From: Alphaproteobacteria bacterium
GTDB taxonomy: Bacteria > Pseudomonadota > Alphaproteobacteria > Rs-D84 > CACZYB01
Reading direction: 5' to 3'
Length of the DNA: 63,788 nucleotides
NCBI GenBank assembly: GCA_017938435.1
Contig: JAGBBO010000027.1
Coordinates: 66,264-130,051, forward strand
Shown here one piece after another: positions 1 through 63,788 of the stretch. Under the pieces are notes generated by a model that was given only the letters and a program-made list of their open reading frames with translations, searched no databases and was not told where the DNA came from. The position numbers and the translations under genes are program-made. Every line of letters starts with the position of its first letter. Position 1 is the first letter of the stretch.

Positions 1-85
1 CAGCGGTTCTATGTCAAAAAAGGCATTAACTGACTTTATAAATTCTCACCTTTAATAAAAAGGAAAAAATGAAAGGAGGTCAATT
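1..85 (+). other. Possible 3' end of an upstream gene plus dksA leader
   Basis: The first 55 bases are open in frame 2 up to a TAA at 53-55, which could be the last codons of an upstream gene, but too little is present to recognise anything. The rest is the dksA leader, with a strong AAAGGAGGT ribosome-binding site at about 73-81 just before the ATG at 86. Confidence 0.3.
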
Positions 86-538
86 ATGACCAAAGATATG
101 AAAAAAATCCTAGATGAAATTGTTCTTCCAGAAGATTATAAACCATCTGAAAAGGAAGAATATATGAACCCAATGCAACTTGCATATTTTCGTAAAAAAC
201 TTCTTGATTGGAAACAAGAACTTGTTACCGGAAGTGAAAATGCAAGAAAAACTTTGGTCGAAGAAACATCTGGCACTTATTCAACTGCTGGTGATGATAT
301 TGACCGTGCAAACGATGAGGCATTAAAACAACTTGAACTTCGCACACGCGATCGTGAAAGAAAGGTTATTGCAAAAATTGATGCCGCACTTCAAAGAATT
401 GAAAACGGAACATTTGGTTATTGTGAAATTACCGATGAACCAATCGGACTTAAAAGACTTGAGGCTCGCCCTGTTGCAACTATGACTGTTGAAGCACAGG
501 AAGAACACGAAGCAAAAGAAAGATTATACAATAACTAA
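86..538 (+). CDS. dksA: RNA polymerase-binding transcription factor DksA
   Basis: 150 aa DksA/TraR family protein that enters the RNA polymerase secondary channel and works with ppGpp to adjust transcription in starvation. The coiled-coil tip carries the DxxDxA motif (D70, D73, A75). The C-terminal globular part keeps the family pattern FGYCE..., IGLKRLEARP. Only one cysteine (C113) remains of the four zinc ligands of the E. coli protein. From family knowledge, this reduced form is usual in Alphaproteobacteria, so it is a lineage marker rather than damage. The start is set by a near-perfect Shine-Dalgarno sequence. It is followed by its own intrinsic terminator and faces the convergent rsh-recN-pepA operon, which makes the ppGpp that DksA partners. 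Confidence 0.95.
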   Translation: MTKDMKKILDEIVLPEDYKPSEKEEYMNPMQLAYFRKKLLDWKQELVTGSENARKTLVEETSGTYSTAGDDIDRANDEALKQLELRTRDRERKVIAKIDAALQRIENGTFGYCEITDEPIGLKRLEARPVATMTVEAQEEHEAKERLYNN

Positions 539-556
539 TATTTCAAATATAAAAAT

Positions 557-586
557 AATCCCCCTATTTTGTGGGGGATTTTTTTA
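557..586 (+). terminator. Intrinsic terminator of dksA
   Basis: Stem ATCCCCC (558-564) pairs with GGGGGAT (573-579), followed by a run of seven T. It lies 20 bases after the dksA stop. Confidence 0.9.
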
Positions 587-644
587 AGGAATTTATATTG
601 GATTATAGATTCCATTGTCAAACTACTAAAATACTAAATACTAT

Positions 645-679
645 AAAAAATATCCCCAGAAAATCTGAGGATATTTTTA
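645..679 (-). terminator. Terminator of the rsh-recN-pepA operon
   Basis: AAAAATATCC (646-655) pairs with GGATATTTTT (669-678), with an inner CAGA/TCTG stem after one mismatch and an AAA loop. It is symmetric, so it can act on both strands. It lies about 60 bases after the pepA stop. Confidence 0.75.
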
Positions 680-740
680 ATAAGCATATTATGTTACTTT
701 CTAGTCCAGGAACACCACTTGACACCAGCAAGGTGAAATG

Positions 741-2183
741 TTAATTTTCTTCTAAAAGTTTATTTATAAGAGCCACCCCAACACCGGTCATTCCTTTTGG
801 GGCAATATCATTTCCCTTTGTCGTCCACGCAGTTCCTGCAATATCCAAATGAGCCCACGGAGTTCCTTCTGTAAAAAATTTCAAAAATTCTGCTGCTGTG
901 ATAGATCCAGCATGTCTTGATGGTTCACCAAGGTTTTTTATATCTGCAATATCTGACTTTACCATATCAGCAAACTTTTTTCCCATAGGAAGTTGCCATA
1001 CATCCTCACCACTTTTTTCAGATGCAATTTTGATTTTTTCCACCAACTTTTCATCATTCGAAAAAAGTCCAGTAGTTTCATCACCCAACGCCACAATTAT
1101 TGCACCAGTCAATGTTGCAAAATCTATCATAAACTGAGGTTTTATTTTTTGAACTGTATATGTAATACAATCAGCCAAAACCAACCTACCCTCGGCATCT
1201 GTATCTAAAACTTCAACAGTTTTTCCACTTAATGATTTTATCACATCACCAGGTTTATACGAAGCACCATCAGGCATATTTTCTGCAATACCGATAACAC
1301 CGGTAACATTAACACCAGCCTTTTTCTTAGCAAGACTTTCTATAATTCCAATAACTGTCGCAGCACCAGTCATATCACTTTTCATTTCATCCATACCCTT
1401 GGATGGTTTAATACTTATACCACCACTATCGAAACAAAGCCCCTTTCCTATCAAAGCAACAGTATTTTTTGACTTTTTATTGCCAGTATATTTCATAGTG
1501 ACAATATAAGGTGGATTTTTAGATCCAGAACCGACTGCCAATATAAGATTTGCCCCAATTTTTTTAAGAGCTTTTTCATCCAAAATATCAACCTTTACCC
1601 CTAATTTAGAAAGTTTTTTTGCTTCTTCCATCAAAGCAGTCGTCGTCAAAACATTTGATGGTTCATTTGCCAAATTTCTTGTTGTAATAACACCATCAAT
1701 TATAGCTTTCGTCTTAATAAATTCATCATTTGATTTTTTAGGATTCTGTGAATAAATAGTCAATATAACATCACTTTTCTTTTCATCTTGAGTTTTATAT
1801 TTATCAAATGAGTAAGTTTTCAAAACAGCACCATAAGCTATTGCAAAATTTTTCTCATCATCAAAATTATCAAGCATCAAAAAAGCATTCTCCTTTTTTA
1901 TCTTAACAATATTTGAACCAATAATTCCACCAATTTTATGTAAAACTATGTCATCAAGGTTATTTTGATTGCCAAGTCCCACAAGCATAATTTTTTCAGA
2001 AAAAATATTAACTATATCACCTATTTTTCCAGTAAAATTTGAATTTTTCAAAGTTTTTGAAATAAGTCCATTCAAGTTTTTTTCAAATTTTTCAGTTAAT
2101 TTTGAAAGTTTATTTTTTTCATAAACACCAAGTATTATTAAATCATAATTTTTATTCATATCTGATGAAAATTTTATATCCAT
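741..2183 (-). CDS. pepA: Leucyl aminopeptidase (M17 family)
   Basis: 480 aa cytosolic leucine aminopeptidase (cytosol aminopeptidase, M17) that removes N-terminal residues from peptides using two metal ions. The catalytic C-terminal domain has the expected residues: K247 and D252 in GKGLCFDSGG, K259, D270 in KSDMTG, and the signature DTDAEGRL with D329, E331 and R333. The N-terminal ~160 residues form the usual weakly conserved regulatory domain. Its ribosome-binding site (AAAGGAG in mRNA sense) overlaps the recN stop codon, so the two genes are translationally linked. It is the last gene of the rsh-recN-pepA operon. A multifunctional PepA DNA-binding role (as in E. coli) cannot be judged from sequence. 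Confidence 0.95.
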   Translation of the reverse strand: MDIKFSSDMNKNYDLIILGVYEKNKLSKLTEKFEKNLNGLISKTLKNSNFTGKIGDIVNIFSEKIMLVGLGNQNNLDDIVLHKIGGIIGSNIVKIKKENAFLMLDNFDDEKNFAIAYGAVLKTYSFDKYKTQDEKKSDVILTIYSQNPKKSNDEFIKTKAIIDGVITTRNLANEPSNVLTTTALMEEAKKLSKLGVKVDILDEKALKKIGANLILAVGSGSKNPPYIVTMKYTGNKKSKNTVALIGKGLCFDSGGISIKPSKGMDEMKSDMTGAATVIGIIESLAKKKAGVNVTGVIGIAENMPDGASYKPGDVIKSLSGKTVEVLDTDAEGRLVLADCITYTVQKIKPQFMIDFATLTGAIIVALGDETTGLFSNDEKLVEKIKIASEKSGEDVWQLPMGKKFADMVKSDIADIKNLGEPSRHAGSITAAEFLKFFTEGTPWAHLDIAGTAWTTKGNDIAPKGMTGVGVALINKLLEEN

Positions 2184-2193
2184 TTTTTCTCCT

Positions 2194-3900
2194 TTATGCT
2201 TTTATCGAAGTAATAAATAATTTTTCCGCAGCACTTATTGCCTCAGGTGTAATTTTATCGCCTGAAATTATTCTTGCAATTTCATTAACTCTTTGTGGTT
2301 CAGAAAGTTGTTCCACCGAAGTCACAGTTGTATTTTTATCTGCATCAAAATATTTTGAAACCTTAAAATGATGATTACCAAACGAAGCAACCTGTGGGGA
2401 ATGTGTCACAACAAGAATTTGTATCGATTTCGAAAGTCTGGCCAATCTTTCTCCAACAGCCGCAGCCGTAGCACCACTTATACCGGTATCAACCTCATCA
2501 AAAATCATTGATGATATAATAGAAGCATCTGAAATCACAACCTTTATCGCCAAAGTAAATCTTGCAAGTTCACCACCAGATGCAATTTTGTGAATATAGT
2601 TTTTCGTTGTTCCAAAATTTGTTGACCCCATAAAACAAACAGTATCAATTCCATTAGAAGAAAACTTATTTTCATCAGTTTCCTTATTCACAACAACCTC
2701 AAAAGTTGCCTTTTCAAGTTTAAGTGGCGGCAATTCTGTCATCACCCTTGCACTTAACATTTTTCCATATTCTGAACGAATATCCGAAAGTTTATTTGCC
2801 ACATCAAGATATGATTGTTTTGCATCTAATTCTTCCTTCCTCTTTTCATTCAAAACCTCATCAGAATTATTGATATTATCAACAATTTTTTTCAAATTAA
2901 GCATAAATTCAGGAAGTTCATCTGGTGTAACTTTATGCTTTCTGGCAAGTTCACGAATTGTAAATAATCTTTCTTCTGTCGTTTCCAAAGTTGATGTATC
3001 ACCATCATTTTCAGAAAGTATTTGTTTTAATTTTTCATAAGCATCAGAAAGATTCGATGTCGCATTTTCAAGTTCAGAAACAATAGAATTTATATTTTCA
3101 TTTTTTGCATCATCCGGAATTCGTTCCAACGCATAATTTGCATTTGCAATAAATTTTTCTGGCTCATCACCATATTTTGAAAGATATTCGAACGCATCTT
3201 TTATCGAAGTAATAATTTTTTCGGAATTCATCAAAATATGGCGTTTTTTGTTAAGTTCTTCCTCCTCCCCCTTCTGAGGATTTAATGTTTCCAATTCAGA
3301 AAGATTATGCTTAAGATATTCTTCATCTTCCTTAGCTTTTGCAAAACTTTCTTCTATTTCTTTAAGTTCTTTTTTCTTTTTTTGCCAATTTTGATATGCA
3401 ATTCTACATTCTTCTTTTACATCTTCATCCCTAGCAAAACTATCCAAAATATTTATATGTGTTGCAGGATTAAGTAAACTTTGATTATCAAACTGTCCAT
3501 GTATTTCAATAAGTGTATCACCAACCATTTTTAATGTAGAAAGACTTACTGGAATATCATTTATAAATGCCTTATTTTTTCCATCTTTATTTAATGTTCG
3601 TCTAAGAATAATTTCGAAATTATCAGAAACTTCACTTTCTGAAACAATATCATGCTCAATCAAAACTTTTATCGACGGATGAGTTTTTGCCACATCAAAA
3701 CTTGCAATAACTGACATACTATCACAACCATTTTTTATCATTGATGTATCACTTCTTGCACCAAGGGCAAACGAAACAGCATCAAGAAGAATTGATTTTC
3801 CAGCACCTGTTTCACCTGTCAATACAGTCAATTTATGACCAAATGAAAGTTCCAAATTTTCAATCAAAATAAAATTTTTAATAACTAAGTTCGTAAGCAT
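2194..3900 (-). CDS. recN: DNA repair ATPase RecN
   Basis: 568 aa SMC-like protein involved in recombinational repair of double-strand breaks. The N-terminal Walker A is GETGAGKS at residues 29-36. The middle is long charged coiled coil (about 150-360). The C-terminal half carries the ABC signature ASGGELARF and a Walker B ending in FDEVDTGISG. The length matches the family (about 550-570 aa). It starts 3 bases after the rsh stop, so it is translated as part of the same operon. No LexA-type box is evident directly upstream because the gene lies inside the operon. Confidence 0.95.
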   Translation of the reverse strand: MLTNLVIKNFILIENLELSFGHKLTVLTGETGAGKSILLDAVSFALGARSDTSMIKNGCDSMSVIASFDVAKTHPSIKVLIEHDIVSESEVSDNFEIILRRTLNKDGKNKAFINDIPVSLSTLKMVGDTLIEIHGQFDNQSLLNPATHINILDSFARDEDVKEECRIAYQNWQKKKKELKEIEESFAKAKEDEEYLKHNLSELETLNPQKGEEEELNKKRHILMNSEKIITSIKDAFEYLSKYGDEPEKFIANANYALERIPDDAKNENINSIVSELENATSNLSDAYEKLKQILSENDGDTSTLETTEERLFTIRELARKHKVTPDELPEFMLNLKKIVDNINNSDEVLNEKRKEELDAKQSYLDVANKLSDIRSEYGKMLSARVMTELPPLKLEKATFEVVVNKETDENKFSSNGIDTVCFMGSTNFGTTKNYIHKIASGGELARFTLAIKVVISDASIISSMIFDEVDTGISGATAAAVGERLARLSKSIQILVVTHSPQVASFGNHHFKVSKYFDADKNTTVTSVEQLSEPQRVNEIARIISGDKITPEAISAAEKLFITSIKA

Positions 3901-3903
3901 TTT

Positions 3904-6078
3904 TTATCCATTATATTTAATAACAGTGTTAATCATTTTCGCATTTTTCAAATTTGTAATAATGTTATTAAGATGTTCCAAATCTTTTACATCAATAGCA
4001 AACATTATATCCATATATTCCTCAGTCCTACTGATAATTTTAATATCTTCAATATTTGCATTTTCCTTTGCTAAAATAGAAGTAATTTCATTTAAAGCTC
4101 CAGGAGAATTTTTTGAAAGTATGGAAATTTTTGTCTTAAAGGTTGAATCTTTAAGTGAAGCATAATCATTCCAATCAAGTTGAAATAACTTTTCTGGTGT
4201 TTTTTCAAATTTATGTAAATTTTTACAATTCTTTTTATGTATAGTAAATCCCTTACCTGTATGAATAACACCAATAATTTCATCACCTGGAACTGGCAAA
4301 CAACACCTTGCAAAATACACAGGAATATTTGCCAAAGTTTGACTAGAAACATTTTCCCTTTGTTTTGTTTTTTCAAATGTATTTTTTTCAATAGTATTAA
4401 AGAACGAATCAATATCAAAACCATGCTTATTATCAGACACTTTAAGTTCAGGATATATCGCAAACAAAATATGTTCCGGCGTATATTCTCGTGATCCAAT
4501 AAGCAAATATAAATCATCAAAATTTGATGCACCATATTTATCTAAAATAGATGAAAGTTTTTTCTCACTAAAATCCTTTTTATAATGTTCGAACGCAGTC
4601 TGTAATAATTGTTTTCCAAACAATATTATTTGCTGTTTGTGTTGTTGTTTCAAAAAATGTTTTATAGCATTTCTTGCTTTTAATGTCACAACAAATCTTT
4701 CCCATTCTGGCGATGGAATTTGTGTTTTCGAAGTAAGAATTTCCACCATATCCCCAGTTTTAAGTGGAGTTCTTATATTCTTTATAACCTTGTTAATTTT
4801 TGCCCCAACACATTGATTTCCAACATTGGAATGAATTTCATATGCAAAATCAAGTGCAGTCGCACCAATAGGCAAAGCAAGCAAATCTCCCTTTGGCGTA
4901 AAACAAAAAATGGAATCAATAAATGCAGAAAGTTTCGTATTTTCCACAATTTCATCTGGCGAAGAAACATGTTGTATTGCATTAACCATATTTCTTAACC
5001 AATCAAAATCCTTTGAAGTTGTATCAGTTTTTCCCTGTTTATAAAGCCAATGTGCCGCATAACCATACTGAGCGACCTTATCCATCTCCTTTGTTCTTAT
5101 TTGTATTTCGATTCTTTTCCCTACGGGACCGACAATACTTGTATGAAGAGATTGATACTTATTTGGTTTAGGTGTAGAAATATAATCCTTAAATCTGTTT
5201 GGAATCATTTTATATGTAGAATGAATCATACCCAAAATTTTATAACAATCCTCTACACTTTCAACAATAAAACGAAAAGCTATTATATCAAAAATTTCAT
5301 CAAATGTAATATTTTTATTAGTCATCTTTTTCCAAATGGAATAAGGTGTTTTTTCCCTACCGTAAATCTGAGCCCTAATTTTATGTCTGGTTGTTAAATC
5401 GCTAAGTTCATCAACAATAGGTTCAATTAAATTTGTGCCAGATTTACGAAGATCCTCCAATTTTTCTTCAATAAAATGATATTCCTGTGGATAAAGTTCT
5501 TTGAAACAAACATTTTCCATAAAACTTTTCAACTTTTCCATACCCATACGCTCAGCCAATGGAACATAAATAGTAAGGGTTTCCATAGCAATTCTGCTTC
5601 GTTTTTCCTGTGTCGGATGATATTGCAAAGTTGAAATATTATGATACCTATCAATAAGTTTTATAATCAAAACACGAATATCTTTTGAAACAGAAATAAC
5701 AAAATTTCTATAATTTTCAGCCTTAAGTATTTTTTTCGAAGTAATTTTGATTGAACGAAGTTTTGTAAGCCCAGTAACAAGTTCAGCCACACTATCGCCA
5801 AACAAATTTTGTATTGTTTTTACAGAAGTTTCCGTATCTTCCACCACATCATGAAGAAGTGCCGCAATAATGGAGTCTACATCAAGTTCATATTCCTCAG
5901 CCGCAATAAATGCGATCTGTAATGGATGAGTAAAATAATCCTCACCACTTGCTCTTTTCTGCCCTGCATGTTTTTCTTGTGCAAATGTATAAGCAAGTTC
6001 CAACCTTGCTTTCTCAGAATTTTTTAAATCTGGAATATATTTCTTAACGGCTTCTATTAAATCAGCTTTTGTCTTCAC
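3904..6078 (-). CDS. rsh: Bifunctional (p)ppGpp synthetase/hydrolase (Rel/SpoT homologue)
   Basis: 724 aa RSH enzyme of the stringent response, making and degrading (p)ppGpp. Domain order: HD hydrolase (H51, HDVVED at 76-81, DRYHN near 143), synthetase domain with NRFKD, YQSLHT and EIQIRT motifs, TGS (about 390-450) and C-terminal ACT (about 650-724). Both catalytic halves look intact, so it is probably the single bifunctional enzyme typical of Alphaproteobacteria. The start codon is GTG (complement of CAC at 6076-6078), preceded by AAAAGGATG. It leads the operon rsh-recN-pepA and is divergent from glycyl-tRNA synthetase, with a 16-bp palindrome in the shared upstream region. Confidence 0.95.
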   Translation of the reverse strand: MKTKADLIEAVKKYIPDLKNSEKARLELAYTFAQEKHAGQKRASGEDYFTHPLQIAFIAAEEYELDVDSIIAALLHDVVEDTETSVKTIQNLFGDSVAELVTGLTKLRSIKITSKKILKAENYRNFVISVSKDIRVLIIKLIDRYHNISTLQYHPTQEKRSRIAMETLTIYVPLAERMGMEKLKSFMENVCFKELYPQEYHFIEEKLEDLRKSGTNLIEPIVDELSDLTTRHKIRAQIYGREKTPYSIWKKMTNKNITFDEIFDIIAFRFIVESVEDCYKILGMIHSTYKMIPNRFKDYISTPKPNKYQSLHTSIVGPVGKRIEIQIRTKEMDKVAQYGYAAHWLYKQGKTDTTSKDFDWLRNMVNAIQHVSSPDEIVENTKLSAFIDSIFCFTPKGDLLALPIGATALDFAYEIHSNVGNQCVGAKINKVIKNIRTPLKTGDMVEILTSKTQIPSPEWERFVVTLKARNAIKHFLKQQHKQQIILFGKQLLQTAFEHYKKDFSEKKLSSILDKYGASNFDDLYLLIGSREYTPEHILFAIYPELKVSDNKHGFDIDSFFNTIEKNTFEKTKQRENVSSQTLANIPVYFARCCLPVPGDEIIGVIHTGKGFTIHKKNCKNLHKFEKTPEKLFQLDWNDYASLKDSTFKTKISILSKNSPGALNEITSILAKENANIEDIKIISRTEEYMDIMFAIDVKDLEHLNNIITNLKNAKMINTVIKYNG

Positions 6079-6098
6079 TTTATCATCCTTTTGTTAAC

Positions 6099-6114
6099 AC
6101 ATATTATAATATGT
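6099..6114. promoter_or_regulatory. 16-bp perfect palindrome upstream of rsh
   Basis: ACATATTATAATATGT is a perfect inverted repeat 20 bases upstream of the rsh start, in the divergent rsh/glyS region. It contains a TATAAT box on both strands, so it may be an operator overlapping the rsh -10 element or simply AT-rich promoter DNA. Confidence 0.4.
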
Positions 6115-6182
6115 CAAAAACTTTGATTTGTAAAGGCGATTTTAAGTCATTTTATGTATTTTTTATTTTAATAAAATAAACC

Positions 6183-6211
6183 TTGAAACTTCAATATTTA
6201 TGATGTATTTT
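6183..6211 (+). promoter_or_regulatory. Sigma-70-type promoter of the glycyl-tRNA synthetase operon
   Basis: -35 TTGAAA at 6183-6188, 17-base spacer, -10 TATTTT at 6206-6211. The AAAGGAG ribosome-binding site follows at about 6228. Confidence 0.55.
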
Positions 6212-6239
6212 ATAGCAGGTAAAATTAAAGGAGTTTATT

Positions 6240-7613
6240 ATGGTTGCTAAAAATATGAATGATTTAGTTTCACTTTGCAAACGTCGTGGTTTTGTATTTC
6301 CAAGTGGCGAAATTTATGGTGGATTAAAGGGAACATATGATTATGGTCCTTTGGGGGTTGAACTTAAAAACAACCTTAAAAAAGCATGGTGGAAGGCATT
6401 CATTTATGATAGGGATGATTTCGAAGGATTAGATAGCGCTATACTTGGAAATAAATTGATATATAAACATTCCGGACACGAAAGCACATTCACTGATCCT
6501 CTTGTCGATTGCAAGGCTTGTAAACAAAGAATGCGTGCCGATAAACTTAAAAAACCTGGTGTATGTGATTTTTGTGGTTCAACTGATTTAACTGAACCTC
6601 GTGATTTCAATCTTATGATGAAAGTTAATATTGGTCCTGTTGTCGATGAAAATTCATATGCTTATCTAAGACCAGAAACAGCACAAGGTATTTTTACTAA
6701 TTTTAAAAATGTCCTTGATTCCACATCTAAAAAAGTTCCATTTGGTATCGCACAAATTGGAAAATCTTTCCGTAACGAAATTACACCAGGAAACTTTATT
6801 TTCCGTGTTCGTGAATTTGAACAAATGGAAGCTGAATTTTTCGTTAAACCAGGCGAAGATGAAAAATGGCATGAATATTGGATTGCAGAAAGAAGAAAAT
6901 GGTGGCTTAAACAAGGATTATCCGAAGAAAATCTTAAATATGAAGTTCATGAAAAATCTGACTTGGCTCACTATGCAAAGGCTTGCACTGATATTGTTTA
7001 CCAATTCCCTCATGGTTTAGAAGAACTTGAAGGTATTGCAAACAGAACTGATTTTGATCTTGGTTCTCATACAAAAGATTCCGAAGGTCTTGGCGTAAAG
7101 GCAAAAGTTTTAGAAAACAAAGATTCCGGTATGAAACTTTCATACACAGATCCATATACAAAAGAAACCTATGTCCCTTATGTTATTGAACCATCTGCTG
7201 GTGTTGATCGTGGTATGCTTGCTATTTTGAACGAAGCATATACTGAGGAAACTCTTGAAAATGGGGATACAAGAATCCTTTTGAAATTAAAACCACATCT
7301 TGCTCCTGTTAAAGTTGCAGTTTTACCACTTGCAAAAAACAATGAACAACTTATGGAAAAAGCAAAAGATATTCAACAAAAAATCAAAATGCTTGGTATT
7401 GGAAAGGTAGTTCTTGAAACATCTGGTAATGTTGGAAAGGCATACCGTAAACATGATGAAATTGGAACTCCTATTTGTATAACTGTTGATTTTGAAACTT
7501 TGGAAAAAGATCCTGAAACTATAACAATTCGTGATCGTGATACTATGAGTCAAATCAGACTTCCTGTAACCGAAGTTTTAAACTATATATCAAATTTCTT
7601 TAAATATGTATAG
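6240..7613 (+). CDS. glyQS: Glycyl-tRNA synthetase, single-chain (alpha2) type
   Basis: 457 aa class II aminoacyl-tRNA synthetase charging tRNA-Gly. It is the one-polypeptide form: an N-terminal segment, a zinc-binding insert with two CxxC pairs (CKAC...CDFC), motif 2 region [10 protein letters not shown]...FEQMEAEFF, motif 3 region [10 protein letters not shown], and a C-terminal anticodon-binding domain starting near PVKVAVLPL. Most Proteobacteria instead carry the two-subunit GlyQ/GlyS enzyme, so this form is unusual for the inferred lineage and may be an old transfer. It heads the operon with mlaD, ybeY and lnt. Confidence 0.93.
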
Positions 7614-7622
7614 GAGCGAAAT

Positions 7623-8093
7623 ATGAACAGAAAAAAGTTTAAACAAAAAATAAAAAAGATAATTTCATCATTGATTGTTTATTCATTGCTTTTTTTTGTT
7701 ACTGTTAGATTCTATGATTATTTTAAGAAATTAAAAAAGGATAATTTCTACACATTAACGGCTGATATAAAGCACACCGACGAATTAAAATCGGGTGCTT
7801 TTGTCCGTCTTTCTGGTGTTGATGTTGGTATAGTATCAAAACTTGAACTTTTACCAGATTTTTCTGTAAAGGTTTATATGCACATTGACAATGGAATACT
7901 TATTCCTGATGATAGTTCAGTTGCAATATACACTGATGGACTTATCGGACCAAAATATATCGCTATTCTTCCTGGTGGAAGTATTGATTATATGCAAAAT
8001 GGTGATGAATTCGAATTTGCTCAAGATTCTGTTAATATAACTGAAATGATTGAAATAGGAATTGAACAATTTAAAAAATCAAAGGATAAATAA
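7623..8093 (+). CDS. mlaD: MlaD-like MCE-domain lipid-transport protein
   Basis: 156 aa. One N-terminal membrane segment (about 13-28), then one MCE domain (about 40-125) with the family pattern LKSGAFVRLSGVDVGIV and GLIGPKYIAILPGG. MlaD hexamers form the periplasmic lipid-shuttling ring of the Mla ABC system, which keeps phospholipids out of the outer leaflet of the outer membrane. No mlaE, mlaF or mlaC is adjacent, so partners must be elsewhere. SD AGGAG lies directly on the stop codon of the preceding synthetase gene. Confidence 0.85.
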   Translation: MNRKKFKQKIKKIISSLIVYSLLFFVTVRFYDYFKKLKKDNFYTLTADIKHTDELKSGAFVRLSGVDVGIVSKLELLPDFSVKVYMHIDNGILIPDDSSVAIYTDGLIGPKYIAILPGGSIDYMQNGDEFEFAQDSVNITEMIEIGIEQFKKSKDK

Positions 8094-8094
8094 T

Positions 8095-8565
8095 ATGTTT
8101 TTTTTCAGACCAAAAGTAAAACTTTCTTTTATTGTAAAAAGTAAAAAATGGAACAATAAAATTTCAAATATTGAAAAACTTTCCAACAAAGTAGTTGCAA
8201 CAACTTTCAAAAAAATAAAACATCCTATTAAGAAAGGAATGGAAGTTAACATAATGTTGACTAATGATAAAGAAATTCAAACTCTTAACAAAGAATATCG
8301 TGGAAAAAATAAACCTACAAATGTTTTATCATTTGAAACAGGCGATGAAATCTTACTTGGTGATATTGTAATGTCTATTGATACATTATTAAAGGAAGCA
8401 AAAGAACAAAAAATTTCTGTTGCTGATCATTATGCACATCTTCTTTGCCATGGAATGTTGCATTTACTAGGATTTGATCACATAGAAGAAGACGAAGCTA
8501 ATGAAATGGAATTTTTTGAAATAGAAATTTTAAAGGAATTTAAAATTGCAAATCCTTACGAATAA
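8095..8565 (+). CDS. ybeY: Endoribonuclease/rRNA maturation factor YbeY
   Basis: 156 aa metal-dependent protein needed for 16S rRNA 3' maturation and ribosome quality control. The zinc motif HGMLHLLGFDH is intact. An in-frame ATG at 8062 lies inside mlaD, but the ATG at 8095 has AAAGGA at the right distance and gives the normal length, so it is preferred. It sits one base after the mlaD stop and overlaps the start of lnt by 20 bases. The ybeY-lnt order is common in Proteobacteria. Confidence 0.92.
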   Translation: MFFFRPKVKLSFIVKSKKWNNKISNIEKLSNKVVATTFKKIKHPIKKGMEVNIMLTNDKEIQTLNKEYRGKNKPTNVLSFETGDEILLGDIVMSIDTLLKEAKEQKISVADHYAHLLCHGMLHLLGFDHIEEDEANEMEFFEIEILKEFKIANPYE

Positions 8566-10093
8566 TAAGTGGATATTTTTTATAGTCGGACTTTTGGGGG
8601 GATTTGTTTACCCTCCGTTTAATGTTTATTATCCAATATTATCCGTAATATTTCTATCAATATATTTATCTTATATGCTTGTTCAAATAGATACTTCTAG
8701 ATCTGCAAGACAAGCATTCAATAGGATGTTTTGGCTTTCTGAAATTTCTTATATAATATCATTTAATTGGTTAATGAAGCCATTCTTTTTTATTCCTGAA
8801 AATATAATTCTACTTTTATTATTGGCACCACTTTCTTTATTCATATTTTCTGCATTTTTAGGATTATTCGTTGAATTTTCTGCAGTTATTGCATACAAAG
8901 TAAGTGAAAATAAAAGGTATTTTGCATTTGCTCTATCCATTGCATTTTTTGAATGGGTTCGAAGCTGGATATTTACAGGTTTTCCATGGAATCAATTTTC
9001 TCTTGTATGGTCAAACATACCAAGCGTTCTTCAAAGTCTAAGTTTGATTGGTCCATTTGGGCTTACATTCATAACGGTTTATGTTTTAGGTTTTCCATAC
9101 TTACTTTTTTATAAAAAACAATTAAAAAATATCTATGGCGTATCAATAATTATAATAAGCATATTAACTCTATTATTTGGTTGGTGGAGGATTTCGACAT
9201 ACAAAAATTTGGCATCAACAGATTTAAAAGTTCGTTTAATTGATGCAAGAATTCCACAGCCATATATGTCATCAAAAAAGAACATTGAAAAATACCAAAA
9301 ACTTGCTCGTCGTGATGGTTGGAAAGATATAGATTTATTTGTATTATCCGAGTCATCATCACCATATGACTTAACTCAAAATGGTTATTATGAAACAGTT
9401 TATGCTAATATAAACAATGACAAATCATCACTTATAGTTGGTTTCAACAGATATGACAATTTTAATGAAATAACTGATGATTATGATATTTACAATACTA
9501 TGGCTTTGGTTAATAAAACTGGTATCAATTATGTTTATGATAAGGAACATCTTGTTCCATTTGGAGAATATATTCCACTTAAAAAATACCTTCCATTTAA
9601 AAAATTTACCGAAGGATTAAAAGATTTTAGTCCTGGTCAAAAACGCGACACTATGACCATAGCACACATAAAATTATTACCACTTATATGCTATGAAATA
9701 ATTTTTTCTGGATTAAATATACCACAAGAAATTGACGCCATAGTAAACATCTCAAATGATGCTTGGTTTGGTGAATTTGGAAAGGCACAACATCTTGAAA
9801 TTGCAAAATTCCGTGCCGTAGAAGAGGGTCTTCCTGTAATTCGCGTTCCAAATTACAGTGCCGGCAACATAGGTGGAAGTGTTATTTCTGTTATCGGTAA
9901 TTCCATAGATGGTAAAATCGTTGATGGTAAAGATGGATTTAATGGTATAGTAAAAGATTTCATAATTCCAGTAAGAATCGAACGCACTTTATTCTCGAAA
10001 ACAGGAAATATTCCATTCATAATATTCTGTATTTTTGGTTTTATTGCTATCATAAACTTCAAAAAACTCTTTGATTTTACAAAGAAAAAATAA
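8546..10093 (+). CDS. lnt: Apolipoprotein N-acyltransferase
   Basis: 515 aa inner-membrane enzyme that adds the third acyl chain to lipoproteins before Lol export. The first ~215 residues hold several membrane segments. The rest is a nitrilase-like domain with the catalytic triad E269 (VLSES), K333 (DKEHLVPFGEY) and C382 (LLPLICYE). The start is a TTG inside the ybeY end, preceded by AAAGGAA at 8532-8537 with 8-base spacing; the gene overlaps ybeY by 20 bases. It functions with LolA and Pal, also encoded in this window. Confidence 0.93.
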   Translation: MQILTNNKWIFFIVGLLGGFVYPPFNVYYPILSVIFLSIYLSYMLVQIDTSRSARQAFNRMFWLSEISYIISFNWLMKPFFFIPENIILLLLLAPLSLFIFSAFLGLFVEFSAVIAYKVSENKRYFAFALSIAFFEWVRSWIFTGFPWNQFSLVWSNIPSVLQSLSLIGPFGLTFITVYVLGFPYLLFYKKQLKNIYGVSIIIISILTLLFGWWRISTYKNLASTDLKVRLIDARIPQPYMSSKKNIEKYQKLARRDGWKDIDLFVLSESSSPYDLTQNGYYETVYANINNDKSSLIVGFNRYDNFNEITDDYDIYNTMALVNKTGINYVYDKEHLVPFGEYIPLKKYLPFKKFTEGLKDFSPGQKRDTMTIAHIKLLPLICYEIIFSGLNIPQEIDAIVNISNDAWFGEFGKAQHLEIAKFRAVEEGLPVIRVPNYSAGNIGGSVISVIGNSIDGKIVDGKDGFNGIVKDFIIPVRIERTLFSKTGNIPFIIFCIFGFIAIINFKKLFDFTKKK

Positions 10094-10118
10094 TTTTTAT
10101 TTTTTTTTAAATAAATTA

Positions 10119-10147
10119 TTGACAAAATAAAAATAATTGGCTAATAT
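10119..10147 (+). promoter_or_regulatory. Strong sigma-70-type promoter
   Basis: Perfect -35 TTGACA (10119-10124), 17-base spacer, -10 TAATAT (10142-10147). It drives the small membrane protein at 10181. Confidence 0.8.
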
Positions 10148-10180
10148 GATCTTATATTAACCAACCAGAGGGGTAAAAAA

Positions 10181-10708
10181 ATGTATGAAATTGGAAAAGA
10201 TATTCTTCCTGAATTAAACGCAAAAAAAGCAAAAGAAATCGCAAAAAAAGAAAAAATATCTAATAAAAAAGAAATCATTCTTAGTTCATTTATCGTTGCT
10301 GCTATTGTTGCTGGTCTAATAATAGGTTCAGATAAACAAAGTGATATTGAAATAATGAAACAAGCTGCTATTGAAATTGAACAAGAAGAAAAAAATAAAC
10401 TTCTTCAACAAGAATTACTAGCCGAAGCAAAACAATATAGAATCCAAGAAGAAGAAGACGATCGCATTGCTTTCTATATTCAAAATTCTGGGATTAAAAT
10501 GGATGGAAGTATTACAAAACCTGAATTTTTCAAATATTTTCTACACGGTTACACTGATATTGTCATTCGTGTAAAAGATGGCGACAAAACAAAATTAAAA
10601 AGTTATATCTCAAGAAAAATTGACCCAGAAAACAAACTTAAATTTGAAGCAGAAGTTTTAAGAATGAAAGAAAACGAAAAAATTCTTCAAAACCAAAATC
10701 AAAGATAA
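10181..10708 (+). CDS. Small membrane-anchored protein, unknown function
   Basis: 175 aa, not recognised. A Lys-rich N-terminus precedes one membrane segment at about 31-49 (IILSSFIVAAIVAGLIIG). A Glu/Gln-rich coiled coil follows (about 55-95), then a small globular C-terminal part with a pattern DIVIRVKDGDKTKLKSYIS. It is a single-gene unit with its own strong promoter, AGAGGGG ribosome-binding site and strong terminator, which suggests steady expression. Topology is probably N-in, with the coiled coil in the periplasm or cytoplasm undecided. Confidence 0.75.
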   Translation: MYEIGKDILPELNAKKAKEIAKKEKISNKKEIILSSFIVAAIVAGLIIGSDKQSDIEIMKQAAIEIEQEEKNKLLQQELLAEAKQYRIQEEEDDRIAFYIQNSGIKMDGSITKPEFFKYFLHGYTDIVIRVKDGDKTKLKSYISRKIDPENKLKFEAEVLRMKENEKILQNQNQR

Positions 10709-10720
10709 AAATTTTAACCT

Positions 10721-10759
10721 AAAAAAAGCCACATTTACCCTCCACTTGTGGCTTTTTTT
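10721..10759 (+). terminator. Strong intrinsic terminator
   Basis: AAAAAAAGCCACA (10721-10733) pairs with TGTGGCTTTTTTT (10747-10759). Closes the single-gene unit at 10181. Confidence 0.92.
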
Positions 10760-10797
10760 ACCTTTACAACAAAAATTATATTTTCGTCAAAATTAAC

Positions 10798-10826
10798 TTG
10801 ACAATCAATATTTAAAATGCTATTTT
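10798..10826 (+). promoter_or_regulatory. Promoter of the ExbB/OmpA-like four-gene operon
   Basis: -35 TTGACA (10798-10803), 17-base spacer, weaker -10 TATTTT (10821-10826), 31 bases before the first start codon. Confidence 0.6.
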
Positions 10827-10856
10827 TGTCTAAAATAAAACTTAGAGGTAGATATT

Positions 10857-12017
10857 ATGTTTAAAAAAAGACTTAAATCAGATATAAATCCAGAAGCCAT
10901 TTACATAAGGAAAACCGGACTTTTTTCTTGTATCATAAGAATGTTTTTATTCCTTTTATTCATTCTTTGTTTGCTTGGAATGTTATCTGGACAATTAAGG
11001 ATTATTTTTAATTCAAGTAAGATATTGAACACTTTTATTTTTGCAGTATTTATCTTCGGCACATTTTTAAACTTTAAAAATGTAGTAATTTTGATAAATG
11101 ATTCTACCTGGATAAATGAATTTTTTGCAGGTCGTGAAAAATTCTCCTCTGCTCCAAAAATAATATCACCTGTTGCCTTTCTATTAAAAGAACACAGAAA
11201 AGCATATCGCCCATACCTAGAGGCCGGCACTATGAGAACTCTACTTGATATAGTAGATGCCAGAATTCACGATTCAAAAGAATCTGCATCTTATTTTTCC
11301 GGAGTTTTGGTTTTCCTTGGACTTCTTGGAACATTCTGGGGACTTCTTTTAACAATAGGTTCATTCGGAGATATTGTGAAATCATTAAACATCCAAGACG
11401 GAAATATTATGGCTGTTTTTGAAACATTAAAAATGAATATTTCTCGTCCACTTTCCGGAATGGGAACAGCATTTTCCACATCATTGTTTGGTCTAGGTGC
11501 ATCACTTATTTTGGGTTTTTTACAATTACAATCAACAATCGCCGGACACTTTTTCTATAATGAATTAGAAGAAAATATGACCCGTTACACCCGCATTGTT
11601 TCATCAAGCCAACTTGCAGAAGGAGATGGTTCAATTATTACATATCTCCAAGCAATGCTTGAACAAACTGCTGATAACATAAACATTCTTCAAAAAACTG
11701 TTATGAAGTCTGTAGATACCAACGCCGATGTTGCAAAAAAAATGGCTCTTATGGCTGATGAAAGTTCAAAACTTGCGAAACAAATGCAAGAAAAGCTTAA
11801 GGTTATGGAAAAAATTTCCATTGCTCCTGAAAAACTTTACCCTGTATTAAATGATTTGGTAAAAATCTCGAAATCAGGATTCGGAATGGATGATAAAACT
11901 CGTGATCACATCAAAAATATGGATTTAGGTCTTGTTGATATGACAGAAAAAATATCATCAGATATTCGCTTACTTGCAAAAACAATTTCTATGACTAATG
12001 AAAAAAATAAAAAGTAA
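10857..12017 (+). CDS. MotA/TolQ/ExbB-family proton channel protein
   Basis: 386 aa. Four membrane segments are visible at about 22-43, 57-80, 147-168 and 200-223. The last two hold the family core: SGVLVFLGLLGTFWGLL and PLSGMGTAFSTSLFGL. The ~160-residue C-terminal tail is cytoplasmic and helical. Proteins of this type form the stator pentamer of ion-driven machines (MotA, ExbB, TolQ, ZorA). The partner is the OmpA/MotB-like gene at 12802, two genes downstream. From memory, similar ExbB/OmpA pairs are common in Alphaproteobacteria and have no assigned role. First gene of the operon; SD AGAGG. Confidence 0.85.
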   Translation: MFKKRLKSDINPEAIYIRKTGLFSCIIRMFLFLLFILCLLGMLSGQLRIIFNSSKILNTFIFAVFIFGTFLNFKNVVILINDSTWINEFFAGREKFSSAPKIISPVAFLLKEHRKAYRPYLEAGTMRTLLDIVDARIHDSKESASYFSGVLVFLGLLGTFWGLLLTIGSFGDIVKSLNIQDGNIMAVFETLKMNISRPLSGMGTAFSTSLFGLGASLILGFLQLQSTIAGHFFYNELEENMTRYTRIVSSSQLAEGDGSIITYLQAMLEQTADNINILQKTVMKSVDTNADVAKKMALMADESSKLAKQMQEKLKVMEKISIAPEKLYPVLNDLVKISKSGFGMDDKTRDHIKNMDLGLVDMTEKISSDIRLLAKTISMTNEKNKK

Positions 12018-12026
12018 GAGGTAGAA

Positions 12027-12404
12027 ATGAAAAAACATTACGATAAAATAGTTGCAATTACTGAAACTTTATCAATAAACAGTTATACCATCAGCATTGG
12101 ATTTTCAAGTGGTAAAAAATTTTTCCTCGGAGATTTTGCAGACGAGGAAGGCTTAATGTCTTTTCGCACATTTGAAAGAATATTATCAGAAACTCCATTA
12201 AACGATATTTATGAATTAAAAAACAAAATAAAATGTAGTAATGTTATCATAAACAATTTTATTGATAATGAACTTCGTCGTCGTCATAAACCATTAGTTA
12301 AAAAAGAAAAAACTTTAAAACAACAATTAAAAGGAAATGAAAAACAAATCATACTTCCAAACGGACAAACTTTGATTCGTGCTTCACAAATAAAGGAGAA
12401 ATAA
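12027..12404 (+). CDS. Small soluble protein inside the ExbB/OmpA operon, unknown
   Basis: 125 aa, not recognised. No signal peptide or membrane segment. The N-terminal half looks like a beta-rich domain (ITETLSINSYTISIGFSSGK) and the C-terminus is strongly basic. SD AGAGGT, 9 bases after the channel gene, and one base before the next gene. Its place between channel and stator genes implies a cytoplasmic accessory role for the complex. Confidence 0.75.
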   Translation: MKKHYDKIVAITETLSINSYTISIGFSSGKKFFLGDFADEEGLMSFRTFERILSETPLNDIYELKNKIKCSNVIINNFIDNELRRRHKPLVKKEKTLKQQLKGNEKQIILPNGQTLIRASQIKEK

Positions 12405-12405
12405 T

Positions 12406-12792
12406 ATGACATATTATAAAATATTAAGTGTTTCTGGCGGAAAAATTGAAATTCAAAAAAACACAAAAAATCCAATATATGAAGCTGAATTTGACAGACT
12501 TGATAATATGGGATGTTTTTCTATTGATGAAATTTGCAAAAAACTTGATGATATGGGTATTGCTTCTGAAAATTCATCTATTGAATATGCTTCACTTCCA
12601 TCAATTACATTTAAAAAATTATTTTATATAATGGGTGGTATGGAAACAAAAGATTTGATTCTTCTTTCCGGAAAAATTATTCAAAACGATATTGTAACAA
12701 CACTAATCGATACAATAATTTCTTCACGAAATAAAGGTATAGGTAGTCCAAATTTAAGTACTAACTGGTTATACAATATAAAAACAAAATAG
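12406..12792 (+). CDS. Second small soluble protein inside the ExbB/OmpA operon, unknown
   Basis: 128 aa, not recognised. No membrane segment. It begins with a short beta-like stretch (YYKILSVSGGKIEIQ) and continues with helical segments. It has a good SD (AAAGGAG) and starts one base after the preceding stop; the next gene starts 9 bases after its end. Tight packing makes co-expression with the channel nearly certain. Confidence 0.75.
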   Translation: MTYYKILSVSGGKIEIQKNTKNPIYEAEFDRLDNMGCFSIDEICKKLDDMGIASENSSIEYASLPSITFKKLFYIMGGMETKDLILLSGKIIQNDIVTTLIDTIISSRNKGIGSPNLSTNWLYNIKTK

Positions 12793-12801
12793 GATAAAAC
12801 T

Positions 12802-13866
12802 ATGTCAAAACATTATTCTGAAAATCAAACATCTTTGTGGCCATCATTTGTTGATGTGATGAGTAATCTTTTGATTCTTATGCTATTTGTTGTTGTTATT
12901 TTTATGCTTATGAATTTTGTATCAAGTGTAAATTCTCGTAATTCAAAAGATGATCGTATCACTGAACTTGAAAAAATAATTGCTGAAAAAGATAAAATAA
13001 ACAAAGCTCTTATAAATAATGTCCGCGGGGTAAAAGAAGATTTAGAAAAAGCACAAAAAGAAACAGATCTTGCTAAATCTGATATGGAAGAACTCTATTC
13101 CGTCCTTGATATGACTAAAACTGATGCAAAAAAAGAAGAAGTCAAAAACGAACAACTTTCAAACAAGGTTGCTGAACTAAATATGTTTATTTTACAACTC
13201 GAAGGTGACATTATCAAAAAAGATAACGAAGTAAAACGCCTTCAAAATAACGAAGATAATCTTAAAAACACTGTTTCAAAATTAACCGGAGAAATGCAAA
13301 AATTAAACGATGTTTTCGAAGCAACAAATAAATATATTTCATGGCAAAAAGTTCAAATAGTCGAACTTGGAAAAAAACTAAATCGTGCCCTTGCAAATAA
13401 AACTGCTGAACTTTTCAAGGTCCGTTCTACATTTTTTGAAGAACTTTCAACTGCCGTTATGGGAAACAAAAATTTTGTAATGGTTGGCGACAGGTTTGTT
13501 ATTCCATCCGAAGTTTTTTTCACTGCTGAATCTGCTGACATAGGTAAAGAAGGTAAAGAAAAATTAAAGGAACTTGCCTCTATTTTAAAAGATGCAATGA
13601 AAGCATTTCCTGATGACATAGATTGGATTTTACGCGTCGATGGACACACTGATAAAAACCCAATCAAAGGAACAAAATTCAAATCCAACTGGGAACTTTC
13701 TGTTGCCCGTGCCGTTTCCGTTGTAAACTTTTTAATATCCGAAGGAATTCCAGCAAACAGACTTGCCGCAACAGGATTTGGTGAATTTCATCCACTAGTC
13801 GAAGGCTCTGACAAAGCATCGCTTAAGAAAAATCGTCGTATAGAATTCAAACTTACGGAAAAATAA
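12802..13866 (+). CDS. OmpA/MotB-like peptidoglycan-binding stator protein
   Basis: 354 aa. The N-terminus is SLWPSFVDVMSNLL followed by one membrane helix (about 22-40); D18 sits where the ion-carrying Asp of MotB/ExbD/ZorB lies. Residues ~50-210 form a long charged coiled coil. The C-terminal ~110 residues are an OmpA domain with the diaminopimelate-binding pattern (GHTDKNPI, NWELSVARA, KNRRIEF). It should anchor the channel encoded at 10857 to the cell wall, forming an ion-driven or force-sensing complex. Ends the four-gene operon, converging on the minus-strand gene at 13869. Confidence 0.87.
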   Translation: MSKHYSENQTSLWPSFVDVMSNLLILMLFVVVIFMLMNFVSSVNSRNSKDDRITELEKIIAEKDKINKALINNVRGVKEDLEKAQKETDLAKSDMEELYSVLDMTKTDAKKEEVKNEQLSNKVAELNMFILQLEGDIIKKDNEVKRLQNNEDNLKNTVSKLTGEMQKLNDVFEATNKYISWQKVQIVELGKKLNRALANKTAELFKVRSTFFEELSTAVMGNKNFVMVGDRFVIPSEVFFTAESADIGKEGKEKLKELASILKDAMKAFPDDIDWILRVDGHTDKNPIKGTKFKSNWELSVARAVSVVNFLISEGIPANRLAATGFGEFHPLVEGSDKASLKKNRRIEFKLTEK

Positions 13867-13868
13867 AC

Positions 13869-14618
13869 CTAAAATTTTTGAAGTAAAAGTTGTAAATCGC
13901 CCCATGCCCTTTTCTTTGCTTCTTTATTGTTCAAAAGGTATGACAAAGAAAATGTTGTCATCAAAGGAATTTCATTATATTCAAGCCATTTACCACGCAA
14001 CAAAGTTATTGCATCATTTTTTCCAAACAACGCATTCACTGGCAAACTTCCCATACATAAAATAACCTTTGGTTTTAAAATTTCAATAAACTTTTTAATA
14101 AATGGAATAGATATTTCCATTTCCTCAAAAGTAGGAAGTCTTCCCCCTGGTGCCCTATATGGACTTGCTGGAAAAGTATAAGTATCCGTTTCAACCGAAG
14201 ATTTAATCGCCACTAAAATTTTTTTAAACATATCACCCGTTGGACCAGATAGCATAACTCCACTTCTATCTTCATCAGTATTTGGTGTTTCCGTAATAAC
14301 CAAAAGTTTTGGATTTTCCACTCCGACACCACTAATAACATTACTCGCAAATTTCAAAAGTGGATTAAGTTTAAATTCTGAAATAACCTTCTTTAGCCCA
14401 GCCAAATCAGAAACAGAATTAACCAATTTTTCTGCCTCTTGTTTTGCTTTTAATATAGAAATATTTACATCAGATTTTTTATCCTCAACAATAACTTTAT
14501 TTGCAAAAATATTGGCACCACCTGAAAAAAATTCATACGGCTTATCAGTATAAGACTCATCAACACCGGAATCTTCATACAATTTCAAAATATCAATGTC
14601 ATCTTTACTTATTTGCAT
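13869..14618 (-). CDS. Degenerate family-4-like uracil-DNA glycosylase
   Basis: 249 aa. The C-terminal ~165 residues follow the uracil-DNA glycosylase superfamily order (KLLVITETPNTDEDRSG, YRAPGGRLPTFEE, PFIKKFIEILKPKVIL, TFSLSYLLNN). Family 4/5 enzymes bind a 4Fe-4S cluster through four cysteines; this protein has only one cysteine (in ILCMGS). The usual GEAPG motif reads TETPN and the HPSxL catalytic-loop motif reads SLSYL, so the His is missing. It may be inactive, or act without a cluster. It overlaps the 3' end of cpoB by 14 bases, so the two are co-translated. Confidence 0.7.
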   Translation of the reverse strand: MQISKDDIDILKLYEDSGVDESYTDKPYEFFSGGANIFANKVIVEDKKSDVNISILKAKQEAEKLVNSVSDLAGLKKVISEFKLNPLLKFASNVISGVGVENPKLLVITETPNTDEDRSGVMLSGPTGDMFKKILVAIKSSVETDTYTFPASPYRAPGGRLPTFEEMEISIPFIKKFIEILKPKVILCMGSLPVNALFGKNDAITLLRGKWLEYNEIPLMTTFSLSYLLNNKEAKKRAWGDLQLLLQKF

Positions 14619-15396
14619 TATTTTCTTTTACTTCTATTGTTTTATCTTTTTCAGGATTGCATTTCAATAAATCAAATTCTTTCACAGCCATATCTTTAAT
14701 TTCTTTTTCAATATTTTCACTTGAATTTACAATTTTTGCAAACGCAGTGCATGCTCCATTTTTATTTTCTAAATTTTTCATAGAAAACCCAAGATACAAA
14801 AGGTTTTTATGAAAATTTTTACCATCAGGAAAATTTTTAATATTAGCCGCAAAATTGATAGCAGATTCGGTAAAATCTTTTTTATCAAAATTTTCCATTG
14901 CCAACTTAAAACTTTCATCATCAGAAATTTTCATTGGTTTTTCATCACTCTTTGCACTTCCAACAAGTAATAAATCTGTTGGATTTTTTGTTGCCTTTTC
15001 CTCCATAACTGGTTCTTTTTTCTCTTCAACTTTTTGCCTTTCTAAAACAGAAATTTTTTCCTGTAACATTGCAACAATATTTTTAAGATTTTCAATTTCT
15101 ATTTTACTAGCATAAACATCTTTTGAAAACTTTTCTTGCTCATCCTTTACTTCTTGAATTTGAAGTTTTATATCTTTTAAAACAACACCTTGTTCAGCTT
15201 TGGCTTGCTTTTGATTATAAGCATTTTCCTCACTTTGTGAAGTAAGTGAAGTAATTGCATTTTCAATTCTTTCCAAACTTAAATTTATATTTTCCAACGC
15301 TTCAACATTATTAACTTGTCTAACTACTCTTTGAGCAAAGACATTTGAAGAAAAACAAAAAATAAAACAAATAAATAACTTAATCATTTTTTTCAT
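14605..15396 (-). CDS. cpoB: CpoB/YbgF-like Tol-Pal-associated coiled-coil/TPR protein
   Basis: 263 aa periplasmic protein. The signal peptide ends near SSNVFAQ, then a coiled coil (about 30-110) that trimerises the family, then TPR-like repeats near the C-terminus (DDESFKLAMENFDKKDF...). CpoB coordinates outer-membrane constriction (Tol-Pal) with PBP1B in division. A longer in-frame start exists at 15435, but AAAGAGGGGTG before the ATG at 15396 and the signal peptide favour 15396. It lies downstream of pal, the normal order, though a terminator separates them and tolQRAB are absent here. Confidence 0.8.
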   Translation of the reverse strand: MKKMIKLFICFIFCFSSNVFAQRVVRQVNNVEALENINLSLERIENAITSLTSQSEENAYNQKQAKAEQGVVLKDIKLQIQEVKDEQEKFSKDVYASKIEIENLKNIVAMLQEKISVLERQKVEEKKEPVMEEKATKNPTDLLLVGSAKSDEKPMKISDDESFKLAMENFDKKDFTESAINFAANIKNFPDGKNFHKNLLYLGFSMKNLENKNGACTAFAKIVNSSENIEKEIKDMAVKEFDLLKCNPEKDKTIEVKENNANK

Positions 15397-15452
15397 TTCA
15401 CACCCCTCTTTTTTAACATACATATAGTAAAACAAAAAAACTATAAAGGCAA

Positions 15453-15483
15453 CAAAAAACCTCCCATAAAAACAGGGAGGCTT
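15453..15483 (-). terminator. Intrinsic terminator after pal
   Basis: In plus coordinates CCTCCC (15460-15465) pairs with GGGAGG (15475-15480); the minus-strand transcript ends in a U run from 15459 down to 15454. Confidence 0.88.
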
Positions 15484-15504
15484 TCTAATTCCAAAGTAAT
15501 GTAA

Positions 15505-16002
15505 TTATTTTGCAATAATTGTTACATCACGACGGTTTTTTGCATAAGCTTCTTCTGTGTTACCAAGAACAGCTGGCTTATCTTTACCGTATGAAACTGT
15601 TGTAATACGTTTTGCAGAAATACCTTGAGCAATCAAGTATCTTTTTGCTGCATTAGCACGTTTTTCACCAAGAGCTTGGTTATATTTTCTTGTACCACGT
15701 TCATCACAGTTACCTTCAATGATGATGTTTACTTTTGGATACATTTTCAACCATGCAGCTTGTTTTTTCAAAGTTTTTGTAGCTTCTGCTGACAATGATG
15801 ATTTATCATATGCAAAATATACAGCATTTCCAGCACGTGCATTCAAATCTTCTTGTGAACCAGCTACAACGCCTTTTATTTCTGAAGAAATAGAAACTTC
15901 TGAACCATCATCAACAAATTCTGATTCTGGAGCTTCGTTTGAGCAAGCAGCCAAAGCAGCAACTAATGCTACAGATGCTAATGTTTTTAATGTATTTTTC
16001 AT
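15505..16002 (-). CDS. pal: Peptidoglycan-associated lipoprotein Pal
   Basis: 165 aa outer-membrane lipoprotein of the Tol-Pal system. The lipoprotein signal has the lipobox LAAC with Cys at residue 21. The OmpA-type domain contains EGNCDERGT and LGEKRANAAK, typical of Pal. Two in-frame upstream starts exist (16038 and 16008); AAAGGA is correctly spaced only for the ATG at 16002, which also gives the cleanest signal peptide. Followed by a terminator and then cpoB. Confidence 0.93.
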   Translation of the reverse strand: MKNTLKTLASVALVAALAACSNEAPESEFVDDGSEVSISSEIKGVVAGSQEDLNARAGNAVYFAYDKSSLSAEATKTLKKQAAWLKMYPKVNIIIEGNCDERGTRKYNQALGEKRANAAKRYLIAQGISAKRITTVSYGKDKPAVLGNTEEAYAKNRRDVTIIAK

Positions 16003-16056
16003 TTTCATATCCTTTCGTTTGTTTATGAACCCCTTCATTATCCCACATTAAATGAC

Positions 16057-16080
16057 AAAAAACAAGTCTTTTTTTAGACT
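16057..16080 (-). terminator. Weak terminator overlapping the thrS stop
   Basis: AGTCT (16065-16069) pairs with AGACT (16076-16080). On the minus strand it is followed by TGTTTTTT. The stem is only 5 bp, so it may be leaky into pal. Confidence 0.5.
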
Positions 16081-18001
16081 AAATTTTTGCTTCTGTTTTC
16101 AATGTGTTAACAAAGTCTATTAAGCTTAAAGTTTCTTGTTTATCGCTACCAATTCTTCTAATTGTAACGGTTTCAGCCTCAGATTCTTTATCTCCAATTA
16201 CTGCAATAACAGGAATTTTCGAAGTAGAATGTTGACGAACTTTATAACTAATTTTTTCCTTGCTTATATCCAAAATAGTTGAAATTCCAGCATCCTTCAA
16301 CACTTTGTTAACTTTTTCGGCATACGCAACGGTATTTTCCGAAACTGTTGCAATCGCAACCTGAACCGGAGAAAGCCAAAGTGGCAAATGTCCAGCAAAG
16401 TTTTCAATCAAAATACCTGTAAATCTTTCCAAACTTCCAAAAAGTGCACGATGAAGCATAATTGGACGATGTTTTTCACCATCTTGACCCACATAATTTA
16501 TATCAAAACGTTCAGGAAGATTCATATCAACCTGTAATGTTCCACATTGCCAATCACGACCAATCGCATCACGAAGAACAAATTCTAATTTTGGACCATA
16601 AAACGCACCTTCCCCAGGGAAAATTGTATATTCATATCCATGATGTTCAAGTGAGTTTGCCAATGCCTTTTCAGTCATATCCCAAACTTCATCAGAACCA
16701 ATTCTTTTCTCTGGACGTGTAGAAAGTTTAATACGAACATTATCAAAACCAAACTCCTTATATATTTCCATAATAAGTTTGATAACTCTGATACATTCTT
16801 CTTCCATCTGTTCGCGTGTGCAGAAAATATGAGCATCATCTTGAGTAAATTCACGAACACGAAGAAGTCCATGCAAAGCACCAGAAGGCTCATATCTATC
16901 AACTTTACCAAATTCTGCCATACGAATAGGCAAATCACGATAGCTACGAATTCCTTGTTTATAAATCAAAACACCACCAGGACAATTCATAGGTTTCACA
17001 GCAAATTCTGTATCTTCATCTTGAACAGTTGCAGTATACATATTGTGTTTATATTTATCCCAATGTCCAGATGTTTCCCAAAGAACTCTGTTCATAATAG
17101 TTGGTGTTGAAACTTCAACATAACCATTATTCATTTGTTTATTTCTCATATAAGAAATAAGTTTTTGGAAAAGTGTCCATCCCTTTGGATGCCAAAAAAC
17201 AGTTCCAGGAGCATAATCAGGTTCAAAATGGAATAAATCCATTGCAACACCGATTTTTCTGTGATCTCTTTTTTCCGCTTCTTCTTGCATCTTAATATAT
17301 TCTTCTAACTCAGCCTTACTTGTCCATGCAGTAGCATAAATTCTTTGAAGCATTTTGTTTTTAACATCACCACGCCAATATGCACCAGCAACAGACAAAA
17401 GTTTAAACCCATCAGCACATATTTTTGATGTAGATGGAACATGTGGACCACGGCAAAGATCTGTAAACTCACCTTGAGTATACATACTTACTTCACTTAC
17501 ACCATTTTTTTCCAAATCATTGATAAGTTCAACCTTATAAGATTCTCCATTCTGTAAAAAGAATTTTTTTGCATCCGTTGTTGATAAATCTTTTCTTACA
17601 ATAGCATGATTTTCAGAAATAATTTTTGCCATTTCTTTTTCTATTTTTGCAAAATCTTCTGATGTGATTTTATCTTCACAATCTATATCATAATAAAAAC
17701 CATTTTCTATTGCAGGACCAATAGCAAATTTTGCATTTGGATAAATTCTTTTAATAGCCTGTGCCATAACATGAGCACAAGAATGTCTTAACAAAGGCAA
17801 AACTTCTTTATCTTTTGCGGTAATGATAGTTACAGTTCCATCAGTGGTAATAGTTGCATTCAAATCTAAATATTTATCATTAAATTTAATAAACAAAGCA
17901 GATTTTGCAAGAGAAGGAGAAATAGAGTTTGCAATCTCTAATCCCGTAATTCCATTATCAAAATCCTTTTGTTTTCCATCAGGAAATGTAATTTTAATCA
18001 T
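16079..18001 (-). CDS. thrS: Threonyl-tRNA synthetase
   Basis: 640 aa, normal length. Order: N-terminal TGS (1-60), editing domain with HxxxH (H73, H77) and DLCRGPH, class II catalytic core with zinc ligands (Cys in MNCPGG near 338, His in DDAHIF near 388, His in MLHRALFG near 513), and the C-terminal anticodon-binding domain from about 540. All catalytic and editing residues seem present. SD AAAGG before ATG. A single-gene unit on the minus strand. Confidence 0.96.
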   Translation of the reverse strand: MIKITFPDGKQKDFDNGITGLEIANSISPSLAKSALFIKFNDKYLDLNATITTDGTVTIITAKDKEVLPLLRHSCAHVMAQAIKRIYPNAKFAIGPAIENGFYYDIDCEDKITSEDFAKIEKEMAKIISENHAIVRKDLSTTDAKKFFLQNGESYKVELINDLEKNGVSEVSMYTQGEFTDLCRGPHVPSTSKICADGFKLLSVAGAYWRGDVKNKMLQRIYATAWTSKAELEEYIKMQEEAEKRDHRKIGVAMDLFHFEPDYAPGTVFWHPKGWTLFQKLISYMRNKQMNNGYVEVSTPTIMNRVLWETSGHWDKYKHNMYTATVQDEDTEFAVKPMNCPGGVLIYKQGIRSYRDLPIRMAEFGKVDRYEPSGALHGLLRVREFTQDDAHIFCTREQMEEECIRVIKLIMEIYKEFGFDNVRIKLSTRPEKRIGSDEVWDMTEKALANSLEHHGYEYTIFPGEGAFYGPKLEFVLRDAIGRDWQCGTLQVDMNLPERFDINYVGQDGEKHRPIMLHRALFGSLERFTGILIENFAGHLPLWLSPVQVAIATVSENTVAYAEKVNKVLKDAGISTILDISKEKISYKVRQHSTSKIPVIAVIGDKESEAETVTIRRIGSDKQETLSLIDFVNTLKTEAKI

Positions 18002-18092
18002 TTTTAACGCCTTTCATTTTTAAGATATATCTACACCGAGATATCTTCCCATTATAATATTATATAGCAAAAAAACAAGGGAAAAATTCACT

Positions 18093-19949
18093 TTAATGCA
18101 CAATTACATAAGTCATCAAAGTTTTAAAAATTTTGGCTGGAATAGTTCCACCATAACTAGCATTTGACATAGGCGTATTATCATCATTTCCAATCCAAAC
18201 CCCAGCGGTATAATTCGGAGTATAACCAATAAACCAAGCATCCCTATTGTTTTGGCTGGTTCCTGTCTTACCAAAAACCATTTCGCCAGCAATATTTGCA
18301 TTTGCACCAGTTCCCCCCTCAATCACACTTCTAAGCATAGAATTCATAGTATTGACATTTTCTTCTGATATAAGTCTTCCAACACCGCTACCTTTTCTTT
18401 CATAAATAATATCCCCAGTCGAAGTTGTAATTTTTCTTATTGAATGAGGTATCACACCATAACCTTTATTTGCAAATGTTGCATAAGCCGAAGATAAATC
18501 CAAAAGTGTTGTTTCCGATGTCCCAAGAATAATTGAATAATCGTTATTTAATCTATCAACAAGCCCTAGTTTATGTGCTGTTTTTACAATATTTGATAAA
18601 CCAATAATTCTTGCTATTTGAACAGGAACAGTATTTAAAGATTTTTCTAATGCAACTGCCATAGTCACAGTTCCCAAATACTTATCATCATGATTTTTTG
18701 GAGTCCATTCTCCAATAGATGTAAGTTTATCCTCAAATTCATCCTCTGGTTTTAAACCATATTCCACCCCAGCAAGATACACAAATGGTTTAAATATTGA
18801 ACCAGGTTGTCTTTTCATCTGAGTAACACGATTAAATTGACTTTGGGTATAATCACTTCCTCCAATCATACTTAAAATTTCACCCTGATTATTCAAAATT
18901 ACACTAGCAACCTGAGAAAATTTATACTTTTCCCCATCATTATTCAAATAACTTTTTATAACATTTTCAGCAGTTTTTTGAACTTTATTATCAAGTGTAG
19001 TATATACAATCACATCCGTATCCACCGCACCAATTATTGAATTAAAATTATCCATTGTATAGTCAACAAAATATCTTGTTTGATTAGATGTAAAACTTTT
19101 CTTTTGATATTGATAATTTGAATAAGTTTCATATTCATCTTTTGAAATATATCCTTGTTCATACATAAGTTTTAAAACAACCCGCATTCTGTTAAGTGAA
19201 GCATCAAGATTTTTCATAGGATTAAGTTTTGATGGAGCTTTTAACATTCCTGCAAGTATTGCTGCTTCTGCAATATTTAAATCATAAACTGATTTTCCAA
19301 ATATTGTTTCCGAAGCAATAGAAATTCCATATTTTCCACCAACCAAAGAAACCCTATTCAAATAAAGAGAAAGTATATGATTTTTTGTTAATTTATTTTC
19401 AAGCCACAATGTAAGCATAACTTCTTGTATTTTTCGTTTAATAGAACGCTCTCTTGAAAGGAAGATATTTTTTGCTAATTGTTGAGTAATAGTACTTCCT
19501 CCCTGTGCTGTTCTATTTGCCTTTATATTGTTATAAATCGCACGAAAAAGCCCCCTAATATCAACGCCACAATGTTCAAAAAAGCGTTTATCCTCTGTCG
19601 CAACAACAGCCTGCCAAATATGTTTTGGCAATTTTTCAACTTCTACTGTATCCCCATACAAATCATTTATTGATGTAATTTTTTCACCACTTCTATCTAG
19701 TATAGTAATACTTGGAGATCTTGTTTGATTCATAATACTCTCTATATTAGGAAGAGTTAATGCCAAATATACTAATAATACAGATAAAGCAATCCCTGAC
19801 CAAATTCCTGCAATAAACAAATAATAAAAAATTTTCCGCCAAATACTAACTGTATCATAAGAAACCCCATTTATTTTTCCATAATAAGCAGGGCCACAAT
19901 GATATGCCTTACAACCTTTCGAAAGTCTATATTTAAATTTTTGTTTCAT
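18093..19949 (-). CDS. Class A penicillin-binding protein (PBP1A-like)
   Basis: 618 aa bifunctional peptidoglycan synthase. Short cytoplasmic head, membrane anchor at about 43-66, glycosyltransferase 51 domain (catalytic E119 in ATEDKRFFEH, GGSTITQQLAKN), then transpeptidase with SxxK (S384-K387 in GSIFK), SLN (KSLNTVP) and KTG (FGKTGTS). Both active sites look intact. Shorter than E. coli PBP1A (850 aa), lacking its extra domain. The ATG overlaps the folD stop by one base (TAATG), so translation is coupled to folD. Exact subclass (1A, 1C or 2D-like) is uncertain. Confidence 0.9.
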   Translation of the reverse strand: MKQKFKYRLSKGCKAYHCGPAYYGKINGVSYDTVSIWRKIFYYLFIAGIWSGIALSVLLVYLALTLPNIESIMNQTRSPSITILDRSGEKITSINDLYGDTVEVEKLPKHIWQAVVATEDKRFFEHCGVDIRGLFRAIYNNIKANRTAQGGSTITQQLAKNIFLSRERSIKRKIQEVMLTLWLENKLTKNHILSLYLNRVSLVGGKYGISIASETIFGKSVYDLNIAEAAILAGMLKAPSKLNPMKNLDASLNRMRVVLKLMYEQGYISKDEYETYSNYQYQKKSFTSNQTRYFVDYTMDNFNSIIGAVDTDVIVYTTLDNKVQKTAENVIKSYLNNDGEKYKFSQVASVILNNQGEILSMIGGSDYTQSQFNRVTQMKRQPGSIFKPFVYLAGVEYGLKPEDEFEDKLTSIGEWTPKNHDDKYLGTVTMAVALEKSLNTVPVQIARIIGLSNIVKTAHKLGLVDRLNNDYSIILGTSETTLLDLSSAYATFANKGYGVIPHSIRKITTSTGDIIYERKGSGVGRLISEENVNTMNSMLRSVIEGGTGANANIAGEMVFGKTGTSQNNRDAWFIGYTPNYTAGVWIGNDDNTPMSNASYGGTIPAKIFKTLMTYVIVH

Positions 19950-20797
19950 TATTTTTTATTTTGTTTTCTATATGCAGTTATTGTATTTTGCAAAAGCATT
20001 GCTATTGTCATAGGTCCAACCCCCCCAGGCACCGGAGTAATAAGGCTTGTTTTTTTTGAAACTTTTTCAAAATCAACATCACCAATCCATTTTTTATTTT
20101 TTTCATCTCGTATCATAGCAACATCAATAACAACAGCACCTTGTTTTATATGCTTTTCTGTAACTAATTTTCTTTTTCCAACAGCAGATATAACTATATC
20201 AGCCTTAGATGTAATATCCTTTAAATTTTTAGTTTTTGAATGACATTGTATCACTGTTGCATCATTCAAAGTCAAAAGTTGAGCCATTGGTTTTCCTACA
20301 ATATTTGATCTACCAATTACAACTGCTAAACTACCGGAAAGTTTTACTTTATACTCCTTCAACATCTCCATAATACCTAACGGTGTACAAGGAACAAGTG
20401 AAGGTTTTCCAACAGATAAAAGACCTTTATTATAAATAGTAAAACCATCCACATCTTTTTCTGGATTTATTGCATTTATAACATCAAACTCATTTATATG
20501 TCTAGGAAGAGGTAGTTGAACCAAAATTCCATTAACTTTTTTATCTTTATTAAGTTTTTTTATAATCTTCAAAAGTTTTTCCTGAGTTATATCTGAACAA
20601 AGCCTTATTACCTCAGACTTTATTCCAATCTCTTGTGCATACTTTGCTTTATTTTTTACATAAATTTGTGATGCAGGATTATCGCCCACCAAAATAACTG
20701 TCAACTTTGGTGTTTTTTTCAAGGTCAAAACTTCTTTTTTTAATCTATTTCTTACTTTTTCAGCAAGTTTTTTACCATCTATCAACTTTACTGTCAT
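19949..20797 (-). CDS. folD: Methylenetetrahydrofolate dehydrogenase/cyclohydrolase
   Basis: 282 aa bifunctional enzyme interconverting 5,10-methylene-, methenyl- and 10-formyl-tetrahydrofolate with NADP. Catalytic Y46 and K50 lie in IYVKNK, the Rossmann region holds VVIGRSNIVGKP, and the C-terminal signature is PVPGGVGPMT. SD AAGGGGA precedes ATG. It is the first gene of a folD-PBP pair and is divergent from grpE. Confidence 0.95.
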   Translation of the reverse strand: MTVKLIDGKKLAEKVRNRLKKEVLTLKKTPKLTVILVGDNPASQIYVKNKAKYAQEIGIKSEVIRLCSDITQEKLLKIIKKLNKDKKVNGILVQLPLPRHINEFDVINAINPEKDVDGFTIYNKGLLSVGKPSLVPCTPLGIMEMLKEYKVKLSGSLAVVIGRSNIVGKPMAQLLTLNDATVIQCHSKTKNLKDITSKADIVISAVGKRKLVTEKHIKQGAVVIDVAMIRDEKNKKWIGDVDFEKVSKKTSLITPVPGGVGPMTIAMLLQNTITAYRKQNKK

Positions 20798-20861
20798 TTA
20801 CATTCCCCTTACCATAGAAAGTATAACAAACTTTCAAATATTTTAAAAGTCTTTTTTAACT

Positions 20862-20890
20862 CTTGAAAAAAATATATTTTAAGACTATCT
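20862..20890 (+). promoter_or_regulatory. RpoH (heat-shock sigma)-like promoter of grpE
   Basis: CTTGAAA at 20862-20868 matches the sigma-32 -35. An 18-base gap from CTTG leads to ACTATCT (20884-20890), close to the alphaproteobacterial RpoH -10 consensus CYTATNT. Placement 42 bases before the grpE start fits a heat-shock gene. Confidence 0.65.
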
Positions 20891-20931
20891 ATATAACATA
20901 AGATAATTTTATATTCAGAAAGGAAAAAGAT

Positions 20932-21543
20932 ATGTCAAAAAAAGATAAAGAACAAAAACATTTTGAAAACAATAATATGAAAAAAGAAGAAAATTGTTGC
21001 GGTAAATGTCACAAAAACGATAAACACGAATGTCATTGCCACGAAAAATGTGAAAACTGTTCTTGTTCAAAACCTGAATGCGAAAAAGAGATTGATAAGA
21101 TACAAAATCTAACTGCCCAAGTCGAAGAATGGCAAAATAAATACTTGCGTGCATATGCTGATGCCGAAAATTCAAAACGTCGTTCAGAAATTGATGCAAA
21201 AAATCTTGTTGATTACAAAATTTCAAATTTTGCCCGTGATATGCTTCCTCTTTTTGATAATCTTTCTTTGGCAATCGCTTCTATAAAAGACAGCGTTGAT
21301 GAAAATGTTTTAACTGGATTAAAGGCTGTTATGTCAAATTTTGAAACTTCACTTAATCGCAATGGTATAACTAAAATCGAAACTATTGGAAAAGATTTTG
21401 ACCCTGCCCTACATCGTGTTGTTTCACAAATTGAATCCGATGCCAAACCTGATTCCATTATCCAAGAATTTCAATCAGGTTGGAAACTTGGCGACAAAGT
21501 AATACGCGAGGCTATGGTTGCAACTGCTAAACCTAAAAAATAG
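20932..21543 (+). CDS. grpE: GrpE nucleotide exchange factor with Cys/His-rich N-terminal extension
   Basis: 203 aa. Residues ~52-200 are a normal GrpE: long dimerising helix, then the beta domain with IETIGKDFDPALHRVV and the C-terminal GWKLGDKVIREAMV. GrpE drives ADP release from DnaK. Residues 22-50 hold nine Cys (22, 23, 26, 34, 36, 40, 43, 45, 50) and four His (27, 32, 35, 37), a metal- or redox-binding-like head not part of standard GrpE. The gene has an RpoH-like promoter, SD AAAGGAAA, and overlaps yraN by 26 bases. No dnaK or dnaJ is adjacent. Confidence 0.93.
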   Translation: MSKKDKEQKHFENNNMKKEENCCGKCHKNDKHECHCHEKCENCSCSKPECEKEIDKIQNLTAQVEEWQNKYLRAYADAENSKRRSEIDAKNLVDYKISNFARDMLPLFDNLSLAIASIKDSVDENVLTGLKAVMSNFETSLNRNGITKIETIGKDFDPALHRVVSQIESDAKPDSIIQEFQSGWKLGDKVIREAMVATAKPKK

Positions 21544-21892
21544 TTATTATTCCGGTAAATTTTCCGAATTTATCGCAAAAGTATTTTTAATACTTAAAGG
21601 ATATCGTATAATTTCTTCACGATACAGTGCAATTCGTGGATCTCAAGCTGGGGAAATTGACATTATTGCAAAACATCATCGCACTATTGTTTTTATCGAA
21701 GTAAAAAAACGAACTAGTATTGATTTAGCAAAAGAAGTAATTTTTTCGCGTCAACAAAAACGAATTTATCATTCCGCAGAAATATTTCTTGCAAAAAATA
21801 AAAAATATCAAAATTTTGACTGTAGATTTGATGCAATTTGTTTTGATAAATATTTTCGTTTTACCCATATAAAAAACGCTTGGGGATTATAG
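21518..21892 (+). CDS. yraN: YraN/UPF0102 family endonuclease-like protein
   Basis: 124 aa, restriction-endonuclease-like fold. The family core is visible: LKGYRIISSRY, GSQAGEIDIIAKH and IVFIEVKKR (acidic residues plus Lys of a PD-(D/E)xK site). Function is not established; usually near rsmI. The start is a TTG at 21518 inside grpE, with GAGG at 21508-21511. No good ATG is available before the conserved part. Translation is probably coupled to grpE. Confidence 0.85.
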   Translation: MQLLNLKNSYYSGKFSEFIAKVFLILKGYRIISSRYSAIRGSQAGEIDIIAKHHRTIVFIEVKKRTSIDLAKEVIFSRQQKRIYHSAEIFLAKNKKYQNFDCRFDAICFDKYFRFTHIKNAWGL

Positions 21893-21960
21893 GAATATTG
21901 TATTATTGCCAAATTATTCTTCATTTATATAATTCATTTTATGGATTAAAGGGGTAAGAA

Positions 21961-22506
21961 ATGAAGAAATTTTTATTTTTACTTAGTATGCTTGTTGCAC
22001 TATCAAAAACATCAAATGCCGTATCTTTTTATTCTGGGATAAGCCTTGGTGAATCAAAGGCAAAATTTGATAACATAAATCTTGATAATAAACGAGCTTT
22101 TACCTTTTCGCTTGGTTCTTCATTTTCAATTCCCCTATTTCCAATCAGGGTTGAAAGTGAATATTTAAAATATAACAGTAAAAAAGAAATTTACGATGTC
22201 CAAACTTATGGATATGGATTAAACACCTATGTAAACCTTCCACTTTTACCAATACTTGTTCCATATATTGGACTTGGACTTTCGTATTTAAAGGAAAAAA
22301 TAAGCAATAATGATACCGACATAGAAAAAAAATCCGATTGGAAAATAGTTCCACAATACATCATAGGCCTTGATTTAGATTTACCCACAGTCGTTTTTGC
22401 CGGCAGTATGGAATATCGCTACATAAATACAAATTTTGAATTCAATAACGAAAAAAAAGATTCAAAATATCATGTATTCCTTTTCAAAACTCGATTAAAA
22501 TTTTAA
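21961..22506 (+). CDS. Small outer-membrane beta-barrel protein
   Basis: 181 aa with a signal peptide ending near SKTSNA. Alternating hydrophobic strands follow and the chain ends in KTRLKF, an aromatic C-terminus typical of barrels inserted by BamA. About 8 strands would fit this size (OmpA/OmpW-like). It is clearly related to the next gene (shared GxSKAKFD, PLxPIRxEvE, LPLLPI and SDWKIVPQY/SDWQVVPQY), so the pair is a tandem duplication. Confidence 0.82.
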   Translation: MKKFLFLLSMLVALSKTSNAVSFYSGISLGESKAKFDNINLDNKRAFTFSLGSSFSIPLFPIRVESEYLKYNSKKEIYDVQTYGYGLNTYVNLPLLPILVPYIGLGLSYLKEKISNNDTDIEKKSDWKIVPQYIIGLDLDLPTVVFAGSMEYRYINTNFEFNNEKKDSKYHVFLFKTRLKF

Positions 22507-22523
22507 GCATAAAATCTTATTTA

Positions 22524-22551
22524 TTGACTATATTTCAATTTCCTTTATAAT
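22524..22551 (+). promoter_or_regulatory. Promoter of the second beta-barrel gene
   Basis: -35 TTGACT (22524-22529), 16-base spacer, perfect -10 TATAAT (22546-22551). Confidence 0.75.
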
Positions 22552-22597
22552 TAAAGGGATAGAGTTAACCTCTATAACCTAAAAAAAGGAGAATATT

Positions 22598-23134
22598 ATG
22601 AATAAAAAAGTATTATCATTAAGTTTAGCAGGCCTTATCTTGGCATCTGCAAATGCAAACGCATTTTATGTTGGTGCTGGTGTTGGTTCATCAAAGGCAA
22701 AATTTGATGGCTCATCATTCGACAAGGATACAGCATTCAGTCTTTCTGCTGGTATGAGTATTCCATTGCCACTTATTCCAATACGCGGTGAAGTCGAATT
22801 ATTTAATCTAAAAAGTAGTGATGATTCTGTAACAGGAAAAATTACTGGTGCTGCTGCAAACGCATATGTTGGATTGCCACTTCTTCCAATCGTAAAACCT
22901 TATGTTGGTATGGGACTTGCATACTCACAATTAAAAGGTGATGGTGAAAAATCAGATTGGCAAGTTGTTCCACAATATATGCTTGGCTTGGATCTAAGTC
23001 TTCCACTTATCCCAGTAGCCGGCGGTATTGAATATAGATATATGGATACAAAATTTGATGGAAAAGATTTTGGCAATGATGGTGTAAAAACAAAAGTTCA
23101 CACTGTTATGATGAAAGGAAGATTCCACTTCTAA
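22598..23134 (+). CDS. Small outer-membrane beta-barrel protein (paralogue)
   Basis: 178 aa, signal peptide ending near ANANA. The barrel-type sequence ends in KGRFHF. It is a paralogue of the preceding gene; the two share strand and loop order. It has its own strong promoter, SD AAAAGGAG and terminator, so it is likely an abundant surface protein. Ligand or role unknown. Confidence 0.85.
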   Translation: MNKKVLSLSLAGLILASANANAFYVGAGVGSSKAKFDGSSFDKDTAFSLSAGMSIPLPLIPIRGEVELFNLKSSDDSVTGKITGAAANAYVGLPLLPIVKPYVGMGLAYSQLKGDGEKSDWQVVPQYMLGLDLSLPLIPVAGGIEYRYMDTKFDGKDFGNDGVKTKVHTVMMKGRFHF

Positions 23135-23151
23135 TATCTGTATAAATTAAA

Positions 23152-23181
23152 AGAAAGGGTGTCTTTACGGCACCTTTTTTT
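23152..23181 (+). terminator. Intrinsic terminator
   Basis: A stem centred on GGTG (near 23158-23161) and CACC (near 23171-23174), with flanking A/T pairs and a run of eight T. Closes the beta-barrel gene. Confidence 0.75.
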
Positions 23182-23195
23182 TATTATTCTTTAAG

Positions 23196-23225
23196 TCAGT
23201 CATTCCAGACTTAATCCGGAATCCA
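23196..23225. repeat. REP-like imperfect palindrome
   Basis: An imperfect inverted repeat with ATTCC (23202-23206) and GGAAT (23218-23222) arms around AGACTTAATCC. It resembles the GTCATTCCgg...ccGGAATcc intergenic repeats I recall from many Proteobacteria. No second copy was noticed in this window. Confidence 0.4.
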
Positions 23226-23254
23226 CAATCAAACATAAAATCCTTTTCATAATC

Positions 23255-23296
23255 TTAAAAAAATATCCCCAGAAAAACTTCCAGGGATAATTTTTA
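23255..23296 (-). terminator. Terminator of the Cys-rich surface protein gene
   Basis: TATCCC (23264-23269) pairs with GGGATA (23284-23289); the minus-strand transcript ends in a U-rich tract. It resembles the terminator after pepA at 645-679. Confidence 0.7.
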
Positions 23297-23310
23297 CTAT
23301 TAAATAATTA

Positions 23311-25036
23311 CTACTTGATTCTAGAACAGTCAGTAGCAAAGAAAGATGAGGATGGATATGTTGATCCAAGTTTTGAAGTATGATTCCTTTTAAAACTTGC
23401 ATTAGTATTACTTGCATCAGAGTAACGCGATGTTTCCCAAGTAAACTTCCATGAAGCTATATTTGTATTTGATAATAAGATATTCGAACTAGAACAATTA
23501 TTAAGCTTCTTACCAATATCAATTTCACCCAATGCTTGATAGTTTGTTGTTCCTCTATATGTTCCATTTCTAAATGAATAACCACTATCAACAGCAACCT
23601 TATAAGCCCATAATCTCAAAGCGCAATTATTTCCATCCTTTTTAAATCCGCTATTGCAAGACCATGAACAATCATTTGCTTTTCCATTTGAAGTATAGGA
23701 TGAATTTGCTGGTTTATTAGTGCAATTAGAACAACTTCCTGCATTAGATGATGACCAAGTTCCAGTTGGACATGTCAAACAACTTGACGAACCAGCAACA
23801 GAATAAGTTCCCGCAGAACATGCAGAACAACTTGATGCACCTGCAGCAGAATAAGTTCCCGCAGAACATGCAGAACAAGTTGACGAACCAGCAACAGAAT
23901 AAGTTCCCGCAGAACATGCAGAACAACTTGATGCACCTGCACTAGAATATTTTCCAGCAGCACAACTTACACAAGATGTACCGTTAAAATATTGACCTGC
24001 AACACAACTTGCCGCAGTCACAGCAGGTTTTGAACAAGCACCATTTAACAAATTATAACCTGTTTGGCAACTCAATACCTTACCAGTTTTTGAATCACAT
24101 GTCGCAACACCAGTTGTCAAACAACTTGTGCAAGATTTTGAACCTGCAACTGCCCACTGACCTGTTGGACATGCAGAACAACTTGTTGCATCAGTTGAAC
24201 TTGAATATTTTCCAGCAGGACATGGTGTACATGTTGTTGAATTTGCCTTATATGTTCCAGGTCTGCATGTCACTGATGCAGGAGCAGGAGCAGGAACCGG
24301 TGCCGGTGCCGGTGCAGGAGCAGGTACAGATACAGATGCTATTCCTGTCGATTCGCTTTTACTTGTTGAAACTACACTACCATCTGACACACAAGCACTT
24401 TCACTTGTTGAACCATAAGGAGATGTTGTTCCATCAGGACATTTATTACATTGTGCGATATAATTATCACTCATACCCTTTAATTGTGCAGAATAATAAC
24501 CTTCCTTGCATCCCAAAATATATGCACTACCTGAATCCAAACCATAATCTTCCATAATTTCTTGGCTTGCTTTTTTTGGTGTTGCATTTGTTGGAACAGA
24601 ACACGCATCATCTGTATTTGGATTTAAATAAGATGACTTGTCCGCTTTTTCAAGTGGTTCATTCAAAGGACAAATTTCATATCCATCTACACAAGCATTT
24701 TTCTTTTCAATATAACCATCTTCGCATTGGAAAACAACTGCTTCACCCGCATCAATCCATGATGCTTTTTTTAACGAAGAAGATGAATCCCATGGCTGTT
24801 CTTCTGCATTGTCAGGAATACTACAAGTCTTCTTTCTTGCATAATAATATTGATCTTCATCAGCCTTAAATGCAATAACTCTACCAACAGGACAAACTTT
24901 TCCTGCTCGACGATGTTGTTTTTCCTCTCTTTGCAACAGACAAACTTGCATCAAGAACCAACGCTGCCGAAGCCAATAATGAAATGAATAAATATAAAGA
25001 TTTTTTAGACTTTTTCTCCTTACACAACTTTTGCAT
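23311..25036 (-). pseudogene. Cys-rich repeat surface protein with a frameshift after the signal peptide
   Basis: About 570 aa if the frame is restored. The main frame runs from 23311 to 25050, but its first ~50 residues are nonsense-like and its ATG at 25050 lacks an SD. In another frame, an ATG at 25036 with GGGAG encodes a clear signal peptide (MQKLCKEKKSKK then SLYLFISLLASAALV) that stops at 24881. One extra base between about 24898 and 24935, for example in an A4 or A5 run, would join the two. The body has many Cys in EGF/GCC2-like modules (CxACxAGTYS), an Ala-Pro linker, and three 16-residue repeats. Either phase-variable, broken, or an assembly error. Confidence 0.75.
23770..23955 (-). 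repeat. 48-bp tandem repeats coding Cys-rich 16-residue units
   Basis: The segment TTCCCGCAGAACATGCAGAA recurs at 23808, 23856 and 23904, exactly 48 bases apart, with a degenerate unit before and after. Each unit encodes a CSACSAGTYSxAGxSS-type module. Neighbours differ mainly in alternation of V/A and S/A residues. Such repeats can expand or contract by slippage. Confidence 0.9.
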
Positions 25037-25084
25037 ACTTTTTCTCCCATAAAACAAATGTCGTGATAATAATCAAAGTCCCAA

Positions 25085-25101
25085 TTTAGACTAAATCTAA
25101 A
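25085..25101. promoter_or_regulatory. Inverted repeat upstream of the Cys-rich gene
   Basis: TTTAGA (25085-25090) and TCTAAA (25096-25101) with a 5-base spacer, about 50 bases before the surface-protein start. Could be an operator; too short to be sure. Confidence 0.3.
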
Positions 25102-25145
25102 CAGTTAATATTTTAAATCATTCTTTAAAATTTTACAACAAAAAA

Positions 25146-26018
25146 TTATATATTTCCACATTTTCCACAAAATGAACAACCATTGCAAATAAGTTTTGAA
25201 CCACACTCTTCACAATTTTTGCTCCATTTTTTTTGATAAACATCAGAATTGAACAAATCTTTTGGCATTTCAAGTTTCATATTTATTGGGCGACCTGCAA
25301 ACTGAAGTCCTGATTTATACGCCATAACACTTTGAAGTCTTTTACTTGGCATACGATAAATTTTTCCATCTTTTTCAAAAATAGTCCCTGTTTCAATAAA
25401 GCAAAACATAGTATTTGCTTTTACACATTCATCATATAAATTTTTCACCCATTCATATTTACAAACCCTAGACCCATCATAATTTTCACCACCGGCGACC
25501 ACCTGCTCTATAATATTCTCAGACAAATAATCCTTTAATGATACCGGACCAATAAACGGAGCAACAAACACCCCCTTATGTTTAAAAGGAAGATTAAACA
25601 AAATTGGGATTCGCTCATCTACGCGTTTCTGATTTTCAGTTGTCACACTAAAAAAGACATTTTCCCAACCATCTCCCCAATCAGATGGAAGACAATCCAA
25701 AACTCTTTCCGGTCTTTTTGTTAAAAGAGTAAATTCCACATCGGGACGCTGTTTAATAATATTCCAAACATCCCTCCTCCACTCATCAGCCTCCTTTAAA
25801 AAGAAATCTGATGTCAAACAAACACGAATACGCTCACCACTTTTAATTTTATACGAACCATCTTTGTTTCTATGTAAAGGATAGTTAAAATTATTTTTTA
25901 CTTTATATATATTGGAACCATTTTGATTACGCTGTTTATCCAAAAAATACATATAGCAGTGCTCACAGCCCTCACTTTTTTTAATACATCCATGCCATGG
26001 ATTCCAAATATCGTGCAT
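25146..26018 (-). CDS. DUF5131 (phage Gp37/Gp68-like) family protein
   Basis: 290 aa. The N-terminus WNPWHGC...C..C (C11, C18, C21) is the family Cys motif (CxxxxxxCxxC). VCLTSDFFLKEADEW, FTLLTKRPERV and FSVTTENQ are the further conserved blocks, seen in phage and bacterial members of unknown activity with radical-SAM-like features. A C-terminal six-Cys zinc-ribbon-like segment covers about the last 20 residues (NCEECGSKLICNGCSFCGKC). It starts 3 bases after the thioredoxin-like gene, so they form a pair. Confidence 0.82.
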   Translation of the reverse strand: MHDIWNPWHGCIKKSEGCEHCYMYFLDKQRNQNGSNIYKVKNNFNYPLHRNKDGSYKIKSGERIRVCLTSDFFLKEADEWRRDVWNIIKQRPDVEFTLLTKRPERVLDCLPSDWGDGWENVFFSVTTENQKRVDERIPILFNLPFKHKGVFVAPFIGPVSLKDYLSENIIEQVVAGGENYDGSRVCKYEWVKNLYDECVKANTMFCFIETGTIFEKDGKIYRMPSKRLQSVMAYKSGLQFAGRPINMKLEMPKDLFNSDVYQKKWSKNCEECGSKLICNGCSFCGKCGNI

Positions 26019-26021
26019 AAC

Positions 26022-26426
26022 TTACTTATCAGAAACAGATTTAAACATCTCGTCAATAAGTTTTATATACTTTTTACCTGTTGTTTCATCAGAACCAAAA
26101 CCAAGTTCATATTTATCTCCAAACACAGCCAAAGGAACAGCCCCAGCATTATCCATATTAAGTTTTTTTGCATAATGGAAATAATAATTTGCACCAACTT
26201 TTGTTGAAGTATTATACTTTGTAATAGTCAAATTTTTATATTTCGGAGCAACATTTTTATCCAAAAACTCCATAGCATGATGGCAATGAGGACAAGTTGG
26301 ACTATAAAACAAAATCATCTCCACTTTATCATCACCAACAGCAGTTTTTGAATTCAAAGTAAAAATTCCACAAACAATAACAAATGCTACAAACATAACA
26401 TTTTTAAACAATTTCATTTTTTTCAT
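26022..26426 (-). CDS. Exported thioredoxin-like protein with CPHC motif
   Basis: 134 aa. N-terminal signal/anchor (LFKNVMFVAFVIVCGIFTL), then a thioredoxin-fold segment with YSPTCPHCH and AVPLAVFG (the cis-Pro region). Likely a periplasmic thiol-disulfide or glutaredoxin-like protein. An in-frame GTG at 26435 exists, but AAGGTGG before the ATG at 26426 favours the shorter form. Upstream of and tightly linked to the DUF5131 gene. Confidence 0.75.
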   Translation of the reverse strand: MKKMKLFKNVMFVAFVIVCGIFTLNSKTAVGDDKVEMILFYSPTCPHCHHAMEFLDKNVAPKYKNLTITKYNTSTKVGANYYFHYAKKLNMDNAGAVPLAVFGDKYELGFGSDETTGKKYIKLIDEMFKSVSDK

Positions 26427-26504
26427 TTTTTCCACCTTTTTTATCTTATTTTCAAATATATATTAAATTTCTTGCTTTGGCTAGTATTTTTTTTATATTT
26501 TTAC

Positions 26505-26533
26505 TTGACAAATCTTTTTATTTCTATTATAAA
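26505..26533 (+). promoter_or_regulatory. Strong promoter of the LysM protein
   Basis: Perfect -35 TTGACA (26505-26510), 17-base spacer, -10 TATAAA (26528-26533). Confidence 0.75.
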
Positions 26534-26566
26534 TTTGTCTAAATTGACAAAACAAGGAGTTATACT

Positions 26567-28075
26567 ATGAAAAAAAATACTATGACAAAAAATAAAAGAA
26601 GTAAAATAATATTTGCAGTTATATTTGCAAACCTTATTCTTGGCACTACTACAGTAAATCTTTTACACACAAGACATGTTGCAAAACAATTAGACAAGAA
26701 AATTGAAAACAGTGAAGAAAACATCGAAAATCTTATAAAAGAACACGAACAACAAATCCTTACTATGATAGAAGATGGTTATACAAGCAAAGAAACCATC
26801 GAAATCTTGCTAAATGACCTTAATGAAAAGAAATCTACTCCTAATGAAACAAAAGAAGTTAATGAACCTGAGGTAACTAACACCCCTTATTATTTTTCAG
26901 CAGATAATTCTTTCTACACAGTAAAAAAAGGTGATACTCTTTCTGAAATTCTTTACAATCAATATGGTGATTACTACCTTTCCGGTATCAAAGCTGTTAC
27001 ATTGATAAATAGCCTTGATAATGTAAACAAACTTGAAATCGGACAAATTCTTGAAATTCCATCTATTGAAACAGTAAAGAAAATGAAAGAAAGTGGTGAA
27101 CTTGACAATATTCATGTTGCAAATTGGATAAAACCTCAAACAGAAAAAGATTCTGAAACAAAAACTGAAACAGTATCAGAAACAAAAACTGAAACAACTC
27201 CTGTTGTAAATAATCAAAACCAAGAAAAAGAAGAAGTAAAATCAGAAATAATAGAAGAAAAAACAGAAGAAGCAAAAGAAGAAAACAAAGTTCAAACTGT
27301 TTCATCAGAAAAAGAAACTATTTCTGAAATCATTACCGAAAATCCAATTATGCAGGATGAAAATACCGATGATGAACTTCCTCAAATCGAAGAAACTATT
27401 CCTGAAATCACAGAAGAAGAATTAGAAGTTATAAACGAAAAACCAGAAACAATAGTCGAGCCTCAAATTATCGATGTTGAACCAGAATCCGAAGTTTCCG
27501 AAACTACTCTTCCTGAAATAGAAGAACCAGAAACAATAGTCGAGCCTCAAATTATCGATATTGAACCAGAATCCGAAGTTTCCGAAACTACTCTTCCTGA
27601 AATAGAAGAACCAATAGTTACTGATTTACCTGTTGAATCTACTGGAGATATTTTTACACCTAAACTTTTCGATAATTTAAATCTTGATATTGATATAAAT
27701 TCTAATGAAGAAGAAAATGAAATACCAGAACCTGAGTATTTTGAATCACCATACAATTCAGATAATTTTGAAAGCAGTATGTTCCAAAATGAGTTTTTCA
27801 ATAGTCTTGATTATCACTTAAATAATGAAAATTCAATAGATCCAGAAATTGAATCTGAAACAAATGATGATGAAGAAATAAAAAGTTTCACCGATGAAGA
27901 ATTAGAAGAATATGAATACAAATATTTCGATGAAATTCCCAACAAAGATGATGAATCTATAAAGGAAGAATCAAATGAAAACAATGTTCCTTCTGAAACT
28001 CCATCACATGAACAAAAGAACATTGATTTGGGAATAAAAGAAGCAATCGTAGCATTATTCACAAAATCAAGATAA
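26567..28075 (+). CDS. Membrane-anchored acidic LysM protein
   Basis: 502 aa. A basic start and one membrane segment at about 14-32 (IIFAVIFANLILGTTTV) are followed by a coiled coil (about 40-90) and one LysM domain (about 116-165: FYTVKKGDTLSEIL...GQILEIP) that should bind peptidoglycan. The remaining 330 residues are very Glu-rich and low complexity, including two 28-residue direct repeats. No catalytic domain is visible. It may be a periplasmic spacer or wall-anchoring protein. SD AAGGAG, own promoter and terminator. Function unknown. Confidence 0.8.
   Translation: MKKNTMTKNKRSKIIFAVIFANLILGTTTVNLLHTRHVAKQLDKKIENSEENIENLIKEHEQQILTMIEDGYTSKETIEILLNDLNEKKSTPNETKEVNEPEVTNTPYYFSADNSFYTVKKGDTLSEILYNQYGDYYLSGIKAVTLINSLDNVNKLEIGQILEIPSIETVKKMKESGELDNIHVANWIKPQTEKDSETKTETVSETKTETTPVVNNQNQEKEEVKSEIIEEKTEEAKEENKVQTVSSEKETISEIITENPIMQDENTDDELPQIEETIPEITEEELEVINEKPETIVEPQIIDVEPESEVSETTLPEIEEPETIVEPQIIDIEPESEVSETTLPEIEEPIVTDLPVESTGDIFTPKLFDNLNLDIDINSNEEENEIPEPEYFESPYNSDNFESSMFQNEFFNSLDYHLNNENSIDPEIESETNDDEEIKSFTDEELEEYEYKYFDEIPNKDDESIKEESNENNVPSETPSHEQKNIDLGIKEAIVALFTKSR
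27443..27610 (+). repeat. Near-perfect 84-bp tandem duplication in the LysM gene
   Basis: Units begin with CCAGAAACAATAGTCGAG at 27443 and 27527, 84 bases apart. They encode two copies of PETIVEPQIID(V/I)EPES..., differing by very few bases, so the duplication is recent. Confidence 0.93.
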
Positions 28076-28084
28076 ATAAAAAAG

Positions 28085-28105
28085 TCCTCGAAAGAGGATT
28101 TTTTT
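28085..28105 (+). terminator. Intrinsic terminator of the LysM gene
   Basis: TCCTC (28085-28089), GAAA tetraloop, GAGGA (28094-28098), then seven T. Confidence 0.88.
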
Positions 28106-28148
28106 ATTGCAAAAATATCTATTTTGATAGAATATATAAAAGTTCTGT

Positions 28149-28225
28149 GACCTCGTAGCTCAGCTGGATAGAGCGACAGCCTCCTAAGCTGTAGGCCGGC
28201 GGTTCGAATCTGCCCGGGGTCACCA
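28149..28225 (+). tRNA. tRNA-Arg (anticodon CCU)
   Basis: 77 bases including an encoded CCA. Acceptor GACCTCG pairs with CGGGGTC, the D-arm is GCTC...GAGC, the anticodon stem is ACAGC/GCTGT around loop CTCCTAA (anticodon CCT in DNA, reading AGG), and the T-arm is GGCGG-TTCGAAT-CTGCC. tRNA-Arg(CCU) is a common integration site for mobile elements, which fits the accessory genes that follow. Confidence 0.96.
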
Positions 28226-28588
28226 AAGTTTTCACAGCATAATCAAATACTTACAGCCGTTCAAAATGAACGTCATTTTTCTATCAAAAATCTCCGTTGC
28301 CGAATTTTTATTTTTTCAGGTTTCTAAACCCTAGATTCTGCCTTATGTTGACGTTTATTGATATAGTTTTCTCATTGCCGAATTGAATATAAGGGTTCAT
28401 ACAATACTTGATTTTCTTACAAAATATCTGAACCCTTTTCTTGTTTATTTTCTGCCATTTATAGCAATTTATTATCGTAGTTTTAAAAATGACCTAAAGC
28501 CTTCAAGGCATTAACAAATCCTGAATCTTTCATATAGTTAAATCAACCAAAGCAATGGTGCTTTGATAACAAAAAAAGGAAATAAAAA
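28226..28588. other. Gene-free spacer after tRNA-Arg
   Basis: About 360 bases without a credible gene. It holds a probable tRNA terminator (28258-28280) and a 9-bp perfect inverted repeat, AAGGGTTCA (28391-28399) and TGAACCCTT (28429-28437), with a ~29-base loop and T-rich tail. The word TTGCCGAATT occurs twice (about 28302 and 28375). No duplicate of the tRNA 3' end (attachment site) was found downstream. Confidence 0.5.
28258..28280 (+). terminator. Probable terminator of tRNA-Arg
   Basis: CGTTCA (28258-28263), AAA loop, TGAACG (28267-28272), followed by TCATTTTT. Confidence 0.55.
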
Positions 28589-28807
28589 ATGATAAAATAC
28601 TTAACTCAACAACAAGTTTCAGAAATTCTTAACGTAAAAATTTCTACCCTTAACCACCATAGATGCACAAGAAACAAAAATTTCGATATGCCATATGTGA
28701 AAGTTGGTCGTGTAATCTTGTTCCCAGAAGAACAATTCTACGCATGGCTTCAAGGAAAAACTTTTACTCCAGAAAAAGTTGAAACTGGAAAACCATTCTG
28801 GGCTTAA
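28589..28807 (+). CDS. AlpA/excisionase-like helix-turn-helix protein
   Basis: 72 aa. Matches the HTH_17/AlpA pattern: LTQQQVSEILNVKISTLNHH, then MPYVKVGRVILFPEEQFYAWLQ. Such proteins act as excisionases or small regulators of mobile elements. SD AAAAGGAAA gives a clear start and a strong terminator follows, so it is expressed alone. No integrase is nearby. Its place after a tRNA gene suggests a relic or satellite of an integrated element, although similar orphan HTH proteins can also be chromosomal regulators. Confidence 0.78.
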   Translation: MIKYLTQQQVSEILNVKISTLNHHRCTRNKNFDMPYVKVGRVILFPEEQFYAWLQGKTFTPEKVETGKPFWA

Positions 28808-28811
28808 TTAA

Positions 28812-28840
28812 GTTGTCCGGTTATTCCGGGCAACTTTTTC
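28812..28840 (+). terminator. Intrinsic terminator after the HTH gene
   Basis: GTTGTCCGG (28812-28820), loop TTATT, CCGGGCAAC (28826-28834): a 9-bp stem with one G-U pair, then TTTTT. Confidence 0.88.
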
Positions 28841-29056
28841 TTTTTACAAAAAATATTATCAATATCAACAGGCAATACGCACGTAATCTCTAAAGAAGAT
28901 ATTTATATTTATATTTATTCTATTTCAGTTATATATTATAATAAAACCAGATATGAAAAAGTAACTGGAGCATTAACAGACATAAATCCAGAAAGACACA
29001 CCCTAAGAATTATAAAAACAGATATAAAGTTTGAAGATATATTGGAAATAAAATAA
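28841..29056 (+). pseudogene. Remnant of a YolD-like gene
   Basis: An open frame without any start codon ends at TAA 29054-29056. Its last ~45 residues include SVIYYNKTRYEKVTGAL, TDINPERHTLRI and IKFEDILEI. This matches the C-terminal pattern of YolD-like proteins (tyTV.YY..g.i..vtG.i..id....i.i....I.fddI..I) known from Firmicutes, where they often pair with Y-family polymerases. The N-terminal half and start codon are missing, so it looks like a truncated leftover of transferred DNA. Identification is from memory of the family. Confidence 0.45.
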
Positions 29057-29063
29057 ATAAAGA

Positions 29064-29092
29064 TTGCTATAAATTTATAAAACTGTTATAAT
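29064..29092 (+). promoter_or_regulatory. Promoter of the MORN-repeat lipoprotein
   Basis: -35 TTGCTA (29064-29069), 17-base spacer, perfect -10 TATAAT (29087-29092). Confidence 0.65.
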
Positions 29093-29127
29093 GTAATAGA
29101 ATATAAAAACAGCTAGAGAGGGTTTGA

Positions 29128-29688
29128 ATGAAAAAACTATTATTTGTTTGTACAATATTGGCATCTTGTTCTAATTTAAATAATGCTATTAAGGTAGTAA
29201 AATGTGAAAATCATTTATGCTATGATAAAGAAGGTAATCTAGCTAATGGAATTGAATATTTAAAACATGAAAATGGTATAACTACTGAAACTCCCTATGT
29301 AAATGGGAAAATACATGGAGAAGCATTTGAATATTATGAAAATGGGAATCTTGCAACTAAAGAAATTTGGGCAAACAATTCATTAAATGGTCAAAAAATT
29401 ATTTACTATCCAAGTGGAAATATAGAAAGTGTAGGAAATTATAAAAATGGTACAATAGATGGAAAATATATAAGATATTATGACAATGATAAGATGAGGA
29501 TAGAAAGTGAAGAAATTTGGAAAAATAAAAAGTTAAATGGAGAGGCTGTTGATTATTATGAAAACGGTAATATACAAAGAAAGAGAAACTATATAGATGG
29601 AAAATTAGATGGTGAGTTTATCGATTATAACGAAGATGGAACAATAAATAGAAAATTATATTATGAAGATGATTATCAAATACAGTAA
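29128..29688 (+). CDS. MORN/YwqK-repeat lipoprotein
   Basis: 186 aa. The lipoprotein-type signal ends in ILASC (Cys near 13). The body is made of ~22-residue repeats of the type YYENGNLxxKExWxNxxLNG (YENGN, YPSGN, YDNDK, YENGN, YNEDG), the pattern of MORN_2/YwqK proteins. In Bacillus, YwqK is linked to a polymorphic toxin; here no toxin gene is adjacent, so the role is unknown. SD AGAGAGG. It lies in the tRNA-linked accessory stretch. Confidence 0.8.
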   Translation: MKKLLFVCTILASCSNLNNAIKVVKCENHLCYDKEGNLANGIEYLKHENGITTETPYVNGKIHGEAFEYYENGNLATKEIWANNSLNGQKIIYYPSGNIESVGNYKNGTIDGKYIRYYDNDKMRIESEEIWKNKKLNGEAVDYYENGNIQRKRNYIDGKLDGEFIDYNEDGTINRKLYYEDDYQIQ

Positions 29689-29860
29689 TAATTATAATGA
29701 TATATTGTAATAACATTTTTAAATATAGAAGAAATAACATATTGATTTTTCAAAAAATAGATGAGTTTTTTATGGTTGTTTTCGGTTATCCGAAATAGAT
29801 TAGAAACTTGTAGAATAGCAAAAAGCTGAGTTTTAGAGAAGTTAGAAAATTTGAGTTTAT

Positions 29861-30208
29861 TTATCGACGTATCAAAACGCCTTTCATATATTGTGTTTTA
29901 TTATGAGTTTCATAAATTTTTTTCTTTTCTTCTTCTGTACATCCAATAAGTATTTTAATTTCAGAGTCCCGTTTCATTAAATCGACAGTACACATAATTG
30001 CATCGACTTTTTTCTCATTGCTTCCAACCCATACATCAATTCCAGCTCCATCCATAGAGGAAGTATCTTTCAAATAACCATAGTCAACAGGATATATGAA
30101 AGTAGGAAATCTAGGATGAGTAGAACCTTTTGGTCTATCAATTATGATTTCAGAGGAGTTTACCAACTCATCTAATGTATTCCAAAAATTTTCATTATAA
30201 CTATTCAT
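29861..30208 (-). CDS. Inorganic-pyrophosphatase-like protein with degenerate active site
   Basis: 115 aa, much shorter than a family I pyrophosphatase (~175 aa). RPKGSTHPRFPTFIYPVDYGYL and the following DGAGIDVWVGS align with the pyrophosphatase core. The metal-binding signature DxDPxD reads DGAGID, so the second Asp is lost. From memory, similar ~115 aa proteins occur in Firmicutes, which suggests horizontal transfer. Activity on PPi is doubtful. It starts 11 bases after the 499-aa orphan gene, forming a two-gene unit. Confidence 0.72.
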   Translation of the reverse strand: MNSYNENFWNTLDELVNSSEIIIDRPKGSTHPRFPTFIYPVDYGYLKDTSSMDGAGIDVWVGSNEKKVDAIMCTVDLMKRDSEIKILIGCTEEEKKKIYETHNKTQYMKGVLIRR

Positions 30209-30219
30209 CTTTTTAATAA

Positions 30220-31719
30220 TTATCGTGTTATTTGTTTAAATATTTTAAGACTATTTTTATAATCATTTGAATTTACCTGTTTTATAAAAATATTCTTCAT
30301 AACATTTTTATTTTCTGTAAGAGATTTACATCTTTGAATATTTATAGAAGGATCTATTTTTGCATAACGATAATGCTCATTCATTTTTATTTTAAACTGA
30401 TTATACGCATCCTCAAACTTTGTAAGTTCATCTGTTTTTTCAATTACATTTTTATATGAGTAAAGTTCATCAATAAGTGCATTTAATTGAACAGCTTCAT
30501 GATTGGTTTTAAGTGTTTTAAATGTTTTTGGCAATACATGCAATAAACATGTAAATATCTTAAATTTTGCATCTAAATATTCATCTAGGAAATAGATTTG
30601 CATCTCACCTAATTTTCCGTGTCCATTAAAATCGAATAAGATTTTTCTCATTTCCGAGATAACATCTTGATCCTCTCTACTTAAAGTCTTATCTTTAGGA
30701 AGAAGGTTCATATCAAGGACCTTTTGTAATTTATTATGCTCAATAAATGAACGTAATTTTAAAATAATACCTGCTATTGAAAAATCTTCCATTGTCATAT
30801 AATGAGAATTAAACATAGGAAGATCTGTCCCTGGAATAGAATATGTACAATGACTATCTATTTTATCAAAATGAAATTTCAAATCTATATTATACATTTT
30901 GTTGGTTGTATAGTTTAAATCTTTTAAAAATTTATCAACAAAATTTTTATCATATATTTGATTTACATCTGTATTATTATCATAATGTTTTATAGAATTT
31001 TCAATATTATTATAATTCAACCATTCATTGCTTATTAAACCCTTTTTTATAGCACATTGAATTATAACATCCTCATATCTTATAATTTGACCAGGTCTTG
31101 CAAGTTTTAATTCTTCTGTTTCTCTTTTCAATCCTTTTGGATTATAAAGATGTTTTTTATTTAGCATATAACTTTCTATCTCCCTTTTAAATTCTTCTAT
31201 CAAAGAAACATAAGAAGATAAAACAGCATTATTTATAACAGTTTCAGAATATTGTTTGTTCGATAATTTTAATTTATAATTTTTGATAGCAAAAAAAGTC
31301 ACAAACTTTGATATACAAGTTGCAATATTATCTGCCCTTACATTAACCGGTTCAATATAATTATAATCATAATAAAAATCATTATTCATCATATTGTGAT
31401 TATTTAATAAATTTACGTTAAGCAATCTATTTTGATCTTGAAAATCTATAGAATTATCACAAATGTGATAATTTCTTTTTTTATCAACAAATGCAATTAA
31501 TCCCTTTTTACCAGCTTCTTTAGGAGAAAATCTAGTAACAATATATGTTGGATCTATTATATAATTCAAATATTTTTCACAATCTTCTTGGGTTTTAAAT
31601 TGTTCTTTATTTTCAAAATAAAAATTTCCATTTGTATTTGAAAAAAGAGTGAAAAAATCTTTATATTTTTCCCAATCAGTTTTTTCTTTAGTAAAGCAAA
31701 TTTTATATAAATTATTCAT
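30220..31719 (-). CDS. Large orphan protein, unknown
   Basis: 499 aa, not recognised. No signal peptide or membrane segment. It is rich in Asn, Lys, Tyr and Ile, with mostly helical segments. The last ~130 residues look like a helical bundle. A TTG 18 bases upstream extends the frame (31737), but AGGAT is correctly spaced for the ATG at 31719. Operon with the pyrophosphatase-like gene downstream. Residue usage and location in the tRNA-linked stretch suggest acquired DNA. Toxin, defence or metabolic role cannot be decided. Confidence 0.7.
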   Translation of the reverse strand: MNNLYKICFTKEKTDWEKYKDFFTLFSNTNGNFYFENKEQFKTQEDCEKYLNYIIDPTYIVTRFSPKEAGKKGLIAFVDKKRNYHICDNSIDFQDQNRLLNVNLLNNHNMMNNDFYYDYNYIEPVNVRADNIATCISKFVTFFAIKNYKLKLSNKQYSETVINNAVLSSYVSLIEEFKREIESYMLNKKHLYNPKGLKRETEELKLARPGQIIRYEDVIIQCAIKKGLISNEWLNYNNIENSIKHYDNNTDVNQIYDKNFVDKFLKDLNYTTNKMYNIDLKFHFDKIDSHCTYSIPGTDLPMFNSHYMTMEDFSIAGIILKLRSFIEHNKLQKVLDMNLLPKDKTLSREDQDVISEMRKILFDFNGHGKLGEMQIYFLDEYLDAKFKIFTCLLHVLPKTFKTLKTNHEAVQLNALIDELYSYKNVIEKTDELTKFEDAYNQFKIKMNEHYRYAKIDPSINIQRCKSLTENKNVMKNIFIKQVNSNDYKNSLKIFKQITR

Positions 31720-31889
31720 AATACTTATCCTATTCAATCTATATCAAAATAAACAATATTTATTGTTTTGTCAATAACTATTTATAAAAATAAAATATTA
31801 TATGTAAGGAATGTTTTACGAAATTATTAATTTTTTTATTGCTAAAAAAAGAATTTTATCATACAATCATTTCCGGATTTGCAAAAGCA

Positions 31890-31943
31890 GGTCCATCGTG
31901 AATTTAACCTAACTTGTCCCACGAAACGGACTAAAAAAGGAGA
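31890..31943 (+). promoter_or_regulatory. SAM-II/SAM-V-class riboswitch upstream of metK
   Basis: P1 stem TCGTG (31896-31900) with CACGA (31920-31924). The loop begins AATTTAACC, as in SAM-II. GTCC (31916-31919) in the loop can pair with GGAC (31928-31931) to form the pseudoknot, followed by CTAAAAAAGG. The 3' side runs into the metK SD AAGGAG (31937-31942), so SAM binding would hide the ribosome-binding site. SAM-II and SAM-V share this core and cannot be separated by eye. Confidence 0.78.
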
Positions 31944-31948
31944 TAAAA

Positions 31949-32962
31949 ATGAAAAAAACTGCAGAAGCGGTCTCTTTGGGCCATCCTGATAAAATATCCG
32001 ATTACATTTCTAGTTACATTCTTGATAAAATGATTGAACAAGACCCTTATGTCAAATATGCTGTAGAGGTTTTGGTAAAAGACAATCACATAGTCCTTGG
32101 TGGAGAAATTACCGGAAATGTAAATTTAGATAATGTAAAAACTTACATCCTTAATGCTCTATCCGATATTGGATATACAAACGAATATGCAAAACATTGG
32201 AAACATTTTGCAATAGAACCAAACAAAGTCACTGTTGAAAATCTTATCGGCTGTCAATCATGCGACATAAACAAGGGTGTCAAACAAAATGGTTGGGGCG
32301 ACCAAGGTGTTTTTGTTGGTTATGCTTGTAAAGGTAAAGAAAATATCAATCGTGAACTTTTTCTTGCACGAAAACTTAATCAAGCAATTTATGAAAAGGC
32401 AAAAAATGGATTCGATTTGGGGCTTGATATCAAAACACAAATTACACTTGATGATACTAAAATTGATACAGCAATAGTCGCAGTTCCAATGCTTAAAAAA
32501 ATTGATTTAACAGATTTTATCATCAAAACATTAGGCGAAAAACCAAAACATATAATTGTGAACGGAACTGGAATTTATACATATCATTCATCCATTGCCG
32601 ATTGTGGAATTACTGGACGAAAACTAGCCGTAGATTTTTACTCAACCGCCTGCCCTATTGGAGGAGGAAGTCCATGGACCAAAGACCCAAGCAAAGCTGA
32701 TTTAACTTTAAACATTTATGCACGAAAACTTGCATTACAATATCTAAACGATAATGACGAATGTTTTGTTTACTTATCATCATGTATTGGAAAATCTGAA
32801 CTTCCAAGTGCAACCGTAAAAACAATTAAAAATGGCACTATAACTATGCAAAACATCACTGTTGAAAAAACTCCATCACAAATTATTGAGGAATTAGGGC
32901 TACAAACTCCTATTTACAAAACATTATGTAAAAATGGATTGTTTAGTTTACTAAAAACATAA
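31949..32962 (+). CDS. metK: S-adenosylmethionine synthetase, short divergent form
   Basis: 337 aa, against ~385 for the usual bacterial enzyme. Makes SAM from ATP and methionine. Core motifs remain: GHPDK, GGEI, GDQGVFVGYA, DCGITGRKLAVD and GGGSPWTKDPSKAD. The region before GDQG and the C-terminal part are shortened, and several normally invariant neighbours differ (AEAVSLGHPDK for SESVSEGHPDK; ACPIGGGSPW for ARHGGGAFSG). The active site seems preserved, so it is probably functional. Controlled by the SAM-II-type riboswitch directly upstream, giving end-product feedback. Confidence 0.88.
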   Translation: MKKTAEAVSLGHPDKISDYISSYILDKMIEQDPYVKYAVEVLVKDNHIVLGGEITGNVNLDNVKTYILNALSDIGYTNEYAKHWKHFAIEPNKVTVENLIGCQSCDINKGVKQNGWGDQGVFVGYACKGKENINRELFLARKLNQAIYEKAKNGFDLGLDIKTQITLDDTKIDTAIVAVPMLKKIDLTDFIIKTLGEKPKHIIVNGTGIYTYHSSIADCGITGRKLAVDFYSTACPIGGGSPWTKDPSKADLTLNIYARKLALQYLNDNDECFVYLSSCIGKSELPSATVKTIKNGTITMQNITVEKTPSQIIEELGLQTPIYKTLCKNGLFSLLKT

Positions 32963-33028
32963 ATAAATGATGAAATTTTTCAAAATTTATGATATAATAC
33001 CCAAATCTTAAAAAATACAGGGGAATAT

Positions 33029-33883
33029 ATGGATTTAAAAAGTATTATAAAATTAAATAAATACTCTTCTAATGCTGATATTGATGGGTATATAAAAAGT
33101 CTTGATAGATTAAGTTTGTCATTGGATGGAAGTTCTTTGGCAAGTATTACTTCTTTTAAATTTATGTTACTATCAGAACAAAATTTCTTTAAAAATATAG
33201 AATTATTAAAAATAAATAAAATTAACGGTTTTGAAAAAATTGAAATTAAACCATCATATAAATTATACAACATATATAATTATGGAATTGATTTAGAACG
33301 CTATATTTTATCAAAACAAATTTCATTATTAAATTTGAATAAACAAGATGAAAATTCGATAAAATATATCAATGATATTTTTACTCTATCACAACTATAT
33401 TCTTCTGAAAGTTGGGAAAAACATTTTATTGCAACTATTATATCTTCAACTTTACATGATAAGATAAAGGTTTCCGGCAACAAGAATACAATATTGGAAA
33501 CATTCTCTAAAAATGTAAAGTTTTTTGAAGGAGTAAATAAATTATATTTATCAGATAATCAAAAATTCAAAAAAATCTATAATTATATTTCATACATACC
33601 TATAAAAGAATCTTATTTATATATGATAAAAAATGATATCAATGATGTCGATAAATTAAAGATAGTTTCCCAGCAAAATAACTTTAAAAATTTGATGACC
33701 GAAGCATCATATCCATATCTATTTTTAAATTTCAATTCATTTTTTGATAAAGATTTAAAGAAAGAATATTTCCAAAATTTAAACAAAGAAAAATTCGAAA
33801 GAATAAAACAAGAATACGAAAAAACACACTCCAAATACTTACTAATGGAATTATCAAAACTTTCAAAACAAATCACTGAATAA
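33029..33883 (+). CDS. Orphan soluble protein, unknown
   Basis: 284 aa, not recognised. No signal peptide or membrane helix; the sequence is rich in Lys, Asn, Ile and Ser and mostly helical. SD AGGGGA and a TATAAT box at 32993-32998 support real expression. The terminator at 33935 closes it. It follows metK but has its own promoter, so a methionine link is not implied. Confidence 0.7.
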   Translation: MDLKSIIKLNKYSSNADIDGYIKSLDRLSLSLDGSSLASITSFKFMLLSEQNFFKNIELLKINKINGFEKIEIKPSYKLYNIYNYGIDLERYILSKQISLLNLNKQDENSIKYINDIFTLSQLYSSESWEKHFIATIISSTLHDKIKVSGNKNTILETFSKNVKFFEGVNKLYLSDNQKFKKIYNYISYIPIKESYLYMIKNDINDVDKLKIVSQQNNFKNLMTEASYPYLFLNFNSFFDKDLKKEYFQNLNKEKFERIKQEYEKTHSKYLLMELSKLSKQITE

Positions 33884-33934
33884 TATTTTTATTTATATTG
33901 TTCCAAGTGTGATTTTAAATCTTAAACACAAAAA

Positions 33935-33960
33935 AAATCCCTACCAAAAGATAGGGATTT
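33935..33960. terminator. Bidirectional terminator
   Basis: AAATCCCTA (33935-33943) pairs with TAGGGATTT (33952-33960), with A runs on one side and T on the other. It serves the converging genes at 33029 and 33981. Confidence 0.88.
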
Positions 33961-33980
33961 TATAATCAATAAACTATCAA

Positions 33981-35396
33981 CTATTCTCCATCAGATGTAT
34001 CTGTAGTAGATTCCCCACCTTTGGTTGTATCTGTAGTAGATTCACCACCTTCAGTTTTTTCATCTGTAACAGATTCACCACCTTCGGTTGTATCATCTGT
34101 AACAGATTCACCACCTTCAGTTTTTTCATCTGTAGTAGTTGTTGTTTCATTAGCATAAGGAATATCTTCAAGTTCTATTGTAAACTTAACATCAACAAGA
34201 TTACCTCTCAAAGCATTTTCACATTCCTGTGCATTTTTCTTCATCTTGTCAAGTTTACCCCAGTTGAAAATACCACCCATAACACCAGTAGCAGTTCCTG
34301 CAGTTGCAGTTACACCAGCTAAAATATCATTTGCAGATACCACTCCAACTACACCTTTATCTCCTTTTCCGGTAGCAGTCAAAACTGTTGCACCAATTCC
34401 ACTAAGTGTTCCAACACCAGATGTAATAGAAGAAGCAAGAGCTGTACCAAATACTTCTGTCATAGTTGCCTTATCAAACTTTCCTGAACAAGCAGAAAGA
34501 ACTTTATCTGCTTGGATAACAGTTTTATCAACATTTGGATCTTTATCCAAATCTTGAATCTCTGCAACTAAAGTATTTTTGATAATATTCAAATCATTTA
34601 TTCTTTTATCACATTCTGCAACTCTTTTTACTAACTTATCAGCATTAACTGTTGCAGCAATAGATGTTCCTGTAGCAACGCCTGATGCAGCTGCTGCACC
34701 ACCAATAGTTGCAACCCTAACAACTTTATTTGTAGCAATTTCTCTATTATCATCTTCACCTTTAGCAGGTTTGTCACCCTTTTTTATATGATTTTCAACA
34801 ATAGCACCAGCACCAGCAAGACCGGCAATACCACCAGAAACAGTTGCTGTTCCATTCAATGCTTCAATTCTTTCAAGTTCACCTGCAATACCTGAACATT
34901 CAGCAGATACTTCTGTAAGTTGAAGTGCGAACTTTTGTCTTAAATTTTTAATTGTTTCATTTTCATCAGCAGGTGGAGGAGTAAGTGTTGTTTCATCTTT
35001 TACACATGTTGATCCATCAAGTTTATAACCTGTTGCACAAGCAATAGGATTACCATTTGTTGCATCACATGCAATCACATTATCGCCACATGATGTGCAA
35101 CCTGATGATTTAGCTGTTGACCAAGTTCCAGAAGCACATACCAAACATGATGAACTTGCTGCATCAAAATATGTTCCAGCACCACAATCATCAGCTGTTG
35201 CTACTCTTACAGGAACATTTTGGTTTGCACCATCAGAATTTGCATAATCTGATGAATTTTGAACTTTTGTTAATCCTCTCACTGCTAAAACGCGTGATCT
35301 TTTTCTTCCACGTTGTTGTGCATTTGCATCATTTTCACCAAACACCGCAATCGCACAAAGAACGGATAATGTTAAAATACTGATTCTGTTTTTCAT
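33981..35396 (-). CDS. Secreted Cys-rich/Gly-rich surface protein with C-terminal repeats
   Basis: 471 aa. Signal peptide ending near ENDANAQ, basic RGRKRSR tract, then a Cys-rich module (71-131) like those in the gene at 23311 (CGAGTYF...SSC..C, ACDATNG...CATGYKL). The middle (150-400) has four similarly spaced Cys blocks (VSAECSGI 166, RVAECDKR 261, VLSACSGK 302, NAQECENA 391) and Gly/Ala-rich hydrophobic stretches that could enter membranes. The C-terminus is a run of ~13-residue acidic repeats (TEGGESVTDE). The start is clear. It shares the ECSGI domain with the cut gene at 63208. Function unknown; probably on the surface. Confidence 0.82.
   Translation of the reverse strand: MKNRISILTLSVLCAIAVFGENDANAQQRGRKRSRVLAVRGLTKVQNSSDYANSDGANQNVPVRVATADDCGAGTYFDAASSSCLVCASGTWSTAKSSGCTSCGDNVIACDATNGNPIACATGYKLDGSTCVKDETTLTPPPADENETIKNLRQKFALQLTEVSAECSGIAGELERIEALNGTATVSGGIAGLAGAGAIVENHIKKGDKPAKGEDDNREIATNKVVRVATIGGAAAASGVATGTSIAATVNADKLVKRVAECDKRINDLNIIKNTLVAEIQDLDKDPNVDKTVIQADKVLSACSGKFDKATMTEVFGTALASSITSGVGTLSGIGATVLTATGKGDKGVVGVVSANDILAGVTATAGTATGVMGGIFNWGKLDKMKKNAQECENALRGNLVDVKFTIELEDIPYANETTTTTDEKTEGGESVTDDTTEGGESVTDEKTEGGESTTDTTKGGESTTDTSDGE
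33985..34135 (-). repeat. Degenerate tandem repeats at the 3' end of the surface protein gene
   Basis: Units containing GATTCACCACCTTC recur, encoding (E/K)(K/T)TEGGES(V/T)TD. They alternate 36-39 bases and are prone to slippage. Confidence 0.8.
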
Positions 35397-35474
35397 GAAC
35401 TTTCTCCTTTTTTGTATATAGTTTTCACAGTATCGTTGAAACTATCATACCATATTTTTTGACCTCTTGCAAAT

Positions 35475-35502
35475 AAAAAAAAGCCTAAAAAGGCTTTTTT
35501 TG
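35475..35502 (-). terminator. Terminator of secG
   Basis: AAAAAAAAGCCT, loop AAAA, AGGCTTTTTTT (stem core 35482-35486 with 35491-35495). Symmetric, so bidirectional. Confidence 0.85.
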
Positions 35503-35521
35503 TATTTTTTTGGCAATTTTT

Positions 35522-35926
35522 TTATTTTGTTACCGGAGCAGAAGGTTTCTTTTTCAATGCTTCTTGCTTAATTGCCTCTTTTTTAAGTTCTTCTTTCACC
35601 TTATCTTCTGGAATTTTTTTAACAGGCAAAGACTTAACCTCTTTTACCTCAACATTTTCCTTTTGTGCCATAGTTTCAACAAATGATCTTGTACCTTCAC
35701 GACGAGAAACCAAAAATGCAAGCATTATGCAAATAACAAAGAACAATGCACCCAACACATAGGTTGTTTTTGTAATAAGGTTTCCAGCACTTCTTGCAGT
35801 AAAGATTCCGTTTCTTGAACCACTACCACCCATACCAAGAACGCCACCTTCTGATTTTTGAAGAAGTATTATTCCAATAAGTAAAACTACTACTATAATA
35901 TTAAGAACTAAAAGAATATTTATCAT
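35522..35926 (-). CDS. secG: Protein-export membrane protein SecG
   Basis: 134 aa. The first ~80 residues are a typical SecG: two membrane helices (about 3-22 and 53-73) flanking the conserved loop LLQKSEGGVLGMGG. SecG assists SecYE/SecA protein translocation. The charged, Lys/Glu-rich C-terminal tail is longer than in E. coli. SD AAAGGGAA before ATG, own terminator. Confidence 0.93.
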   Translation of the reverse strand: MINILLVLNIIVVVLLIGIILLQKSEGGVLGMGGSGSRNGIFTARSAGNLITKTTYVLGALFFVICIMLAFLVSRREGTRSFVETMAQKENVEVKEVKSLPVKKIPEDKVKEELKKEAIKQEALKKKPSAPVTK

Positions 35927-36072
35927 TTTTTTCCCTTTTGTTTATGAATTAGGAATAATATAAACTAAATAAAAAAGATAATCAAGCAAAAACCTAACAC
36001 CGAAAAATTTCCTTGTATTATGTTTTTATTGATATAAAATACAAAATCGTGAAAAATAAAAAGGAAATTACT

Positions 36073-36444
36073 ATGAAAAAAGCATTACTTTTACCATTAC
36101 TTCTTTGTGCTTGTTCACAATTTGATGTTCTTAGAGAAACAATTAAAAATGAAAATTGTCAAGATTATGTTGCATTCGAAGTTTATCAGGTTGGCTCTGA
36201 TTATGTTCTTGCAAAGGCATGCGACAACACATTATTTGGTAAATGTCATTACACAACTACTGTAAAACTTGCAAAAGAAGCTGGCGAAACATATTTTGAT
36301 TCAAAAATGGTTGAAATCCCTGCTGGAAAATGTGCTGTTCACAGCGGTATTTATGAATACAAAACAGGACTTGGTGAAAAAAGAACTATTCCTGTAGTAA
36401 AATTCGAGGAATCTCGTCTTCCAAACCCTGATTATATAAAATAA
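36073..36444 (+). CDS. Small lipoprotein, unknown
   Basis: 123 aa. The lipoprotein signal is MKKALLLPLLLCAC, with Cys at 12 or 14. The mature part has four further Cys and ends KRTIPVVKFEESR. The frame opens at 36013 but AAAGGAA and the signal place the start at 36073. Not recognised; single-gene unit with its own terminator. Confidence 0.75.
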   Translation: MKKALLLPLLLCACSQFDVLRETIKNENCQDYVAFEVYQVGSDYVLAKACDNTLFGKCHYTTTVKLAKEAGETYFDSKMVEIPAGKCAVHSGIYEYKTGLGEKRTIPVVKFEESRLPNPDYIK

Positions 36445-36461
36445 AAAACTACGAATCAGGG

Positions 36462-36492
36462 AAAAAGGTCAGCCCCTCCGCTGACCTTTTAT
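36462..36492. terminator. Intrinsic terminator, usable on both strands
   Basis: AAAAGGTCAGC (36463-36473) pairs with GCTGACCTTTT (36480-36490), loop CCCTCC. Between converging genes. Confidence 0.9.
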
Positions 36493-36507
36493 TTTTCCCA
36501 AAAATAT

Positions 36508-37404
36508 TTAAGAATTTTCAAACTTTTTATATCTATGATATGAATAACTACAAACCTTTTTCCCAAAAAGATATAATGTTCCACCCTTTGCAGTCCTAGT
36601 TCTATAAATAATTGGAGTATTACCAATACAATAATCCATTTTTACAATAGGACATTCCAAAACCTTAAAACCTTGTTTTCTTTTTGCTTCAATAAAAAAT
36701 GATGTAATAAATTCAGCCGCATAACCAAAAACACGAACTGCTAACTTTTTTGAATTATGTTCATTATTTTCAATATTTGGATTTCCAATTTTCTTTTGAA
36801 GATTAAATAAAATATCAAACATTGTTTCACAATATTCAAAAAACAATTCCTTTTTCATAATGAACATATTTTTAAAATGCATATGTCCATCCTTTTTAAA
36901 TTTTTTATATGCATCAAAAATATCAGGATGATATTTCTTGGAAAGATGGATATAATCTTTATTCATCTGCGGAAACCAAATTCTACCACCGGACTCCGCA
37001 TTAAGACAAACTATATCATTTTTCTTCATTATTTTATCAAGATTTTTGTTTGTATATCCAGCCCATTTTGCCATATCTAATGTAAAAGAACTTTTTCCCA
37101 AAAGATTAAAAAACCTTCTGTAATGAACTAATCCAATATAATCAGGATTACCTAATTTTTTATAATTTTTCCAAGCCCAATATACCGCAGTTAATTCAGA
37201 AAAATCCCTATTAAGATAAGATATATTATCCCCTGTATCATCACCAATCATACTATTCATAAGCCAGGAAAGTTCTTTATCAGAAATCACGCCATCTTTT
37301 GATTTTATTTTTGCGACACTTCTTCCAACATGAATTGGTGTTAAAACTTCATTTTTCAAAAATAAATCTTTTTTATGATAACAAATTAAAACCTTAGTTT
37401 TCAT
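36508..37404 (-). CDS. DUF4422 family glycosyltransferase-like protein
   Basis: 298 aa. Matches the DUF4422 pattern found in capsule and exopolysaccharide clusters: KVLICYHKKDLF, DNISYLNRDFSELTAVYWAWKN, YIGLVHYRRFF and HFKNMFIMKKELF. Such proteins are thought to transfer sugars (glycosyltransferase-like fold); substrate unknown. It lies beside the WaaA and acyltransferase genes but is followed by a terminator and separated by ~150 bases, so it is its own unit. Possibly modifies LPS or surface glycans. Confidence 0.82.
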   Translation of the reverse strand: MKTKVLICYHKKDLFLKNEVLTPIHVGRSVAKIKSKDGVISDKELSWLMNSMIGDDTGDNISYLNRDFSELTAVYWAWKNYKKLGNPDYIGLVHYRRFFNLLGKSSFTLDMAKWAGYTNKNLDKIMKKNDIVCLNAESGGRIWFPQMNKDYIHLSKKYHPDIFDAYKKFKKDGHMHFKNMFIMKKELFFEYCETMFDILFNLQKKIGNPNIENNEHNSKKLAVRVFGYAAEFITSFFIEAKRKQGFKVLECPIVKMDYCIGNTPIIYRTRTAKGGTLYLFGKKVCSYSYHRYKKFENS

Positions 37405-37551
37405 ACATACCCCCTAAAAAATCCTATTAAAAATAAAAGGACCGTTTTTATTTTATCTACAAAAAAATCTCAAAATACGCTACAAGTATTTGAATATTTT
37501 TTGTTTTTTATAACCAAGGTTTTTTGCATACATCTGCTAAAAAAACGGTGG

Positions 37552-38832
37552 TTATATATCAAATTTTTCAAGAACAGGTTTTAATTTTTCCATAACTCTT
37601 GAAAGAACATTTGCTTCTCGCTCTGCAACATAAAATGCACGTGACATATAATCTTTTGCCACATCAGGATTTTCAAAAAATCCCTTTATTTTCGAAGCAA
37701 AATCTTTTTCATCATTTACCATAACAACAGACTTTTCTGATTTAAGCAAATCATATGTTTCCTGAAAATTATGAACATATTTTCCACTTAAAACTACATT
37801 ATGAAGTCTTGCTGGTTCCATAGGATTATGACCGCCCCATTTTATAAGAGATCCACCCACAAATGCCACATCACTAAGGGTATAAAACAAACCCAATTCA
37901 CCCATAGTATTTGCAATATATACATCAACATCTTTTGTTATTTCTTTACCTTCAAAACGAAGTGATGCCTTAAGTCCGTTCGTTTCGACCAATGATTTTA
38001 TTTCCTCACCTCTTGCTGGATGTCTTGGCGCGATAATCATAAGGACATCAGGAAATCTTTGTTTTACAATCATAAATGCACTTAAACACAACTCTTCTTC
38101 ACCAGGATGAGTACTTGATACAACAAACAAATGTCTGTTTCCAATCTGAGAAGAAAGATTTTTAAGTTCTTCTTTATCATAAGAAAGTGGTGGAACAGCA
38201 TACTTTAAATTTCCAACACAAACTGCATTTTCAAATCCCATAACTGAAAGTTTTTTACAATCATCATCTGATTTTCCAAAAGTAAATTCAAATGCACTAG
38301 CCAATGGTTTAATAAATGCCAAATTATTTTGCCATTTTGCAAAAGATCTATCTGAAACACGACCATTCAAAAGAACCAGCGGAATATTATGAGCCTTTGC
38401 ACTTAAAATAAGATTAGGCCAAAAATCGCTATCAACAAAAAATCCCATTGATGGCTTCCAATAATCAAAAAATCTATCGACATAAGCGCGTCTATCAACT
38501 GGCAAAAATTGATGAATTGCATTTTTTCCAGAAAGTTTTTTTGCCATATTCTCAGCAGCAGTAACAGTAGTAGTTGTCACAAGAACGAATATATCTTTAT
38601 TATGTTTAAGTAGTTCATCAATAACTGGAATAATAGAATTACTTTCACCAACACTGGCTGCATTAAACCAAACAATCTTTCCATCTGGGCGTTTTACTGA
38701 TGGAATACCAAAACGCTCTGACCTTCTTATTTTATCCAAAGTTTCCAAACCTTTTATCCTGCGCATAAAAAGCACAGGTCTAACTAATGGTTTAAGAATA
38801 AACATCAACATTTTATAAAAAAACAATTTCAT
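37552..38832 (-). CDS. waaA: 3-deoxy-D-manno-octulosonic acid (Kdo) transferase WaaA
   Basis: 426 aa GT-B enzyme adding Kdo to lipid A precursor on the inner face of the cytoplasmic membrane. One N-terminal anchor; catalytic Glu at 63 in NAASVGE; further blocks DSDFWPNLI, LLNGRVSDRS, VSSTHPGEEE and FVGGSLIKWGGHNPMEPA, all typical. Start preceded by AGGAGTA. Downstream of the acyltransferase gene in the same direction, a common arrangement for alphaproteobacterial lipid A genes. Confidence 0.93.
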   Translation of the reverse strand: MKLFFYKMLMFILKPLVRPVLFMRRIKGLETLDKIRRSERFGIPSVKRPDGKIVWFNAASVGESNSIIPVIDELLKHNKDIFVLVTTTTVTAAENMAKKLSGKNAIHQFLPVDRRAYVDRFFDYWKPSMGFFVDSDFWPNLILSAKAHNIPLVLLNGRVSDRSFAKWQNNLAFIKPLASAFEFTFGKSDDDCKKLSVMGFENAVCVGNLKYAVPPLSYDKEELKNLSSQIGNRHLFVVSSTHPGEEELCLSAFMIVKQRFPDVLMIIAPRHPARGEEIKSLVETNGLKASLRFEGKEITKDVDVYIANTMGELGLFYTLSDVAFVGGSLIKWGGHNPMEPARLHNVVLSGKYVHNFQETYDLLKSEKSVVMVNDEKDFASKIKGFFENPDVAKDYMSRAFYVAEREANVLSRVMEKLKPVLEKFDI

Positions 38833-38900
38833 TTGAATATACTCCTATATTTTTTGATACATTATATTATTTCAATAGGTAAAAAGCAAGTCTATTTAAA

Positions 38901-39644
38901 CTATCTTTTTTTAGTTTTTTCTGGAAGAATTTCTGGCATACCCATTTCCCTATCCAATTTCAAAGTATTTTCGACCATTTTTCTTTCAAAATCAGTCTTT
39001 ATCTTCTCCAAATCAGCATCAGAAATTTTCTTATCCACAAACAAAAAATCGCCAACTTCTATCACTGCCTTGTGAAAAGGTTTTGGTATCACAAGTCTAT
39101 CCCAACTATTAAGGATTTTTGGATTTTTTGCAGAAATACAAACAGGCACAATCGGAGCCCCACTTGCTTTTGCAAACAAAAATGCACTATCACTAACAAA
39201 ATTCATTCTTGGCCCAACTGGTCCATCCGGAGTAAATCCAATAGATATACCCGATTTCAAAAGACGCAAAGATTTCATCACAACCTTGCTTGCTTGCATA
39301 ACATCTTTTGATGAAGAAATAATATTTTTTACCCCTAACATTCCAAACAATTTTCCAATAAGTTGTCCATCACGATGGGTAGAAAAAATTCCATAAATAG
39401 GATGACGACGCATACCTAAATTATCCTTCCAAAACTTGGAAATCAAAATACTCCTTGAATGCCAAAAAACAAGTATTATTGGCTTTCCACTTTTCATATA
39501 TTCTTTTACCTTATCTACACCTCTATATTTAACAAATGTAGTAAAATAAACAAACCTAATAAATGAAATCAAGGTAATAGCCAAAATATTTTGAGATATT
39601 TTTAAATCCAAAGTTCTTCTTGTAAATTCCTTTAATGACATCAT
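38901..39644 (-). CDS. DUF374 lysophospholipid acyltransferase-like protein
   Basis: 247 aa. N-terminal membrane-near segment, then FWHSRS (acyltransferase His), GFTPDGPVGPR and KASGAPIVPV, the DUF374 pattern. Members sit beside waaA/lpxK genes in Alphaproteobacteria and are thought to acylate lipid A or phospholipid. The start overlaps the MscS stop (ATGA at 39641-39644), so translation is coupled. Operon mscS-DUF374-waaA. Confidence 0.85.
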   Translation of the reverse strand: MMSLKEFTRRTLDLKISQNILAITLISFIRFVYFTTFVKYRGVDKVKEYMKSGKPIILVFWHSRSILISKFWKDNLGMRRHPIYGIFSTHRDGQLIGKLFGMLGVKNIISSSKDVMQASKVVMKSLRLLKSGISIGFTPDGPVGPRMNFVSDSAFLFAKASGAPIVPVCISAKNPKILNSWDRLVIPKPFHKAVIEVGDFLFVDKKISDADLEKIKTDFERKMVENTLKLDREMGMPEILPEKTKKR

Positions 39645-40846
39645 AAATCAACCTCACTTACATCATACGAAAAATCATCTTTTGCATCTAATTCTTTCTC
39701 AAATTTAGATGGAAGATCAATAGTTTCCAATTTTTTATCAAATTTTTCAACATAAATAGATGACGAAGGAAACGCAAACCTTGCTCCTGCTTCCTCAACC
39801 ACTTCTTTTATTTTTAAAACAAGTTCTTCTTTAATCCTAAGCCATTCTGCCCAAACATTAGTATTTGTAAAACAATAAATCAAAATATTTATAGAACTAT
39901 CCCCAAAATCATTAAGTTTCACCTGAGCAACAGCCTCTGGTGGTTTCACAAAATCTGGATTTTCATAAATATATTTTTTTATTTCCTTTAAAACATATCT
40001 AAGTTGATTAGCAGATGTTCTATATTCCAAATGCAATTCCCATTCAATTCGTCTATACATACGCGACGAAAAATTTATAACAGCCGCATCAGCCAAAGTA
40101 CTATTCGGAACAAAAACCAAAGTTCTATCAAACTTTCTAACCATAGTAGAACGAAAACCAATATTTTCAATCACACCTTCAATAGGTCTGTTAACATCTT
40201 CCAATTTCACAATATCACCAACACTAAACCTATGTTCTGAAATAATTGCGACACCAGAAATAATATTTTTAAACATATCCTGTGCGCCCAAAGCAACAGC
40301 CATACCTACGATTCCCAAAGAAGCAATCAGTGCGCTAACCCTGACGCCCCAATTTTCAAGGAACATCGAAAGTCCGACTATTACAATCAAAAATTTTGCA
40401 ATTCTAACAACCCAAGTCACAACCACTGTCTTTGTATTATCAAGATGTGTCTTTTTAAACATAAAACCAATAGGATTTACAAAAGAAAATACAAGCCAAG
40501 ATATATTAAAAATATAAAGTGATTTCAAAAAATTTCTTGTGTAATAAACAAACGATGAAGGAATTTTCAAAACTGAAATTGCAAAATAAAACCCAATTAC
40601 AATAGGCATAAAAGCAATAGGTTTTCCAATTTCCCTAATATACTTTTCCTGACCATACGCTATTTTTTTCAATACCAAAAAATTCAAAAGTTTCACAACT
40701 AGAAATGAAAACAAATTTTTTACCAAATATGCAAATAAAAGTATAAGTAATGCCGACAACAATCTTCCAATATCACTTACCTTAAGCCAAAAGTAAAAAT
40801 CTCTTAAATACATACCCAACAAAGTTGAATTTACAAAATATGCCAT
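39641..40846 (-). CDS. MscS-family mechanosensitive channel
   Basis: 401 aa. About five membrane helices before the MscS pore helix (VSALIASLGIVGMAVALGAQDMFKNIISG), then the beta domain (FSVGDIVKLEDVNRPIEGVIENIGFRST). It releases solutes in hypo-osmotic shock. GGAGG sits before the ATG at 40846; an ATG 12 bases upstream would put the SD inside the gene, so 40846 is chosen. The C-terminal tail (~50 residues) is acidic and specific to this lineage. First gene of the operon ending in waaA. Confidence 0.9.
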   Translation of the reverse strand: MAYFVNSTLLGMYLRDFYFWLKVSDIGRLLSALLILLFAYLVKNLFSFLVVKLLNFLVLKKIAYGQEKYIREIGKPIAFMPIVIGFYFAISVLKIPSSFVYYTRNFLKSLYIFNISWLVFSFVNPIGFMFKKTHLDNTKTVVVTWVVRIAKFLIVIVGLSMFLENWGVRVSALIASLGIVGMAVALGAQDMFKNIISGVAIISEHRFSVGDIVKLEDVNRPIEGVIENIGFRSTMVRKFDRTLVFVPNSTLADAAVINFSSRMYRRIEWELHLEYRTSANQLRYVLKEIKKYIYENPDFVKPPEAVAQVKLNDFGDSSINILIYCFTNTNVWAEWLRIKEELVLKIKEVVEEAGARFAFPSSSIYVEKFDKKLETIDLPSKFEKELDAKDDFSYDVSEVDL

Positions 40847-40905
40847 AAATTCCTCCATAAATTACGACATTATTATAACAAAAAAAATAATCAAAATCCA
40901 CAATA

Positions 40906-41286
40906 TTATTTTTTAAGGAATTTATAAAGTCTAAATGGAGTAATAATAGAAAATTTTGAAATACCCAAAATCCTTTTTACCACCTCGACACAAGTAAAAA
41001 TTCCGGACGAAGTAATTTTTGTATTTTCAAACCTTTCTGGGACATAAACCACCCTTATATTTTGCATTTTAAACTGATTTATCATAACATCTATTCCAAT
41101 AGGCAAAAATGATATATCTATTCTATTTGCAATAGGATCAATTACAAAAGTATTGCCATCATCTCCAAAAAACACAAAACAATGTCGAAATCCAGATTTA
41201 AGGAGTTTTAATATTGGAATAGTAGTATCGTCACAAAATCCGACATAAAAACTATGCACAGAATTTACCATTCCTATTTTTTGCAT
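40906..41286 (-). CDS. Small phage-like protein with possible Cys/His/Asp site
   Basis: 126 aa, no firm family. Conserved-looking blocks: GFRHCFVFF (H35), FVIDPIANR (D50), FTCVEVVKRILGI (C99) and TPFRLYKFL. The spaced His, Asp and Cys could form a papain-like site with permuted order (inference). I recall similar short proteins in alphaproteobacterial prophage or GTA-like regions. It overlaps the preceding gene by 13 bases; SD AAAGGA inside that gene. Confidence 0.6.
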   Translation of the reverse strand: MQKIGMVNSVHSFYVGFCDDTTIPILKLLKSGFRHCFVFFGDDGNTFVIDPIANRIDISFLPIGIDVMINQFKMQNIRVVYVPERFENTKITSSGIFTCVEVVKRILGISKFSIITPFRLYKFLKK

Positions 41287-41648
41287 TTTACAATTCCTTT
41301 ATTTATAAGAACTATTTCAATAATACTCATAGCATCATCCCACCAAACACCCTCTTCCTGTTCATCAACTATTCTTGGATCCGGAGCTATTTGCATCCTT
41401 CCATACTTTATAAGAGTTTTAAGATGTCTTTCTTTTATTTTTCTTGCCAAATACAGTTTTGAAACGACTATATAAATATCATCTAAAAAACAAGGCCTTA
41501 TGACCTGACATCTCGAAGTTTTTGTTTTATAACCCGTCCTATTGTCATAACGACAAAACCAAAACCACGCTTCTTCAGCAGACTCGAAAAGTGTCTGATT
41601 CGGATTCTCTTCATAAAAATATTCATCGATTACCCGTTTTGCCTCCAT
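41274..41648 (-). CDS. Small protein, phage-like, unknown
   Basis: 124 aa, no firm family. Blocks ESAEEAWFWFCRY, VIRPCFLDDIYIVVSKLY, LKTLIKYGRM, PDPRIVDEQ. Similar small proteins seem to occur in alphaproteobacterial phage-derived loci (memory, not verified). Very strong SD (AAAAGGAGGGG). First gene of a two-gene unit controlled by the palindrome at 41687, divergent from the HTH gene. Confidence 0.6.
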   Translation of the reverse strand: MEAKRVIDEYFYEENPNQTLFESAEEAWFWFCRYDNRTGYKTKTSRCQVIRPCFLDDIYIVVSKLYLARKIKERHLKTLIKYGRMQIAPDPRIVDEQEEGVWWDDAMSIIEIVLINKGIVKCKK

Positions 41649-41686
41649 TTTCCCCTCCTTTTTTGTCTTTTATTAGGAACAAAAGC

Positions 41687-41699
41687 CGAACATTGTTCG
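41687..41699. promoter_or_regulatory. CGAACA-T-TGTTCG palindromic operator
   Basis: Perfect 6-bp inverted repeat with a one-base centre, about 40 bases upstream of the minus-strand gene at 41648 and 110 bases upstream of the divergent HTH gene. It resembles a phage-repressor or LexA-type operator (half-site GAAC/GTTC). Confidence 0.6.
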
Positions 41700-41746
41700 A
41701 AATTACCATCAAAAAACAAAAAGTCAACAGAAATATATCTTAAAAC

Positions 41747-41775
41747 TTGAAATAATTTAAAAGTTCTAATATAAT
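41747..41775 (+). promoter_or_regulatory. Promoter of the HTH regulator
   Basis: -35 TTGAAA (41747-41752), 17-base spacer, perfect -10 TATAAT (41770-41775). Confidence 0.75.
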
Positions 41776-41809
41776 GAAAGTATGTGGCTTGTAAGAAAGG
41801 AGAATAAAA

Positions 41810-42049
41810 ATGGATACAGAACATTCTAAAATATGGCAAACAATAGATAAAATTGCATATATAAATGGCATCTCTGTTTCTGCTCTCGCTAAAAAAGCAG
41901 GCCTCGATGCTACTGCATTTAACAAAAGTAAAAGATTCTACCCAAGTGGAAAATTCAGATGGCCATCAACTGAAAGTATCTGCAAAGTCATACGTGCAAC
42001 TAATATGACATGGGAACAATTTACAAAATATTTGGAACAATCCGTCTAA
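41810..42049 (+). CDS. HTH regulator lacking a peptidase domain (XRE/S24-like)
   Basis: 79 aa. The blocks KIWQTIDKIAYINGISVSALAKKAGLDATAFNKSKR and RWPSTESICKVIRATNMTWEQF match the N-terminal DNA-binding part of alphaproteobacterial XRE-S24 repressors (LexA/CI-like). The protein stops where the autoproteolytic S24 peptidase should start. It has its own promoter and SD AAAGGAG, so it is probably functional, a stand-alone repressor or antirepressor. It is divergent from two phage-like genes with the palindrome between. Confidence 0.8.
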   Translation: MDTEHSKIWQTIDKIAYINGISVSALAKKAGLDATAFNKSKRFYPSGKFRWPSTESICKVIRATNMTWEQFTKYLEQSV

Positions 42050-42142
42050 AAATAAAAAAAACTATATTTATTTACTAGAAATTATCATAATTTTGTGGTA
42101 TTATATATATAGTTTAATTTTAAAAACCTTAAAGGGGGAGAT

Positions 42143-42994
42143 ATGATGGATATAAATAATAACGATTTTTTTGGTGAAATCAAAAAAGACGAATTCGAAG
42201 ATGAAACTGTTTCAAGTTCTGGTATCAATTATGGTGAAACTGTGAATAAATCTTCACTTAAAAACATCCTTATCACTGTGGGTGTTGCCGCTGTTGCTGC
42301 AGGGGTTGTAGTATTGTTAATGAGCCCAAGCAAGAAAAATATGAACCAAAATAATCTTGCCGAAATTCCAACAATTTCCCCTTCTGAACCAATAAAAATT
42401 ATTCCAGAAGATGCAAAACTTAACGAAGTATTCGAAAGCGCAAGCGTTTACAATCCAACAAATTTTGATGATGAAGCAAAAAACCTTATCACTGCAAACA
42501 AGATTGTAAAAACTACACCTACACCAACTGTTGTTGAACCTACAACACGCCCTGTAATGCCTAAAAAAGTTGCACCAGCAAAGAAAGTTTTGGCTCCTGT
42601 TGTAAAAACTCCTGTTAAACCTGCTCCTGCACCTGTTGCAAAAAAGGTAAATGTTGATGAAAGTGTTATAAATTCAAAACCTACAAATATAAAGGGTGAA
42701 ACCGAACTTTCATCAGTAAAAACTGCTGGTGGCACAGTTCGTTCAGTTTCAAAACCATGGAATGTTCAAATTACTTCCACAAGTTCTGAAAATGCGGCAA
42801 ACAAAGAATGGTCTTCTCTTATTTCAAAATATCCTGATTTGTTAAAAGGTTTGAATCATAACATAAGTAAAACTGAACTTAACGGAAAAATTTATTACCG
42901 TTTAAGAATTACAAATCTTGAAACTATGGCTCGTGCAACTGAAATTTGTAACAAGTTAAAAGAAAACAAAGTTTCATGTTTTGTAACAAAATAA
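42143..42994 (+). CDS. SPOR-domain protein
   Basis: 283 aa. Cytoplasmic head, one membrane helix (about 42-60), Pro/Ala/Lys-rich linker (about 120-170), and a C-terminal SPOR domain (about 205-283: WNVQITSTSSENAANKEW...YYRLRITNLETMARATEICNKLKENKVSCFV). SPOR domains bind denuded glycan strands at division sites. In Alphaproteobacteria a SPOR protein often precedes nagZ-scpAB-tatABC; here only tatA follows. The start is ATG 42143 or 42146, both behind a GGGGGAG SD. Confidence 0.88.
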   Translation: MMDINNNDFFGEIKKDEFEDETVSSSGINYGETVNKSSLKNILITVGVAAVAAGVVVLLMSPSKKNMNQNNLAEIPTISPSEPIKIIPEDAKLNEVFESASVYNPTNFDDEAKNLITANKIVKTTPTPTVVEPTTRPVMPKKVAPAKKVLAPVVKTPVKPAPAPVAKKVNVDESVINSKPTNIKGETELSSVKTAGGTVRSVSKPWNVQITSTSSENAANKEWSSLISKYPDLLKGLNHNISKTELNGKIYYRLRITNLETMARATEICNKLKENKVSCFVTK

Positions 42995-43005
42995 TGGGGT
43001 AAGAT

Positions 43006-43236
43006 ATGATTCATATGAGTGAAATTCTTGTAATACTTGCTGTTGTATTACTTTTGTTTGGAACCGGAAAATTTCCAAAAATTATGCAAAATTTTGCAGA
43101 AGGTATCAAATCTTTTAAAAAGACTATGAATGAAGATGATAAGAAAACAAAAAAAACTTCTAAATCATCTCCTAAAACATCTTTGAAAAAAGATACTAAA
43201 AAGAAAAAAAATACAACAACAAAAAAGAAAAAGTAA
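43006..43236 (+). CDS. tatA: Twin-arginine translocase subunit TatA
   Basis: 76 aa. Short N-terminal helix (ILVILAVVLLLF), then the GTGKFPKIMQNFAEGIKSFKK amphipathic helix and a Lys-rich tail. TatA forms the pore for folded proteins. It stands 11 bases after the SPOR gene and 9 before ftsK, while tatB and tatC are 8 kb away, an unusual split. SD GGGG with 6-base spacing. Confidence 0.92.
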   Translation: MIHMSEILVILAVVLLLFGTGKFPKIMQNFAEGIKSFKKTMNEDDKKTKKTSKSSPKTSLKKDTKKKKNTTTKKKK

Positions 43237-43245
43237 ACTTGTTTT

Positions 43246-45537
43246 ATGTTTAATATTGAAAACACATTGCCTAATAGTTTTAGGGCATATTTTAAAAATT
43301 TATGCCTTAAATTATTAGGCGTTTTCTTTATAGCATTAAGTATTTTTTTATTTCTTTCAATAATAACATATCACTTTACTGATACATCAATAAACACTGC
43401 TGGAAATTTTACCACTCAAAATTTTGGGGGATTTATTGGTGCAACCATCGCAAATATATTTTTATATTTCTTTGGATTAACAAGTCTTGTTTTCATATAT
43501 AATATATTTTTAGTTGGAAAATATTTTATTTTCCCTCAAAAAATTTTTCATCCAATTAAAAACATACTCTTATATATGACGGTATCAATTATTCCGACAT
43601 CATTATCTTTGTCATACATATCAAATATATTTTTAAAAAATTTCCCTACTCGCTCTGGACTTGGTGGATTTTTAGGGTTAATAATAAAAACCGATATCAA
43701 TACACTTCTTGATACATTATACATTTCAAGATATATGAATATCATACTTTTCATAATATCAACACTAATATCTTGTATAACATTATACTTTGCACTTGAT
43801 TTAACAACTAAATCCATTTTGAAATTTGAAAATTTTATAAGACTTATTTTATCCAAGATAAAAAATATCATTTTAAAGTTATTTAAAAAAGAGGCAAAAC
43901 CTGTAAAAATCAAACCTCAAAAAAGTAAAATTTTATCTATTGCAAAGAAAATCACACCGAAAAAACAACCTGCCAAACCTAGTGTTGCTACAAATGTTTC
44001 AAAACCAAAAGTTGTAAAAGAAACTATCCCTGAAAAACCAAAATACATACTTCCAACTGTTGATTTACTTACAAAAGTAAAACCTGAAAAATCGGAAAAT
44101 CTTAATGACGAATCAAATATAAAAAAAGCGCGTATGCTTGAAAATATTTTACGAGAATACAAACTAGAAGGTAAAATTACAAATATAAAGGCTGGTCCTG
44201 TTATAACTCTTTTTGAAATGGAACCTGGTCCTGGAATCAAAACATCACAAATCAAAAGTTTGAACGAAGATATTGCACGAAAAATCGAGTCTATATCAAC
44301 TCGTATTGCAGTTATTCCTGGCACAAACAAAGTTGGTATTGAACTTCCAAATCTTCATAGAAAGATGGTAAGTCTTCGTGATCAATTTGAAAGTGATACA
44401 TTCAAAAATTCAGAACATAAACTTCCAATTTCTTTGGGTGCTGATACCGGTGGACACCCTGTATTTGTTGACCTTGCGACAATGCCTCACTTACTTATTG
44501 CTGGAACAACCGGAAGCGGTAAATCCGTTGGTGTTAATGGAATGATTCTTTCACTTCTTTATAAATATACACCAGACGAATGTAAATTCATTATGATTGA
44601 TCCAAAGATGGTTGAATTTTCTATTTATAATGATATTCCACATCTTTTAATTCCTGTTGTTACTGAACCGGCAAAGGCTGTTGCTGCACTTAAATGGGCG
44701 GTTATAGAAATGGAAGAAAGATATCGAAATATGGCTGCAATAGGTGCAAAAAATATTGAAACTTTCAATGCTCGTGCAAAATCACGCCCTAACTATTCTA
44801 TAACAAGACAAGTTCAAACCGGATTTGATCCACAAACTGGTGAACCAATTATGGAAGATAAAAAAATTGATATAAAACCTATTCCATATATTGTAATTGT
44901 TGTTGATGAAATGGCTGACTTGATGCAAACTGCGAAAAAAGAGGTTGAAGGTGCCGTTGCTCGTCTTGCTGCTATGGCTCGTGCAACTGGAATTCATTTA
45001 ATTCTTTCAACACAACGACCATCTGTTGATGTTATCACTGGAACTATAAAATCTAATTTCCCAAACCGTATCAGTTATCGTGTTGCATCTGGTCAAGACA
45101 GTAGAACTATTTTAAACGAGTATGGTGCTGAACTTATGCTTGGAAAGGGAGATATGCTTTATATGGCAACTGGTGGTAATACTGTCCGTATTCATGGTGC
45201 ATTTGTAAGTGAAAAAGAAATTGAAACTGTTGTTAATTTTATAAAAGCACAAGCAAAACCAAACTATGTAAGAAATATCACCGTTGAAAAAAAGGAACCT
45301 AATAAACTTTCAACTCTTGATAAAATGGCATTAAAAGAAAGCCAAAATGCCGATCTTTACGCCCAAGCCGTTGAAATAGTATTAAGTTCTGAACGCCCAT
45401 CTATTTCATACCTTCAACGACAACTTGGCATAGGATACAATAAATCTGCAAATCTTATCGAAAAAATGGAAGCCCAAGGAATATTATCAAAGCCTGACTC
45501 TACTGGGAAAAGAGTCATACTGACAAAAAGAGATTGA
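43246..45537 (+). CDS. ftsK: DNA translocase FtsK
   Basis: 763 aa. Four N-terminal membrane helices (about 15-175), basic/Pro linker, then the motor: Walker A in AGTTGSGKS (420-428), Walker B in PYIVIVVDEMADLM, and a C-terminal winged-helix gamma domain (SISYLQRQLGIGYNKSANLIEKMEAQG) that reads KOPS-type sequences. Works at the septum to resolve and pump chromosome ends. The SD is weak; translation may be coupled to tatA. Confidence 0.95.
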   Translation: MFNIENTLPNSFRAYFKNLCLKLLGVFFIALSIFLFLSIITYHFTDTSINTAGNFTTQNFGGFIGATIANIFLYFFGLTSLVFIYNIFLVGKYFIFPQKIFHPIKNILLYMTVSIIPTSLSLSYISNIFLKNFPTRSGLGGFLGLIIKTDINTLLDTLYISRYMNIILFIISTLISCITLYFALDLTTKSILKFENFIRLILSKIKNIILKLFKKEAKPVKIKPQKSKILSIAKKITPKKQPAKPSVATNVSKPKVVKETIPEKPKYILPTVDLLTKVKPEKSENLNDESNIKKARMLENILREYKLEGKITNIKAGPVITLFEMEPGPGIKTSQIKSLNEDIARKIESISTRIAVIPGTNKVGIELPNLHRKMVSLRDQFESDTFKNSEHKLPISLGADTGGHPVFVDLATMPHLLIAGTTGSGKSVGVNGMILSLLYKYTPDECKFIMIDPKMVEFSIYNDIPHLLIPVVTEPAKAVAALKWAVIEMEERYRNMAAIGAKNIETFNARAKSRPNYSITRQVQTGFDPQTGEPIMEDKKIDIKPIPYIVIVVDEMADLMQTAKKEVEGAVARLAAMARATGIHLILSTQRPSVDVITGTIKSNFPNRISYRVASGQDSRTILNEYGAELMLGKGDMLYMATGGNTVRIHGAFVSEKEIETVVNFIKAQAKPNYVRNITVEKKEPNKLSTLDKMALKESQNADLYAQAVEIVLSSERPSISYLQRQLGIGYNKSANLIEKMEAQGILSKPDSTGKRVILTKRD

Positions 45538-45588
45538 TTATTTAATATAACTTGCTGTAAAATATAAAAAGAAGAAGTGAGGTATAAT

Positions 45589-45780
45589 ATGGATAAAGAT
45601 TTAGAAGAAATACAAAATTTTGCAAACTATTTAAACCGTAAGCCTGAGGAAAGACCATTTAAAAGAAGTATTGAAACAAAAAATGAAATGTTTTCCTCTG
45701 GCACAAAAAAAATAAAATCAAAAATGCAGGTTAGGTCCGCAGCATCAATGGTTATGGGAGAAAATTCTAAAAAAAATTAA
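45589..45780 (+). CDS. Short basic protein after ftsK, unknown
   Basis: 63 aa, not recognised. No membrane segment; charged, with GTKKIKSKMQVRSAASMVMGE near the C-terminus. A GTG 12 bases upstream is in frame, but GAGG sits 6 bases before this ATG. Located between ftsK and lolA. Confidence 0.55.
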   Translation: MDKDLEEIQNFANYLNRKPEERPFKRSIETKNEMFSSGTKKIKSKMQVRSAASMVMGENSKKN

Positions 45781-45826
45781 TTCAATTTCAAAAATAAATT
45801 CCTATTCTCAGAAAGAAAAATAATAC

Positions 45827-45855
45827 TTGATAAAAAAACTATCTTAAGGTAGTAT
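45827..45855 (+). promoter_or_regulatory. Promoter-like sequence before lolA
   Basis: -35 TTGATA (45827-45832), 17-base spacer, -10 TAGTAT (45850-45855). Confidence 0.5.
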
Positions 45856-45881
45856 AGCAACAGTTGTTTTTGGAGGATATT

Positions 45882-46523
45882 TTGAAAAATATATTATGTT
45901 CATTACTTTTATGCCTTGGTGGTTTATTTTTTTCAAACCAATCTTTTGCTATGATAAATGAAAGTGATGATGTTTATTTAAAAAAGGTTGAAACTTATGT
46001 AAATTCACTTAAAAAAATAAGTGGTAAATTCTCACAACACTCTTCTAATGGGGCAAAGGATGCTGGGAAATTTTATATAAACAAACCTGGAAAAATGAGA
46101 TTGGAATACAAAAGCCCTATCCTTCTTGTCGCTGATGGCACATCCATTGTTTACGAAGATAAAAAATCAAACCAAATATCTTATATTTCTATGAACTCAA
46201 ATCCTGCATCAATAATTTTAAATGGGAATATCACTCTTACTGGTAAAAAACCATCTGTAAAAATAAAAAAGATAGAAGAAGGTGAAAAAACAACGGAAAT
46301 CACACTTACAACTGCAAATGAAAAACAATCTGGTGTAATCACATTGATTTTTGAAAATAAACCACTTTCTCTTTCCGGTTGGCGTGTTCGTGATGCCCAA
46401 GGAATCACAACCGAAGTAACCCTTTCTGAAATAAAACCAGAAAGTCATTTTGACCCATCACTCTTCAAAATTACACGCAACAAAACTATTGGCACAACAA
46501 AATCAAAAAGTAAATATTATTAG
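45882..46523 (+). CDS. lolA: Outer-membrane lipoprotein carrier LolA
   Basis: 213 aa periplasmic chaperone taking lipoproteins from LolCDE to the outer membrane. TTG start with GGAGGA at the right distance; signal peptide ends near SNQSFA. The body has the LolA pattern (ISGKFSQHSSNGAKDAGKFYINKPGKMRLEYKSP and GWRVRDAQGITTEVTLSEI). The longer frame starting at 45864 would place the SD inside the gene. Alphaproteobacteria commonly have lolA after ftsK. Confidence 0.9.
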   Translation: MKNILCSLLLCLGGLFFSNQSFAMINESDDVYLKKVETYVNSLKKISGKFSQHSSNGAKDAGKFYINKPGKMRLEYKSPILLVADGTSIVYEDKKSNQISYISMNSNPASIILNGNITLTGKKPSVKIKKIEEGEKTTEITLTTANEKQSGVITLIFENKPLSLSGWRVRDAQGITTEVTLSEIKPESHFDPSLFKITRNKTIGTTKSKSKYY

Positions 46524-46524
46524 T

Positions 46525-46941
46525 ATGATTATTGATATTACAAAAAAATCCGATACCATAAAATTTGCAAATAATTTTGCAAAGGAAGTTGCCTCAGGAA
46601 CACCAATACTTCTTTATGGAACACTTGGTTGTGGCAAAACTTTTTTCACATCTTATCTAATAAAAGCACTAACAAAATCAGATATTGATGTCCCAAGTCC
46701 AACTTTTTCAATTCTTCAAAATTACAGTTGCAATCTTGGTGAAATTTCTCACTATGATTTATATAGAATAAAGGATGCATCCGAACTTTACGAACTTGAT
46801 ATTGACAATGCACTACAAAACAATATTACTATTATTGAATGGCCTGAAATAATCGATGATTATATAAAGGAAAATTTCAAACCAATATGTCTATATTTTT
46901 CATTCAAAGATAATAAACGGACAATAGAAATAAAAAAATAA
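46525..46941 (+). CDS. tsaE: tRNA threonylcarbamoyladenosine biosynthesis ATPase TsaE
   Basis: 138 aa. Walker A GTLGCGKT, VPSPTFSILQNY and HYDLYRI are the TsaE pattern. Needed with TsaB, C and D to make t6A37 on ANN-decoding tRNAs. A longer frame from 46450 lies inside lolA; the ATG at 46525 begins where family members start. No real SD; probably reinitiation after the lolA stop one base away. Confidence 0.9.
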   Translation: MIIDITKKSDTIKFANNFAKEVASGTPILLYGTLGCGKTFFTSYLIKALTKSDIDVPSPTFSILQNYSCNLGEISHYDLYRIKDASELYELDIDNALQNNITIIEWPEIIDDYIKENFKPICLYFSFKDNKRTIEIKK

Positions 46942-47046
46942 ACTCTATTTTTTATTTGTAAAAACTTTTCAATATATACTCCTAGCATATAAGAAAAATA
47001 ATGGTTAAACTAAACTCATAACAAAAAAAATATGGGAGGAAAAAAA

Positions 47047-48108
47047 GTGTCAAACACAACAAAGAATTTAAATCTCTTTGTAAAAGAAATTCCATTCAAT
47101 ATTTCACTACCTAAACAGTTAAAATTAACTTCAAAAACTAAATTATTTTTATATATTCCAAATTTTAATCAAATATCCATATCCCAAGGCAAAAATTTTG
47201 AAAATGGTTTTTGGTCCATCAGTTTCGAAGACATAAATAACTTAAACTTTACCATTCCAACCGACTTATCTTTTTTTCAATTTTTAATAATATATAAAAA
47301 TCCATCCGAAGAAGAAATTGTAAGTAATTTTTATTTCCAAGATGATAAATTTTTCTTTGGACCATTCATCACTGCGGAATTTACAAATATCAATGAAACC
47401 AATATAAATATCAGAATAAAATGTATCTCTAATCCCGACGATACAATATTTGAAATCTCAGGAATTCCAAATGATTGCACCCTTTCCAAAGGAGAAAAAA
47501 ATGATGATGAAACATGGACAATAGATAACACTGGTTACAAAAATATAATACTTACATTACCTGAAAATTTTGATGAAAAAAAGTTAAATCTTTCAATCAC
47601 AGGAATCAATAAAAACGCACCTCGTTTTAATACAACATTTAACCTTATAATAAATTTAAAAGAACCACTTTTACCACACAAAACAAAATACAAAGAAATC
47701 AAAATCAATACCTTAGAATTATTAAAAAAATCAAATTTAAGATTCGATAAATATATTCTTTCAGTAAAAAATTTACCGACAAATTGTTGCATCGAAAATG
47801 CAATAATTATCGAAAATAAATGGCTTTTAAAAGATGATAAAAACAAAGAAATCATTCTTTATTATTTTGATTCAGAAGCAAAAGAATTATTTGTTGATCT
47901 TGAATACATTTTGATAAACAAAGATTTTCCAACAATAGATAACATCTATTCAAAAAAACTTAAATGTGATCTAACAGACAAAGAAATCAAAACAAAAAAT
48001 TACACAAAATGCATAACTTGTAAAAACTTAATAAAATGCCAAATGTTTAAAGAATTTATGGATTATATAGGCTACACAACTATTCTTCGTCACATAATTC
48101 CCAAATAA
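47047..48108 (+). CDS. Orphan protein with Ig-like repeats, unknown
   Basis: 353 aa. GTG start chosen because GGGAGGA (47034-47040) precedes it; an ATG at 47032 overlaps the SD. No signal peptide. At least two, probably three, repeats of the form (I/L)P..C.L..G...(E/N).W.(I/L)...... IILTLPE...L.(L/V) are seen (about 20-110, 125-210, 230-310), like Ig-like repeats of secreted adhesins. The C-terminus is different, with four Cys (CITCKNLIKCQMF). Function unknown; the lack of a signal peptide is odd for such repeats. Confidence 0.65.
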   Translation: MSNTTKNLNLFVKEIPFNISLPKQLKLTSKTKLFLYIPNFNQISISQGKNFENGFWSISFEDINNLNFTIPTDLSFFQFLIIYKNPSEEEIVSNFYFQDDKFFFGPFITAEFTNINETNINIRIKCISNPDDTIFEISGIPNDCTLSKGEKNDDETWTIDNTGYKNIILTLPENFDEKKLNLSITGINKNAPRFNTTFNLIINLKEPLLPHKTKYKEIKINTLELLKKSNLRFDKYILSVKNLPTNCCIENAIIIENKWLLKDDKNKEIILYYFDSEAKELFVDLEYILINKDFPTIDNIYSKKLKCDLTDKEIKTKNYTKCITCKNLIKCQMFKEFMDYIGYTTILRHIIPK

Positions 48109-48279
48109 TAAAACAGTCGCGATTCGCAAACAATTTTTCATATAAAAAAGGCAAAAAAAATAATAAAAATTCAATCGTCAAAAATTCGTCAAAAAATCAT
48201 TTTTTAACACATTGATTTTACGGTATTTTTAAAAGGATTTTTTTATAAAAATTTTATTTTAAATTTAAGCCTTTTTTCC

Positions 48280-48308
48280 TTGCTTTTAAAACTTATTTTT
48301 GCTAGGAT
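48280..48308 (+). promoter_or_regulatory. Promoter-like sequence of gyrA
   Basis: -35 TTGCTT (48280-48285), 17-base spacer, -10 TAGGAT (48303-48308), in the 230-base AT-rich spacer that otherwise shows nothing. Confidence 0.45.
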
Positions 48309-48346
48309 TTTTCTATGAAATTTCAATGTAAAAAAGGAGAATGAAA

Positions 48347-51169
48347 TTGGATAATCAAAACGAAAATGTAATGAATTCTACAAACAATTCAAGCATCAAA
48401 CTTGCACCTATTGTTCATGAGATGCAAACCTCATATCTTGACTATGCTATGTCAGTTATTATTTCCCGTGCAATACCTGATGTTCGTGATGGTTTAAAAC
48501 CTGTTCACAGACGAATTATTTACTCTATGAAGGAAAACGGTTTTGAATATGGTAAGCCATTTAAAAAATCTGCACGTATAGTTGGTGATGTTATGGGTAA
48601 ATATCACCCACACGGTGACTCTTCTATCTACGACGCTATGGTTCATATGAGCCAAGACTTCTCAATGGAAATCCCAATGATTGATGGTCAAGGTAACTTT
48701 GGTTCTATGGATGGTGATAGTGCTGCGGCTATGCGTTATACCGAAGCCCGTATGTCAAAGGCTGCCGCATATATGGTCGAAGATTTGGATAAAGATACTG
48801 TTGAATGGCGTCCAAATTATGATGAATCAACTCGTGAACCAGAAGTTTTACCATGTCGTTTTCCAAACTTGCTTGTAAACGGTTGTGGTGGTATTGCTGT
48901 TGGTATGGCAACAAATATTCCAACTCACAATCTTGGTGAAATAATTGATGCATGTTGTGCAACAATCGATAATCCAGAAATCAGCATTGATGAACTTATC
49001 AAATATGTTCCTGCACCTGATTTTCCAACCGGTGGTTTAATCCTTGGTGTCGCAGGTTCATATAATGCCTACACAACTGGTCGTGGTTCAATTATAATCC
49101 GTGCAAAAACACATTTCGAAGAAATCAGAACAAAAACTGCAATCATTGTTGATGAAATTCCATTCCAAGTTAACAAAAAAGTTATGATTGAAAAAATTGC
49201 TGAACTTGTAAAAGATAAAAGAATAGAAGGAATTTCTGATATCCGCGATGAATCTTCTCGCCAAGGTGTTCGTGTTGTAATTGAACTTAAAAAAGATGCA
49301 ATAGCAGATGTTATACTAAACCAACTTTTCAAATATTCTCAATTACAAGTTTCATTCGGTATAAATATGCTTGCAATTAACAAGGGTCGTCCAAGTTTGA
49401 TGAACCTTAAACAAATAGTCGAAGCATTTATCGAATTCCGTGAAGAAGTTATCAGAAACAGAACTGTTTTCGATTTGAATAAGGCAAGAAACAAAGCTCA
49501 CATCTTAGTTGGTCTTTCAATAACTGTTGCAAATATTGATGAAGTAATCGCTTTAATCCGTAGTGCAAAAGATCCAAACGATGCAAAAAATAAATTGATG
49601 GCTCGTGATTGGAAGGCTGATAATATGCAACCGCTTATCGATTTAATCGATGATCCAGATAGCAAGATTGTAAATGGAACATATCGTCTTTCCGAAGCAC
49701 AAGCAAAAGCTATTCTTGAATTAAAACTTCACCGATTGACTGGTTTGGAACAAGATAAACTTGCCGAAGAAATTAAGGCAACTGGTCTTGACATCCAAGA
49801 ATACCTTTCAATTTTGGATAATCGCGATAAACTTATGTCTATCATGAAAGGTGAACTTCTTGAAGTAAAAGAAAAATTTGCTATCCCAAGAAAAACCGAA
49901 GTTATTCCATCTGAATTTGAAACTGATATCGAAGATTTAATTGCAAAAGAAGATATGGCAATCACTATCACAAATACTGGTTATATCAAACGTGTTGCAT
50001 TAAATGTATATAAAGCACAAAACCGTGGTGGTAAAGGAAGAACCGGTATGAATACAAAAGAAGAAGATTTCGTAACTGATGTATTTGTTGCAAACACACA
50101 TACACCACTTATATTCTTCTCTAACAAGGGTATTGCATATCAAATGAAAGTTTACAAACTTCCACTTTGCACACCTCAATCTGTTGGAAAGGCATTGATT
50201 AACCTTCTTCCACTTGAACAAGGTGAAACAATTTCAACAATTATGCCTCTTCCTGAAAACGAAGAAGAATGGTCAAACCTTTATGTAATGTTTGCAACAT
50301 CAAAGGGAACAGTTCGCCGTAACCGTCTATCTGACTTCTTAAATATCCGTCAAAACGGAAAAATTGCGATGAAGTTTGAAGAAGAAGGCGAAGAACTTGT
50401 TTCTGTTCTTCCATGTCGTGAAGACCAAGATGTTTTGCTCACACTTCGTGGTGGTAAATGTATCCGTTTCCCAGTTCCAGAAGTTCGTGTTTTCCAAAGC
50501 CGTAACTCAACTGGTATCCGTGGTATAAAGGTTGAAAATGGTGATAAGGTTATTTCTATGTCTATCATCAACCATACAGAAATTGATAATGATACTCGTA
50601 TGGCATACTTAAAACTTTCTCGTGCTCTTCGCAAAACTGAATTCGAAGATTTAGAAGGAGAAGAAGTTCTTGAAACAACAAAAGTTTTAAGTGAAGAAGA
50701 ATTCAAGGCATTAGAAGCAAAAGAACAATTCATCTTAACCGTAACAGAAACAGGATTCGGAAAACGCACATCTTCTTATGAATACAGAATTACACACCGT
50801 GGTGGTTCTGGTATCGCAAATATCAAGATTGCTGGAAAGACAAAGGCTGTTGTATCATCATTCCCTATCGAAGAAGATAAAAACATCCTTATGGTAACCG
50901 ATGGCGGAAAGATGATTCGTCTTGGTGTAAACAAAATCCGTATTGCCGGCCGTCAAACAATGGGTGTAACACTTTTCAAAACTGCCGAAGATGAAAAGGT
51001 TGTATCTGTTGCAATTGCTGAACAAAATGATGAAGAAGAAATCCCTGTTGAACAAGATAATATTGCTCAACCAGAAACTTCTGTAGTCGAAGCAAAGGAC
51101 GAAGTTGCAACACCAACTGAAAATGTTGAAACAACACCATCCGAACCAAAAACAGATTTATTTGAATAG
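48347..51169 (+). CDS. gyrA: DNA gyrase subunit A
   Basis: About 940 aa. Active-site Tyr (Y131 from this start) in [11 protein letters not shown]. The quinolone-resistance region reads [10 protein letters not shown], with Ser and Asp at the positions equal to E. coli 83 and 87, so it looks quinolone-susceptible. The C-terminal beta-pinwheel includes GQ-box-type GRTGMN. The tail is long and acidic. A TTG at 48347 is correctly spaced from AAGGAG; the ATG at 48341 is only one base from that SD, so the TTG is preferred, but either is possible. tatB follows after 10 bases. Confidence 0.95.
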
Positions 51170-51179
51170 GAGATAAATC

Positions 51180-51491
51180 TTGTTCGGTATAGGTGGCAAT
51201 GAACTACTTATAATAATACTACTGATGGTGATATTCATAAAACCAAAGGATATCCCATCAGTGGTTAATTTTATTGCAAAAACTTTCAAAAAAATTCGTT
51301 CATTTATTTCCGAGATTCGTAAACAAATCAATGAAATTACTTCTGAAATTTCTGATACTACTGATGATATAGAAGAAACTTTTCATGATAAAATTGAAAA
51401 ACTTCGTTTAGAAATCGATAACAGTGAACCTGATTTTTTTGATATAACCCCTAAACTTAAAATTGAAAAAAAACATCATAAAAAGAAATAA
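51180..51491 (+). CDS. tatB: Twin-arginine translocase subunit TatB
   Basis: 103 aa. TTG start with AGGAG. N-terminal helix FGIGGNELLIIILLMVIFIKPKDIPSVV typical of TatB, then an amphipathic, coiled-coil tail. TatB with TatC forms the receptor for twin-arginine signal peptides. Three bases later tatC starts; tatA is separate (43006). Confidence 0.88.
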   Translation: MFGIGGNELLIIILLMVIFIKPKDIPSVVNFIAKTFKKIRSFISEIRKQINEITSEISDTTDDIEETFHDKIEKLRLEIDNSEPDFFDITPKLKIEKKHHKKK

Positions 51492-51493
51492 AA

Positions 51494-52234
51494 ATGAAGA
51501 AAGAAAAACTTCCAGAATTATCCTTACTTGACCATCTTACTGAATTAAGATACAGAATAATTCATTGTTTAATTTTCTTTTTAATTGCATCAATTTTTTG
51601 TTACAGTTTCAAAAATGAAATCTATAATTTAATAACTTATCCATTGATGACTGCGATGAAATCATCACATTCAAGTTCAAAACTTATCTATACAAAAATA
51701 ACTGAAAATTTTGTATCAACATTTTCAATTATTTTATCATCAGCAATTTTCGTATCAATTCCATATTGGGCGATTGAATTATGGCTTTTCGTCACCCCTG
51801 CCCTTTACAAAGATGAAAAAAAATATTTCTTTCCATACATATTTTTAACTCCGATTTTATTCTTATGCGGTGTAATTTTCTGTTATTTTCTAGTCCTTCC
51901 ACCAGCATTTGAATTTTTCATAACCTTTGGTCAAAGTGGAAGAAACCTACCTCTTTCACTTCAGGCAAAAATTACCGATTATATTGATTTAACCACATCG
52001 CTTTTAAACGCATTTGGTATATGTTTTTTAACACCAATTTTTCTAATTTTGCTTGTAAAATTTGGACTTCTTAGTCGTGAAACACTAAAGAAAAACCGTA
52101 AATATGCAATAGTTATAATTTTCATAATTTCCGCAATTTTAACTCCACCTGATGTTTTATCACAAATACTTTTGGCAATACCACTTATTGCGATGTATGA
52201 AATTTCAATCCTTCTTTCAAAAAAGACTAAATAA
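51494..52234 (+). CDS. tatC: Twin-arginine translocase subunit TatC
   Basis: 246 aa polytopic membrane protein with six helices. The conserved start (LSLLDHLTELRYRIIH), the loop FVTPALYKDEKKYFFP, and the C-terminal ILTPPDVLSQILLAIPL are classic TatC. Directly downstream of tatB. Confidence 0.94.
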   Translation: MKKEKLPELSLLDHLTELRYRIIHCLIFFLIASIFCYSFKNEIYNLITYPLMTAMKSSHSSSKLIYTKITENFVSTFSIILSSAIFVSIPYWAIELWLFVTPALYKDEKKYFFPYIFLTPILFLCGVIFCYFLVLPPAFEFFITFGQSGRNLPLSLQAKITDYIDLTTSLLNAFGICFLTPIFLILLVKFGLLSRETLKKNRKYAIVIIFIISAILTPPDVLSQILLAIPLIAMYEISILLSKKTK

Positions 52235-52273
52235 ATATAGATTTTATTTTCATTTTGTTGTATCATATTTGGT

Positions 52274-54103
52274 ATGAGAGAAAAAAGTCTTAAATTTATA
52301 ATAAAAAGTTTAATCTTACCAATAGGTTTGTCACTTATTGGTTGCACACGCATATATCGCAGACCAACTTCCCTTGTGTATCCAAAGGCTCAAAATACTC
52401 AACCACAATATGCTGAATATCAAACAAATTATGGTTATTATCAAATGCCTGTAAATCAAACACTTGTTTCACAACCTCAAAATACAGGATATCAGCCAAC
52501 CAACCCACAAAATTATATACCTGTTCAACAACAAAAACCCGCTATTCAGCAACCAGCACAAAAAATTCAAACAAATGCTTTAATTCCGACAAAGGCACCT
52601 GTAGAACAACAAATTTCAACAACTCAACAAACACAACCTATCCCTGAACCAATAAAGGAAGATGTTATTCTTGAGGAGGTAATTTATATACCATCTGCAC
52701 TTCAAACAACACCTGTTGATGAAATTGAAATTCTAAGTGAATCTACAATGCCTGTTGAAGAGTTTAAAAAAATCGAAGAAGTTAAGATTGCAAACAACGA
52801 AATCCCTCAACCACAAATTTCTGTTATTGAAAAAGTAGAGGAAAAAACTCCACTACCTGTAAAACAAGAAGTTTTAACACCACAACCTCAACAAAAAACA
52901 GTTGAACAAAAACTTCCTGAAAAATCTACTGTAACAAAAAAGCAACCTACACCTATAAAGGAAACAACTCCTAAACCAAGAAAACCTAAAAAGGTAAAAG
53001 TTTATAAAGGCGATACTTTGTATTCCATCGCTCAAAAACATAATGTAAAAGTTTACGATCTTGCCGATCATAATAAATTAAAGGCACCATTCACACTTAA
53101 ACTTGGTCAAACAATCGAAATTCCTGGCGACAAACCTGTAAAACCAGTAAAAGAACTAGAAATAATAACAAACTTAAATAACACAAAAACATTTATTGAA
53201 GAACCTAAAAAAGATTTCGTAACAGTAAAAAAAGGCGATACAATCTACTCTATTGCTAAACAAAACAATGTTCCTTTAAAGGATATAATTTTAAGAAATA
53301 ATTTAAAGGCACCTTACACTCTTACAATAGGTGAAAAAATTTACATACCTAACACTGCATTTCATATTGTAAAGGCTCAGGATACCGCATACAGTATTTC
53401 AAGAAAATATAATGTAAACCTTAATTCATTAGTAAAATTAAATAAATTAACAGAACCATATACCCTAACCATTGGTCAAAAGATTTTACTTCCTGCAACA
53501 AATGTTGACCTTACACAAAAACAAATAAAGTATGTTGTAAAAGACAAAGAAACCATAAAAACTGTGCAACCTTCTGTAAAAGAAGAAATAAAAGAAGTTG
53601 CTAAAATCCGCGTTGCACAAAAACAAAAAATCGAAGAAAAAATAAAACCTATTCAAACAGAAACAGAAATTGCAAAGCAAGAAATAATAAAAAGTATAAT
53701 TGTAAAACCTGCCCCTCTTACATCACGCCGTTTTCTATGGCCACTTAATGGAAAAGTTATTTCTCAATACGGTATCAAAAACAATGGAAAACGAAATGAT
53801 GGTATCAATATTTCTGCAAAACTTGGTTCATCCGTAATTGCAGCAGAAAACGGAATTGTTGCATACGCAGGAAATGAATTAAAAGGTCTTGGAAATCTTG
53901 TAATCATAAAACATGATAAAGATTATATGACCATATACGCACACAATGAAACAATTCTTGTTCACAAGGGTGAAAATGTAAAGCGTGGTGACAAGATTGC
54001 AACAGTTGGAAAAACTGGTCGTGTAACAACTCCACAACTTCACTTTGAAATTCGTGAAAAAACAAAATCAATAAACCCAATCGATGTATTGGAAAGAAAA
54101 TAA
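52274..54103 (+). CDS. NlpD/DipM-like lipoprotein: three LysM domains and degenerate M23 domain
   Basis: 609 aa. Lipobox LIGC (Cys near 24), a long Gln/Pro-rich linker, three LysM domains (about 241-284, 315-358, 363-408) and a C-terminal M23 domain (about 487-607). The M23 zinc site is incomplete: the usual HxxxD block reads RNDGINI, with the later LHFEIR kept. NlpD/EnvC-type proteins with such loss activate the amidases (AmiA/B/C) rather than cut the wall. Role: septal peptidoglycan splitting. Confidence 0.88.
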   Translation: MREKSLKFIIKSLILPIGLSLIGCTRIYRRPTSLVYPKAQNTQPQYAEYQTNYGYYQMPVNQTLVSQPQNTGYQPTNPQNYIPVQQQKPAIQQPAQKIQTNALIPTKAPVEQQISTTQQTQPIPEPIKEDVILEEVIYIPSALQTTPVDEIEILSESTMPVEEFKKIEEVKIANNEIPQPQISVIEKVEEKTPLPVKQEVLTPQPQQKTVEQKLPEKSTVTKKQPTPIKETTPKPRKPKKVKVYKGDTLYSIAQKHNVKVYDLADHNKLKAPFTLKLGQTIEIPGDKPVKPVKELEIITNLNNTKTFIEEPKKDFVTVKKGDTIYSIAKQNNVPLKDIILRNNLKAPYTLTIGEKIYIPNTAFHIVKAQDTAYSISRKYNVNLNSLVKLNKLTEPYTLTIGQKILLPATNVDLTQKQIKYVVKDKETIKTVQPSVKEEIKEVAKIRVAQKQKIEEKIKPIQTETEIAKQEIIKSIIVKPAPLTSRRFLWPLNGKVISQYGIKNNGKRNDGINISAKLGSSVIAAENGIVAYAGNELKGLGNLVIIKHDKDYMTIYAHNETILVHKGENVKRGDKIATVGKTGRVTTPQLHFEIREKTKSINPIDVLERK

Positions 54104-54175
54104 TTATACGAATTTAAACCTATACCAAATTAAATAAATTTGCCTTATCCTTTATATATAACAAAGGAGGCAAAA

Positions 54176-54385
54176 ATGAATAATAAATTTGTAAAACTTT
54201 TCATTTCTATAAATATTATCTTAATAGCATTTATAATCATAGTCGCTGCCGATGCAAATACAACTATAACAAAACGACAAAACATTGTAATAAAAACAAA
54301 GGACAAAAATTCAGCAAAAAAATTAAAAGCAGATTTAGATAAAAAAATTATGAATGAACAAAATAATTCTATGCCATCCAACTAA
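54176..54385 (+). CDS. Short membrane-anchored protein, unknown
   Basis: 69 aa. One N-terminal membrane helix or signal (LFISINIILIAFIIIVAADAN), then a basic tail. The ORF extends upstream to 54140 but AAAGGAGG lies right before the ATG at 54176. Not recognised. Confidence 0.55.
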   Translation: MNNKFVKLFISINIILIAFIIIVAADANTTITKRQNIVIKTKDKNSAKKLKADLDKKIMNEQNNSMPSN

Positions 54386-54393
54386 AGAAACAA

Positions 54394-54425
54394 AAAATAC
54401 CTGTAGAAAAAACTACAGGTATTTT
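54394..54425. terminator. Bidirectional intrinsic terminator
   Basis: AAAATACCTGTAG (54394-54406) pairs with CTACAGGTATTTT (54413-54425). Ends the small gene and the minus-strand nifJ. Confidence 0.93.
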
Positions 54426-54439
54426 ACTTGAATTACGAC

Positions 54440-57400
54440 TTAATCTTCCAATTTGAATTTACTCATATAATCATAAAACTTTGCTTTATAATTATTTTCA
54501 AATTCGCGTTCACGAACCATTTGTTCAAATCGTTCAGGATCATTTGCTTGGATAACCTTATATCTTGTTTCCTTAAGCATATATTCGCGAATATCCTTTG
54601 TTGGAAGTTTACTATCCATTTGAAGTGGAGCCTTACCCTCTACTATCAACCTTGGGTCGAAACGATAAAGTGGCCAGTGTCCAGATTCAACAGCAGCTTT
54701 TTGTTGAGATGGTCCAGTCGCCAAATCAATACCATGAGCAATACATGGAGCATAAGCAATTATAAGAGATGGTCCATCAAAACTTTCTGCTTCACGAATA
54801 GCTTTAATCGCTTGCACCTCATTTACACCCATAGCAATTTTTGCGACATAAGCATTTGCATTTGCCATAGCAATCAAACCTAAATCTTTCTTACCAAATG
54901 TTTTTCCAGTTGTTGCAAATTTTGCACTTGCACCTCTTGGTGTAGCCTTAGAAGCCTGCCCACCAGTATTAGAATAAACTTCGGTATCAAGAACTAAAAT
55001 ATTAACATTCTTTTGCATATTAAGAACATGGTCAAGTCCACCATATCCAATATCATATGCCCAACCATCACCACCAAAAATCCACATAGATTTCTTGATA
55101 AGGTATTCAGAAATAGAGGCAAGCATTTTCGCCTTTACATCTTTTATCAAAGAAAGTTTTTTATTAAGTTCTTTTACTCTTTCTTTTTGTTGGTTAATTC
55201 CAGTTTCAGTTGATTGATCAGCATTCAAAATTCCAGAAACGAAATCATCACCCAAATCTGATGAAAATTCTTTTAATAATTCCTTTGCATTATTAGAAAG
55301 TTTTTCAACTGCAACTGCCTGACCATAACCATATTCAGCATTATCTTCGAAAAGTGAATTTGACCACGCAGGACCTTCACCACAACTATTCACAGCATAA
55401 GGTGTAGTTGGCAAATTACCACCATAAATTGATGAACATCCTGTTGCATTTGCAATCATCATTCTGTCACCAAAAAGTTGTGTGATAAGTCTTATATATC
55501 CAGCCTCTCCACAACCTGCACATGCACCACTAAATTCAAACAATGGTTGCATAAGTTGTGAATGTTTAGGAAGTTGTGGATTAAGTTTTGCCCTATCAAT
55601 ATAAGGAATTGTTTCAAAGAAATCAAAATTCTTTTCTTCTACTTCACCAACTTCTTGAATTGACTTCATAACCAAAGCCTTTTCTGTCTTATCTTCACCA
55701 ACAAGTGTTTTAACAGGACATCCAACAACGCAAAGACCACAACCTGTGCAATCCTTAGGTGAAACTTGAACACAATAATACAAATCTTCGCCAAGTTCTT
55801 TTGTCTTATACTTTGCAACCTTAAATGTATTAGGTGCATTTTTAAGTTCAGATTCTGTTAAAACTTTTGTTCTTATTGCACCATGAGGACAAATGAATGC
55901 ACACTTTCCACATTGCAAACAAGTTTCATTATTCCAAACAGGAACCATTTCTGCAATACCGCGTTTTTCATACTTTGATGTCGCAGTTGGGAATGTTCCA
56001 TCAGCTTCGAATGCAGAAACTGGCAAATCATTTCCACGACCTGCAATAATCTGAGCATGAAGTCTTTTTACAACTTCACTGGCATCACTTGAAACAACAC
56101 TTGGTCTTTTACGAGCATTTGCAGAAACAGTTGCAGGAACTTCAACTTCATAAAGATTTGCAATAGCACTATCCACAGCCTTATAATTTCTTTCAACTAC
56201 TTCAATACCCTTTTTCATATAGGTTTTTTCAATAGCCTTTTTAATAGCGGCAATAGCCTGACTACCATCAATTACACCAGCCAAATGGAAAAATGCAGTC
56301 TGCATAATAGTATTGATTCTTCTACCCATACCACTATCTCTTGCAACAACAGAAGCATTTATTGCATAAACCTTTAAATGTTTATCAATAATTTGTTGTT
56401 GAACTTCAAGAGGAAGATTCTCCCACAATGCTTCTTTTTTAAATGGTGAATTGATAAGAAGTATTCCACCATCTTTTGCATTAGAAAGCAAATCCAAAGT
56501 ATAGAACAATGGGAAATGATGAACTGCCAAGAAATCAGCCTGTGAAATAAGGTATGGTGCCTTAATAGGGCTATCACTAAATCTTAAATGAGAAATAGTT
56601 GTTCCACCAGATTTCTTACTATCATATTCAAAATATGCCTGACCATACTTTGTTGTTTCAGATGTAATAATTTTGATTGAATTTTTATTTGCACCAACAG
56701 TTCCATCACTTCCCAAACCATAGAATAATGCCGAATAAATTCCAGCATCAGAAAGTTTGAAACCATTGTTATAATCAAGTGATAATTTTGTTAAATCATC
56801 ATTTATACCAACTGTAAATTCAGCCTTTGGTGAATCTTTTGCAAGTTCATCATAAACAGCCTTTACCATACAAGGAGTAAATTCTTTTGATGAAATACCA
56901 TATCTTCCACCATTAACAAAAATATCCTCACGACCAGTTTCTTTAAGTGCAGCAATCACATCAAGATATAATGGCTCTCCTATAGCACCTGGTTCTTTTG
57001 TCCTATCAAGAACAGTAATCTTCTTAACTGTTTTAGGAAGGATATCAGAAAATGCCTTTACTGGGAATGGACGATAAAGTCTTATTTTTACAAGTCCAAG
57101 TTTTTCACCTGATTTATTTAATTCATTGATTGTTTCTTCCACTGTTTCACAACCAGACCCCATTGCAACAATAACTCTATCTGCATCCTTTGCACCAACA
57201 TATTCAACAACATCGTAATGACGACCAGTAAGTTTTTCAAAATTTTTCATTGCATCAGCAACAATACCTTCAACTTTGTTGTAATATGGATTTGATGCCT
57301 CTCTTGCTTGGAAAAATACATCAGGATTTTGTGCAGTTCCACGAATATTTGGTTTTGATGGAAGTAATGCACGATTTCTGAAATCCTCAATATCTTTCAT

Positions 57401-57991
57401 ATCAATCATAGATGCAACAACATCATCAGAAATTCTGTTGATAAGATTTATTTCATGTGATGTTCTAAATCCATCAAAAAAATGTATAAATGGAACACGT
57501 GATTTAAGTGCAGCAGCATGTGCAACCAATGCCATATCATGAGCTTCTTGCACACTGTTTGAACAAAGCATTGCAAAACCAGTTTGTCTGCATGCCATAA
57601 CATCACTGTGATCACCAAAAATAGATAAAGCATGCGAAGCAACTGTTCTTGCACTTACATGCATAACAAATGGCAAAAGTTCACCAGCAATTTTATACAT
57701 ATTTGGAATCATTAAAAGTAAACCTTGTGATGCAGTAAATGTTGTTGCTAAACTTCCTGCTTGTAATGCACCATGCACAGCACCAATCGCACCAGCTTCT
57801 GATTGCATTTCAGAAACTTCTGGAACTAATCCAAAAATATTTTTTCTTCCTTTACCACTCCATACTTCATAATTTTCAGCCATAGGAGATGATGGTGTAA
57901 TAGGGTAAATAATTGCAACATCAGTAAGTCTATATGCAACATCAGATGCTGCTTCATTACCATCACACATCAATTTATTACTATCAATCAT
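54440..57991 (-). CDS. nifJ: Pyruvate:ferredoxin (flavodoxin) oxidoreductase
   Basis: 1183 aa homodimer-type PFOR that converts pyruvate and CoA to acetyl-CoA, CO2 and reduced ferredoxin. Domains in order: pyrimidine-binding, transketolase-like and CoA domains, gamma domain, then two 4Fe-4S clusters (CLQCGKCAFICP and CTGCGLCVVGCP), then the TPP domain with ACAGCGEAGY and GDGWAYDIGYGG. Full length, all clusters intact. Enzyme of anaerobes, so this organism probably ferments or lives without oxygen. Lies 22 bases after rho in the same direction. Confidence 0.96.
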   Translation of the reverse strand: MIDSNKLMCDGNEAASDVAYRLTDVAIIYPITPSSPMAENYEVWSGKGRKNIFGLVPEVSEMQSEAGAIGAVHGALQAGSLATTFTASQGLLLMIPNMYKIAGELLPFVMHVSARTVASHALSIFGDHSDVMACRQTGFAMLCSNSVQEAHDMALVAHAAALKSRVPFIHFFDGFRTSHEINLINRISDDVVASMIDMKDIEDFRNRALLPSKPNIRGTAQNPDVFFQAREASNPYYNKVEGIVADAMKNFEKLTGRHYDVVEYVGAKDADRVIVAMGSGCETVEETINELNKSGEKLGLVKIRLYRPFPVKAFSDILPKTVKKITVLDRTKEPGAIGEPLYLDVIAALKETGREDIFVNGGRYGISSKEFTPCMVKAVYDELAKDSPKAEFTVGINDDLTKLSLDYNNGFKLSDAGIYSALFYGLGSDGTVGANKNSIKIITSETTKYGQAYFEYDSKKSGGTTISHLRFSDSPIKAPYLISQADFLAVHHFPLFYTLDLLSNAKDGGILLINSPFKKEALWENLPLEVQQQIIDKHLKVYAINASVVARDSGMGRRINTIMQTAFFHLAGVIDGSQAIAAIKKAIEKTYMKKGIEVVERNYKAVDSAIANLYEVEVPATVSANARKRPSVVSSDASEVVKRLHAQIIAGRGNDLPVSAFEADGTFPTATSKYEKRGIAEMVPVWNNETCLQCGKCAFICPHGAIRTKVLTESELKNAPNTFKVAKYKTKELGEDLYYCVQVSPKDCTGCGLCVVGCPVKTLVGEDKTEKALVMKSIQEVGEVEEKNFDFFETIPYIDRAKLNPQLPKHSQLMQPLFEFSGACAGCGEAGYIRLITQLFGDRMMIANATGCSSIYGGNLPTTPYAVNSCGEGPAWSNSLFEDNAEYGYGQAVAVEKLSNNAKELLKEFSSDLGDDFVSGILNADQSTETGINQQKERVKELNKKLSLIKDVKAKMLASISEYLIKKSMWIFGGDGWAYDIGYGGLDHVLNMQKNVNILVLDTEVYSNTGGQASKATPRGASAKFATTGKTFGKKDLGLIAMANANAYVAKIAMGVNEVQAIKAIREAESFDGPSLIIAYAPCIAHGIDLATGPSQQKAAVESGHWPLYRFDPRLIVEGKAPLQMDSKLPTKDIREYMLKETRYKVIQANDPERFEQMVREREFENNYKAKFYDYMSKFKLED

Positions 57992-58013
57992 TTTTTTCCT
58001 TTCATAGTAAATT

Positions 58014-59273
58014 TTAATTATTCATAGTTCTGAAAAATTCTTCATTGTCCTTTGTGTATTTAATCTTGTCTAACAAGAAATCCATTGCATCACTGGCACC
58101 CATTGAAATAAGGATTCGACGCAATACCCACATTTTTTGAAGGACATCTGCCGAAACAAGAACTTCTTCTTTTCTTGTTCCTGATTTTGTAACATCAATA
58201 GCAGGGAAAGTTCTTTTATCAGAAAGTTTTCTATCAAGAACTATTTCTGAATTACCTGTTCCCTTAAATTCTTCGAAAATAACCTCATCCATTCTTGAAC
58301 CGGTATCAACCAAAGCAGTAGCAATAATTGTCAAACTTCCACCACCTTCGATATTTCGTGCCGCACCAAGAACGCGTTTTGGTCGTTGCAAAGCATTTGC
58401 ATCAACACCACCAGTTAAAACTTTACCACTGCTTGGAACAACAGCATTATATGCACGACCCAAACGAGTAATAGAGTCAAGAAGTATAACAACATCGTGT
58501 TTATATTCAACAAGACGCTTTGCCTTTTCAATAACCATTTCAACAACTTGAACATGTCTTGTTGCTGGTTCATCAAAAGTCGAACTTATAACTTCACCTT
58601 GAATTGAACGTTTCATATCAGTCACTTCTTCTGGTCTTTCATCAATAAGAAGAACAATCAAATAAACTTCTGGATGATTTGCAGTAATCGCATGTGCAAT
58701 ATTTTGAAGCATAACTGTTTTACCACTTTTAGGAGGGGAAACAATCAAACTTCTTTGTCCCTTTCCTTGTGGAGCAATCAAATCAATAATTCTTGTTGTG
58801 AAATCAGGATGCTTTGGATCCATATTTTGTTGTTCTAATTTAAACTTTTCCTGAGGATAAAGAGGAGTCAAATCATCAAAATGAATACGATGTTTTGATT
58901 TTTTTGGATCTTCAAAATTAACAGTTTTAATTTCATCCAATGCAAAATATTTTTCACCAGGTTTTGGCGCACGCAAAACACCTTCTACTGTATCCCCAAT
59001 TTTAAGGTTATTTTTCTTAATAAACGAAGGTGCAACATAAATATCATCAGGACCTGATATATAATTTGCATCTTGTGAACGAAGGAAACCATAACCATCA
59101 GGCATAACTTCCAACACACCATCCCCAATAAGTGTATCGCGTTGTGATATTTTTTTAAGTATATTGAATCTTAATGTTTGAACATCATAAGCAGATGGAT
59201 TATCAACACCCTCTTTTTCCGCTAAATCTAAAAGATAAGCTGGAGTTTTTTCTCTTAATTCTTTTATATGCAT
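58014..59273 (-). CDS. rho: Transcription termination factor Rho
   Basis: 419 aa, hexameric RNA helicase. N-terminal CSD (about 50-115: [12 protein letters not shown]), Walker A SPPKSGKT (179-186), Walker B VVILLDS (about 262), Q-loop [22 protein letters not shown] and R-loop [17 protein letters not shown]. All conserved. SD AAGG before ATG. Upstream gene of the rho-nifJ pair. Confidence 0.96.
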
Positions 59274-59445
59274 AAATCTAACCTTTCTTGGAATTATTAT
59301 CGATTTAAAGATTTTCCTTTTAAAGAACAGAAACTATCAAGCGTTTCTATGCCGAAGATTATAAAATAAAAATATTTCTGTGTCAAATACATTTTTAACA
59401 TAAAATAAAAGGAAATCAATCTTTGTCTATAAATAAAAAGTATAG

Positions 59446-59473
59446 TTGACTTTATTTAAAAAAATAGTATATT
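59446..59473 (+). promoter_or_regulatory. Promoter of the nucleotidyltransferase operon
   Basis: -35 TTGACT (59446-59451), 16-base spacer, -10 TATATT (59468-59473). The spacer between rho and this gene otherwise shows nothing. Confidence 0.65.
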
Positions 59474-59507
59474 CGACAGGAAGTTTTAACAAAAATAAAG
59501 GTTTAAT

Positions 59508-60467
59508 ATGAATACTGAAAATTTAGAATTTGTAGTTCTCGCTGCTGGTAAATCAACAAGAAACTACCCTCATTCAAAAGGAATTCCTCATAAATCTCTT
59601 ATTCCATTTGGTTCACGAAAAGTAATTGATTTCATTATGCACCAAATAATTTTGGCTGGTGGAAAACATATTACAATAGTCGTTGCCGATAATGCTGCGA
59701 TTGAATCTTTTGAACAATGTTTTGTTCGCGAACCAGAAATTGAACATAAATTTGAACAAAAGGGAAATTTAAAAGCTCTTGAATTATTACAAAGTCTTTA
59801 TATTCCAGATGATGTTGAAATTAAATATGTAATCCAAGAAAAACCTCGTGGCACTGGACATGCTGTTGGTCGTGTTTATGATCAGATTCGTTCTACAGGA
59901 AGAAATATTGTTATGATTTGGCCTGATGATATAGTTCTTTGCGATAAAAAGGCTGAAAATGAATTAAATCGCACACCTATATATAAAAGGGCTGTTGATG
60001 AATATATAAAAATGGGTTGTCATGGAAACCTTGGTATTACTCGACCTGTTCCTGATCCATCTCGTTGGGGTATCATTGACGAAGGTCATTTTAAAGAAAA
60101 ACCAAAAGATTCGAAATCTAACCAAGCAGCATTTGGCTTGTTTATTTTTGATAAAAAAGTTTGTGAAAAACTTTGTGAATCTGCAAAATTTATGGATGAA
60201 GGTAAAGCCGTAGAAGGAATTGTTGGTGGTGAACTTGCATTTGCTGATGCTTTGAATAAAACAGTTGATGAAGATCCTGAAACCCAAGCTATTCATACAA
60301 TTCCTATGCTTGATACTGATACATATCTTGATTGTGGAACAATCGAAGGATATGAAAAAGCATTACTTTATACACTTTTAACTGAATCTGAATTCGAAGA
60401 TGCAAATCTTGAATTCATAAAACCACTTGTTGATAAATTATGGGAAAAAAGAGAGGAGAAAAAATAA
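59508..60467 (+). CDS. Sugar-1-phosphate nucleotidyltransferase (NTP_transferase family)
   Basis: 319 aa. The N-terminal LEFVVLAAGKSTR corresponds to the GxGTR-type nucleotide loop, IMIWPDDIV holds the metal Asp, and the sugar side ends in TDTYLDCGT. Similar to UTP-glucose-1-phosphate uridylyltransferase (GalU) or glucose-1-phosphate thymidylyltransferase; substrate not decidable. An insertion NYPHSKGIPHKSLIP follows the loop. Followed directly by a paralogue. Confidence 0.8.
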   Translation: MNTENLEFVVLAAGKSTRNYPHSKGIPHKSLIPFGSRKVIDFIMHQIILAGGKHITIVVADNAAIESFEQCFVREPEIEHKFEQKGNLKALELLQSLYIPDDVEIKYVIQEKPRGTGHAVGRVYDQIRSTGRNIVMIWPDDIVLCDKKAENELNRTPIYKRAVDEYIKMGCHGNLGITRPVPDPSRWGIIDEGHFKEKPKDSKSNQAAFGLFIFDKKVCEKLCESAKFMDEGKAVEGIVGGELAFADALNKTVDEDPETQAIHTIPMLDTDTYLDCGTIEGYEKALLYTLLTESEFEDANLEFIKPLVDKLWEKREEKK

Positions 60468-61442
60468 ATGTTAACTACAAATGATTTAGAGTTTGTTATA
60501 CTTGCTGCTGGTAAATCTACAAGAAATTACCCTCATTCAAAGGGTATTCCACATAAATCACTTATTCCACTTGGTTCACGAAAAGTGATTGATCATATCA
60601 TTACTGAAATGATTAAATCAGGAGCAAAACATATAACTATCGTTTGCAGTGATGAAAAGGCAAAAGAAGCATTCGAACTTTGTTTCACCAAGGAACAAAA
60701 AATCGAAGATAAATTCAAAAAAAGTGGTAATATCATTGGTCTTGAACTTCTTCAAAGTGTTTATGTTCCAGAAGATGTTGAAATCAAGTATGTTATTCAA
60801 CATGAACCAAAGGGTTTAGGTCACGCAATCGGACTTGCAAACAAGGTTGCTGATGGTCGTCATTTGGTTGTTCGTATGCCTGATGATATTGTAATTCCAA
60901 ACCATTGTGTAAGGGATGCTGAACTTCGCAAACCTGTTGTTCAAAGATGTATTGAAAAATACATTGCTGATGGCATTGGTGGAAATATGTTTATTACTCG
61001 TCATGTTGATGATCCATCTCGTTGGGGTATCATTGATGAAGGAATATTCAAGGAAAAACCAAAGGAATCAAAATCAAACGAAGCATTCCAAACTATGGCT
61101 ATCTTTGATGCAAAGGTTGGTAAACGCCTTGAAGATGTTGCAACAAAAATTGATACTGTTGGAACCGAAGAATATAACCTTTGGACAACCGAAGGAAAGG
61201 AAATTCATTTCGATAAATACCTTAACGACGAAGTAAAAAAAGATCCAGAACATATGGCAATTCGCACATTCCCAATCGCAAAAACAGATACATATCTTGA
61301 TTGTGGAACATTGGCAGGATACGAAGAAGCTCTTCTTTATACTTTGTTAAAAGAATCTGTATTCAAAGAAAGAAATAAAAAAACTGCTGAAATACTTCTC
61401 GTTGATTGTATTTTAGAAGACGAAGCAAAAGAAGGAAAATAA
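60468..61442 (+). CDS. Sugar-1-phosphate nucleotidyltransferase, paralogue
   Basis: 324 aa, about half identical to the preceding protein throughout (e.g. LEFVILAAGKSTRNYPHSKG, YVIQHEPKGLGHAIG, DPSRWGIIDEG, TDTYLDCGT). The ATG follows the preceding TAA without a gap; SD GAGGAG lies in the upstream gene. One copy may have a new substrate: RMPDDIV versus IWPDDIV and a different insertion near residue 190-240. Confidence 0.8.
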   Translation: MLTTNDLEFVILAAGKSTRNYPHSKGIPHKSLIPLGSRKVIDHIITEMIKSGAKHITIVCSDEKAKEAFELCFTKEQKIEDKFKKSGNIIGLELLQSVYVPEDVEIKYVIQHEPKGLGHAIGLANKVADGRHLVVRMPDDIVIPNHCVRDAELRKPVVQRCIEKYIADGIGGNMFITRHVDDPSRWGIIDEGIFKEKPKESKSNEAFQTMAIFDAKVGKRLEDVATKIDTVGTEEYNLWTTEGKEIHFDKYLNDEVKKDPEHMAIRTFPIAKTDTYLDCGTLAGYEEALLYTLLKESVFKERNKKTAEILLVDCILEDEAKEGK

Positions 61443-61445
61443 TAT

Positions 61446-62042
61446 ATGCACCAATCCGAAGAAATTACAAATTTAATAAAAGCACTTTCTAAAATCCAAG
61501 GATTCGGAAATCGTTCTGCTGTGCGTGCAACAATCAATCTGATATCAAATAAATCAGAAAAATTGACTCCACTTATAAAGGCATTAGTTGATGTTGAAAA
61601 AAATATCAATACCTGCCCTATTTGTGGAAATTTTGATACTTGCACACCATGTTCTATTTGCACCAATCCGAAAAGAGATAACAAAGTTCTTTGCATTGTT
61701 CCTGATATTTCTTCGTTATGGGCTATTGAACGCGGTGATATTTTCAATGGGAAATACCATATAACCGGTGGAATACTTTCTGCAATAAACGGTATTGAAC
61801 CAAGTGATTTGAATCTTGCATCACTTCCACATCGTATTCATTCCGAAGGGATTGAGGAAATTATTTTGGCACTTCCTGCAACCATTGATGCAAAAATCAC
61901 ATCACATTATATAATCAATCTTTTAAAAGATACTGGTGTTAAAATAACCGAACTTGCACACGGTGTTCCAATAGGTGGCGAACTTGACTACCTTGACGAA
62001 GGAACAATCTCCGAAGCATTAAAACAAAGAAAAAGCGTTTAA
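61446..62042 (+). CDS. recR: Recombination mediator RecR
   Basis: 198 aa. N-terminal HhH region (IQGFGNRSAVRATI), zinc finger CPICGNFDTCTPCSIC, Toprim domain (KVLCIVPDISSLWAIERGDIF), and C-terminal Walker-like part (RIHSEGIEEIILALP...). Acts with RecF/RecO to load RecA at gaps. Starts 3 bases after the nucleotidyltransferase; SD AAGGAAA. No dnaX neighbour, the usual partner. Confidence 0.93.
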   Translation: MHQSEEITNLIKALSKIQGFGNRSAVRATINLISNKSEKLTPLIKALVDVEKNINTCPICGNFDTCTPCSICTNPKRDNKVLCIVPDISSLWAIERGDIFNGKYHITGGILSAINGIEPSDLNLASLPHRIHSEGIEEIILALPATIDAKITSHYIINLLKDTGVKITELAHGVPIGGELDYLDEGTISEALKQRKSV

Positions 62043-62109
62043 TAGTTGAATAATTTCTCATTTTTTGTTATTATAAAAATACTTTAACAAAAAAATATGG
62101 AGAAATAAA

Positions 62110-63198
62110 TTGAGAAAATATTACTTAGCTTTGTTATTAAGTCTATTTTCACTTAATACCTTTGCAAATTGTCCTGATTGGGTAGAGAAAGATATGCAAG
62201 GAGAGAAATGTTCAAAAGCGTTCAAAAATATGGAAGAAGTTTTTTTACAAGAGCAATCTGTTTATTGTCCATCATTGGAATGGATTATTGATTCTTTTGA
62301 AGAATATAAACAAACAGTGGATGATATGAAATCTTGTCTTCGTAATCGTGAATTGTTTGAAGCTCTTCATAAGGGAAAATCAAGAAGAAAGAAAAATGGT
62401 GATGCGAAAAATGGAGAAGGCAAAAATGATGATAAATATAAAAAATGTGTAAGTGATATTGGCTATGCTTCTGTTGGTATAGAGAAAGGTGTATTCGGAA
62501 TGTCATCAGGATATTACCTTGTTTTTGATAGTGGAAATAATCGTGATTTGGTAAAAAGTTCTTTCCGTAATAGAGGAATTTCAACAATGTCAAAAAGTAT
62601 TTGTTCCGAGTTATCAAAGGAAGAAAATTATGCTGACTATAGTGATGTTGTAAGTAAAGCTAAAAGTCCAAAATTTATTTCCTGTGAGGCTGATACTTCT
62701 TTATGTAATGAAAAAAAGTTTATTGTTGCAATTGGTCCATTCTCATCAAGTAGTAATAGTTTTGGTGCAATTGATGTTGTTAATATTGATTCGTCAAGAC
62801 AATCTACAGATTGTAAAGATAATATGCAGAAAATTTATGATGTAGGTTATTCTGCAGTAAAATCGTGTAGTTTGACAGGGATAGATTGTTCAAACGATGG
62901 TGTTTGTACTTGTGGCCGTAAAAAATTTAAAGTTAATGATAATTGTTCTGTTACTGATTTAACTTCTTCAAATGATACACAGACTCAATCTTCTCCTAAA
63001 TCAACAGAAGAAAGCAGTAGTGGTCCATGTGCAAATGATAGAGAAAAAATTAAAGAAACTATGTTAAATTATAAAAAGTGTTGGGTCGATGATGTGCAAG
63101 GTAATCCTGAAGAACATAGTTTTGATTGTATTTCCACTTCTGGAAAAATTCGAAAATTTAAAATTAATAATGATTGTTCTGTTACACAAATTAATTAA
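62110..63198 (+). CDS. Secreted Cys-containing protein, unknown
   Basis: 362 aa. TTG start with GGAG (62099-62102); signal peptide ends near LNTFAN. The mature part has many Cys, a Lys/Gly/Asp-rich stretch near 100, two similar C-terminal segments (CSLTGIDCSNDGVCTCGRKKFKVNDNCSVTDL and the last CISTSGKIRKFKINNDCSVTQI) that look like a duplication of a small Cys module, and a Ser/Thr-rich linker between them. Not recognised. Upstream of the cut surface-protein gene. Confidence 0.68.
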   Translation: MRKYYLALLLSLFSLNTFANCPDWVEKDMQGEKCSKAFKNMEEVFLQEQSVYCPSLEWIIDSFEEYKQTVDDMKSCLRNRELFEALHKGKSRRKKNGDAKNGEGKNDDKYKKCVSDIGYASVGIEKGVFGMSSGYYLVFDSGNNRDLVKSSFRNRGISTMSKSICSELSKEENYADYSDVVSKAKSPKFISCEADTSLCNEKKFIVAIGPFSSSSNSFGAIDVVNIDSSRQSTDCKDNMQKIYDVGYSAVKSCSLTGIDCSNDGVCTCGRKKFKVNDNCSVTDLTSSNDTQTQSSPKSTEESSSGPCANDREKIKETMLNYKKCWVDDVQGNPEEHSFDCISTSGKIRKFKINNDCSVTQIN

Positions 63199-63207
63199 GG
63201 AATAAAA

Positions 63208-63788
63208 ATGTTTAAAAAAGTTTCTATTTTTAGTTTAATATTTGCACTTTCAATTGAATCTGGAATTGCATTTTCAAAACCATCAAGGAAACGTGCTGGA
63301 TCAAGTAAGAAGAGATTTTCTGCAACAGCAAAAAAATCTAAAAAATCAAAAAATAATATACCGGAGCAAACTCCAGAAATTAAAAATGAAGTGGAAAAAC
63401 AGCCAGAGGTTATTCCTGCACAGACTGAACCTACTTCTGTACCTGTTCCTGTGATTGAAACAAAAATTATTGATAATAGTGTAACAAATGATTTGGATGC
63501 AATAAAATCTGTTGTAAGTGAAGAAATTAATGCAAATAATAATCTTCTTGCTTCTATAAATGCAAGTGAAAAACAAGAAAAGAAGGAAAGTGAAGAGTTG
63601 GTTAGGGCAAAAGCAACACTTTCTCAAAAAATTGATGAAGTTCGTAGTGAATGTTCTGGAATTAAATCAAATCTTGATACAATATTTGGTTTAAGTGTTG
63701 CAACTACTGTTTCAAGTGGTTTGGGAACATTGGCTGCCGGCGGTGCTTTGGGTGTTGGTATTGCAAAAAGTGTTACCGATAAAAAAAT
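63208..63788 (+). CDS. Secreted surface protein sharing the ECSGI domain, cut by the window end
   Basis: At least 193 codons, open to the end. ATG with AAGGA upstream. Signal peptide ending near ESGIAFS, a very basic Lys/Arg/Ser tract, a Pro/Glu linker, a coiled coil (about 90-150), then VRSECSGIKSNLDTIFGLSVATTVSSGLGTLAAGG. This last block matches the protein at 33981 (VSAECSGI...ATVSGGIAGLAGAGA), so both belong to one lineage-specific family. Missing the rest. Confidence 0.78.
   Translation, partial: MFKKVSIFSLIFALSIESGIAFSKPSRKRAGSSKKRFSATAKKSKKSKNNIPEQTPEIKNEVEKQPEVIPAQTEPTSVPVPVIETKIIDNSVTNDLDAIKSVVSEEINANNNLLASINASEKQEKKESEELVRAKATLSQKIDEVRSECSGIKSNLDTIFGLSVATTVSSGLGTLAAGGALGVGIAKSVTDKK

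Follow-up and report, generated by a model that had tools for sequence, protein, structure and literature searches.

The locus lies within a window of 63,788 nucleotides, the whole stretch of DNA that was analysed, whose assignment to the Alphaproteobacteria rests on its named homologues, and comprises four open reading frames, all on the + strand and separated by intergenic gaps of 9, 1, and 9 nt, which confirms the tightly packed four-gene unit described in an earlier, sequence-only reading. P1 (10857-12017, 386 aa) encodes the A subunit, an ion channel of the MotA/ExbB/TolQ/ZorA type with four transmembrane (TM) helices and a helical cytoplasmic C-terminal tail, and P4 (12802-13866, 354 aa) encodes a B subunit of the PRK09039 type, with a single TM helix carrying Asp18, a long coiled coil, and a C-terminal OmpA/MotB peptidoglycan-binding domain. 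Between them lie P2 (12027-12404, 125 aa), which is small and basic, and P3 (12406-12792, 128 aa), which is small and neutral to acidic; both are predicted to be cytosolic, and they share a domain located at approximately residues 43-90 of P2 and 66-112 of P3.

Upstream of P1, an intrinsic-terminator-like hairpin (10722-10758, given without strand), consisting of an A-tract, a stem, a 13-nt loop, and a U-tract, closes the preceding gene at 10181-10708. Its folding energy of -13.7 kcal/mol (z -5.3) was reached by none of 200 shuffles in RNA folding, and a terminator scanner with a loop limit of 8 nt left it unlisted because of its longer loop. A candidate operon promoter (10798-10826, + strand; TTGACA-17-TATTTT, with a TG before the -10 box in an extended -10-like arrangement) was found by pattern matching between this hairpin and the P1 ATG, 30 nt 5' of the latter. 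As the promoter that the unit had been credited with, this candidate is plausible by its position only; such patterns are no more frequent than in shuffled sequence (22 observed versus 20.9). The product of the gene closed by the hairpin, 175 aa long, combines a single hydrophobic segment with a charged helical region; neither a convincing Pfam family nor a counterpart in the relatives' loci examined was found for it. Convergent with the operon, the interval 13869-16038 contains a uracil-DNA glycosylase (UDG) superfamily gene, a gene for a CpoB/YbgF-like coiled-coil protein, and pal. The tolQR genes are located on another contig (C37), and in three of the six genomes of the genus, the operon has some of the Tol-Pal genes as neighbours. 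Additionally, a 156-aa MlaD-domain protein (7623-8093; Pfam E 1e-15), a single small MCE protein, is encoded between glycyl-tRNA synthetase-like and YbeY-like genes.

P1 matches the Pfam family MotA_ExbB at E 1e-3, below the cut-off, and its best family match is the ZorA1 model of PADLOC (E 9e-13). Since its profile was uninformative against PDB sequences, yielding coiled-coil matches only, a fold search was used instead. The AlphaFold2 model, built with 41 named homologues, has a pLDDT of 80, with a well-supported four-helix core whose long helices span residues 12-42, 55-90, 123-176, and 184-244, and a less certain helical C-terminal tail of approximately 140 aa. When this model was compared with the PDB by Foldseek, the first 38 matches (E about 0.01-0.1) were all ZorA, ExbB, or TolQ chains, the top ones having a probability of 1.00 but an E-value of only about 0.01; TM-scores were about 0.4-0.6 depending on the target, and PomA/MotA were matched more weakly; the four-helix channel of the MotA/TolQ/ExbB type that had been read from the sequence is thereby upheld. 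The motifs GLLGTFWGL and PL.GMG.AFS.S..GL are conserved among homologues, as are T159, S207, and S209 (at least 97%), which are channel-lining Thr/Ser residues in proteins of this family. The P1 homologues examined from a large family (f5; L052-L067) lack the C-terminal tail of about 100 residues, beyond approximately residue 286, that is present elsewhere, and the tail is therefore dispensable in that lineage.

The N-terminus of P4 (MSKHYSENQTSLWPSFVD18) places an Asp at residue 18 that is conserved in 100% of 66 named homologues, within a WPxxVD motif (W13-P14-V17-D18) conserved at 97-100% in the same set. P4 matches NCBIfam PRK09039.1-2 with an E-value of 8e-83 and 279 bits, just under the curated cut-off of 305, and its OmpA domain (Pfam PF00691, E 2e-16) is preceded by the long coiled coil. 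Among PDB sequences, the C-terminal domains of MotS, MotB, and PomB were matched (best E 2e-13); ZorB models in PADLOC were matched as well, and no ExbD match was found in Pfam. The earlier description of P4 as an OmpA/MotB-like protein with a membrane Asp, a long coiled coil, and a peptidoglycan-binding domain holds in every part.

Both subunits are widely distributed. Within the order, 140 of 142 genomes gave a match to P4, a few of them yielding nothing but weaker matches that probably belong to other OmpA proteins; in a class-wide sample of 385 genomes, 249 contained a homologue of P1. Of 77 named loci with a P4 match downstream, 74 have the two genes next to each other, less than 150 nt apart; in Sinorhizobium meliloti, the pair is annotated side by side (LZK74_31000/30995). 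These counts agree with the statement that alphaproteobacteria carry an ExbB/OmpA pair with no assigned role, and the literature search turned up no paper on what the PRK09039 pair does. In the locus studied here, the A-subunit gene also stands upstream of the PRK09039-type gene on the same strand, but two genes intervene. Because the homology of both subunits is clear, the locus is read as a variant of the alphaproteobacterial pair, for which adjacency is usual rather than defining. In the 1.1-Mb genome, the MotA_ExbB and ExbD families each pass their cut-off once, side by side, as TolQR, and the MotB plug (PF13677) has no match; besides TolQR, P1/P4 is the only such motor found there. The pair is a core, widely annotated but functionally uncharacterised alphaproteobacterial module, so that calling it an undescribed system was too strong, and for P2 and P3 that label is unproven.

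P2 and P3 had been regarded as two unrecognised soluble proteins. Neither has a match in Pfam, NCBIfam, PADLOC, or PHROGs, and comparison with PDB sequences gave chance-level matches only. Both lack a TM helix and a signal-like N-terminus; P2 carries a charge of +6 to +9 and a conserved C-terminal tail resembling LI[RK]AS[QND][IL]..EK, and a single-sequence structure model of P3 gave no usable fold (pLDDT 40). A phage or defence origin was considered for the two proteins and rejected, as PHROGs and PADLOC gave no matches and no viral-contig relatives of P3 were found. That both are coding follows from their orthologues in five other genomes and from dN/dS values below 1. The earlier description fails in treating them as separate: the P2 and P3 profiles align with an hhalign E-value of 7e-5 over 49 columns, several members score above all 500 shuffles in HMM cross-matches, and the common domain, of about 45 aa, is C-terminal in both. 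A model of this domain finds exactly two copies per genome of the genus and nothing else convincing in the genomes of the family. Because the common domain is found nowhere else in these genomes, P2 and P3 look, from their sequences, like paralogues produced by tandem duplication of one gene.

Each of the six genomes of the genus (g1) has P2 and P3 between P1 and P4. In the operons examined from the sister genera g2 and g3, from other families of the order, and from named alphaproteobacteria, P1 and P4 adjoin without an insert, and the P2 and P3 profiles, run against the 385 class genomes, matched only the window at convincing E-values. Three matches to the P3 profile near E 0.004 in these 385 genomes were set aside as chance, being short and partial, one of them in a frame with stops. 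A further sister genus, g4, represented by one genome (G024), carries two small genes of 131 and 214 aa in the P1-P4 gap (L043:5110-6160). The first shows a weak match to the shared domain, equalled in none (0) of 60 shuffles in one test and in 8 of 500 in another; comparing P2 and P3 with the G024 genes by whole profiles gave no significant match, and the shared-domain profile was suggestive for the first gene only. On these comparisons, the G024 genes are possibly homologous to P2 and P3. Protein trees, in which some forks are weak, group g1 with g4 and apart from g2 and g3, which makes one gain before the g1/g4 split the simplest account. The locus very probably records a lineage-specific insertion of paralogues, and the inserted proteins are, as had been claimed, its new part. 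The sequence-only reading had accepted that absence of the small genes from related operons would speak against it. Outside one genus they are indeed absent, and P2 and P3 are therefore not general subunits of the machine, yet all six genomes of that genus keep them and the sister genus has possibly related genes.

The inserted genes evolve far faster than their neighbours. Between the window and G022, identity is 95% for P1 and 93% for P4 versus 49% for P2 and 42% for P3. Across the pairs tested, in some of which synonymous sites are near saturation, dN/dS ranges over 0.28-0.66 for P2 and 0.24-0.71 for P3, and over 0.03-0.12 for P1 and P4; in the closest pair (G003/G008), it is 0.35 and 0.24 for P2 and P3 versus 0.07 and 0.04 for P1 and P4. 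Over whole genes, P2 and P3 show no sign of dN/dS above 1. These rates show that both are real, selected proteins, weakly constrained and fast-evolving, yet intact. Three genomes of the genus have the four-gene block next to udg-cpoB-pal; in the other three, topA adjoins the block, as it also follows it in the sister-genus genome G024; two such different neighbourhoods indicate that the block moved as a unit. In G003, the adjoining topA (L041:2106-4668) is split into two overlapping frames, reflecting a frameshift or an assembly error.

From what is known of MotAB, TolQR, and ZorAB (PMC9389320, PMC11890865), P1 and P4 are expected to form an ion-driven, wall-anchored motor, and they almost certainly constitute a wall-anchored stator pair of the 5:2 class. 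By analogy, P1 would probably form a pentamer around a P4 dimer in a non-flagellar, peptidoglycan-anchored complex, in which ions would pass Asp18 of P4 and a Thr/Ser ring of P1 TM3/TM4, and this flow would turn P1 against the wall-fixed P4. Such a motor may serve envelope upkeep, a maintenance role that we infer for the pair. The small genes would have entered between the subunit genes in the ancestor of the genus, probably also that of its sister genus, and duplication of one of them would have given P2 and P3. Made in the cytosol, these proteins could work there on the helical tail of P1 as adaptors or regulators peculiar to the lineage, or could couple that tail to a target, and their fast change would reflect weak or shifting constraint on the surface.

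That P2 and P3 act on the motor, presumably through contact with P1, is a tentative reading, held at slightly under an even chance. Nearly all relatives lack them while conserving the motor equally well, so that the motor can do without them; the proposed docking site, the P1 tail, is missing in f5 members, which counts against an adaptor, and neither P1 nor P4 was found to carry a co-evolving change peculiar to genomes with P2 and P3. A stronger version, in which the two are true motor subunits, a duplicated, fast-evolving cytoplasmic pair docked on the P1 tail that would give the old motor a new lineage-specific output and so represent a novel type of rotor or adaptor in the 5:2 class, is unlikely. 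Action on the motor is only slightly preferred over the possibility that P2 and P3 are orphan genes restricted to the lineage, either young or decaying fast, that ride a well-expressed operon and have a job unrelated to the motor. Their confinement to one genus, perhaps plus a sister genus, the weak constraint (dN/dS up to 0.71), and the equally conserved motors that do without them all suit such passengers, which keeps this account a serious contender, if doubtful on balance. It sits less easily with their being intact and in order in all six streamlined genomes of 0.8-1.1 Mb, with their having accompanied the motor genes as the block relocated, with the tight packing at gaps of 1-9 nt, and with persistent purifying selection.

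The same spacing of 1-9 nt between the subunit genes, together with two predicted cytosolic products, a basic P2 and a neutral to acidic P3 that could pair, would also suit a part in expression or assembly, through translational coupling or a chaperone-like holding of P1 or P4 before membrane insertion rather than in running the motor. Neither family nor fold matches favour this account, and the pair persists in hundreds of relatives that lack P2 and P3; such a part is improbable. A Zorya-like anti-phage system, in which P1/P4 would be a ZorAB motor sensing envelope damage and P2 and P3 variable effectors shaped by an arms race, is less probable by far. ZorA is both the best family match and the top fold match of P1, P4 matches ZorB models, and a conserved motor with fast-evolving partners recalls the modularity of Zorya (PMC11890865). 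Yet nearly every genome of the order has the pair, which is also core in the class and persists in reduced genomes; the operon contains no ZorC, ZorD, or ZorE; P2 and P3 match no defence or phage family in PADLOC or PHROGs, and viral contigs yielded no relative of P1 or P3; the P1 tail is short or absent where ZorA has a rod of several hundred residues; and dN/dS of P2 and P3 does not exceed 1.

P1/P4 emerges as a very widespread ion-driven motor for which no assigned job was found, kept even in alphaproteobacteria with genomes of 0.7-1.1 Mb. According to a survey of non-flagellar relatives, the B subunit of these systems has no OmpA-type domain (PMC12505986); P1/P4, like Zorya, joins an ExbB/ZorA-like channel to an OmpA-type anchor and is a counter-example. 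What is new is the presence of two related, fast-changing genes inside an old two-gene motor operon in one small lineage, where they could be lineage-specific attachments. If P2 and P3 bind the motor, this lineage represents a natural experiment in adding a cytoplasmic partner to such a machine.

Among known systems, P1/P4 does not fit Zorya, flagellar MotAB, or TolQR. ZorAB resembles it in an A subunit of four TM helices with a cytoplasmic helical tail and in a B subunit with a TM Asp and an OmpA-type wall-binding domain. Zorya differs in its ZorC/D/E partners and in its long ZorA tail, the rod of type I ZorA spanning, for example, residues 237-696 (PMC11890865) versus approximately 140 aa in P1, whereas the pair studied here has a core distribution and an extra periplasmic coiled coil in P4. 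As for Zorya effectors, P2 and P3 have no PADLOC match, and the flanking genes checked with Pfam encode UDG, a coiled-coil/TPR-like protein, Pal, and an MlaD protein. TolQR and ExbBD share with P1 the channel fold and the GLLGT.WG motif of the A subunit, but their B subunit has an ExbD/TolR domain in place of the OmpA/MotB domain of P4, and the genome has a separate TolQR, the only locus at which the ExbD family occurs. Flagellar MotAB and PomAB share with P4 an OmpA-type peptidoglycan-binding B subunit with a TM Asp; they differ in the MotB plug, which has no PF13677 match in this genome, and the fold of P1 is nearer to ZorA, ExbB, and TolQ. The locus belongs with the alphaproteobacterial pair of a "MotA/TolQ/ExbB proton channel family protein" and a PRK09039 "peptidoglycan-binding protein", with which it shares the same two proteins in the same order, the invariant WPG.VD motif, and the OmpA domain, and from which, as in Sinorhizobium meliloti, it differs by the two extra genes present in this genus only.
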